Of a stretch of 35,960 nt of DNA, positions 1 to 35,960 are shown in pieces. How positions within the stretch are numbered: position 1 is the first letter of the stretch; the number at the start of each line of letters is the position of its first letter. Made by a program: the position numbers and the translations under genes. Origin of the DNA: an uncultured Caulobacterales bacterium (lineage in GTDB: Bacteria > Pseudomonadota > Alphaproteobacteria > Caulobacterales > Caulobacteraceae); assembly GCA_903851655.1 (NCBI GenBank), contig CAINOV010000053.1:1-35960 (forward strand). The letters run 5' to 3'. The notes below the pieces were generated by a model. The model worked only from the letters and a program-made list of their open reading frames with translations. It ran no database searches and had not been told where the DNA came from.

Positions 1-1
1 C

Positions 2-304
2 GAGGCGAGCAAGCCCAACGTGGCCAAGGCCATCACCGTTGAAGCCACTCCGGAGCAGGCCGCGGCCATCTCCCTGGCCCAGTCGGTCGGCTCGGTCACT
101 CTGGTGCTGCGCAAGCCCCACGACACCACCGAAGCGCAGCGCCGCGCCATCACCCTGTCGAACATGAGCAGCGGTGAGCCGCCCCCCGCGCCCCACGCGG
201 CCCGCATGTCCCACCGGGCGTCCACCGTGACGCCCCCCGCAACGCCGCAGGTCCGCGTCGTCCGCGGCGTCGAGACCACCAGCTACCCGGCGACGGGCGC
301 GTGA
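2..304 (+). CDS. cpaB: Flp pilus assembly protein CpaB (RcpC), C-terminal part only
   Basis: This is an open frame running in from the left edge; the GTG at 20 in the ORF track is internal. The visible part matches the end of CpaB/RcpC, with the 'ITVEATPEQAAAISLAQSVGSVTLVLR' type segment in which a TPEQA helix is followed by a strand ending in LRK. A proline- and alanine-rich tail follows. CpaB is a periplasmic, membrane-anchored component of the Tad secretion system that works with the secretin. The next gene, the CpaC secretin, follows in the same direction, which supports the call. The N-terminus and SAF-type domain lie outside the window, so completeness cannot be judged. Confidence 0.8.
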   Translation, partial: EASKPNVAKAITVEATPEQAAAISLAQSVGSVTLVLRKPHDTTEAQRRAITLSNMSSGEPPPAPHAARMSHRASTVTPPATPQVRVVRGVETTSYPATGA

Positions 305-369
305 GGCCCCGTCAGACGCGCCCTGCTCCCATCGGTCGAATGACCCCGTCATCCAAGGAAAGAGCCGAG

Positions 370-1815
370 ATGGCACACGCAAGCAAGATCACGATCAAGG
401 CCCTGGCTACCGCCGCCATCGCCGCCGCCCTGATGCTGCAGCCGGTGGGTCGCACCGCGGCCCACGCTGCGGAGGCGGAGGCCGCCGCCGCCCAGACGCG
501 GTCGGACGTGTCGGTCACCGTCGGCAAGTCCACGGTCGTCGAGCTGCCGGCCAATTATGCGGACCTGATGATCGCGGACCAGAAGGTCGCCGACGTGCTG
601 CCGCTGGGACCCCACTCCATCTATGTGGTCGGCCACACGCTGGGCGCCACGTCGCTGATGGTCTACGGACCCGGCAAGCACCTGATCGCCGCCTTCGACG
701 TGGGCGTGGTCGCCGACGCGGACGGCCTGAAGAAGCGCCTGAGCGAGGTCGTGCCCAACGAGAAGACCGTATCGGTCCGGACCGCCAACCAGTCGATCGT
801 CCTGTCCGGCGTCGTCGGCGGCGCCAGCGCCATGCAGCAGATCCTCGCCCTCGCCGAGTCCTATGCGCCGGGCAAGGTGATCAACATGATGACGGTCGAG
901 GGCTCGCAACAGGTGATGATGTCGGTTCGCTTCGTGGAGATGAAGCGGACCGTCGCCAAGGAACTGGACCTGAACGTCCAGTCGCGGCTCAACGCCAACG
1001 GCAAGTCGCCGTTCAACTTCATCACCGGCGACCAGCTGAACGGCAACACCAACCTGCTCCAGAGCCTGTTCGGCGCCGGCTCGGCCCGGCTGAGCCGCGG
1101 CGCGGGCGCCGTGAACGTGGTGTTTGACGCCCTCGAGACCAAGGGCCTCGTCAAGACCCTCGCCGAACCGAACCTGGTGGCCATGTCCGGCGACACGGCC
1201 AGCTTCCTGGCCGGCGGCGAATTCCCGATCCCGGTGCAGCAGTCCTCCGGCTCCGGCGGGTCTGCGCCGACGATCACCGTCCAGTTCAAGCAGTTCGGCG
1301 TATCGCTGGCCTTCACGCCCACCATCCTGCAGGACGGCCTGATCAACCTGGTGGTGAAGCCGGAAGTATCGGAAATCGACCCGACCACCTCGGTGACCGT
1401 GGGTTCGATCCAGGTTCCGGGTCTGAAGGTCCGCCGGGCCAACACCACGGTGGAGCTGCGCGACGGGGAGTCCTTCACCATCGCCGGCCTGCTGCAGGAC
1501 CACTACAACGCCCAGATCCGCCAGTACCCCTTCATCGGCGACGTGCCGGTGCTGGGCGCCCTGTTCCGCTCCAACGGCTTCCAGCGCGACGAGACCGAAC
1601 TGGTGATCGTCGTCACCGCCCGCACGGTCGTGGCCCATCGCGGCCCGACGGCGACTCCGGCGGACCGCTTCACCCCGCCGTCCGATCTGGAACTGTTCCT
1701 GCTGGGCAATCAGCAGGCGACGAAGACGGGCAACGAAGCCCTCGACCGCGTGCTGATCGGCGTCGACCCCACCAAGGGCGGCATCGACGGACCCCATGGC
1801 CATGTCATTTACTGA
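370..1815 (+). CDS. cpaC: Tad pilus outer-membrane secretin CpaC (RcpA)
   Basis: This is the outer-membrane secretin through which the Flp/Tad pilus fibre leaves the cell. The protein has a signal peptide (about residues 1-35), an N-terminal pilus/secretin-associated domain (about 45-115), a BON-like segment and a C-terminal secretin domain. The secretin domain carries the family signature near its end, 'VPVLGALFRS' followed by 'TELVIVVTARTV'. I chose the ATG at 370 (481 aa) over the track GTG at 301 because an AAGGAAAGAG ribosome-binding site lies just upstream and it places the hydrophobic signal at the N-terminus; 301 would add 23 residues overlapping cpaB. The gene sits between cpaB and the CpaD-like lipoprotein in the usual cpa order. 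The length is normal for CpaC. Confidence 0.93.
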   Translation: MAHASKITIKALATAAIAAALMLQPVGRTAAHAAEAEAAAAQTRSDVSVTVGKSTVVELPANYADLMIADQKVADVLPLGPHSIYVVGHTLGATSLMVYGPGKHLIAAFDVGVVADADGLKKRLSEVVPNEKTVSVRTANQSIVLSGVVGGASAMQQILALAESYAPGKVINMMTVEGSQQVMMSVRFVEMKRTVAKELDLNVQSRLNANGKSPFNFITGDQLNGNTNLLQSLFGAGSARLSRGAGAVNVVFDALETKGLVKTLAEPNLVAMSGDTASFLAGGEFPIPVQQSSGSGGSAPTITVQFKQFGVSLAFTPTILQDGLINLVVKPEVSEIDPTTSVTVGSIQVPGLKVRRANTTVELRDGESFTIAGLLQDHYNAQIRQYPFIGDVPVLGALFRSNGFQRDETELVIVVTARTVVAHRGPTATPADRFTPPSDLELFLLGNQQATKTGNEALDRVLIGVDPTKGGIDGPHGHVIY

Positions 1816-1825
1816 GGAGGCGATC

Positions 1826-2143
1826 ATGAACGGATCCAACCGTAACACCCTGACGACAGTGATCGTCATGGCCGCAGCCCTGGGCGCAGGCCTGGGACTG
1901 GCCGGCTGCGCCAGCCCGCACCTGGGCGCCGACTTCGGCCAGGCCGTGCGCCAGGACATCGCCGCCCAGGTGGCCAATCCCGACGCCAGGTTCTCAGGCG
2001 TGATCGCGCCGGGCTCCAACCCCTCCCGCGTGGCCGCCGCCCAGGACCGCTACGCCAAGGGCAAGGTCATCCAGCCGTCGAGCCAGGTTGCGGCGACGTC
2101 CGTGGCCGCCGCGCCCAGCTCGTCGTCGGGCCTCGTTCAGTAA
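1826..2143 (+). CDS. Short CpaD-like pilus lipoprotein
   Basis: A 105-aa lipoprotein starts at the ATG at 1826, preceded by GAGGAGG; the track start at 1796 is inside cpaC. The signal ends in the lipobox LAGC (Cys near residue 28). The mature part carries the arrangement seen in the C-terminal half of CpaD pilus lipoproteins: a 'DFGQAVRQDIAAQVANPDA' segment, then an 'R.AAAQDRYAKGK' segment. Typical CpaD proteins are about twice as long, so this one lacks the N-terminal domain. Its place between the secretin and cpaE is the canonical cpaD position. It most likely works as a secretin-associated outer-membrane lipoprotein, but the shortened form leaves the exact role open. Confidence 0.72.
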   Translation: MNGSNRNTLTTVIVMAAALGAGLGLAGCASPHLGADFGQAVRQDIAAQVANPDARFSGVIAPGSNPSRVAAAQDRYAKGKVIQPSSQVAATSVAAAPSSSSGLVQ

Positions 2144-2246
2144 ACCGTGTGGCGCCACCGGGGTCGGTGCGGGCTGGGCTACGGCCTGAACATTGCAAGT
2201 TCCCCAAATAGGCGTGTCCATTTGGATCAACTGAGGGAGCCGTCCG

Positions 2247-3461
2247 GTGTCAGTCATCAGAAGAATGGATAGCGACGTGTCGGAAACCGCCCAACAGATC
2301 CCAGCGAGCCCTCCGTACGAGATCGGCGTCGTCGAGGGCACGGGCGCCAGCGACACCATGCTGATCTCGGTCGCCGCGCACATTCCCACGGCCCGCTTCC
2401 GGGTGGTCTCCCTCGAAACGCTCGGCGCCGGCGGCCACGGCCTCGACGCCGTGATCGTGCCGGGCAGTCTGGGCGCGCGGGTCGACGCCCTGCTGACCGA
2501 AGCCTCGGGCGACCTGCGGATCATCGTGATCCTGGACGATCCCAGCGTCGCCAACAGCCGCCGCCTTCTGTCCCTCGGCGCGGCGGACATCCTCGCCGCC
2601 CCGGTCACCGAGCCGGCCCTGACCCTGAGCCTCGAGCGGATCATGCGCGCCGCGGCGCCGGCGGCGGCGCGGCCGCGCAGCGACGGCGCCGTGGTCGCCC
2701 TGCTGAAGGCCGGCGGCGGGGTCGGTGCCACCTTCCTCGCAACCCAGATGGCCGCCGGGCTGGGCCGACAGGACCCGGGCAAGGTGTGCATCGCCGACCT
2801 GGACATCCAGTTCGGCGTGGTCAGCGACTATCTGGACGCCGACCAGTCCTTCACCGTCGCCGACATCATCGGCAACGCCGCCGCGTTCAGCGAGGCCTCG
2901 TTCTCGTCGGCCCTGGCCGAACACAAGTCCGGCTGCCGGATCCTCAGCGCGCCCAAGGACGTGACCCCGCTGGAGAGCCTGACCACCGCCCATATCGAGA
3001 CCATTGTCGGCGGACTGCGTCGGACCTTCTCCACCACCCTGCTCGACCTGCCGCCCGCCTGGACCCTGTGGAGCTTCCGGGCCCTGCAGATGGCGGACCG
3101 GATCGTGCTGGTGACCCAGCTCAGCGTGCCGCACATGCAGCTGGTCAAGCGCCAGCTCCGGGTGCTTTCCGCCCAGAAGCTGGACCACAAGCCGATCCAC
3201 CTCGTCCTCAACGCCGTGTCGGCCGAGCAGCTGGCCGCCCTGCCGGTGAAGGTCGCCGAGAAGGCGATTGGACGGACCTTTGACCTTGTGATCCCCGAGG
3301 ACCGCCGGACCGCCGGCCTCGCCACCAATCAGGGCATCGAGCTGAACGAAGCCAAAAGCACGTCCAAGCTCGGCGCCGGAATCAGCCAGTTGGCGGCGCT
3401 GGCCGTTACCGGAAACCTCGCTGCGCCCGCAAGCAGCGGCCTCAAACTCAAATTCTGGTGA
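2247..3461 (+). CDS. cpaE: Pilus assembly ATPase-like protein CpaE (TadZ)
   Basis: CpaE/TadZ proteins localise the Tad machine in the cytoplasm and at the pole. Residues 24-135 look like a degenerate receiver domain (strands 'EIGVV', 'DAVIVPGS', 'RIIVILDD'), and about 148-380 form a ParA/MinD-like domain. The nucleotide loop reads KAGGGVGAT (154-162), so the usual final lysine of the deviant Walker A motif is alanine. The 'ADLDIQFG' motif and a later 'LLDLPP' strand are intact. The GTG start at 2247 has GAGGGAG eight nt upstream; the ATG at 2265 has no good site. The gene ends by overlapping cpaF (GTGA). Atypical ATP loops are known in TadZ proteins, so the family call is safe while ATPase activity is doubtful. 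Confidence 0.9.
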   Translation: MSVIRRMDSDVSETAQQIPASPPYEIGVVEGTGASDTMLISVAAHIPTARFRVVSLETLGAGGHGLDAVIVPGSLGARVDALLTEASGDLRIIVILDDPSVANSRRLLSLGAADILAAPVTEPALTLSLERIMRAAAPAAARPRSDGAVVALLKAGGGVGATFLATQMAAGLGRQDPGKVCIADLDIQFGVVSDYLDADQSFTVADIIGNAAAFSEASFSSALAEHKSGCRILSAPKDVTPLESLTTAHIETIVGGLRRTFSTTLLDLPPAWTLWSFRALQMADRIVLVTQLSVPHMQLVKRQLRVLSAQKLDHKPIHLVLNAVSAEQLAALPVKVAEKAIGRTFDLVIPEDRRTAGLATNQGIELNEAKSTSKLGAGISQLAALAVTGNLAAPASSGLKLKFW

Positions 3462-4804
3462 ACCCCATGCTGTGGTCTACGGAAGAGCCGTCCAACACGC
3501 CCAACGCCGCCGCCGCGGATCCGATCGACGACGGCATCGCCCTGCGGGTGCGCATTCACCAGCGCCTGCTGGAGCTCCTCAATCTGAGCGTCCTTGACCG
3601 GACGCCCCGTGAGACCCTGCAGGGGGAGATCCGCGGGGTCGTGAGCCAGCTGCTCGCCGAGGAGAAGCGGTTCCTGACCGTGGCGCAGACTGACCGGCTG
3701 CTGCAGGACATCCTCGACGAACTGCTGGGTCTCGGGCCGCTCGAGCCCCTGCTCAAGGACGAGACGATCACCGACATCATGATCAACACCCACGCCACGG
3801 TCTATGTGGAGCGCGGGGGCAAGATCGAACTGTCGGATGCGAAGTTCCAGGACACCCGTCACCTGGTGCGCATCATCAACAAGATCGTCTCCGCCGTGGG
3901 GCGGCGGGTCGACGAGTCCCAGCCCATGGTGGACGCGCGGCTGGCCGACGGCAGCCGGATCAACGCCATCATTCCGCCCCTTGCGGTGGACGGCCCCCTG
4001 GTCTCCATCCGGAAATTCTCCAAGTCCCCGATCAAGCTCGAGAAGCTGGTGGAGTTCGGGTCGATGAGCCAGGAGATGGCGCAGGCCCTGCACGGCATCG
4101 TGCGGACCCGGCGCAACGTGCTGATCTCCGGCGGCACCGGCTCGGGCAAGACCACGCTGCTCAACGCCATGTCCGCGTTCATCGATGACTTCGAGCGGAT
4201 CATCACCATCGAGGACTCCGCCGAACTCCAGCTGCAGCAGTCCCACGTGGGCCGCCTGGAAACACGGCCGTCTAACATCGAGGGGACCGGCGAGATCACC
4301 CAGCGCGACCTGGTCCGGAACTCCCTGCGGATGCGCCCGGACCGGATCATCGTCGGCGAAGTCCGCGCCGGCGAGGCCTTCGACATGCTGCAGGCCATGA
4401 ATACCGGACACGACGGCTCCATGACCACGGTCCACGCCAATTCGGCCCGGGACGCCCTGACCCGGGTCGAGCAGATGATCGGCATGGCCGGGCTGGACAT
4501 CCCCGCCCGCTCGATCCGCCAGCAGATCGCCGCCGCGGTGAACGTGGTGATCCAGGTGGAGCGGATGGATGACGGTCGCCGTCGGGTCGTGTCCATCTCC
4601 GAAGTGGTCGGGATGGAAGAGGACGTGATCACCATGAACGAGATCTTCCGCTTCCGCCGCAAGGGCAAGACGCCGGAGGGCCAGATCATCGGCGAGTTCG
4701 AGGCCACCGGCCTGCGACCCCGGTATCTGGAGCAGATGAAGGCCCGCGGGCTCGACACGCCGCTGACCCTCGTGCCGGCCGCGGCCGCAGGGGGCGTCAA
4801 ATGA
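3458..4804 (+). CDS. cpaF: Tad pilus secretion ATPase CpaF (TadA)
   Basis: This is a hexameric GspE-family ATPase that powers Tad pilus assembly from the cytoplasmic side. Visible motifs are Walker A GGTGSGKTT (residues 225-233), the Asp-box region 'IITIEDSAEL', a Walker B-type stretch 'RIIVGEVRAGEA' (296-307) and the His box 'GHDGSMTTVHANS'. The 448-aa length is usual for the family. The first codon GTG at 3458 overlaps the cpaE stop by four nt, suggesting translational coupling; an ATG three codons later (3467) is possible and neither has a strong ribosome-binding site. The stop overlaps the tadB start in an ATGA. Confidence 0.96.
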   Translation: MNPMLWSTEEPSNTPNAAAADPIDDGIALRVRIHQRLLELLNLSVLDRTPRETLQGEIRGVVSQLLAEEKRFLTVAQTDRLLQDILDELLGLGPLEPLLKDETITDIMINTHATVYVERGGKIELSDAKFQDTRHLVRIINKIVSAVGRRVDESQPMVDARLADGSRINAIIPPLAVDGPLVSIRKFSKSPIKLEKLVEFGSMSQEMAQALHGIVRTRRNVLISGGTGSGKTTLLNAMSAFIDDFERIITIEDSAELQLQQSHVGRLETRPSNIEGTGEITQRDLVRNSLRMRPDRIIVGEVRAGEAFDMLQAMNTGHDGSMTTVHANSARDALTRVEQMIGMAGLDIPARSIRQQIAAAVNVVIQVERMDDGRRRVVSISEVVGMEEDVITMNEIFRFRRKGKTPEGQIIGEFEATGLRPRYLEQMKARGLDTPLTLVPAAAAGGVK

Positions 4805-5793
4805 CCGGCGCCCTCGAACCCCTCATCTATGTGATGATCTTCATCGCCGTGGCGATGCTGACCCAGGCCACCGCATCGTCGTTCTTCTCGGCGTCGGATC
4901 GGGGCAAGCGGATCAACCGCCGGCTGACCCTGCTGGAGTCGGGCATGAGCCGCGACGAGGCCTATTCCACGCTGATGCAGGTCTCGTCCCTGCCGGAACT
5001 GGGCAACAAGCAGGTCCGCCAATGGCTGAAGCAGATGGACCAGTTCCGGCGGCAGGCCAACGTCTCCGTCACCCTGCCCCAGATCGGGCTGATGATCGCC
5101 GGCGCCGCTGCGGTGCTCTGGGTGATCAGCCTGCTGCGCCTGCTGCTGACCAGCAGCCTGACCGTGGCCTCGCTCATCGTCACGATGGTCGGCGCGGTGT
5201 TGCTGCCCGTCGTCGGCGTCTACATGTGGCTCGCCCGGCTGCGCAACAAGCGGCTGAAGCAGATCGACGAACAGCTGCCGTCGGCCCTCGACATCATGAC
5301 CCGCGCCCTGAAGGCCGGGCACCCGGTAGTGTCCGCCCTGCAGCTGGCCGCCAACGAGATCGGTGATCCGCTGGGGACGGAATTCGGCCTGGTCGTGGAC
5401 GAGACGATCTACGGCATGGAGTTGCGGGACGCCCTCGCCAGCTTCGCGGAGCGGGTCGGCTCGCAGGAATGTCACTTCTTCGCGGTCAGCATCGGCATCC
5501 AGGCGCAGACAGGCGGAAATCTGGGCGAGATCCTCGAAGGCCTCGCCACGATCATGCGCGGCCGCGCCGCCCTGGGCCGCCGGATCAAATCGGTGTCCAG
5601 CGAAGGCCGCGCCACGGCCGCCCTGATGATCGCGCTGGTCCCGATCGCAGTGGCGACCCAATCCCTGGTGCGGCCCGACTCCTACATCAACAAGTTCAGC
5701 GATCCGATCTTCTGGCCGTCGGTCGGCTATTGCGCCGTGCTGTTCGTGATCGGGGTCTTCACGATCCGCCGCATCGTCAACTTCAAGTATTGA
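4801..5793 (+). CDS. tadB: Tad pilus inner-membrane platform protein TadB (CpaG)
   Basis: This is a type II secretion F-domain membrane protein that forms the pilus platform together with TadC. I see hydrophobic segments at about residues 5-22, 92-117, 120-144, 265-282 and 303-323. Between them is the T2SSF cytoplasmic domain, with the conserved 'LPSALDIMTRALKAGHPVVSAL' region near 159-180 and 'GGNLGEILEGLA' near 238. The 330-aa length is normal. The ATG overlaps the cpaF stop by four nt and tadC follows after a nine-nt gap, so it is part of the pilus operon. Confidence 0.92.
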   Translation: MTGALEPLIYVMIFIAVAMLTQATASSFFSASDRGKRINRRLTLLESGMSRDEAYSTLMQVSSLPELGNKQVRQWLKQMDQFRRQANVSVTLPQIGLMIAGAAAVLWVISLLRLLLTSSLTVASLIVTMVGAVLLPVVGVYMWLARLRNKRLKQIDEQLPSALDIMTRALKAGHPVVSALQLAANEIGDPLGTEFGLVVDETIYGMELRDALASFAERVGSQECHFFAVSIGIQAQTGGNLGEILEGLATIMRGRAALGRRIKSVSSEGRATAALMIALVPIAVATQSLVRPDSYINKFSDPIFWPSVGYCAVLFVIGVFTIRRIVNFKY

Positions 5794-5802
5794 GGTCCGG
5801 TC

Positions 5803-6750
5803 ATGAACACCCCCCTCATCCTCGCCCTTGAAGTCCTGATCTTCGCCGGCGTGGTCTTCGGCAGTCTGATGTTCGCCCGGCGGGTGGAGCGCCTGCGGAC
5901 CGTGCAACGGCGGCTCGACAGCGCCCAGGTCGAGGCCAAGCGGCGCCCCTCCAACATCCTCAAGTCCTTCGAGATCAAGAATCCCTTCCTGAACTGGGTG
6001 CAGTCCGCGACCCTCGATCAGGACGAGAAGGAAAAGACGACCCTGCAGCGGGATCTGGCCCTGGCCGGCTTCCCGAGCCCGGTGGCGCCGGCCGCCTTCG
6101 TCGCACTGCGCTTCCTGCTGGCGGCGGGTCTGCCGATCCTGTTCGTTCTGGCCCAGTCCTTTTCCACCCACCCCGTTGTGGGCGCTCCGGCCTTTCTGGC
6201 GCCGATGATCCTCAGCGCGGCGGGGCTCCTGGCGCCGCGCCTGCTGCTGGATCAGCGGGTCACGTCCCGCCGCCAGACCCTGGAGGCGGAGTTCCCCGAC
6301 GCCCTGGACCTGATGGTCGTGTGCGTGGAGGCCGGGCTGGGACTGGAGGGCGCCATCCTGCGGGTCGGCGAGGAGACGCGGCGGTCCCACGCCCTGATCA
6401 GCCACGAACTGCAGATGGTCTCGTTCGAGCTGAACGCGGGCAAGAGCCGCGCCGACGCCCTGCGCGGACTCGCCCGGCGCACGCAGCTGGACTCGGTGAA
6501 TGCATTCGTCGGCCTGCTGGTGCAGTCCGATCAGCTGGGGGTCAGCTATGCGCGGACCCTGCGGACCTTCTCCAACGAGCTGCGCGACAAGCGGTTCATG
6601 CGGGCGGAGGAAAAGGCGATGCGGATCCCGCTGCTGATCACGCTGCCCCTGATGCTCTGCATCCTGCCGTGCGTCGTCGTCGCGGTGATGCTGCCGTCGA
6701 TCATCGAACTGACCCACCTGATGCCGACCCTGCAGGGAGCCCCACGCTGA
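5803..6750 (+). CDS. tadC: Tad pilus inner-membrane platform protein TadC (CpaH)
   Basis: This is the second F-domain platform protein and partner of TadB. There is an N-terminal helix (about residues 4-24), two central hydrophobic segments (about 100-121 and 128-150) and a C-terminal helix (about 285-308). The T2SSF signature is visible as 'FPDALDLMVVCVEAGLGLEGAI' and later 'SDQLGVSYARTLRTFSNELR'. The 'R..RAEEKAMRIPLLITLPLMLCILP' C-terminal segment is typical of TadC. It lies directly after tadB and its stop shares one base with the ATG of the next lipoprotein gene (TGATG). Confidence 0.92.
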   Translation: MNTPLILALEVLIFAGVVFGSLMFARRVERLRTVQRRLDSAQVEAKRRPSNILKSFEIKNPFLNWVQSATLDQDEKEKTTLQRDLALAGFPSPVAPAAFVALRFLLAAGLPILFVLAQSFSTHPVVGAPAFLAPMILSAAGLLAPRLLLDQRVTSRRQTLEAEFPDALDLMVVCVEAGLGLEGAILRVGEETRRSHALISHELQMVSFELNAGKSRADALRGLARRTQLDSVNAFVGLLVQSDQLGVSYARTLRTFSNELRDKRFMRAEEKAMRIPLLITLPLMLCILPCVVVAVMLPSIIELTHLMPTLQGAPR

Positions 6751-7547
6751 TGTCACGTTGCGCCCGAACCGCCCGCGGGACGGCCGTCGTCCTGTGGCTC
6801 CTGCCGCTCCTGGCCGCTTGCCAGGCGCCGCCCCTGCAGATCCGGCCCGTGGGCGCGTCCCTGGCCGGCGCGCAGATGGGCGCCGAGCGCGAGGACGCCG
6901 ACTACGCCTCCGCCCGGGCCGCGATCGAGCGGCGCGACTATGCGACGGCCCTGGACTGGCTGCAGTCCGCGCGCGCCCGTCAACCGTCTGACGTCCGTGT
7001 CCTGAACGCCTTCGGCGTCGTGTATGACAAGCTGGGCCGCTTCGACCTCAGCGCCCGCTACTATCAGCAGGCCCTCGACATCGACCGCGGCTCGGAGATC
7101 GTCCGGCACAATCTGGCCTACTCCCGGGGGCTCCAGTCGCGCATCGTGGCGTCTCCGGTGAGCTGGGAGCTGGCGGACATCCAGACGCCGCCGCAGGTGG
7201 TCGCCGAACCGGCGCCCCGGCCCGCCGCTGTGGCGGCGGCGGCCCGTCCGCGCCACATCCTGACCGTCGTGAACAGCACGGGTCGGACCGGTGGCGAAAT
7301 CCCGGTGTTCGAGCATCTGGTCAGCCTGAAGTGGTCCCTGTCCCATCGCCAGATCGCGCCCGGCGCGCCCGCCCGGACCACGAGCATTCGCTATGCCGCC
7401 GCCTATCGGAGCCAGGCCAGGGCCCTGGCCCGGACCCTCCCGGGGCCTGTGGAGCTGGTCCCGGCGGACGGCGACGAGACGGGCGTTCGGCTGGTGCTCG
7501 GCGCGGACGCCGCCAACTGGCGACTGGCGCCCCCGTCGCGCAGCTGA
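6750..7547 (+). CDS. TadD-like TPR lipoprotein with a LytR_C-like C-terminal domain
   Basis: The real start is the ATG at 6750, which overlaps the tadC stop (TGATG); the track ORF beginning at 6321 runs back through tadC in another frame. The 265-aa product has a lipoprotein signal with LLAAC (Cys24). TPR-type repeats follow from about 50 to 125 ('LNAFGVVYDKLGRFDLSARYYQQALDIDR'), then an alanine/proline linker, then a C-terminal domain from about 170. That domain starts 'ILTVVNSTGRTG' and contains a 'TTSIRYAAAYRSQARALARTL' segment, resembling LytR_C (LytR/CpsA/Psr C-terminal) domains. TPR lipoproteins of the TadD type support Tad assembly at the outer membrane. The LytR_C assignment comes from pattern reading only. 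Confidence 0.78.
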   Translation: MSRCARTARGTAVVLWLLPLLAACQAPPLQIRPVGASLAGAQMGAEREDADYASARAAIERRDYATALDWLQSARARQPSDVRVLNAFGVVYDKLGRFDLSARYYQQALDIDRGSEIVRHNLAYSRGLQSRIVASPVSWELADIQTPPQVVAEPAPRPAAVAAAARPRHILTVVNSTGRTGGEIPVFEHLVSLKWSLSHRQIAPGAPARTTSIRYAAAYRSQARALARTLPGPVELVPADGDETGVRLVLGADAANWRLAPPSRS

Positions 7548-7651
7548 CTGGAAACAACTTTGTAAGGCGATCCGGTCATGATGCTCGGGTCGCCCGTCCG
7601 CCTCCCCGCCCTGCGGGCCGGTCCTGCCGGGCCCTGTTGTCAGGATCCAGG

Positions 7652-8557
7652 ATGTTCCAGAGATCACCCCACACGACCCGGTTCGTCGCCGCCATGCTCG
7701 GCCTGGCCCTGTCGTTCGCGCCCCTCGCCCGCGCCGGCGCACAGGCCGGGCCCGCGCCGCACGGCCCGTCCGCCGCCGCCACGGACGCCGGCGTCGCCAT
7801 GATCCGGGACGCCATTTCGGAAATGCGCTTCATGGACGCCGAGCGCCTCCTGGACGAGGCCGCCGTGTCGGGCGTCAAGGATGACCGGGTCACGTTGCTG
7901 GCGGGAGAGCTGGAGCTGGCCCGCCACCAGCTGAAGCTGGCCCTGGCCGCCTTCGACGACCTGGAGTCGCGGGCCAAGACCGTTGCGCCGGCCACCCTGA
8001 ACCAGGCCCGGACAGACCGGGGGATCACCCTGTCGCTTCTGGGACGCTCCGACGACGCCGTCCGCGTCCTCACCGTGGCGACCCAATCGGATCCGACCCA
8101 GTGGCGCGCGTGGAACGCCCTCGGCTCGGAATACGACGCCCGGCGCGCCTGGGACAAGGCGGAGGCCGCCTATGCTCGCGCCATGGAAGCGTCGAACGGC
8201 GCCGCCCTCGTCCTGAACAACCGGGGCTATTCGCGCCTGCTGCAGAAGCGTTATGACGAGAGCGCCGCGGATCTGGTCGCGGCGCTGAACCAGCGCCCGG
8301 ACTTCCCCGAGGCCCGGGCCAATCTGCGCATCGTCCTGGCCATGAAGGGCGACTTCGCTCATGCGACCCAGGGCGGCGGCGACCAGGACCAGGCGACCCT
8401 GCTGAACAATGCCGGCTTCGCCGCCGCCATGCAGGGGGACTACGCCCGGGCGGAAGACCTCCTGACCCGGGCGATGAAGCTCCGTGGCAGCTATTTCGAA
8501 CGGGCGGGCGAGAACCTGAAGATGGTCAGCGGACTGGCGGGCAAGGACACGCACTGA
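7652..8557 (+). CDS. Exported TPR protein of the Tad pilus locus (TadD-like)
   Basis: The track ORF starts at 7331 inside the previous gene. The ATG at 7652 gives a 301-aa protein with a classical signal peptide (cleavage probably near ARAGAQA, residue 31) and no lipobox. The rest is built from TPR repeats, including 'WNALGSEYDARRAWDKAEAAYARAMEAS', 'LNNRGYSRLLQKRYDESAADLVAAL' and 'LNNAGFAAAMQGDYARAEDLLTRAM'. A 104-bp gap separates it from the upstream lipoprotein gene, and only a weak purine run (GGATCCAGG) precedes the start. The position suggests a periplasmic scaffold for pilus assembly. It is the last gene before a convergent junction. Confidence 0.8.
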   Translation: MFQRSPHTTRFVAAMLGLALSFAPLARAGAQAGPAPHGPSAAATDAGVAMIRDAISEMRFMDAERLLDEAAVSGVKDDRVTLLAGELELARHQLKLALAAFDDLESRAKTVAPATLNQARTDRGITLSLLGRSDDAVRVLTVATQSDPTQWRAWNALGSEYDARRAWDKAEAAYARAMEASNGAALVLNNRGYSRLLQKRYDESAADLVAALNQRPDFPEARANLRIVLAMKGDFAHATQGGGDQDQATLLNNAGFAAAMQGDYARAEDLLTRAMKLRGSYFERAGENLKMVSGLAGKDTH

Positions 8558-8565
8558 GCGCGTCC

Positions 8566-8605
8566 GCCTGACCTCCGCCCGCCGCAGCAGGCCGAGAGGT
8601 CAGGC
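8566..8605. terminator. Inverted repeat at convergent gene ends, possible bidirectional terminator
   Basis: GCCTGACCTC (8566-8575) and GAGGTCAGGC (8596-8605) are perfect 10-nt inverted arms with a 20-nt GC-rich loop. The right arm contains the stop codon of the minus-strand membrane protein gene (TCA at 8600-8602). There is no T-tract on either side, so if it terminates transcription it is not a classical intrinsic terminator. Confidence 0.45.
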
Positions 8606-9742
8606 CCGGACGTCCCGGGCGACGCTTCGCCCCAGGGCGAGCAACGCCCACGGCGCCATGGCCAGTCCCAGCGCCATCAGCGGGGTCGTCAGCAGTCCCC
8701 AGTAATCGTTGTTGGGTCGGCCGATGACCATGAAGCCCGCCATATAGCCGATCAGCACCGCCGCCAGTCGCAGACCCGATCCGCGCCAGTGCGCCGCGCC
8801 GAGGCAGCCGAGCGGCGCCAGAACGGCGGCGACGGCGCCGACCGCCCCCGCTCCGCCCACCGCGCCTCCGGCGGCGGCGAGCGCATTCCACCCGTTGGTG
8901 ATCAGCACGAAGCGCCAGCCGCTGAAGCGGACCCAGCCGGGGGATACGGGATCGTGCGGCAGCAACAGCCGGCTGGCCAGCATCCACGTGACCATCAGAT
9001 AGCCCGCCGCCGCGGCGCCGACGGCGGCGAAGGTCAGGGCCTCGCGCCGGCGCCCCTCCAGCCCGGCGGCGACGACCATCACCAGGACGTAGGGAAGCGC
9101 CAGCTCCCGGATCATCACGGCGAGCCCGGCGGTCAGCGCCGAAGCCACATATCGCCGCTCTGTCCTGAGGGCGAGGGACAGGCAGATCAGCACGCCGGCC
9201 CAGCTCTCGTGGAACAGGCAGGCGCCCTCCACCATCAGCGGCGCGGTGAACCCCGTCGCAAGCAGGAACGTGCTGGCGACGAGGGGCGGGAACGCGCCCA
9301 GACTTCGCTCCATCCGCAGCATCCACAGCACCAACGTCAGTCCCGCCAGAAGCTTGAGGCCCAAGCCGGCCCAGACCTCGCCCGGAAGCCAGCGGATCAG
9401 GGTGGCCAGGGTCGGCGGACGGATCGCGATGATCGGCCGGAGGGGATAGTTCCGCGCGCGCTGTTCGACCACGGCCGCGTGATCGTAGCTGTCGCCGCCC
9501 CGCATGCGGGCAATGATGGCGCGATAGAGGGCCATGTCGGACTCGCCCGGCGCATGCGCGGCCGGCGGCCCGTGCGTCGCCGCGCCGCCGCTGACCGCCA
9601 GTCCGCCGGCGATCAGCAGGAGCAAGGCGGCGAGGACCGCCAGCGCCGCTGCGCGCGAGAGCCCGGCAAACCGGCCGTCAGCGCCCCGCGCCGTCTGTTG
9701 CACCTGGTCCATCCGGCCCCCAACCGCCGATCCGGCGGTCAT
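8600..9742 (-). CDS. Polytopic membrane protein, GT-C glycosyltransferase-like
   Basis: The track ORF begins at 10135 inside ppc. The ATG at 9742 starts 20 nt after the ppc stop and gives 380 aa; the ATG at 9712 is an alternative with a GGGGG run upstream. After a short basic N-terminus there are about nine hydrophobic segments, starting near residue 29. A periplasm-like loop after the first helix contains 'SDMALYRAIIARMRGGDSYDHAA' and 'YPLRPIIAIRPPTL'. Such loops after helix 1 are typical of GT-C fold membrane glycosyltransferases and related DUF proteins, but I see no definitive catalytic motif. It could act on a lipid-linked sugar. It is co-oriented with ppc and could be co-transcribed. 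Confidence 0.65.
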   Translation of the reverse strand: MTAGSAVGGRMDQVQQTARGADGRFAGLSRAAALAVLAALLLLIAGGLAVSGGAATHGPPAAHAPGESDMALYRAIIARMRGGDSYDHAAVVEQRARNYPLRPIIAIRPPTLATLIRWLPGEVWAGLGLKLLAGLTLVLWMLRMERSLGAFPPLVASTFLLATGFTAPLMVEGACLFHESWAGVLICLSLALRTERRYVASALTAGLAVMIRELALPYVLVMVVAAGLEGRRREALTFAAVGAAAAGYLMVTWMLASRLLLPHDPVSPGWVRFSGWRFVLITNGWNALAAAGGAVGGAGAVGAVAAVLAPLGCLGAAHWRGSGLRLAAVLIGYMAGFMVIGRPNNDYWGLLTTPLMALGLAMAPWALLALGRSVARDVRA

Positions 9743-9762
9743 CCCGCGCCGGTCGTCCCGAT

Positions 9763-12480
9763 CTAGCCACTGTTCCGCAAACCTGCTGCGATTCCGTTGA
9801 CGGTCAGATGGATCGCGTCGCGCAGGGTCTCGTCCGTATCCCCGGCCCGGTGCCGGCGGATCAGGTCGATCTGCAGATGGTTCAGCAGGTCGATATAGGG
9901 GGACCGCGCCTCCAGCACGGCGGCCAGGTCGGGATTGCGCTCCAGCAGCCGGGTCTGCCCGGTCACGGCGAGCAGGGCGTCGACGGTGCGTTTCCACTCG
10001 TCGTGGATCTGTCCGAACAGGCGCTGGCCCATCTCCCGGTCCGGGCACAGGCCGGCGTAGCGTTCGGCGATGGCCATGTCCGACTTGGCCATGACCATCT
10101 CCATGTTGGCCAGCGTGGTGGCGAAGAACGGCCACGCCTGCGCCAGCGCCGCCAGCGCGCCCAGGTCCGCGCCGCTGTCCCGCACCGCAGAGCCGAAACC
10201 GTACCAGCCGGGCAGCATCACCCGCGCCTGGGACCAGCTGAACACCCAGGGAATGGCGCGCAGGTCCTGGATCCGACCGGACGCGGTGCGCGACGCCGGG
10301 CGGCTGCCGATCTTCAGGGTGGCGATCTCGGAGATGGGCGTGGCCTGGCGGAAGAAGGCGGGAAAGTCCGGGGTCTCGTAGACCAAGGCGCGATAGGCGT
10401 GGAAGGCGGCGCCGGACAGCCGCGCCAGCAGGGCCGCGTCCGGCGGGGCCCGGCCCGCCGCCCGCGCGGACGCATCCAGCGCCGCCAGCACCGAGGCTGC
10501 GGCCAGGCTGTCCAGATTGGACCGGGCGATCAGGGGATCGTTGAACTTGTTGGCGGCCACCTCCCCCTGCTCGGTGATCCGCACCCGACCGCCGCTGGCC
10601 GCATCCGGCTGGGCGATGATGGCGTCGAAGCTCGACCCGCCGCCCCGGCCGACCGCCCCGCCGCGGCCGTGGAACAGGCCAAGCTCGACCCCCGCCTCGC
10701 GGCTGACCCCCTGCAGGCCGTCGATCGCCGCCCGGACCTCCCAGATGGAGGTGAGGTAGCTGCCATCCTTGTTGCTGTCGGAATAGCCGATCATCACCTC
10801 CTGCACGCCGGTGGGGCCCAGCGCCCGGCGGACCAGGTCCAGTTGCAGATAGGCGCGCAGGATGTCCGGCGCGGCCCGCAGGTCGGCGATGGTCTCGAAC
10901 AGGGGCGCGGGCTTCAGCCCCGCCGGCCGCGCCGCGCCGCCGCTGAACAGCCCCGCCTCCTTCAGCAGGACGAAGGTCTCCAGCAGATCCGAGACGGAAT
11001 TGCAGTTGGAGATGATGCAGGCGGAAAAGGCCGATGCGCCATAGAGCTCCGCCAGCCGGGCCGCCTCGCGCCCGATGGCGAGCTCCTCCCGGGTCTCGTC
11101 GGAATAGGGCACATGGTCGGAATGCAGCGGCCGGTCGTGGGCCAGTTCGCCCAGCAGCAGGTCGACCTTCTGCGCCTCGTCCAGGGCGGCGTAGTCCGGG
11201 CAGGCGCCGGCGGTCCGCAGCAGCTCCGCCACCACGCGCTCCTGCACATTGGAGTTCTGCCGCAGGTCCAGGCGCGCCAGATGGAAGCCGAACACGTCGA
11301 CGGCCCGGATCAGCCGGGACAGGCGGCCATGCGCGAAGACCGCCCCGTGATGGGCGACCAGGCTGTCATGCACCGCCCGCAGGTCGGCGGTCAGCTCCCG
11401 GGCCGAGCCGTAGGCCTCCCCCGCCACCCGCGAATGCTTGGGCGGGCTCTGGTCCGCAAGCCGGCGCAGGGTCTGGGCCGTCCGCGCATAGATCAGCGCC
11501 AGGGCCTGGCGATAGGGCTCGTCCCGTCGTTGGGTCGAGGGGTCCGCCGCCTGCGCCGCCAGGGCCTGCAGCCCCGCCGACACCCGCGCGGGGGGCGCGG
11601 CGATGGACAGCTCCGCCCCCAGGGCGTCGATCTCGGACAGGTAGAAGGTCAGGGCGGCGGCGGCGTTGCGGCGGAAGGTGGCTGCGAGCACCGCGGCGGT
11701 GACATTGGGATTGCCGTCCCGGTCGCCGCCCACCCAGGATCCGATCCGCAGGAAGCTGGGCAGGTCGCGTACGCCCAGGGCGACCTCCCAGGTTTCGTAG
11801 AGCCTCGGCAGCTGCTCCAGGAAGGTGCGTTCGAAGAAGCTGGCGGCGTTGTCGATCTCGTCCAGCACAGCCAGGCCCGAATGGCGCAGGAGCCGGGTGT
11901 GCCAGAGGACGGTCAGCTCGACGAACATGGCCGCGTCGATCTCCGCCCGCCGGTCCGCGGGCGCGCCGTGTCGCCGGTCGAGGAGATCCGCCAGAGCGGT
12001 CAGCCGGTCCAGCACGCTCTTGCGGCGGATCTCCGTCGGATGGGCGGTGATGACCGGGGCGATGGTCGAACGCTCCAGCAGGGACAGGACGTCGTGGCGG
12101 GAGACGCCCTCGGCGATCAGCCGCGCCACGGCGCCCGAAAGCGTCGCCGGCCGCGCCGCGTCGCCGTCGGGATGGGCGCGCAGATGCTCCCGCGTGGCCT
12201 GGTCCTCGGCCAGGTTGGTGACCTGCAGGAACAGGGCGAAGCCGTGCGCGGCCTTGGCCGCCTCGGCGGCGGACATCCGGGCCAGACGCTGCTGCAGGCG
12301 CGCCGCCGCCGCCTGTCCGCCGTCCCGCCGCCAGGAGACCGAGGCGCGACGCACGTCCTCGATCAGGTCGAAGACCCGCTCACCGGCCTGCTGGCGGATC
12401 ACATCGCCGAGAATGCGCCCCAGCAGGCGCACGTCCTCGCGGCGGGGGCTGCGGCTCTGTCCGGCGGAGGTCATCGGCAT
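9763..12480 (-). CDS. ppc: Phosphoenolpyruvate carboxylase
   Basis: It carboxylates phosphoenolpyruvate with bicarbonate to form oxaloacetate, an anaplerotic step in the cytoplasm. All family signatures are visible: 'VITAHPTE' with the catalytic His near residue 147, 'FHGRGGAVGRGGG', 'GYSDSNKDGSYLTS' and the C-terminal 'NGIAAGLRNSG'. The last is the conserved carboxy-terminal glycine region, so the protein is full length. I chose the ATG at 12480 (905 aa, normal for PPC) because AGGGAAG lies five nt upstream; ATG 12474 is also possible, and the track start at 12741 overlaps the kinase gene. It follows the ROK kinase gene after 85 bp on the same strand. Confidence 0.97.
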   Translation of the reverse strand: MPMTSAGQSRSPRREDVRLLGRILGDVIRQQAGERVFDLIEDVRRASVSWRRDGGQAAAARLQQRLARMSAAEAAKAAHGFALFLQVTNLAEDQATREHLRAHPDGDAARPATLSGAVARLIAEGVSRHDVLSLLERSTIAPVITAHPTEIRRKSVLDRLTALADLLDRRHGAPADRRAEIDAAMFVELTVLWHTRLLRHSGLAVLDEIDNAASFFERTFLEQLPRLYETWEVALGVRDLPSFLRIGSWVGGDRDGNPNVTAAVLAATFRRNAAAALTFYLSEIDALGAELSIAAPPARVSAGLQALAAQAADPSTQRRDEPYRQALALIYARTAQTLRRLADQSPPKHSRVAGEAYGSARELTADLRAVHDSLVAHHGAVFAHGRLSRLIRAVDVFGFHLARLDLRQNSNVQERVVAELLRTAGACPDYAALDEAQKVDLLLGELAHDRPLHSDHVPYSDETREELAIGREAARLAELYGASAFSACIISNCNSVSDLLETFVLLKEAGLFSGGAARPAGLKPAPLFETIADLRAAPDILRAYLQLDLVRRALGPTGVQEVMIGYSDSNKDGSYLTSIWEVRAAIDGLQGVSREAGVELGLFHGRGGAVGRGGGSSFDAIIAQPDAASGGRVRITEQGEVAANKFNDPLIARSNLDSLAAASVLAALDASARAAGRAPPDAALLARLSGAAFHAYRALVYETPDFPAFFRQATPISEIATLKIGSRPASRTASGRIQDLRAIPWVFSWSQARVMLPGWYGFGSAVRDSGADLGALAALAQAWPFFATTLANMEMVMAKSDMAIAERYAGLCPDREMGQRLFGQIHDEWKRTVDALLAVTGQTRLLERNPDLAAVLEARSPYIDLLNHLQIDLIRRHRAGDTDETLRDAIHLTVNGIAAGLRNSG

Positions 12481-12565
12481 CGCTTCCCTGCATCTGGGCT
12501 GACAAGGTCCCGCCAGAGGTCCGTCAAAACGCTCCCGGAGCCTAGCCGCCGCTGCGCCGCGCCGG

Positions 12566-13453
12566 TCATTCGCCGCGGAACGCCTCTTCCGCCAGCAGCA
12601 GGGCGCCGATGGCGCCCGCCTGGTCGCCCAGACCCGGCGGCGTGATGTAGTCGGCGGCGTCGCCCGCCAGCCGCGGGTGCGGCAGATAGCCGGCGAGGGT
12701 CTCTGCGCAGGCCGCCCGCACGCGGGGGAACAACGCCGCATTGCTCATCACCCCCCCGCCCAGGATGATCCGCTCGGGCGAGGCCACCAGGGTCAGGGTG
12801 GCGCAGAACTCGCCGATGTAATGGCCAAGGATCGTCCAGATCGGATGATCAGGCGTCGCCTGGTTCAGGGGATGGCCCAGACGTCGCATCACCGACGGGC
12901 CCGCCGCCATGCCCTCGAGACAGTCCCCATGGAACGGACAGACCCCGGGAAAGTCCCCGTCCAGGGGGTCGCGCCGCACCCGGACATGGCCCATCTCCGG
13001 ATGGGTCAGGCCGTGAACCGGACGGCCGCGGACAATCAGCCCGCCGCCGACGCCCGTGCCGATGGTCACATAGGCCAGCACGTCCAGCCCCCGGCCGGCG
13101 CCCAGCTTCGCTTCCGCCAGCCCCGCGCCGTTCACGTCGGTGTCCAGGGCCACGGGCGCGCCCAGGGCGTCGCGGAAGGTTCCCACAAGGTCCGCCCCCG
13201 CCCAGCCGGGCTTTGGCGTGGGACCCAGCGCGCCGTAGTTCGGCGCCCGGCGGTCCAGGATCAGCGGGCCGAAGCTGGCCAGGCCCAGGGCCTCCACCCC
13301 GCCCTGGTCCCGGAAGAACCGGATGGCCGCGGCGAAGGTCTCGTCCGGCGTGGTGGTGGGGATCACGCTCCGGGCGAGGATCTCGTCCGCCTGGTTGGCC
13401 ACCACGCAGACGAACTTGGTGCCGCCGGCCTCGATGCCTCCGATCCGGTACAT
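12566..13453 (-). CDS. ROK-family fructokinase
   Basis: This predicted ATP-dependent sugar kinase most likely phosphorylates fructose. The 295-aa protein opens with the phosphate loop 'GGIEAGGTKFVCVV' (5-18), the form typical of fructokinase-type ROK proteins such as Bacillus YdhR/GmuE. A 'DTDVNGAG' motif holds the likely catalytic Asp106. A ROK zinc site follows, with His156 and 'CPFHGDCLEG' (Cys172, His175, Cys178), then a second glycine-rich 'IILGGGV' motif. The ATG at 13453 gives the correct N-terminus; the long upstream extension in the track is non-coding. It lies 2.8 kb from the sucrose module and could handle fructose released there. The functional link is inferred. Confidence 0.88.
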   Translation of the reverse strand: MYRIGGIEAGGTKFVCVVANQADEILARSVIPTTTPDETFAAAIRFFRDQGGVEALGLASFGPLILDRRAPNYGALGPTPKPGWAGADLVGTFRDALGAPVALDTDVNGAGLAEAKLGAGRGLDVLAYVTIGTGVGGGLIVRGRPVHGLTHPEMGHVRVRRDPLDGDFPGVCPFHGDCLEGMAAGPSVMRRLGHPLNQATPDHPIWTILGHYIGEFCATLTLVASPERIILGGGVMSNAALFPRVRAACAETLAGYLPHPRLAGDAADYITPPGLGDQAGAIGALLLAEEAFRGE

Positions 13454-13681
13454 GGGTCGCCTCGCTGGGGTCTGAGCTGTTCGGTCGAGGGACTGGGCGA
13501 CGAGGCGGTCCGTGTCAATCCGTCCCGCGGCGGACGCGCCCGGACGGCGGGGGATTTCGTATGCATCCCGCCCCGGACCGCCGGTCTGTCTTCGGGAAAA
13601 ATTCACGCCGATGACGGACAGTCGGTCGAGCCCGTTCCGGAGACCCCGCCCCTGACCACGCCCCTTGCCTCCGACCGCCGC

Positions 13682-15217
13682 GTGGCGCGCACGGCGCCCC
13701 TGGTCTGGGCGCCCGACCGGGCGGCGTGGGCGCTGTTCTGGCTGGCCTGCGGACTGACCCTGCTGATCCTGCAGGGCCGGCCCACCAACGCCGACACCAG
13801 CTGGGGCCTGACCCTGGGCGACGCGGTGCTGTCGGGCAAGACGCTCTACCGCGACATCCTCGAGACCAATCCGCCGATGACGGTGGTCCTGCACCTGCCC
13901 GCCGGCCTGATCGCCCGGGCGACGGGACTGAGCGCAGAGCTCGCACAGCAGCTGGTCACCCTGGCCGCCCTGCTGGTCTCGGTGGTCGCGGCGACGGACA
14001 TCCTGCGGGCGACGGGCCGGGCCCGGGACGCAGCCGGCTTGATCGCCGCCGCGGCGGTGTTCCAACTCGCCCCCTGGATCAACACCTTCGGCGAGCGGGA
14101 ACAGTTCGCGGTGATGGCGATGCTGCCCTATGTCGCCCTGTGGCGCCCGCCGGGCGAGACCGGGCCGAGGCCCTGGCGCGCCGTGCTCTATGCCGGGATC
14201 GGCGGCGGTCTGGCGACGGCGATCAAGCCGGTGTTCTGCCTGTGCCTGATCCTGCCGGCGCTGCACGACATGGTCGCGTCCAGGCGGCTGGCCCCGCTGC
14301 TGCGACCGGAACACTGGATCGCCGCCGGGGTCACGGGCCTTTACCTGCTTGCCGCGTTCCTGGCGTTTCCGGGCTTTTTCACCGACTTCTCCCGCATCCT
14401 CGCGGACACCTATTTCCAGTACCGAATGCCGCTCAAGGACCTGCTGGCCAAGCCGGAGCTGGGCAATCTGCTGCTGCTGGCCGCTGTCGGCTGGCGACAG
14501 CGCAACGCCCCGGACACCCCGGCCTGGGCCACCGCCGCCACCCTGTGCGCCCTCGGGTTCGCCCTCGCCTTCGTCGCCCAGGCCAAGGGCTACCTGAACC
14601 ACGAGATGGCCGTGCTCAGCCTGGGCTACATGGGAGTCGCAGGGCTGATCGCGCCCTCGGCGCTGAAGGCGGCGGCGGACGGACGCTTCGGGTCCCTGCC
14701 GCTGACCGTCCGACTGCTGGGCGCGCCGCTGCTGGTGTTCCTGACCCTGTGGCTCTACGCCCAGGTGGCGCGGGAGGTCCCCTACCGCTCCATGGCCCTG
14801 GCGGCGGAGGCGGCGCAGGTCCCCGGCGCGAAGACCGTGCTGGCCATCTCCCCGGACCTCGACATCGGCCATCCCCTGGCCCGGTCCGCGGGTCTGCGCT
14901 ATGTGGGATCGACCTGCTCCCAGTGGCTGAGCTACACGGCGATGGAGCGCAAGGCCACGGCCGGCGCGTCACCGGCGCTGCGGGCGCGCATGGATGGCTA
15001 CATGGCTGCGGACCTGGGGCGTCTGGCGCAGGACGTGCGGCGCGCGCGGCCGGACCTGATCGTGCTGGACCGGCAAAGCGATTTCCTGGCCCGATATGGC
15101 CCCGCCGCCGCCCCGGTGCGGGCGGCGCTGCAGGCCTATCACCCCGTGGCGCGGAAGAATGACGTGGTGCTGCTGGCGCGAAACGACCTGGCCCGGACGC
15201 CGTCGCCCGCGCGCTGA
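13682..15217 (+). CDS. Polytopic membrane protein, GT-C (GT39-like) family
   Basis: About 11 hydrophobic segments follow a short cytoplasmic N-terminus. After helix 1 there is 'NADTSWGLTLGDAVLSGKTLYRD' and then 'ETNPPMTVVLHLPAG', the first-loop pattern of GT-C membrane glycosyltransferase-like proteins (acidic residue after helix 1, then LYRD and NPP). A later 'GEREQFAVMAMLPY' segment is also seen in such proteins. The C-terminus (about 370-511) is a soluble-looking domain. No ATG fits: GTG 13682 (511 aa) is the first standard start, while a CTG at 13652 has GGAGA eight nt upstream and would give an N-terminus of MTTPLASDRR. GC3 bias supports coding upstream of 13682. Substrate unknown. Confidence 0.66.
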   Translation: MARTAPLVWAPDRAAWALFWLACGLTLLILQGRPTNADTSWGLTLGDAVLSGKTLYRDILETNPPMTVVLHLPAGLIARATGLSAELAQQLVTLAALLVSVVAATDILRATGRARDAAGLIAAAAVFQLAPWINTFGEREQFAVMAMLPYVALWRPPGETGPRPWRAVLYAGIGGGLATAIKPVFCLCLILPALHDMVASRRLAPLLRPEHWIAAGVTGLYLLAAFLAFPGFFTDFSRILADTYFQYRMPLKDLLAKPELGNLLLLAAVGWRQRNAPDTPAWATAATLCALGFALAFVAQAKGYLNHEMAVLSLGYMGVAGLIAPSALKAAADGRFGSLPLTVRLLGAPLLVFLTLWLYAQVAREVPYRSMALAAEAAQVPGAKTVLAISPDLDIGHPLARSAGLRYVGSTCSQWLSYTAMERKATAGASPALRARMDGYMAADLGRLAQDVRRARPDLIVLDRQSDFLARYGPAAAPVRAALQAYHPVARKNDVVLLARNDLARTPSPAR

Positions 15218-15233
15218 GCCGGCTCAGCGCGCG
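15208..15233. terminator. Perfect 26-bp palindrome spanning two convergent stop codons
   Basis: CGCGCGCTGAGCC is followed directly by its exact reverse complement GGCTCAGCGCGCG. It contains the TGA of the membrane protein gene (15215-15217) and the TGA of lacI on the other strand (15224-15226). The genes are six bp apart. It could form a hairpin in both transcripts and act as a bidirectional terminator or 3' end stabiliser, but no T-tract is present. Confidence 0.55.
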
Positions 15234-16258
15234 ACGGTCGACTGGCGGATGACCAGCTGCGGCGGCAGGGTCACGCCGTCCGTGCTCTCCCCGTCCAGCC
15301 GTCGGAACAGCTGGTCGACCATCAGCTTCGCACCATGGGCGAGATCCTGGCGCACCGTGGTCAGGGGCGGATTCGAATGCGAGGCGACCTCGGCGTCGTC
15401 AAAGCCCACCACCGCCACGTCCTCCGGCACCCGCCGACCGGCCCGGCGCAGCACCTGCAGCGCCGACAGGGCGATGACGTCGGAGGCGGCGAAGATGGCG
15501 TCCACATCCGGGCTTGCCGCAAGCAGCCGCTCCGCCGCGGCCTCCGCCTGCTGCGGGCTGAAGGCGGCGGGCATGTCGAGGCGCGCATTCACCTCGAGCC
15601 CGGCGGCGCGGCAGGCGGCCAGATAGCCCTGGTGCCGCTGGTGGATCTCCGGCGGGGAGGCGTCGCCCAGGAAGGCGATCCGTCGCCGGCCGATGGAGAT
15701 CAGGTGTTCGGTGGCCAGTCGCCCGCCGGCCTCGTTGTCCAGCCCGACCACGCAGTATTGCTGGTCCGGCAGGTGCGCGCCCCACACCACCAGGGGGCGA
15801 TAGACCTGGCCGGCGTCGTTCAGCGCCGCGTGCTGGTCGCTCTGGCCGATGACCACCATGCCGTCGGTGCGGTGGGCCTTGATCAGCTCCCGCAGCCAGC
15901 CCGGCTTGGGCGGCGCGACCTTGGAGATCAGGATCTGGTAGCCCCGCAGGCTGATCTCGTCGACCATGTGCCCGAGCATCTGCTGGAAGAACGGATCGGA
16001 GATCAGCTGGGCGGTGATGGCGCCCAGGGGAAACACCACGCCGATCGTGTTGGTCCGCTGCAGCCGCAGCCCCCGGGCCAGGGGATTGATCACATAGCCG
16101 TTGGCGTCGGCGATCTCTATGATCATCTCGCGGGTGGCCTCCTGGATCAGGGGGCTTCCCGCCAGGGCGCGCGAGACGGTGGAGGTGGACACGCCGCACA
16201 GCCGCGCGATGTCCGACATCTTGAGGCGTTTGAGCTCTGTACCTGCGTCAATACCCAT
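15224..16258 (-). CDS. LacI-family transcriptional regulator of the sucrose-type module
   Basis: A 344-aa repressor has an N-terminal LacI helix-turn-helix ('MSDIARLCGVSTSTVSRALAG', residues 14-34), a hinge region and a periplasmic-binding-protein-like effector domain with 'NTIGVVFPLG' and 'DAIFAASDVIALSALQVLRRAG'. It is divergent from the MFS sugar transporter gene, with an operator-like repeat in the shared 117-bp region, so it probably represses that operon and responds to a sugar. The ATG at 16258 has no ribosome-binding site. However, a TTGACA -35 and a 17-bp spaced TAGTGC place the likely transcription start at this ATG, favouring a leaderless message. An alternative start is Met14. Confidence 0.9.
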   Translation of the reverse strand: MGIDAGTELKRLKMSDIARLCGVSTSTVSRALAGSPLIQEATREMIIEIADANGYVINPLARGLRLQRTNTIGVVFPLGAITAQLISDPFFQQMLGHMVDEISLRGYQILISKVAPPKPGWLRELIKAHRTDGMVVIGQSDQHAALNDAGQVYRPLVVWGAHLPDQQYCVVGLDNEAGGRLATEHLISIGRRRIAFLGDASPPEIHQRHQGYLAACRAAGLEVNARLDMPAAFSPQQAEAAAERLLAASPDVDAIFAASDVIALSALQVLRRAGRRVPEDVAVVGFDDAEVASHSNPPLTTVRQDLAHGAKLMVDQLFRRLDGESTDGVTLPPQLVIRQSTVAR

Positions 16259-16264
16259 GATTGA

Positions 16265-16293
16265 GCACTAGATGCGAGCCACAGGCCTGTCAA
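16265..16293 (-). promoter_or_regulatory. Predicted lacI promoter, leaderless
   Basis: On the minus strand TTGACA (16293-16288) is followed by a 17-nt spacer and TAGTGC (16270-16265). The -35 is a perfect match and the -10 is weak. The expected transcription start falls on the A of the lacI ATG at 16258, which fits the absence of a ribosome-binding site. A perfect palindrome ACAGGCCTGT (16281-16290) overlaps the -35 and may be an autoregulatory site. Confidence 0.45.
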
Positions 16294-16323
16294 CCCAGAG
16301 GGGAAGGCGTCCAAATTACCCTC

Positions 16324-16339
16324 TTGCAAACGATTGTAA
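16324..16339. promoter_or_regulatory. Candidate LacI operator
   Basis: TTGCAAAC-GATTGTAA is a 16-bp imperfect inverted repeat (6 of 8 positions pair) centred on CG, the usual geometry of LacI-family operators. It lies between lacI and the MFS gene and overlaps the predicted -35 of the MFS promoter, which suits repression by blocking RNA polymerase. Confidence 0.55.
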
Positions 16340-16362
16340 AAGCGTCGTCCATCCGCAATAAT
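16334..16362 (+). promoter_or_regulatory. Predicted promoter of the MFS-GH68 operon
   Basis: TTGTAA (16334-16339) and AATAAT (16357-16362) are separated by 17 bp. The start point would be near 16369, giving a very short leader before the ATG at 16376. The -35 hexamer lies inside the candidate operator. Confidence 0.4.
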
Positions 16363-16375
16363 CACGGGGAACAAG

Positions 16376-17719
16376 ATGAGCCGTCCAACGGCCGACGGGA
16401 GGACCCCCCTGCCAGACGTCAAGCCACGCCTGTCGATCCTGCGCCTTCTGGAGATGAATCTGGGCTTTCTCGGCCTGCAGTTCAGCTTCGGTCTGCAGCA
16501 GGGCAACATGGGCCCGATCTACAGCTATCTGGGCGCCCATGAGGCGGACCTGCCGATCCTGCAGCTGGCGGGACCGATGACTGGCCTGCTGATCCAGCCC
16601 CTGGTGGGCGCCCTGTCCGACCGGACCCTGTCGCCCTGGGGCCGGCGGGCGCCCTATTTCATCGCCGGCGCGGTGCTGTGCTCGCTGGGCCTGCTGGCCA
16701 TGCCGTTCAGCAACAGCCTGCTGATGGCGGCGAGCCTGCTGTGGATCCTCGACGCCGGCAACAACACCACCATGGAGCCCTACCGCGCCTATGTCAGCGA
16801 CCGGCTGAACACCGACCAGCAGGGGGCGGGGTTCCTGATCCAGGCCGCCTTTACCGGTCTTGCGCAGATGCTGGCCTTCCTGACCCCCTCGCTGCTGGTG
16901 GGGGTGCTGCATGTGGACCTCAACGCCGTGGACGCCCACGGCATTCCCCAGACCACCCACATCGTGTTCCTGGCCGGCGCGGTGCTGTCGCTGGCGACCA
17001 TCCTGTGGTCCGTGCTGCGGGTGCGGGAGCTGCCGCTGGGCGAGGCCGAGGCTGCGGCGATCCGCGCCCTGCCCCGGTCCCTGGCCGCCACCCTGCGCGA
17101 GATCTTCGAGGCCATCCGCGACATGCCGCAGGCCATGCGCCGGCTGGCGGTGATGAGCCTTTTCCAGTGGTACGGCATGGCCGCCTACTGGGGCTATGTG
17201 ATCTATTCCATCGGCCGCTCTGTGTTCCATACCGCCGATCCCCACAGTCCGGGCTTTCGCGCGGCCGTGCTGGCCAACGGGGAGATGGCGGCCTTCTACA
17301 ACGCCGTCGCCTTCGTCGCCGCCTTCGCCCTGATCCCCGTCTCGAAGCGGTTCGGCGCGGGGCGGGTGCACGCGGCCTGCCTGGCGCTGGCCGGTCTGGG
17401 CGTCCTGGCGATCCCGGGGATCGCCCAGCGGGAGTGGCTGTTCCTGCCCGCCGTCGGCGTCGGCCTGGGATGGGCCAGCATCATGGGCAATCCCTATGTG
17501 GTGCTGGCCAACGCCATCCCCGCCGCGCGGACCGGGGTCTACATGGGCATCTTCAACATGATGATCGTCATCCCCATGCTGCTGATCGCCGCCACCCTGC
17601 CCTTCTATTACGGCCCGCTGATGGGCGGCGACCCGCGCAATGTGCTGCGCCTGTCTGGCGTCCTGCTGCTGGCGGCGGCGGTGGCGGCGCTGTGGATCCC
17701 GTCGAAGGCCAAGGCATGA
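16376..17719 (+). CDS. MFS sugar transporter, SLC45/sucrose-symporter-like
   Basis: This is a 12-helix inner-membrane transporter of 447 aa. It carries the MFS loop 2-3 motif as 'GALSDRTLSPWGRRAPYF' and a preceding 'GPMTGLLIQPLVG' helix, the pattern of SLC45-like sucrose and disaccharide transporters such as Xanthomonas SuxC and plant SUT proteins. The C-terminal half retains the matching 'NPYVVLANAIPAARTGVYMGIFNM' segment. The ATG at 16376 is preceded by GGGGAAC. It diverges from the LacI gene and overlaps the GH68 gene by four nt (ATGA), so the two are almost certainly one operon. Sucrose as substrate is inferred from family and from the linked GH68 enzyme. Confidence 0.88.
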   Translation: MSRPTADGRTPLPDVKPRLSILRLLEMNLGFLGLQFSFGLQQGNMGPIYSYLGAHEADLPILQLAGPMTGLLIQPLVGALSDRTLSPWGRRAPYFIAGAVLCSLGLLAMPFSNSLLMAASLLWILDAGNNTTMEPYRAYVSDRLNTDQQGAGFLIQAAFTGLAQMLAFLTPSLLVGVLHVDLNAVDAHGIPQTTHIVFLAGAVLSLATILWSVLRVRELPLGEAEAAAIRALPRSLAATLREIFEAIRDMPQAMRRLAVMSLFQWYGMAAYWGYVIYSIGRSVFHTADPHSPGFRAAVLANGEMAAFYNAVAFVAAFALIPVSKRFGAGRVHAACLALAGLGVLAIPGIAQREWLFLPAVGVGLGWASIMGNPYVVLANAIPAARTGVYMGIFNMMIVIPMLLIAATLPFYYGPLMGGDPRNVLRLSGVLLLAAAVAALWIPSKAKA

Positions 17720-18864
17720 CCCTGAGCGAACGTCCCCGTCCCGGCCGGCTGCAGCCGCCGCGTCCCGCCGACTGGCGGGCCGAGCACGTGGCGCGGATCG
17801 ACCTCGCCACGGCGCCGCGGATCCCCCGGGTGCGACCGGCCGACGTCCGCCGGATCAGCACCGCGCAGGACGCCTGGGACGCCTGGCCGGTCCAGGACCT
17901 GTCCGGCCAACCCGCCCGGATCGGCGGCGGGGCCCTGTGGATGACCCTGGCCGCCCCGGTGGCGGCGGATCCGAACCTGCGACACCACAAGGCCCGCATC
18001 CACCTGGTCCGCCCCACGGCGGACGGCGGCTGGCGCGACCTGGGGCCGGCCATGCCCGACGGGTTCAGCCCCGGCGCCTGCGAGTGGTCCGGCTGTGCGG
18101 TCCTGCGTCCGGAGACGGGTCGGGTGGAGCTGCACTTCACCGCCACCGGCCGCCGCGGCCAGCCGTTCCGCACGGAACAGCGCCTGTTCGTCGCCTCCGC
18201 CCGCCCGGAGGTCCGGGGGGACGACGTCCGGCTGACGGACTGGAGCGCGCCGACCCAGACCGTCGATCCGCAGGCGGACTGGCGCCAGCCCGCCCTCGGC
18301 GCGGACCCGGCGCCGGGCTTCATCCACGCCCTGCGGGATCCGGCCCTGTTCCATGACCCGGACGACGGCGCGGACTATCTGGTCTACGCCGCCTCCCTGG
18401 CGGGCCCGCAGACCCTGCACCACGGGGCCATCGGCCTTGCGGCGGCGGACGGCGCCGGCGGCTGGCGCGATCTGGGTCCGCTGGTCCGCGCGCCGGGCCT
18501 GAACCACGAGCTGGAGCGGCCGCACCTGCTGCGGACGGCGGACGGCGTCTATCTGTTCTGGTGCACCCAGTCGAAGATGTTCGCCCCGGGCGGCCCCGTG
18601 GGACCGACCGGTCTCTACGGCATGTTCGCGCCCGGGCTGTCCGGCCCCTATGCGCCGATCAACGGCACGGGACTAGTGGCGGCCAATCCGCCGGACGCCC
18701 CGGCCCAGACCTACGCCTGGTGGGTGACCGGCGCTCTGGACGCCTACGGTTTCGTCGATGTGGTCGCCGACGCGCCGCCCGGTGATCGCCTGGGCGTCTT
18801 CGCCGGCGGCTTTGCGCCCCCCTTCCGGATCAGGCTTGACGGGCCGACCAGCCGGATGGCGTGA
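17716..18864 (+). CDS. Glycoside hydrolase family 68 protein (levansucrase/invertase type), no signal peptide
   Basis: GH68 enzymes split sucrose and release or transfer fructose. The three catalytic carboxylates are visible: Asp55 in 'WDAWP' (nucleophile), Asp208 in 'RDP' (transition-state stabiliser) and Glu267 in 'ELERPH' (acid/base). Other family blocks are 'EWSGCAV' (123-129), 'GLYGMF' and 'AQTYAWWV'. The 382-aa protein begins at the ATG overlapping the MFS stop. Its N-terminus is hydrophilic and proline/arginine-rich with no export signal, so it probably works in the cytoplasm on imported sucrose, acting mainly as a hydrolase. Whether it also makes fructans cannot be read from sequence. 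The track ORF start at 16678 is a shadow through the transporter. Confidence 0.9.
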   Translation: MTLSERPRPGRLQPPRPADWRAEHVARIDLATAPRIPRVRPADVRRISTAQDAWDAWPVQDLSGQPARIGGGALWMTLAAPVAADPNLRHHKARIHLVRPTADGGWRDLGPAMPDGFSPGACEWSGCAVLRPETGRVELHFTATGRRGQPFRTEQRLFVASARPEVRGDDVRLTDWSAPTQTVDPQADWRQPALGADPAPGFIHALRDPALFHDPDDGADYLVYAASLAGPQTLHHGAIGLAAADGAGGWRDLGPLVRAPGLNHELERPHLLRTADGVYLFWCTQSKMFAPGGPVGPTGLYGMFAPGLSGPYAPINGTGLVAANPPDAPAQTYAWWVTGALDAYGFVDVVADAPPGDRLGVFAGGFAPPFRIRLDGPTSRMA

Positions 18865-18899
18865 TCCGGCGCAAGGTCAGGCGCGTCAGGGGGGCCGGG

Positions 18900-19946
18900 A
18901 TGGATCGACGACTGTTTCTCGGCGCCGGCTCCGCTGCCTCCGCCGCCTCCTTCGCCGCGGCCACCGCGCCCCGGCCGCCGGCCGCACCCCTCCGGTCCCT
19001 GGTCCGGGCCCGGGCGCTGAAGCCCGGCGACCGGGTCGGGGTGGTGGACCTGTCGACGCCCCTCTACGACCCGATGATCGGCGAGCGCATCCGCAGCCTG
19101 TTCGCGGCCCTCGAGCTGACGCCGGTGTTCGCGCCGCATCTGCTGGCCCGGACGCGGGAGATCGCCGCCTCCCGGGCGGAGCGGGTCGCCGACCTGCATG
19201 ACCTGTTCGTCGATCCGACCATCAAGGGAGTGTTCTGCGCCCGCGGCGGCTACGGGGTCAGCGAGATCGTCGCCATGCTGGACTACGAGGCGATCCGCGC
19301 CCACCCGAAGGTGTTCCTGGGCTTCAGCGACATCACCCTGCTGCACCTGGCGATCCGCCGGCAGGCGGGACTGGTCACCTTCCACGGGCACATGCCGGGG
19401 CAGAGCGCGTTTGGCCCGTTTTCCCTGGAGGCCCTGCGCCGGGCCGTGTTCTCCACCACGCCGCTCGGCCTGCTTCCGGCGCCGGACGAGCCCAATCCCG
19501 TGCGGCCGCAATACCCCCTGCGCACGATCGTCCCCGGCCGGGCCACCGGGCCGCTGGTGGGCGGCAACCTGTCCCTGGTGATCGCCGCCATGGGAACGCC
19601 GTGGGAGATCGACACCGCCGGCGCCATCCTGTTCCTGGAGGACGTGGACGAGAACGCCTACGCCATCGGCCGGATGCTCTGGCAGCTGCGCCACGCCGGC
19701 AAGCTGGCCGCGGCGGCGGGGGTGGTGATCGGCGCCTGCGCGAACTGCGAGAAGATCACGGACGCCTCGCCCTACAGCCTGAACGAACATCTGGACATGG
19801 TGCTGAAGGACCTGGGGATTCCCGTCCTGTCCGGCCTCGTGCTCGGCCATACGGACGACCAGCTGACCGTGCCCCTGGGCGTGGCCGCCACCCTGGACGC
19901 GACCCAGCGCACCCTGACGGTGCTCGAGCCCGGCCTGATCGCCTGA
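18900..19946 (+). CDS. S66 peptidase (LD-carboxypeptidase family), exported
   Basis: LD-carboxypeptidases remove the terminal D-residue of peptidoglycan tetrapeptides during recycling; other S66 members act on modified peptides. The protein has 'RGGYGVSEIV', the nucleophile elbow 'GFSDIT' with the likely catalytic Ser, the 'LFLEDVDE' block with the catalytic Glu, and 'GLVLGHTDDQLTVPLG' with the catalytic His, so the triad is complete. I chose the ATG at 18900 (348 aa) because of the GGGGGCCGGG run just upstream; the GTG at 18861 overlaps the GH68 stop. This N-terminus, MDRRLFLGAGSAAS, looks like a Tat or Sec export signal, whereas classical LdcA is cytoplasmic. It follows GH68 after 35 bp and may be co-transcribed. 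Confidence 0.86.
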   Translation: MDRRLFLGAGSAASAASFAAATAPRPPAAPLRSLVRARALKPGDRVGVVDLSTPLYDPMIGERIRSLFAALELTPVFAPHLLARTREIAASRAERVADLHDLFVDPTIKGVFCARGGYGVSEIVAMLDYEAIRAHPKVFLGFSDITLLHLAIRRQAGLVTFHGHMPGQSAFGPFSLEALRRAVFSTTPLGLLPAPDEPNPVRPQYPLRTIVPGRATGPLVGGNLSLVIAAMGTPWEIDTAGAILFLEDVDENAYAIGRMLWQLRHAGKLAAAAGVVIGACANCEKITDASPYSLNEHLDMVLKDLGIPVLSGLVLGHTDDQLTVPLGVAATLDATQRTLTVLEPGLIA

Positions 19947-20050
19947 ACCCGCCGCCGGACCGCGTATTCCGATTGAAGCCCCCCGCCGGGACGGCCTAGG
20001 CTGTCGGAAGGTCCGGAGGTCCGGACATCGCCAGGAAAGACGCCGAGCCC

Positions 20051-20863
20051 ATGACCACTGCCGACCAGACCACCTTCCGCCCCGACCTGCTGGCGGGCAA
20101 GACCGCCTTCATCGCCGGCGGCACCAGCGGTATCAATCTGGGCATCGCCAAGCGCTTCACCGCGCTCGGCGCGCGGGTGGCGGTGCTGGGGCGCAACCCG
20201 GACAAGGCCCGCGCCGCCGCCGCCGAGATCAACGCCGAGTGCGGCGGCGCCGGCGCCCTGGCCCTGACCGCCGATGTCCGCGACTATGCCGCGGTGGAGG
20301 CGGCCTTCGCCGCGGCGGTGGCGGAGCTGGGCGGCCTCGACATCCTGATCGCAGGCCAGGCGGGCAACTTCCCCGCGCCGGCGCTGGGGATGAGCGCCAA
20401 CGCCTTCAAGGCGGTGATCGACATCGACCTGATCGGCAGCTTCAACCTGTTCCGGGCAGGGCACCAGCACCTGAACCTGCCCGGCGCCAGCCTGATCGCG
20501 ATCACCGCGGGCCAGGCGGTGAAGCCGACGCCGCTGCAGGCCCATGTGTGCGCGGCCAAGGCGGGGATCAACATCCTGATCAAGACCCTGGCCCTGGAGT
20601 GGGGGCCGATGGGGGTGCGGGTGAACGGCATCTCTCCGGGACCCATCGCCGACACCGAGGGCATGCGCCGCCTGGCCCCCACGGCGGAGGCGGAGGCCCA
20701 GGTGACCCGCTCCACCCCCCTGCGCCGGTTCGGCCGCAAGGACGAGATCGGCGACGCGGCGGTCTATCTGTGCTCCCCCGCCGGGGCCTATGTGACGGGA
20801 ACGATCCTGGACGTGGACGGCGGCACGGGCGCAGGCAGCTTCGGGTCCCTCGGCGGGGTCTGA
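20051..20863 (+). CDS. SDR oxidoreductase, 2,4-dienoyl-CoA reductase type
   Basis: This 270-aa short-chain dehydrogenase has the opening 'LLAGKTAFIAGGTSGINLGIAKRF', with a glycine-rich NAD(P) loop in which the usual GIG is GIN. The catalytic YxxxK region reads 'HVCAAKAGINILIKTLALEWGP': the lysine is kept but no Tyr is four residues before it. The same lack, and the following 'RVNGISPGPIADTEGMRRL' block, are seen in 2,4-dienoyl-CoA reductase (DECR)-type SDRs, so the role is probably reduction of unsaturated acyl-CoA in beta-oxidation. An AGGAAAG site lies 12 nt upstream of the ATG. It ends 20 bp from the convergent usp gene. Confidence 0.8.
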   Translation: MTTADQTTFRPDLLAGKTAFIAGGTSGINLGIAKRFTALGARVAVLGRNPDKARAAAAEINAECGGAGALALTADVRDYAAVEAAFAAAVAELGGLDILIAGQAGNFPAPALGMSANAFKAVIDIDLIGSFNLFRAGHQHLNLPGASLIAITAGQAVKPTPLQAHVCAAKAGINILIKTLALEWGPMGVRVNGISPGPIADTEGMRRLAPTAEAEAQVTRSTPLRRFGRKDEIGDAAVYLCSPAGAYVTGTILDVDGGTGAGSFGSLGGV

Positions 20864-20883
20864 CGCGCCGCCGGGTCGCCGGG

Positions 20884-21369
20884 TCAGTCCGCCAGCAGTT
20901 CGACGTCGCCGACCAGTTCGGCCTCGAACGCCTCGGCGGAGATCTGGCGGCGGCCGACCAGCACGCTGCAGTCCACCAGGTCGCTGACATAGGCGCCCGA
21001 CGCGCCGGACCACCACCGCTGGAACAGGGACCGGCGCTGGTGGCCCAGCACCACCAGATCGGCCTGCACCTCCCGGGCGAAGGCGCTGATCTGCACCGCC
21101 GGCTCCCCGCTGACCAGACGGGTGACGGGCTTCAGGCCCAGCTGCTCCGACACCTGTCGGGCGTGCTCCAGCAGGCCGCGATACCCTTCGACCTGCGCGC
21201 CGACATAGTCCACATAAAGGGTGTCGGCCAGCGCCACCCGATCCGTATCGGGCACGACCGAGAGGATGAAGACCTGCGCCTGGAACCGCTTGGCCAGGAG
21301 CGCACCCTCACGAAGGGCGATCAGCCCTTCCTTGGTGCCGTCATAGGCAAGGACGATGCGTTCGTACAT
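20884..21369 (-). CDS. Universal stress protein (UspA family)
   Basis: This 161-aa cytoplasmic protein has a single Usp domain: 'ERIVLAYDGTKEGLIALREGALLAKRF' at the N-terminus and 'DLVVLGHQRRSLFQRWWSGASG' near residue 110-130. The ATP-binding consensus GxxGx9G(S/T) is not met, since GHQR replaces GxxG, so nucleotide binding is uncertain. The ATG at 21369 has GGGGAG upstream; the 727-aa track ORF reads through the neighbouring phosphatase gene in another frame. It lies 122 bp downstream of the phosphatase-SPOR gene on the same strand. Confidence 0.88.
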   Translation of the reverse strand: MYERIVLAYDGTKEGLIALREGALLAKRFQAQVFILSVVPDTDRVALADTLYVDYVGAQVEGYRGLLEHARQVSEQLGLKPVTRLVSGEPAVQISAFAREVQADLVVLGHQRRSLFQRWWSGASGAYVSDLVDCSVLVGRRQISAEAFEAELVGDVELLAD

Positions 21370-21491
21370 GTCGGTCTCCCCGAAACCGGCGACGGATGGC
21401 GAAGCTTGGCGTTCAATCGGCAAATCCGCAACAGGGCTCTCGACCTTGTGTAACGGTCCTGCGCCCTGACAGCGGGCCGCGGCGGTCCGGG

Positions 21492-22937
21492 TCAGGGATG
21501 CGCGGCGGGCGCAGGATCCCGAGGACCGGCCCCCGCCACTTCCGCGGCGGTGGTGACCCAGCAGGCCCGGCTCTGGGCCGCCAGCCGCGCGCAGAACGCC
21601 TGAGCCGCCCCGCGGTCGGCGAAGCCGGAGACGAAGGCGCGGACTAGGACCGGAGACCCGGCGGCGGCGGCGGCGGCCCGGGTCTCGACCGGCTTGTCCT
21701 GCAGGTCCTCGGGAAGAGCGCCGCGCAGCTCCGCCTCGAAGGCGCGGGCGTCGGCGTCCGAGGCGAAGGCCCCCACCTCCGCCACGGGTCGGAGATCCGG
21801 CGGCGGGACGGACGGCGGCGGGGCGACGGTCTCGGCGGGGCGGGCCGCGGGCGCTGCGGCCGGCGCCGGGCCGGGGCCTCGGCTGCGGTTGAGCAACTGC
21901 AGCGTCTCCAGACGGATCACGGCGGGGTCGGCGACGGGCGGGGACCTTCGCACGATCAGCAGGGACACTGCCCCCATCGCAAGGGCGAGCAGCGCGGCGA
22001 ACACCGCCGCCCGCGCGCCGTCGCGGGCCCACCTGCGCGGCGGCCGACGGTCTGTCGCCGGCGCCGCCAGCCCCGCCATCGACCCGGCGGTCGGGTCGCC
22101 GGGTTCCGCCGGGGGCGCCGGCGACATCTCGAAACCGCCGCCGACGGTCTCCCAGGGCGCCACCAGGATTCGCCGCTCCGCGCCGGAGCGACTGACCTTG
22201 ATCAGGCTGCAGGCCACGTCCTCCAGCCGCAGGATCGACAGGGCGCCGGTGGCGTAGGCGCCCGTGTCGATGCCGATCCGCCAGCGGCTCATCACCGGGA
22301 TGTGGTGGATCGAGTGACCATGGACGACGGTCAGGCCGTGACGGGGCGTCTCGTCGGTCAGGGCGCGCCGCCACAGCATGTCGTCGGTGGTCTGCGCCTC
22401 CAGCGGCGCGTCCGGGTCCAGCCCCGCATGCACAAAGACATAGTCGCCGAACACCACGAACAGCTGGGTGCGACGCAGGAAGCGGATATGCTCCGCCGGT
22501 GCGGCCGCGGCGATCAGCCCGGCCAGGTCGGCGTCCGGGTCCATGGCGAACCGCTCGCCCGACCCGTGGTAATAGGAGTTGAGGGTCTCGACCCCGCCGA
22601 ACTCCAGCCAGCGATGGCTGTGCGTCCGCCCGTCGACCAGGTCCAGCAACTCCTGCTCGTGATTTCCGCGCAGGAAGACGAAGCCCCGTCCCTCCTCGCT
22701 GTCGGCCAGGGCGGCCAGGCGCGCCAGCACCCCCCGGGAGTCCGGTCCGCGGTCGATATAGTCGCCCAGCATGACCGCGGCGAAGGACTTGCCCGCGGTC
22801 CACGCCTCCCGCCGGATGCGGAACAGCTCCTCCAGGGCAGGCTCCAGCAGATCCAGCCGACCATGGATGTCGCCCACGGCGCAGACAACCACGCCGGGCG
22901 GGCAGCGCGCTGCGGAATGGACGGGGGAATCGGTCAC
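21492..22937 (-). CDS. PPP-type metallophosphatase - transmembrane helix - SPOR domain fusion
   Basis: The 481-aa protein begins with a serine/threonine protein phosphatase-like (PPP, ApaH/PrpA class) domain. It has 'GDIHGR' (22-27), 'GDYIDRGPDS' (58-67), 'GNHE' (91-94), 'HAGLD' (170-174) and 'HGHS' (206-209), so every metal ligand block is present. A linker is followed by one hydrophobic helix (about 309-329), a proline/alanine-rich stretch and a C-terminal domain (about 385-463) with two 'GAFASDADARAFEAEL' / 'SGFADRGAAQAFCARL' repeats typical of SPOR peptidoglycan-binding domains. The topology would put the phosphatase in the cytoplasm and SPOR in the periplasm, hinting at septal localisation. 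The GTG start at 22937 lacks a clear ribosome-binding site. Substrate unknown. Confidence 0.82.
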   Translation of the reverse strand: MTDSPVHSAARCPPGVVVCAVGDIHGRLDLLEPALEELFRIRREAWTAGKSFAAVMLGDYIDRGPDSRGVLARLAALADSEEGRGFVFLRGNHEQELLDLVDGRTHSHRWLEFGGVETLNSYYHGSGERFAMDPDADLAGLIAAAAPAEHIRFLRRTQLFVVFGDYVFVHAGLDPDAPLEAQTTDDMLWRRALTDETPRHGLTVVHGHSIHHIPVMSRWRIGIDTGAYATGALSILRLEDVACSLIKVSRSGAERRILVAPWETVGGGFEMSPAPPAEPGDPTAGSMAGLAAPATDRRPPRRWARDGARAAVFAALLALAMGAVSLLIVRRSPPVADPAVIRLETLQLLNRSRGPGPAPAAAPAARPAETVAPPPSVPPPDLRPVAEVGAFASDADARAFEAELRGALPEDLQDKPVETRAAAAAAGSPVLVRAFVSGFADRGAAQAFCARLAAQSRACWVTTAAEVAGAGPRDPAPAAHP

Positions 22938-23159
22938 GCTTGCGATTTCTGAAAAGGATACGGCGGCCGCAGGGCTGACGGCGTTTCGCCCCTGGGCGCC
23001 AGGCTTGTGTCGTTAACCATATTTTCACCGTCAGGGCCAGCCCGCGCGGGACGGCGGATCCGATCACGCGACCAGGATCCCCGTTGGCTTCGGACTTTTT
23101 TAATATGCCTTAAGCCTGCGTTGATACTCTGACGGAGCCCAAGCTCATGAGCCAAGCCC

Positions 23160-23348
23160 ATGCCGCCGCTTCCTCCCATCTCCAAACGGACCCGGTTCGC
23201 CCGCGGCGAGGCCGCGCACGCCGGCAAGACCTATCCCTTCGGCGGCCGCCTCGAGGACGAGGACATCACGCCGTCGGAACGGATGATCGGACGGCTGACC
23301 CTGGCCGTCATGATCTGGATCATCGCCCGCAGCCTGAACCTGATCTGA
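23160..23348 (+). CDS. Small hypothetical protein with a C-terminal membrane helix
   Basis: This is a 62-aa protein. The frame has strong G/C third-position bias from the 'TRFARGEAAHAGKTYPFGGRLEDEDITPSERMIGR' body onward and ends in a hydrophobic segment 'LTLAVMIWIIARSL' that could span or associate with the membrane. A competing ORF from 23147 (72 aa, other frame) is arginine-rich and has weaker codon bias, so I prefer 23160. A GACGGAG motif lies 10 nt before 23147 but 23 nt before 23160, so the true start or a coupling arrangement is unclear. I do not recognise a family. It ends six bp from the convergent M16 gene. Confidence 0.6.
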   Translation: MPPLPPISKRTRFARGEAAHAGKTYPFGGRLEDEDITPSERMIGRLTLAVMIWIIARSLNLI

Positions 23349-23354
23349 CCCGCC

Positions 23355-26216
23355 CTATTTGGTGAGGGTCGGGCTGTCCAGGTCGAGGGCGGCGACCGGG
23401 ATCACCTCCGTCTTCGGATAGGCCTTCTTCAGACCGTCCACGAACTGCCGGCCGTCGCCGACGACGATGATGCTGGCGGACCCGGGGTCCAGCAGCGCCT
23501 GGGACACCTGACGCACCGCATCGGGCGTCACCGCCTGGACCCGCTCCACATAATGGGCCAGCCCGTCCAGCGGCGCGCCGAGCAGGGCCATCTGGCCCAG
23601 CAGGGACGACACCCCCTCCGTCGTCTCAGCCGAGCGGCCGAACTCGCCGATCAGGGCCGCCTTGCGCGCGTCCAGCTCGGCGACGCCCACGGGCTCGTCG
23701 CACAGGCGGCGCATCTCCGCCTCGATCCGGCTTGCGACCTCCACGGCGGAGCCGTTCTTGGTCTGGGCCGAGGCCAGCAGGATCCCGGGGGCGTGGCGGA
23801 ATTCCAGGCGGCTGCCCGCGCCGTAGGACAGGCCGCGCTTGACGCGGATCTCCTCGTTGAGACGGGCGGAATAGCCGCCGCCCAGCACGGTGTCGGCCAC
23901 CAGGGCCTCGAAATAGCGGGGATCGCTGCGCGCCGCGCCGAGGCGGGCGACGACCACCGCCGCCTGGCCGGAGTCCGGCAGGTCGATGGCCAGCACCCGC
24001 GGCGCGGGGGCCGCCGCGACGGGCGCCACCGGCGGGGCGGCCGCCGCACCCTTCGCCGCCCAGTCGCCGAAAGCGGTCCGGGCCAGGGCCAGGGCCTCGT
24101 CGTCGGTGATGTCGCCGGCGACCACCAGGGTGGCGTGATCCGGGGTCCAGTGGGCGGCGTGGAAGGCGATCACGTCCGACGGCTTCAGCGCCTTCAGCGA
24201 CGCGGCGGTCCCCCCCTCCAGCCGACCATAGGGCGCGGCGCCGTAGACCGCGCGGGCGGCGGCGATGGAGGCGAGCGCGCCGGGACGGCTGAGGGTCACC
24301 TTCAGGTCGTCGAGATCCTGCTGCCGCTGGCGATCCAGCTCCTCGGCGGCGAAGGTCGGCCGGCGGGCCACGTCGGCGAAGATCGGCAGGGCCTGCTCCA
24401 GCCGGTTGCGGGCGAGGGTCAGGGTCAGGGTTGATCCGTCGCGGCCCGAGCCGGCGGACAGGTCGCCCCCCAGCGCCTCGATGTCGGCGGCGACCTGCGG
24501 CGCGGTGCGCGGGCCGGCGCCCCGGGTGACCAGCTCGGCCGTCAGTCGCGCGGCGCCGGACAGGCCCGCAGGGTCGGCGGCGGCGCCCGCGTCGATGACC
24601 AGCTCCAGGCTCACCAGAGGCGTGCGGTGATCCGGCGCGACAATCACCCGCAGGCCGTTGGCCAGCCTGTGGTCGAGGGGCGAAGGCGGGGCGAAGGGCG
24701 CAGGCTGCGAGGGCGCGGGGGGCGCGACGCGCTGACCCGGCGGCGCGGGCTCGACCACCGCGACGCCGGCTGGCGCCACCAGGGCGGACAGGGCGATGTC
24801 CGGCGAGGGGCCCCGCAGCGCCGCCGGAGCGGCGGTCTTGTCGTCGGAGAGGTAGCGGATCTCCGCCCGGGTGTCGTCGACCAGATAGCGGGCGGCGACC
24901 CGCTGCACATCCGCCGCCGTCACCGCCTGCAGCGCCGGGATCACCCGGTCGACCAGCGTCGGATCGCCGCCGACCACGGCCGCCTGCCCCAGGGCCGAGG
25001 CGCGGCCGGCGGCGGTCTCGCGGCTCCGCAGAAGATCGGTGATCAGGATCGTCCGGACGCGGTCGAGCTCGGCGGCGGCGGCCGGCTCCCGCGCCAGCCG
25101 GCCGACCTCTCGGCGGAGCGCCGCGGACGCCTCGTCCATCGACCGCCCCTCCGCCACGATGGCGGTCACGGCGTAGGCCGAGGGCTGCTGGCGCAGGGTG
25201 AGGTCGGAGGATACGTCGTGCGCCAGGCGCGCCTCATAGACCAGCGACCGGTACAGCCGGGAGCTTTCGCCCCGGGTCAGCAGGGCGTCGGCGATCATCA
25301 GGGCCGGAGCGTCGGGGCTGGAGGCGGCGGGGGCGGCGTAGGACAGCAGCACCGCCGGCAAGGGCGTGTTGGGCTGATGCTCCGTCCAGATCTTCACGCC
25401 GGTGCGGGGCGGCTCCACGGCCGTGGCGCGGGGAATGGGAAAGGCCGGGCGGGGGATGGCGCCGAAATAGCTGTCGACCCACGCGTCGAGGCGGGCCGGA
25501 TCGAAGTTCCCCACCACCACCAGGGTGGCGTTGTCCGGGCGGTAGTAGAGGGCGTGGAAGGCCCGGACATCGGCCAGGCTGGCGGCGTCGAGATCGGCGA
25601 TCGAGCCGATCACCGGCCGGCCATAGGGGCTGACCGTATTGGAGATCTCCGGCAGCAGCAGGGAGAACAGGGCGCCGTAGGGCCGCGCCAGCACGCTCTG
25701 CCGGTACTCCTCCTTCACCACGTCCCGCTCGGAGCGGAAGCCCGCCTCGTCCACCACCAGCGCGCCCATGCGCTCGGCCTCGGCCCACAGGACCGGGCGC
25801 AGGTGATGGGCGGGAACCACCTCGTAATAGACCGTGTTGTCCTCGTTGGTGTAGGCGTTGTTGAAGCCGCCCACGTCCTCGGTCAGCCGGTCGAAGGACT
25901 CCGACGGCAGGTTGCGGGTGGCCTTGAACATCAGATGCTCGAACAGGTGGGCGAAGCCGGACCGGTCACGGGGATCGTTCTTTCCGCCCACATCGTACCA
26001 CACCTGCACAGCCACCGTGGCGGTGGAGGGGTCCGGCGCGGCGTAGACCTTCAATCCGTTGGGCAGCTGGCGGAAGCTGTAGTGCAGCGGCGCCACGACC
26101 ACGGGCGCCGCCGCGGCCGGCCCCGCCGCCAACGGCGCGGCCAGACCCACAGCCAGCGCGGCGCCCGGGGCCGCGCATCGACGGACGAGATCAGCAAGAC
26201 GGCGGACGATCAGCAT
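23355..26216 (-). CDS. Periplasmic M16 zinc peptidase, two-domain form
   Basis: This 953-aa pitrilysin/processing-peptidase family protein has an N-terminal signal peptide (cleavage about residue 37, after AAAA). The first M16 domain holds the inverted zinc motif HLFEH (His90, Glu93, His94) and the distal ligand Glu170 in 'ERDVVKEEYRQS', so it should be active. The second half ('HRLANGLRVIVAPDHRTPLVSLELVIDAG') is a second M16 domain without HxxEH, the usual inactive partner that helps form the chamber. A proline-rich linker joins the halves near residue 500. GGAG lies 10 nt before the ATG. It is downstream of an Oar-like TonB receptor on the same strand but separated by a terminator, so it may have its own promoter. 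Confidence 0.93.
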   Translation of the reverse strand: MLIVRRLADLVRRCAAPGAALAVGLAAPLAAGPAAAAPVVVAPLHYSFRQLPNGLKVYAAPDPSTATVAVQVWYDVGGKNDPRDRSGFAHLFEHLMFKATRNLPSESFDRLTEDVGGFNNAYTNEDNTVYYEVVPAHHLRPVLWAEAERMGALVVDEAGFRSERDVVKEEYRQSVLARPYGALFSLLLPEISNTVSPYGRPVIGSIADLDAASLADVRAFHALYYRPDNATLVVVGNFDPARLDAWVDSYFGAIPRPAFPIPRATAVEPPRTGVKIWTEHQPNTPLPAVLLSYAAPAASSPDAPALMIADALLTRGESSRLYRSLVYEARLAHDVSSDLTLRQQPSAYAVTAIVAEGRSMDEASAALRREVGRLAREPAAAAELDRVRTILITDLLRSRETAAGRASALGQAAVVGGDPTLVDRVIPALQAVTAADVQRVAARYLVDDTRAEIRYLSDDKTAAPAALRGPSPDIALSALVAPAGVAVVEPAPPGQRVAPPAPSQPAPFAPPSPLDHRLANGLRVIVAPDHRTPLVSLELVIDAGAAADPAGLSGAARLTAELVTRGAGPRTAPQVAADIEALGGDLSAGSGRDGSTLTLTLARNRLEQALPIFADVARRPTFAAEELDRQRQQDLDDLKVTLSRPGALASIAAARAVYGAAPYGRLEGGTAASLKALKPSDVIAFHAAHWTPDHATLVVAGDITDDEALALARTAFGDWAAKGAAAAPPVAPVAAAPAPRVLAIDLPDSGQAAVVVARLGAARSDPRYFEALVADTVLGGGYSARLNEEIRVKRGLSYGAGSRLEFRHAPGILLASAQTKNGSAVEVASRIEAEMRRLCDEPVGVAELDARKAALIGEFGRSAETTEGVSSLLGQMALLGAPLDGLAHYVERVQAVTPDAVRQVSQALLDPGSASIIVVGDGRQFVDGLKKAYPKTEVIPVAALDLDSPTLTK

Positions 26217-26304
26217 GGGACGGGCTCCGGACAGGACGCCGCCGAGACTACCCGGAAGCCCGCCGGCGGCAACGCCTGTTTCGCGCTCCGGCTGTGTCCG
26301 TCCC

Positions 26305-26334
26305 CAAAAAAGAAGCGGCCCGAAGGCCGCTTCT
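26305..26334 (-). terminator. Intrinsic terminator of the Oar-like receptor gene
   Basis: On the minus strand AGAAGCGGCC-TTCG-GGCCGCTTCT is a perfect 10-bp stem with a UUCG tetraloop, followed by a run of T. It lies 25 bp after the receptor stop codon and before the M16 gene. Confidence 0.9.
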
Positions 26335-26358
26335 TCCCGATCCGCAGGGGTCGACGGT

Positions 26359-29300
26359 TCAGAACTTGTACTTCAGGCCCAGCTCCACTGACCAGAGGCT
26401 GCCCACCGTGTCGACCGTCGGCTTGGCGTTGGTGGCGGCGCTGACGGATGAGTAGCTGTAGACGTAGCTGGAGCACGCCGCGGGATTGGCCGCCGTCGGC
26501 GCAGACCCGTTGGCGTCGGCGCAGGTCACGTTGACGATCGGCAGACCGGCGCGGCTGTTCGAGAACTCCTTGATTACGCCCCACTTCTTGTTGACGAGGT
26601 TGCCGAGATTGGTGACGTCCACCGTGAACTCCAGCCGGTGACCGGGCAGCGGGCCGGGGATCTCCTGGGCGTACTGGAAGTCGATCCGGTCCACATGCGG
26701 GTTCTGGCCATAGCCCTTGGGCACGATCCCGCCCTGCGGCAGGTGGAACTGGTTCACCAGGGACTTGAACTGGGCCAGCGCGGCTGCATTGGCGAAATAG
26801 ACCGTCGTGCCGCCCGGGCTGGTGAACTTCAGCGGGTTCGTCGGGTCCGGCGCCCCGAGGTTTGGCACATAGGCGAGCTGGTCATCGGCATAGACCCCGA
26901 ACACCTGGCCGCGGCCAGCGGACAGGGACGGATCCGACATCAGGAAGTTGATCCGGCGGCCCGAGCGGCTTTCCCCGAACAGGGTGAAGCGGGACTCGAA
27001 ACCCTTGAACAGCTCGCGCTTGTAGCTGAGCTGCAGCTTCAGCGCTTCCTTGATGACATTGCCGGCGGTCCCCTTGACGGATGCATTGGGGTCCCGCTTC
27101 GACACCTGATCGGCGTAGTAGTTGCCGCTGCTGCTGTTGCCGCCCTCGGTCGTGCCGAACTCGGAGATGCCGCCGTAGTTCGTGCCGTTCTGGAAAACGT
27201 AAGCGGCGAAGACGTCGAAGTTCCGCCACTTGGTTCCGGCGGAGAAGGCCACCGTCGAGTTCCAGTTCTGCTCGCTCGGATTATAGGCCTGGATATCTCC
27301 GTTGGCGCCGATATTGGCCAGATCCGGGTTGCTGGAGGTCGGCAGGCCCAGGGTCGTGCGCGCGGCCGTCACCAGCGCGGGCGTCGCGCCGGGGATCGAC
27401 AGGCCGTCATAGCGAAGGCGGCCGTCCGGCGTGTACTGCTGCACGCCGTTGACGGTCAGCAGCCGCGCGCGGATGTCGCGGAAGGCGATGTTGACGGCCG
27501 ACTGGGTCACCACGGCGTCCACGCCGAAATCCCAGTTCCACTTGCTGGTCTTGAAGGACAGGTTGGCCTTCCAGTCCGCGGGCATGTCGAAGCCGGGCGC
27601 GATGGAGTTGGTGAAGGCCAGCCGCTGGGTGGCGCTGGGCGCGGACACCAGGGACTGGGCCGCAGCGGACGGCGTCGTGATGAAGGTCGGGTCGGCCAGA
27701 TTGAGGTTGAGCAGGGCCGCGCCCGTCACCGGATCGAGGACGGAGCTGGTGGAGTTGTTCTTGAAGGCGTTGCCGTTGGCGGTTGTGCGCACGACCTGGA
27801 AGCTGTTGTTCAGCGCGCCGGTCTGGGCGCCGTAGCTGTTGCCGATGAACACGTCCGGAATACCGCCGGAGACCAGCCCGACCCCGCCGGACAGCTCGAA
27901 CCAGTTGGTCCGCCACTTGGCGGAGAACCGCGGCATGAAGATGTTGATGCCGTCATAGGTGGTCTGATTCGAATAGCCGTACCGCGTGACGAAGTTGGCG
28001 TTCAGGGTCGGCTTGGTCTGCTCGGTGTAGAAGTCGTAACGCAGGCCGTAGTTGACCGAAAGTTCCGGCGTGATGTCCCAGGTGTCCTGGGCGAACAGGG
28101 TCTGGACGTTGTAGGAGAAGCGCTCCGCGGCGTCGCTCGGCGTTCCGGTCAGGGCGTTGCCGTAGGAATAGGAGTTGGCGACGCCGCTCGCGAAATCGGC
28201 GACGCTGTCGAAATAGTAGGAGCCCTGAGCGTTCTGAACGAACAGGTCATAGATGTGGATGCCCTTGAACTGGTAACCCACCTTGATCTGGTGGGTGTCC
28301 ATGAAGCGGTAGTCCGCTGTGAACGAGCCGGCCAGGTCCGTGGTCTTCAGCACATTGGCCTGCCGGAACTGGTCCGGGCCGAAAGAGATGGTCGGCACGC
28401 CGCCGGTGCAGCTGGTCAGGCTGCCGGTCGTCGTCTTGTCGGTGCAGATGGAGATGTTGGCGAAGCCCTGGCCTTCCGGCGGCAGCTGGCCGCGCTGATA
28501 GCCGCGATAGGAGACCCGCGCCTCGGTGGACAGCTCCGGCGACCACTTGGAATTCAGCTGGAGCGCATAGTTGTCCTCGTTTTCCGGCTGGGCGTACCAG
28601 TTGGTGTCGAGGCTGATCGACGTGGATGACGTGGTGCGCTTGTAGACCGACGAAAAGGCGTGGCGATAGCTGGCCGAGAGGCGCTGGGTGTCGGTGATGT
28701 TGTAGTCGATCTTGACCGAGGACTTTTCGTCCAGCACCGGCTTGACCAGATCGTCCTGACCCGGCGACAGCCTCGACGACGCCGCATAGCCGCTCCACTT
28801 GGCGAGCACGGCGTTGATGTCCGCCGCAGTGGCGTTGGGGCCCGTGGAGATGGACGGAATCTTGTTGAACAGCGTGCCATAGCCCAGACCCGCCGGGCCC
28901 GCCGCGGTCACGTCAAAGCTCGAATATTTTTCGTAGGACACGGCGAAGAACAGCCGGTCCTTGATGATCGGGCCGGACAGGAAGGCGCCGTAGTTCTGGT
29001 CGTGGACGTAGTTCTTCACCGTCCCGGTGGACTGCAGCAGGCGGATCGTGCCGTCGGGATTGGTGGCCGTCGTGTACTGCTGGACCTTGTTGCCGATCAG
29101 GCGGGGCGTCCGGTACAGGTCGAAGACCGAGCCGTGGAAGTCATTTCCCCCCGACTTCAGGATCATGTTCAGGGCGCCGCCGGTGAAGTCGCCGTCCTCC
29201 ACGTCGAAGGGCGTGGCCTGCACCGCGATCTGCTCCACCGCCTCCAGCGACACGGGGCCGCGGTTGGTGGACAGGCCGCCGGTGTTCAGGCCGAAATCGT

Positions 29301-29910
29301 CCTGCGATCGCACGCCGTCGATGGTGATCCGGTTGCGGCGCGGCGACGACCCGGCGATGTAAAGACCGCCGGAGGGTCCGGTGCCCCGGGCCACGAAGTC
29401 GAGCTGGGCCAGCGGGTCGCGCCGCGCCACGTCGCGGATGTCGCGCTTCACCGTGACCACGGCGTCTATGTCAGCGCTCTTCAGCGTGGTGCGCGAGCCG
29501 ACATTGGCCAGGTCGGCGTAGGATTTCTTCTTGCCGGTGACGGTGACTGCCGCGACCTCGGTTCCGGAGGCGAAGTTCAGCGTCACCCGTCCGGCGTCGC
29601 CCACGGTCAGATAGATGTCCGTCAGGGTCTGGTCCGGCAGCTTCGCCGCCTTGCCCACCACCTTGTAGGGCCCGCCCACCCGCAGGCCGCGGGCGTCGAA
29701 CACCCCGGCCGCATCCGTGACCAGGGTTGTCTTGGTGCCGGACGGCGTGTGGATGATGGTCACCGTGGCGCCGGCGATCGGCGCGCCGGCCTCGTCCAGG
29801 GCCACGCCCCGCAGGGCCGCCGTGGTCTGCTGCGCAAAGGCCGCCGGCGCGCTGAGCGCCGCGACGATGACGCCGATGGCGGCCGAGGCCGCGAAATGAC
29901 GTGAAAACAT
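26359..29910 (-). CDS. Oar-like TonB-dependent receptor with carboxypeptidase-regulatory-like domain
   Basis: This 1183-aa outer-membrane receptor has a signal peptide (about 1-27, AFA-QQ). A CarboxypepD_reg-like domain follows ('ALRGVALDEAGAPIAGATVTI', about 32-115), then a TonB-box-like 'AAVTVTG' stretch, a plug domain (about 150-255, 'SPRRNRITIDGVRSQDDFGL' and 'GGALNMILKSGGNDFHGSVF') and a long beta-barrel ending in 'SVELGLKYKF' with the C-terminal Phe needed for outer-membrane insertion. The layout is that of Oar-type receptors. Substrate is unknown; the neighbouring M16 peptidase makes peptide uptake or processing a reasonable guess. A GGGGGAT site precedes the ATG at 29910. A candidate operator lies upstream. 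Confidence 0.92.
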   Translation of the reverse strand: MFSRHFAASAAIGVIVAALSAPAAFAQQTTAALRGVALDEAGAPIAGATVTIIHTPSGTKTTLVTDAAGVFDARGLRVGGPYKVVGKAAKLPDQTLTDIYLTVGDAGRVTLNFASGTEVAAVTVTGKKKSYADLANVGSRTTLKSADIDAVVTVKRDIRDVARRDPLAQLDFVARGTGPSGGLYIAGSSPRRNRITIDGVRSQDDFGLNTGGLSTNRGPVSLEAVEQIAVQATPFDVEDGDFTGGALNMILKSGGNDFHGSVFDLYRTPRLIGNKVQQYTTATNPDGTIRLLQSTGTVKNYVHDQNYGAFLSGPIIKDRLFFAVSYEKYSSFDVTAAGPAGLGYGTLFNKIPSISTGPNATAADINAVLAKWSGYAASSRLSPGQDDLVKPVLDEKSSVKIDYNITDTQRLSASYRHAFSSVYKRTTSSTSISLDTNWYAQPENEDNYALQLNSKWSPELSTEARVSYRGYQRGQLPPEGQGFANISICTDKTTTGSLTSCTGGVPTISFGPDQFRQANVLKTTDLAGSFTADYRFMDTHQIKVGYQFKGIHIYDLFVQNAQGSYYFDSVADFASGVANSYSYGNALTGTPSDAAERFSYNVQTLFAQDTWDITPELSVNYGLRYDFYTEQTKPTLNANFVTRYGYSNQTTYDGINIFMPRFSAKWRTNWFELSGGVGLVSGGIPDVFIGNSYGAQTGALNNSFQVVRTTANGNAFKNNSTSSVLDPVTGAALLNLNLADPTFITTPSAAAQSLVSAPSATQRLAFTNSIAPGFDMPADWKANLSFKTSKWNWDFGVDAVVTQSAVNIAFRDIRARLLTVNGVQQYTPDGRLRYDGLSIPGATPALVTAARTTLGLPTSSNPDLANIGANGDIQAYNPSEQNWNSTVAFSAGTKWRNFDVFAAYVFQNGTNYGGISEFGTTEGGNSSSGNYYADQVSKRDPNASVKGTAGNVIKEALKLQLSYKRELFKGFESRFTLFGESRSGRRINFLMSDPSLSAGRGQVFGVYADDQLAYVPNLGAPDPTNPLKFTSPGGTTVYFANAAALAQFKSLVNQFHLPQGGIVPKGYGQNPHVDRIDFQYAQEIPGPLPGHRLEFTVDVTNLGNLVNKKWGVIKEFSNSRAGLPIVNVTCADANGSAPTAANPAACSSYVYSYSSVSAATNAKPTVDTVGSLWSVELGLKYKF

Positions 29911-30371
29911 CTGGAATCCCCCGAAAACCCTGCGAGTCAGCCCAACCGCCTCTGCCGGGATACTATTTCAGCGGGGCAACATCCATGTCTTCATCGCAAA
30001 ATTTCTGTGACAGAGCGCCTTATTTTGCCTTGTGCTGGTCCAGTACAAGGTCTGCCAAAAATTTGGGCGCGCGGATTAGCTGCGAATGGAACGCTTCATC
30101 GCGTGTTGTTCGCCCTTTTGTTTCGAAGTTTTATAAATATTTCAATCTATATAAATGAATACGTTGAATGAAATACGCTCAGGCTGTACATGAATATGAA
30201 ATTAACCCTGCGCCTCGTCGCGGCGAAGTCTGCGAAAGTGATGAGACCTGGCGGTCAGATCATTCTCAGCACTGGTTCCGATCCGGGCCGGGAGGGACTT
30301 TTTCAGATGATCGACCCCGTCCGCCCCCCGCGATCCGCCGCCGGGCGACGATGGGTCCGAACACAGTCGAC
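29911..30371. other. Intergenic region with AT-rich segment between the two TonB receptor genes
   Basis: This stretch carries the upstream region of the Oar-like receptor gene. Positions about 30115-30205 are strikingly AT-rich compared with the surrounding genome (for example TTTTATAAATATTTCAATC). The plus-strand ORFs of 77-102 aa here have no recognisable domains and poor codon bias, and I regard them as non-coding. Apart from the inverted repeat at 30028-30050 and the terminator from 30372 I see no defined element. Confidence 0.6.
30028..30050. promoter_or_regulatory. Inverted repeat, candidate operator of the Oar-like receptor gene
   Basis: CCTTGTGCTGG-T-CCAGTACAAGG pairs at 10 of 11 positions. 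It lies about 120 bp upstream of the receptor ATG. On the minus strand the same stretch contains TTGTAC, with a 17-nt spacer before AAATAA, so it may overlap a -35 element. It looks like a dimeric repressor site; the regulator is unknown. Confidence 0.5.
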
Positions 30372-30399
30372 AAAAAAAGAGGCGGCCGAAGCCGCCTCT
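30372..30399 (-). terminator. Intrinsic terminator of the second TonB receptor gene
   Basis: On the minus strand AGAGGCGGC-TTCG-GCCGCCTCT is a perfect 9-bp stem with a UUCG loop followed by seven T. It lies 26 bp after the stop codon of the receptor gene and has the same design as the terminator at 26305-26334. Confidence 0.9.
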
Positions 30400-30424
30400 G
30401 ATCTTCCGTCAGGAAAAGGGGATC

Positions 30425-33061
30425 CTAGAACCGGGTCTTCAGCGCCAGATAGGCTTCCACCGGATAGCCGATCTGATAGCCGCTGGAGTTCGCGGTGACG
30501 CCGGCGTTGATCACATCGCCATTGGCGTAGGTGATCGGCAGGGCGTTGGAACCGGTCGGCGTGCTGACCAGGAACCGCGAGTTCAGGATGTTGTAGACAT
30601 TGAGCTGCAGCGTCGATGTACGGCCCAGCAGCCCGTCCGGCAGCTTCCAGGTCGCGTCGAAGTCCACCAGCGTGTTGCTCTTCTGCTTGGCGTCGTTCAC
30701 GTCGGTGATGTAGCGCTCACCCACATACTTGCCGGTCAGGCCGAAGCTCAGCGGGCCGTACTTGTATTCCGCCCGCGCCGAGAACTGCTGGTCCGGCGTG
30801 TAGACCAGCTCCTTGCCCTTGGTCGGCTCGAAGATCACCGTGCCCGTGGGATTGGCGGTGCTCGGCGCGTCCGGGCCGCTATTGGCGAAGGCCGGCAGGT
30901 TGTTGAGCAGCTTGCTCGACTGGTTCGAGGCCGAGGCGTAGATCTTGAAGTCGTCCGTCACGCGCCAGCCGATCTCCAGGTCGATGCCCTTCAGATGCAC
31001 GCTGCCGACGTTGCGGTCGATGGTCAGGGTCGGGTCGTTCGGATCCACCGCGGACACGATCCGGTTGGCCCACTGGGTGCTCCAGACGCTGACATTGGCG
31101 GTCAGGCGGGGGGTGATGAAGCGATAGCCGGCCGCGTAATTCCAGGTGGTCTCCGGCTTCACCGTCTCGGGCGCGCTGGTGTAGAGGTTGTCGGTCTTCG
31201 GCGCCGAGAAGCCCTTGGAGGCGGTGACATAGACCTGGTTCTGGTTGTCGATGTCAAAGCTGGCCCCGACGTTCGGCAGGATCTTCTCGAAATTGTAGGT
31301 CTGCTTGAACGGGAAGCGGAAGTTCGGCAGCCCGTTCACGCCGTACTTGAAGGTCGTGTAGGCCGTGGTCGCCCCCGGCGCGGTGCCCAGCAGCTTGGTC
31401 AGGTTCTTGGCCGTGGAGCCCTGCAGCCCCCCCGCCGCAACGTCGGCGTTGTAGGCCGCCAGGACCAGCGCCGGGTTGATCGTGTCGCAATAGGCGCTGG
31501 TGCCATTGTAGGCGTAGCAGAACTGGTTCAGCTGCCGCTGGAAGTGCGGGTCGCGGAAGCCGGCGTTCACGTGCAGGCGCTCGTCGATGAACTTGCCGAC
31601 GTAGTTCAGGGAGAACTGGTTCAGCTCGGCGATCGAGAAGCGGTCGCGGCCGCGATAGTCGGACCCGTCGAGGCCGACGATCGGCGCGCCATAGCCGCTC
31701 TTCGCGCCGAACACGTTCAGCGGCTGGCCGCTGGTCTGGTCGACGAAGGTGCCCGGACCCGTCTGGCGATGCCGGCCATAGTCCAGGGAATAGACCAGCT
31801 GCAGGCTGTTGTGCGCGTCATAGTCATAGATCAGCGAGCTGTTGACGCCGTAACGGTGCGTCTCGGTGTTGCTCGGCGCATAGACGGTGACGCCGCCCTT
31901 GCAGTTGCCGTCCCGGCCGAGGGACACCGCCAGCAGGCCGCCGCAGGCGGGGTTGCCCGTCGTGGCGTTGCCGATCAGGCGGGGATCGTTCTGGTTCAGG
32001 GTCGTGCCGCTGCCGCCATTGGCCAGGGTGTAGAACACATAGGGGTCGACGGTCAGGGTCAGTCCATGGCCCAGGGTGAACTTCGACTGGCCGCGGATGT
32101 CGCCGAAATTCACCGGGTTGATGCGCAGGGGATAGAAGTTGTTGTCCCCGCCCGGCGGATTGGCCGCGTTGCTCGGATAGACATAGGTCCCGCCGGTGGT
32201 GGTCGGCGGCACCCAGGTCGGCGTCTGGTCGGCGTTGCGGCCGAACTGGTTGAGGCCGTTCAGGCTCTGGCTCTGATAGAAGGTGTTGCGCTCCTCGTCA
32301 TAGGTGAACGCAACCTTGATGAAGTCGGAACCCTTCAGCGGCTGGTAGATGTCGCCGTCGATCCCGTAGCGCTTCAGCTCGCCGGGGCCCTTGAACTTCT
32401 CGGAGTCCGCATAGTTGAAGCTCAGCCGGGCGCGGGCGTCGGTGGGACCGAACACGCCCGTGTTGGCCTCGCCGTACAGCCGTCCGTAGCCATAGCTGCC
32501 CGCAGTGACAGTGGTGGCGAATTCCGGCGTCGTCGTCGGCAGCTTGGTGATGACGTTGACCGTGCCGCCGATGGACGACGCCGTCGGGCTGTCGATTTCG
32601 GTCTGTCCGGTGTTGACCACGATCCGGTCGATGGATTCGCCTACGGCGTATTCCGCCGGGAAGATGGCGTAGTTGCCCGTGTCGTTCAGGGGCGTGCCGT
32701 CCACGGTGAAGGACAGGTGCGCGCCGTCGAAGCCGTGGATGTGGATGTCGCCGCTGGTCAGGCCGGTGGGGTCGTTGGTGGAATAGGTGACGCCCGGCGC
32801 CAGGTTCATCAACTCGGCGAAGTTGGCGCTGCCCACCTCCCGCGCGATGTAGTCCTGGGTGATGATCGACTGCTCCTTGGTCGACCGGACCACGGTGCCG
32901 AGCCCGTCAGCGGCCGCGGACTTGGCCGCGGTGATGACGACCGCTTCCACGGTCTGCGAGCCGGTGGACTGGGCGAAGGCCGCCGAGCCCGCGAACAGAA
33001 CGCCCGCAACGACCAGTCCGGCGCCCGACGCGCCCGCCATTAGGTTCCGCTTGAACGACAT
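30425..33061 (-). CDS. TonB-dependent outer-membrane receptor, probably phosphate-starvation regulated
   Basis: This 878-aa receptor has a signal peptide (about 1-31, AFA-QS), a TonB-box-like 'VEAVVITAAK', a plug domain (about 55-170, with 'IHIHGFDGAHLSFTVDGTPLND' and 'SSIGGTVNVITKLP') and a beta-barrel ending in 'AYLALKTRF'. The real start is the ATG at 33061, with GGGGG seven nt upstream; the track start at 33076 is a TTG five codons earlier. A strong Pho box lies 82 bp upstream, suggesting PhoB-activated expression and a phosphorus-containing substrate, though the substrate is not readable from the sequence. It is divergent from ahpC. Confidence 0.92.
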   Translation of the reverse strand: MSFKRNLMAGASGAGLVVAGVLFAGSAAFAQSTGSQTVEAVVITAAKSAAADGLGTVVRSTKEQSIITQDYIAREVGSANFAELMNLAPGVTYSTNDPTGLTSGDIHIHGFDGAHLSFTVDGTPLNDTGNYAIFPAEYAVGESIDRIVVNTGQTEIDSPTASSIGGTVNVITKLPTTTPEFATTVTAGSYGYGRLYGEANTGVFGPTDARARLSFNYADSEKFKGPGELKRYGIDGDIYQPLKGSDFIKVAFTYDEERNTFYQSQSLNGLNQFGRNADQTPTWVPPTTTGGTYVYPSNAANPPGGDNNFYPLRINPVNFGDIRGQSKFTLGHGLTLTVDPYVFYTLANGGSGTTLNQNDPRLIGNATTGNPACGGLLAVSLGRDGNCKGGVTVYAPSNTETHRYGVNSSLIYDYDAHNSLQLVYSLDYGRHRQTGPGTFVDQTSGQPLNVFGAKSGYGAPIVGLDGSDYRGRDRFSIAELNQFSLNYVGKFIDERLHVNAGFRDPHFQRQLNQFCYAYNGTSAYCDTINPALVLAAYNADVAAGGLQGSTAKNLTKLLGTAPGATTAYTTFKYGVNGLPNFRFPFKQTYNFEKILPNVGASFDIDNQNQVYVTASKGFSAPKTDNLYTSAPETVKPETTWNYAAGYRFITPRLTANVSVWSTQWANRIVSAVDPNDPTLTIDRNVGSVHLKGIDLEIGWRVTDDFKIYASASNQSSKLLNNLPAFANSGPDAPSTANPTGTVIFEPTKGKELVYTPDQQFSARAEYKYGPLSFGLTGKYVGERYITDVNDAKQKSNTLVDFDATWKLPDGLLGRTSTLQLNVYNILNSRFLVSTPTGSNALPITYANGDVINAGVTANSSGYQIGYPVEAYLALKTRF

Positions 33062-33143
33062 GAGATACCCCCGCAACAGCTCGAAAAGCCTGAACGCGGT
33101 CCCGCGCCGGGACCAATTGCGGCTCCTCTAGCGCCCGGGTGAT

Positions 33144-33161
33144 GACAGTTTGAGTACAGTT
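33144..33161 (-). promoter_or_regulatory. Putative Pho box (PhoB site) of the TonB receptor gene
   Basis: The minus strand reads CTGTACT-CAAA-CTGTCAT. This matches the enterobacterial Pho box consensus CTGTCAT-AWAW-CTGTCAY at 15 of 18 positions, with a perfect second half-site and the correct 11-bp period. TAGAGG about 11 nt downstream could be the -10. Confidence 0.65.
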
Positions 33162-33338
33162 TGGCGTCACTGAAATTACAACCGGCGCGGTCGCAACGAA
33201 CGGCGTATTCCGGCGCGCCTGTGTTGCGGTTTTGCAACCCGAGACCGGGACGGACGGTCGCGGGGCGAGCGCGGGCACGGCCGCGGGCCCGACCCCGGGC
33301 CCGACCCCGGACTCGGCGGACGCGACCCGCGAAGGCTA

Positions 33339-33366
33339 TTGGTTTTTTCTATCCATCTTTCAAAAT
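33339..33366 (+). promoter_or_regulatory. Predicted ahpC promoter
   Basis: TTGGTT (33339-33344) and CAAAAT (33361-33366) are separated by 16 bp in a short AT-rich stretch, giving a leader of about 58 nt. Two CTAT tetramers (33336-33339 and 33349-33352) flank the -35 region and might belong to an OxyR site, but the spacing is not the standard one. Confidence 0.35.
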
Positions 33367-33430
33367 CAATCAATTTCCATTCTGCCAACCCCTGAGCTAC
33401 ACCCCCCCTGCCACAACCCACGGAGCGCAC

Positions 33431-33994
33431 ATGTCCCTGATCAACACCGAAATCAAACCGTTCAAGGCCACGGCCTTCCACGCCGGCAAGTTCGTCGACG
33501 TCACCGATGCGTCCCTGCGCGGCCACTGGTCGGTGGTCTTCTTCTACCCGGCCGACTTCACCTTCGTCTGCCCGACGGAGCTCGAGGACCTGGCCGACAA
33601 CTACGCCGAGTTCAAGAAGCTGGGCGTGGAGATCTACAGCGTCTCCACCGACACGCACTTCGCCCACAAGGCGTGGCACGACACCTCCGAGGCGGTGAAG
33701 AAGATCGCCTTCCCGATGATCGGCGACCCGACCCTGACGATAAGCCGCAACTTCGACGTCCTGATCGAAGACGTCGGCCTGGCCGACCGCGGCACCTTCG
33801 TGGTGGATCCCGACGGCCGGATCCAGATCATCGAGATCACCGCCGGCGGCGTGGGCCGCGACGCGCTCGAGCTGCTGCGCAAGATCAAGGCCGCCCAGTA
33901 CGTGGCCGCCCATCCCGGCGAAGTCTGCCCGGCCAAGTGGCAGGAAGGGGAAAAGACCCTCGCCCCGTCCCTCGACCTGGTCGGCAAGATCTAG
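33431..33994 (+). CDS. ahpC: Alkyl hydroperoxide reductase subunit C (2-Cys peroxiredoxin)
   Basis: AhpC reduces hydrogen peroxide, organic peroxides and peroxynitrite in the cytoplasm. The 187-aa protein has the peroxidatic Cys47 in 'FTFVCPTEL' and the resolving Cys166 in 'GEVCPAKW', the positions expected for bacterial AhpC, and full family length. The start is the ATG at 33431; the track ORF from 33161 adds 90 residues of translated regulatory DNA. ahpF follows after 117 bp, forming the standard pair in which AhpF re-reduces AhpC. Confidence 0.97.
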
Positions 33995-34027
33995 TCGCTC
34001 TCCCCGGCGTCCGTCGCCGCCCCGCCC

Positions 34028-34051
34028 CGCCGCCGTCCTCCTCCGGCGGCG
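34028..34051 (+). other. Hairpin in the ahpC-ahpF spacer
   Basis: CGCCGCCG and CGGCGGCG form an 8-bp stem around an 8-nt loop TCCTCCTC inside a very GC-rich spacer that could also pair in longer alternatives (CGCCCCG with CGGGGCG). It lacks a T-tract, so it may modulate the ratio of the two messages or protect ahpC mRNA ends without terminating fully. Confidence 0.4.
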
Positions 34052-34111
34052 CCAGGGCCGGGGCGGCGGCGGCGTCACCCGCCCCCGTTCCGTCTGATTC
34101 CGGAGACTCCG

Positions 34112-35707
34112 ATGCTTGATGCAAACCTCAAGGCCCAGCTGAAGAGCTACATGGCCAACATCGTGTCGCCGGTGGAACTGGTGGCCACCCTGTCCGACGA
34201 CAGCCGCTCCGCCGAGATGCGCGCTCTGCTCGAGGACATCGCCGCCCAGTGCGACAAGGTCTCGGTGAACCTCGACGGGGCCGACGCGCGCACCCCCTCC
34301 TTCGCCATCAACCGGATCGGCGGGCCCGTCGGCGTGCGCTTCGCCGGCCTGCCCATGGGGCACGAATTCACCTCCCTGGTGCTGGCCCTGCTGCAGGTGG
34401 GCGGACACCCGCCCCGGGTGACCCCAGAGCTGGCCGAGCAGATCAGGGCCCTCGAGGGCGACTATCATTTCGAGACCTATTTCTCCCAGTCCTGCCAGAA
34501 CTGCCCGGACGTGGTGCAGGCGCTGAACGTGATGAGCGTGATCAATCCGCGCATCCGCCACGTGGCCATCGACGGCGCCTTCTTCCAGGACGAGGTCACC
34601 GCCCGCGGGATCATGGCGGTCCCCACCGTCCTGCTGAACGGCGAGGTCTTCGCCCAGGGCCGCATGGAGCTGGAGCAGATCCTGGCCAAGCTGGACACCG
34701 GCGCCGCCGACCGCGCCGCCGAGCGGCTGAAGTCGGCCGCCCCCTTCGACGTGCTGATTGTCGGCGGCGGCCCGGCAGGCGCCGCGGCGGCGGTCTACGC
34801 CGCCCGCAAGGGCATCCGCACCGGCATCGCCGCGGAGCGGTTCGGCGGCCAGGTGCTGGACACCATGGGCATCGAGAACTTCATCTCCGTCTCCCACACC
34901 GAAGGCCCCAAGCTGGTCGGCGACCTCGAGCGCCACGTGCGCGAGAACGAGGTGGAGATCATCAACCTGCAGAAGGCCCGCAAGCTGATCCCCGCGGCCA
35001 CCGAAGGCGGCCTGATCGGGGTGGAGCTGGAAAGCGGCGCGACGCTCCGCGCCCGCTCCGTCATCCTGTCCACCGGCGCCCGGTGGCGGCACATGAACGT
35101 GCCGGGCGAGACGGAATACCGCAACCGCGGTGTCGCCTACTGCCCGCACTGCGACGGCCCCCTGTTCAAGGGCAAGCGCGTGGCGGTGATCGGCGGCGGC
35201 AACAGCGGCGTCGAGGCGGCCATCGACCTGGCCGGCCTGGTGGCCCATGTGACCCTGATCGAGTTCGACTCCAGGCTCCGCGCCGACGCCGTGCTGCAGC
35301 GCAAGCTGGCCAGCCTGCCCAACGTGACGGTGCTGACCTCCGCCCAGACCACCGAGGTGCTGGGGGACGGCGCCAAGGTCACGGGCCTGGTCTGGCGCAA
35401 CCGCGAGACCGACGCGACCGCGACGATCGAGCTGGAGGGGATCTTCGTGCAGATCGGCCTCGTGCCCAATACGGAATGGCTGAAGGGCGACCTGGCCCTC
35501 TCCCCGCGGGGCGAGATCGAGATCGACGCCCGGGGGGAGACCTCGGTCCCCGGGGTGTTCGCCGCCGGCGACGCCACCACCACGCCGTTTAAGCAGATCA
35601 TCATCGCCGCCGGCGAAGGCGCCCGCGCCGCCCTGTCGGCCTTCGACTACCTGATCCGGCTGGCGCCCGTGGACAAGCCGGCCGACGCCGAGGCCGAGGC
35701 CGCCTGA
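34112..35707 (+). CDS. ahpF: Alkyl hydroperoxide reductase subunit F (NADH:AhpC oxidoreductase)
   Basis: AhpF is the flavoprotein disulfide reductase that passes electrons from NADH to AhpC. The 531-aa protein has the N-terminal double-thioredoxin-fold domain with the active disulfide Cys128-Cys131 in '[10 protein letters not shown]', the FAD motif GGGPAG (218-223), the second disulfide Cys344-Cys347 in 'CPHCDGP', the NAD motif GGGNSG (361-366) and the C-terminal FAD block '[15 protein letters not shown]'. All are at the positions expected for the family. A CCGGAGA site precedes the ATG. It shares a tight convergent junction with modA. Confidence 0.97.
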
Positions 35708-35722
35708 TCCGTCATCGGATCA
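35705..35722. terminator. Palindrome joining the convergent stop codons of ahpF and modA
   Basis: TGATCCG-TCAT-CGGATCA is a 7-bp inverted repeat with a 4-nt loop. Its outer ends are the TGA of ahpF (35705-35707) and the reverse-strand TGA of modA (35720-35722). It could end both transcripts, though there is no T-tract. Confidence 0.45.
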
Positions 35723-35959
35723 TCTGACCTCGTAGCCGTAGCGGCGGATGATCGCCTGCGCCGCAGGGCCGCGCAGGAAGGCCAGGAACCGCGCCGCCGC
35801 GGGGTTGTCGCGACCCGCGGCGGTGATCACCGCATCCTGCTCGATCGGCGCATAGTCCGTAGGCGGAGGAAGCCAGCGTGACCCGCCGGCCACATCGATC
35901 ACCTGTGACAGGGCGACGAAGCCCAGATCCGCCGCGCCGGAGCTGACGAAGGCGTAGGC
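35720..35959 (-). CDS. modA: Molybdate ABC transporter substrate-binding protein ModA, C-terminal part
   Basis: The frame is open to the right edge of the window, so only the last 79 residues are present; the GTG start at 35902 in the track is internal. The readable part includes 'AYAFVSSGAADLGFVALSQV', then 'PIEQDAVITAAG', then 'AARFLAFLRGPAAQAIIRRYGYEV'. These are the hallmark C-terminal blocks of ModA, the periplasmic molybdate-binding lipo/periplasmic protein (G-A-A-D-x-G-F-V strand, YxPIxQ loop and the final F-L-x-x-xxA-xxI-xxxYGY helix). modB and modC would be expected beyond the window or further along the minus strand, but none is seen here. Confidence 0.85.
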   Translation of the reverse strand, partial: AYAFVSSGAADLGFVALSQVIDVAGGSRWLPPPTDYAPIEQDAVITAAGRDNPAAARFLAFLRGPAAQAIIRRYGYEVR

Positions 35960-35960
35960 C

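Follow-up and report, generated by a model that had tools for sequence, protein, structure and literature searches.

Can a protein phosphatase be tied to the cell envelope through a wall-binding fold? The wall-reading phospho-signaling proteins known so far are mostly kinases, and the question is raised here by one gene in a 35,960-nucleotide stretch of DNA from an uncultured Caulobacterales bacterium (contig CAINOV010000053.1), referred to here as the window. The first-pass annotation had described this gene as a PPP-type catalytic domain joined by one membrane helix to a SPOR domain, and all three parts were confirmed on the minus strand by Pfam (both domains above cut-off), hydropathy, and AF2 and Foldseek. 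The Pfam Metallophos match covers residues 18-211 (E 1.7e-11, 45.4 bits; cut-off 21.5) and the SPOR match (PF05036) residues 388-462 (E 2.7e-7, 31.3 bits; cut-off 21); both domains exceed the Pfam cut-offs in all carriers, the SPOR domain with 31.3-36 bits across three fusions (Table 1). Our best explanation, which we give about an even chance of being right, is an inner-membrane PPP phosphatase that is anchored to the envelope by its SPOR domain and likely acts on phosphoproteins near the envelope. Such a membrane-spanning phosphatase with a wall-binding fold would newly tie dephosphorylation to envelope state.

Table 1. Features of the fusion gene and its neighbor, in positions of the window.
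Feature	Position	Strand	Remarks
Whole gene, PPP phosphatase-TM-SPOR fusion	21492..22937	-	GTG start, 481 aa; its relatives P0002 and G020 gene are 66% and 62% identical
PPP catalytic domain, residues 14-250	22188..22898	-	Pfam Metallophos; PHROG NinI-like Ser/Thr phosphatase; dN/dS ~0.14
GDIHG metal-binding motif, residues 22-26	22860..22874	-	D23 and H25 invariant across the 3 fusions
GDYIDRG motif, residues 58-64	22746..22766	-	
GNHE motif, residues 91-94	22656..22667	-	
Predicted transmembrane helix, residues 306-330, N-terminus inside	21948..22022	-	Hydropathy, flanking charge, AF2 helix
RLETLQL, residues 342-348, invariant stretch right after the helix, predicted periplasmic	21894..21914	-	Identical in 3/3 fusions, between poorly conserved linkers
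SPOR domain (predicted fold), residues 383-466	21540..21791	-	Pfam; AF2 pLDDT 84.7; Foldseek to RlpA/CwlC/DedD SPOR
Glu387, where SPOR domains nearly always have the Gln that contacts glycan	21777..21779	-	PMC6895207
Universal stress protein (Usp) gene	20884..21369	-	Pfam Usp E 1.1e-22; 122-bp gap downstream of the fusion

The full fusion was found in 3 of 149 sampled genomes of the family, all belonging to the window's genus: the window's own genome (G000), G045 (66% identical) and G020 (62%), the latter two being uncultured Caulobacterales MAGs according to their public records. The other three of the six genomes of the genus (G033, G054 and G062) are without it. Since only some members of a single genus carry it, the fusion probably reflects an adjustment specific to this lineage and not a mechanism at the core of division. 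Beyond the family, there was no further carrier among the matches listed in overlapping order (398), class (385) and phylum (399) samples, and no plasmid match (n = 72,556) spanned 80% of the fusion protein; the architecture was thus seen only in this genus in searches that were weighted to the phosphatase and might overlook a rare or highly divergent fusion in other lineages. The earlier suggestion that the architecture is undescribed was borne out as far as the open-access literature goes, where we found no description of a Metallophos-TM-SPOR protein, although one may still exist. We regard the fusion as genuine, rare and, as far as we found, undescribed; it recombines two families that are both known, and it is restricted to one genus.

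Nei-Gojobori counts between the G000 and G045 genes gave a dN/dS of ~0.14 for the PPP domain, ~0.4 for the SPOR domain, ~0.3 for the membrane helix taken with the 18 residues that follow it, and 0.8-0.96 for both linkers. The PPP and SPOR parts are constrained and the linkers drift near neutrality, a pattern that argues for a functional gene and against an artifact.

The protein has one strong hydrophobic stretch (best 19-residue window at 311, mean hydropathy 2.65; runner-up 1.37), and the hydropathy scan showed no signal-peptide-like stretch elsewhere in the fusion. The charges on the N-terminal and C-terminal sides of the helix are +4/+1 and +5/+1 in two of the fusions and +2/+2 in the third. 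Because the positive charge is greater N-terminal of the helix in two of the three proteins, the phosphatase should be cytoplasmic and the SPOR domain periplasmic. An AF2 model of the full chain, built on only 4 sequences, was poor overall (pLDDT 42), but residues 306-330 came out as a helix and the elements of 384-463 in a SPOR-like order. The predicted topology, a single membrane helix with the phosphatase on its cytoplasmic side as first proposed, agrees with hydropathy, with the charge in two of the three proteins and with the AF2 helix.

It has been reported that the septal wall is the usual destination of SPOR domains and that Gln270 of RlpA touches both NAM and NAG of denuded glycan (PMC6895207). 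The same residue is Q251 in FtsN and Q351 in DamX, where it matters for septal localization, and its substitution in FtsN lowers septal localization (PMC6895207). In the fusion, the SPOR fragment modeled alone by AF2 reached a pLDDT of 84.7, and four of its five best Foldseek matches in the PDB were SPOR structures (RlpA 6i05 and 6i09, CwlC and DedD); the RlpA TM-score was 0.75 by target, and the E-values of the SPOR matches were weak (0.008-0.05). Although a phmmer search of the SPOR domain against PDB sequences returned no relevant match, the fold comparison did, and the predicted SPOR fold of the C-terminal segment is borne out by the model and by its RlpA, CwlC and DedD matches.

The glycan-contacting Gln is replaced by Glu387 in all three fusions, which therefore lack the Gln that marks binders of denuded glycan. 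By contrast, Gln occupies this position in each of the 25 further SPOR domains examined from the genus and in 28 of 29 others across the Alphaproteobacteria (the remaining one has His), that is, in 53 of 54, a figure somewhat biased to typical domains because the class sample consisted of top-scoring matches. As placed by sequence alignment alone, Phe391 (RlpA F274; HMM position 12), the small Ala390 and the basic Arg420 are kept, and the basic Arg433 is His in G045. The best reading of this sequence pattern is a SPOR-fold domain whose glycan specificity may be altered or lost, and the natural Gln-to-Glu exchange offers a ready test of how far SPOR targeting depends on one residue.

How much glycan recognition would survive this exchange separates two further readings. 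Somewhat unlikely, in our estimate, is that the domain no longer binds denuded glycan and would act simply as an anchor in the periplasm or as a module that binds proteins; the consistent Glu387 against Gln in 53 of 54 domains elsewhere would fit such a role, as would the carboxylate that may be placed opposite the lactyl carboxylate contacted by Gln (judging from PMC6895207), but purifying selection on the SPOR domain (dN/dS ~0.4) and the retention of most remaining contact positions argue for more than that. The first-pass annotation had instead proposed a septum-localized protein phosphatase, with the SPOR domain on denuded glycan concentrating the enzyme at the division site, where it would act on division or cell-cycle proteins, so that wall state would be coupled to dephosphorylation of division proteins. 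The architecture and the predicted topology stood up, and the SPOR fold, the retained Phe391, Ala390, Arg420 and Arg433 (His in G045), and the general septal destination of SPOR domains (PMC6895207) are consistent with that proposal. However, the main conserved contact, the septal-binding Gln, is Glu in 3/3 fusions, two of the three carriers have no detectable Hanks-type kinase, and the fusion is missing from half of the genus (3/6 genomes), which is not expected of a core division factor. Because this SPOR domain has lost the near-universal Gln that grips the septal wall sugar, a septal role is not to be taken for granted; the mechanism is possible, less likely than had been supposed, and in our judgment unlikely.

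The kinase content of the carriers bears on substrates more generally. The window's genome encodes four Hanks-type kinases (PF00069), and no PF00069 kinase was detectable in G045 or G020. It is therefore unlikely that the fusion has a conserved role in opposing a Hanks-type kinase, and a partner Hanks kinase as a conserved feature of the fusion is unsupported. An HprK-like gene is shared by the three carriers, and non-carriers have one as well; possible substrates are His/Asp, Tyr or other phosphoproteins. The four kinases of the window's genome lie on its contigs C282 (4540-10442), C72 and C287, one with a HAMP match and one with TPR-like matches; the five other genomes of the genus have none, and the four could be a recent acquisition or MAG contamination.

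The catalytic domain itself belongs to the PPP superfamily, with GDIHG, GDYIDRG, GNHE, H170 and H208 all intact. Residues 20-247, the whole catalytic domain, match PHROG 246, the NinI-like Ser/Thr phosphatases (E 1.2e-38), and among solved structures, Rhizobiales-like phosphatase 2 and PP2A-like enzymes are nearest in sequence. Stand-alone alphaproteobacterial PPP metallophosphoesterases (~240-300 aa) and NinI-like phage phosphatases are 37-45% identical to it and share all PPP motifs but, unlike the fusion, have neither a TM helix nor a SPOR domain. Judged by sequence, the enzyme is probably a PPP phosphatase acting on phosphoproteins. We consider it quite improbable that it is an Ap4A-type nucleotide hydrolase tethered to the envelope with an alarmone as substrate. 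ApaH is the best NCBIfam match and a Usp gene adjoins the fusion, but the equivalog cut-offs of ApaH, PphA and PphB are all missed (39.7/176, 29.9/326 and 21.2/332 bits), the first by far, and the NinI-like protein phosphatase match is far stronger and covers the full domain, with a Rhizobiales-like phosphatase and PP2A-like enzymes as the nearest structures.

In the explanation that we prefer, the N-terminal PPP metallophosphatase would lie on the cytoplasmic side, the helix would span the inner membrane in a single pass, a disordered Pro/Ala-rich linker would cross the periplasm, and the SPOR-fold domain would anchor the protein to the cell envelope. Its position would be set by changed or weakened glycan recognition or by a protein partner, and the enzyme would dephosphorylate phosphoproteins of the cytoplasm close to the envelope, which are probably not Hanks-kinase targets; this localization and substrate, and any signaling, are what we infer. 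The Pfam domains, the NinI-like profile, the charge around the helix in two of three proteins, the predicted SPOR fold, the restriction of constraint to the domains and the precedent of DamX all support it, and the Glu in place of Gln, the lack of a detectable Hanks kinase in two of three carriers, ApaH as the top NCBIfam match and the equal charges of the third protein count against it. E. coli DamX has a folded cytoplasmic domain, one TM, a linker and a C-terminal periplasmic SPOR domain, like the fusion (PMC7642682); its cytoplasmic domain is not a PPP phosphatase, and it keeps the Gln (Q351; PMC6895207) where the fusion has Glu. FtsN of Caulobacterales likewise combines a single TM, a Pro/Ala linker and a C-terminal SPOR domain, and the C-terminal part of the fusion matches its NCBIfam model weakly, but falls far under the cut-off (NF050813, 19.7 of 300 bits), and the window's genome has a separate SPOR protein (L001), taken for FtsN, with the Gln. 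PASTA-domain Ser/Thr kinases of the PrkC/PknB type join an extracellular wall-binding module through one TM to a cytoplasmic phospho-signaling enzyme. The working layout is similar, with a phosphatase for the kinase and SPOR for PASTA, and there is no common descent. It would be a long shot that the fusion is a wall-controlled counterpart of these kinases, in which the altered SPOR domain reads a wall feature other than denuded glycan and the invariant RLETLQL relays it through the helix to the phosphatase in the cytoplasm.

The weakest alternative, an assembly or gene-model artifact merging two genes, draws on the carriers all being MAGs or fragmented genomes and on the G020 gene being cut at two contig ends, but we reject it, given that the frame is continuous in G000 and in the independent MAG G045 (CAIQUG010000262.1), that the sequences of the two G020 halves overlap (CAISEP010000002.1), and that the domains are constrained where the linkers drift. 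Homologs found outside the genus, in the family, order, class and phylum samples, are stand-alone phosphatases; the homolog ORFs examined have at most 198 residues after GNHE, whereas the two complete fusions have 387 and 377. In a tree of catalytic domains, those of the fusions group together with full support (100/100) on a long stem, and the stand-alone copies of the genus fall elsewhere. This tree does not support recent duplication of a stand-alone phosphatase from within the genus, and we rejected that origin along with recent copying from another of the genome's SPOR genes, none of which matched closely (best E 0.004).

Each of the three carriers has the Usp gene as a direct neighbor of the fusion (loci L010 and L041 besides the window), on the same strand and followed by an SDR gene on the opposite strand. 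Since the carriers are such close relatives, this synteny says little on function. The SDR homolog of G033 stands in another context, without Usp or phosphatase. A murein-recycling LD-carboxypeptidase (peptidase S66) whose N-terminus is Tat-like is encoded near the fusion at 18861-19946 (+), and likewise in G020 (L041). Elsewhere in the window are a sucrose-use-like cluster of a LacI regulator, an MFS transporter and a GH68 levansucrase/invertase (15224-18864), a secretin with an AAA_31 ATPase, a combination also seen in Tad/Cpa pilus loci (301-3461, +), and an AhpF-like reductase (34112-35707, +). An AhpF homolog also occurs on G020 contig C2, at least ~2 kb away from the fusion half, so that the wider region is partly syntenic. 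Carriers have 6-7 SPOR proteins, compared with 2-4 in the non-carriers of the genus, and two adjacent SPOR-domain genes (L002 and L007) occur on contig C91 (1338-3531) of the window's genome, with like pairs on G020 contig C16 and G045 contig C79.
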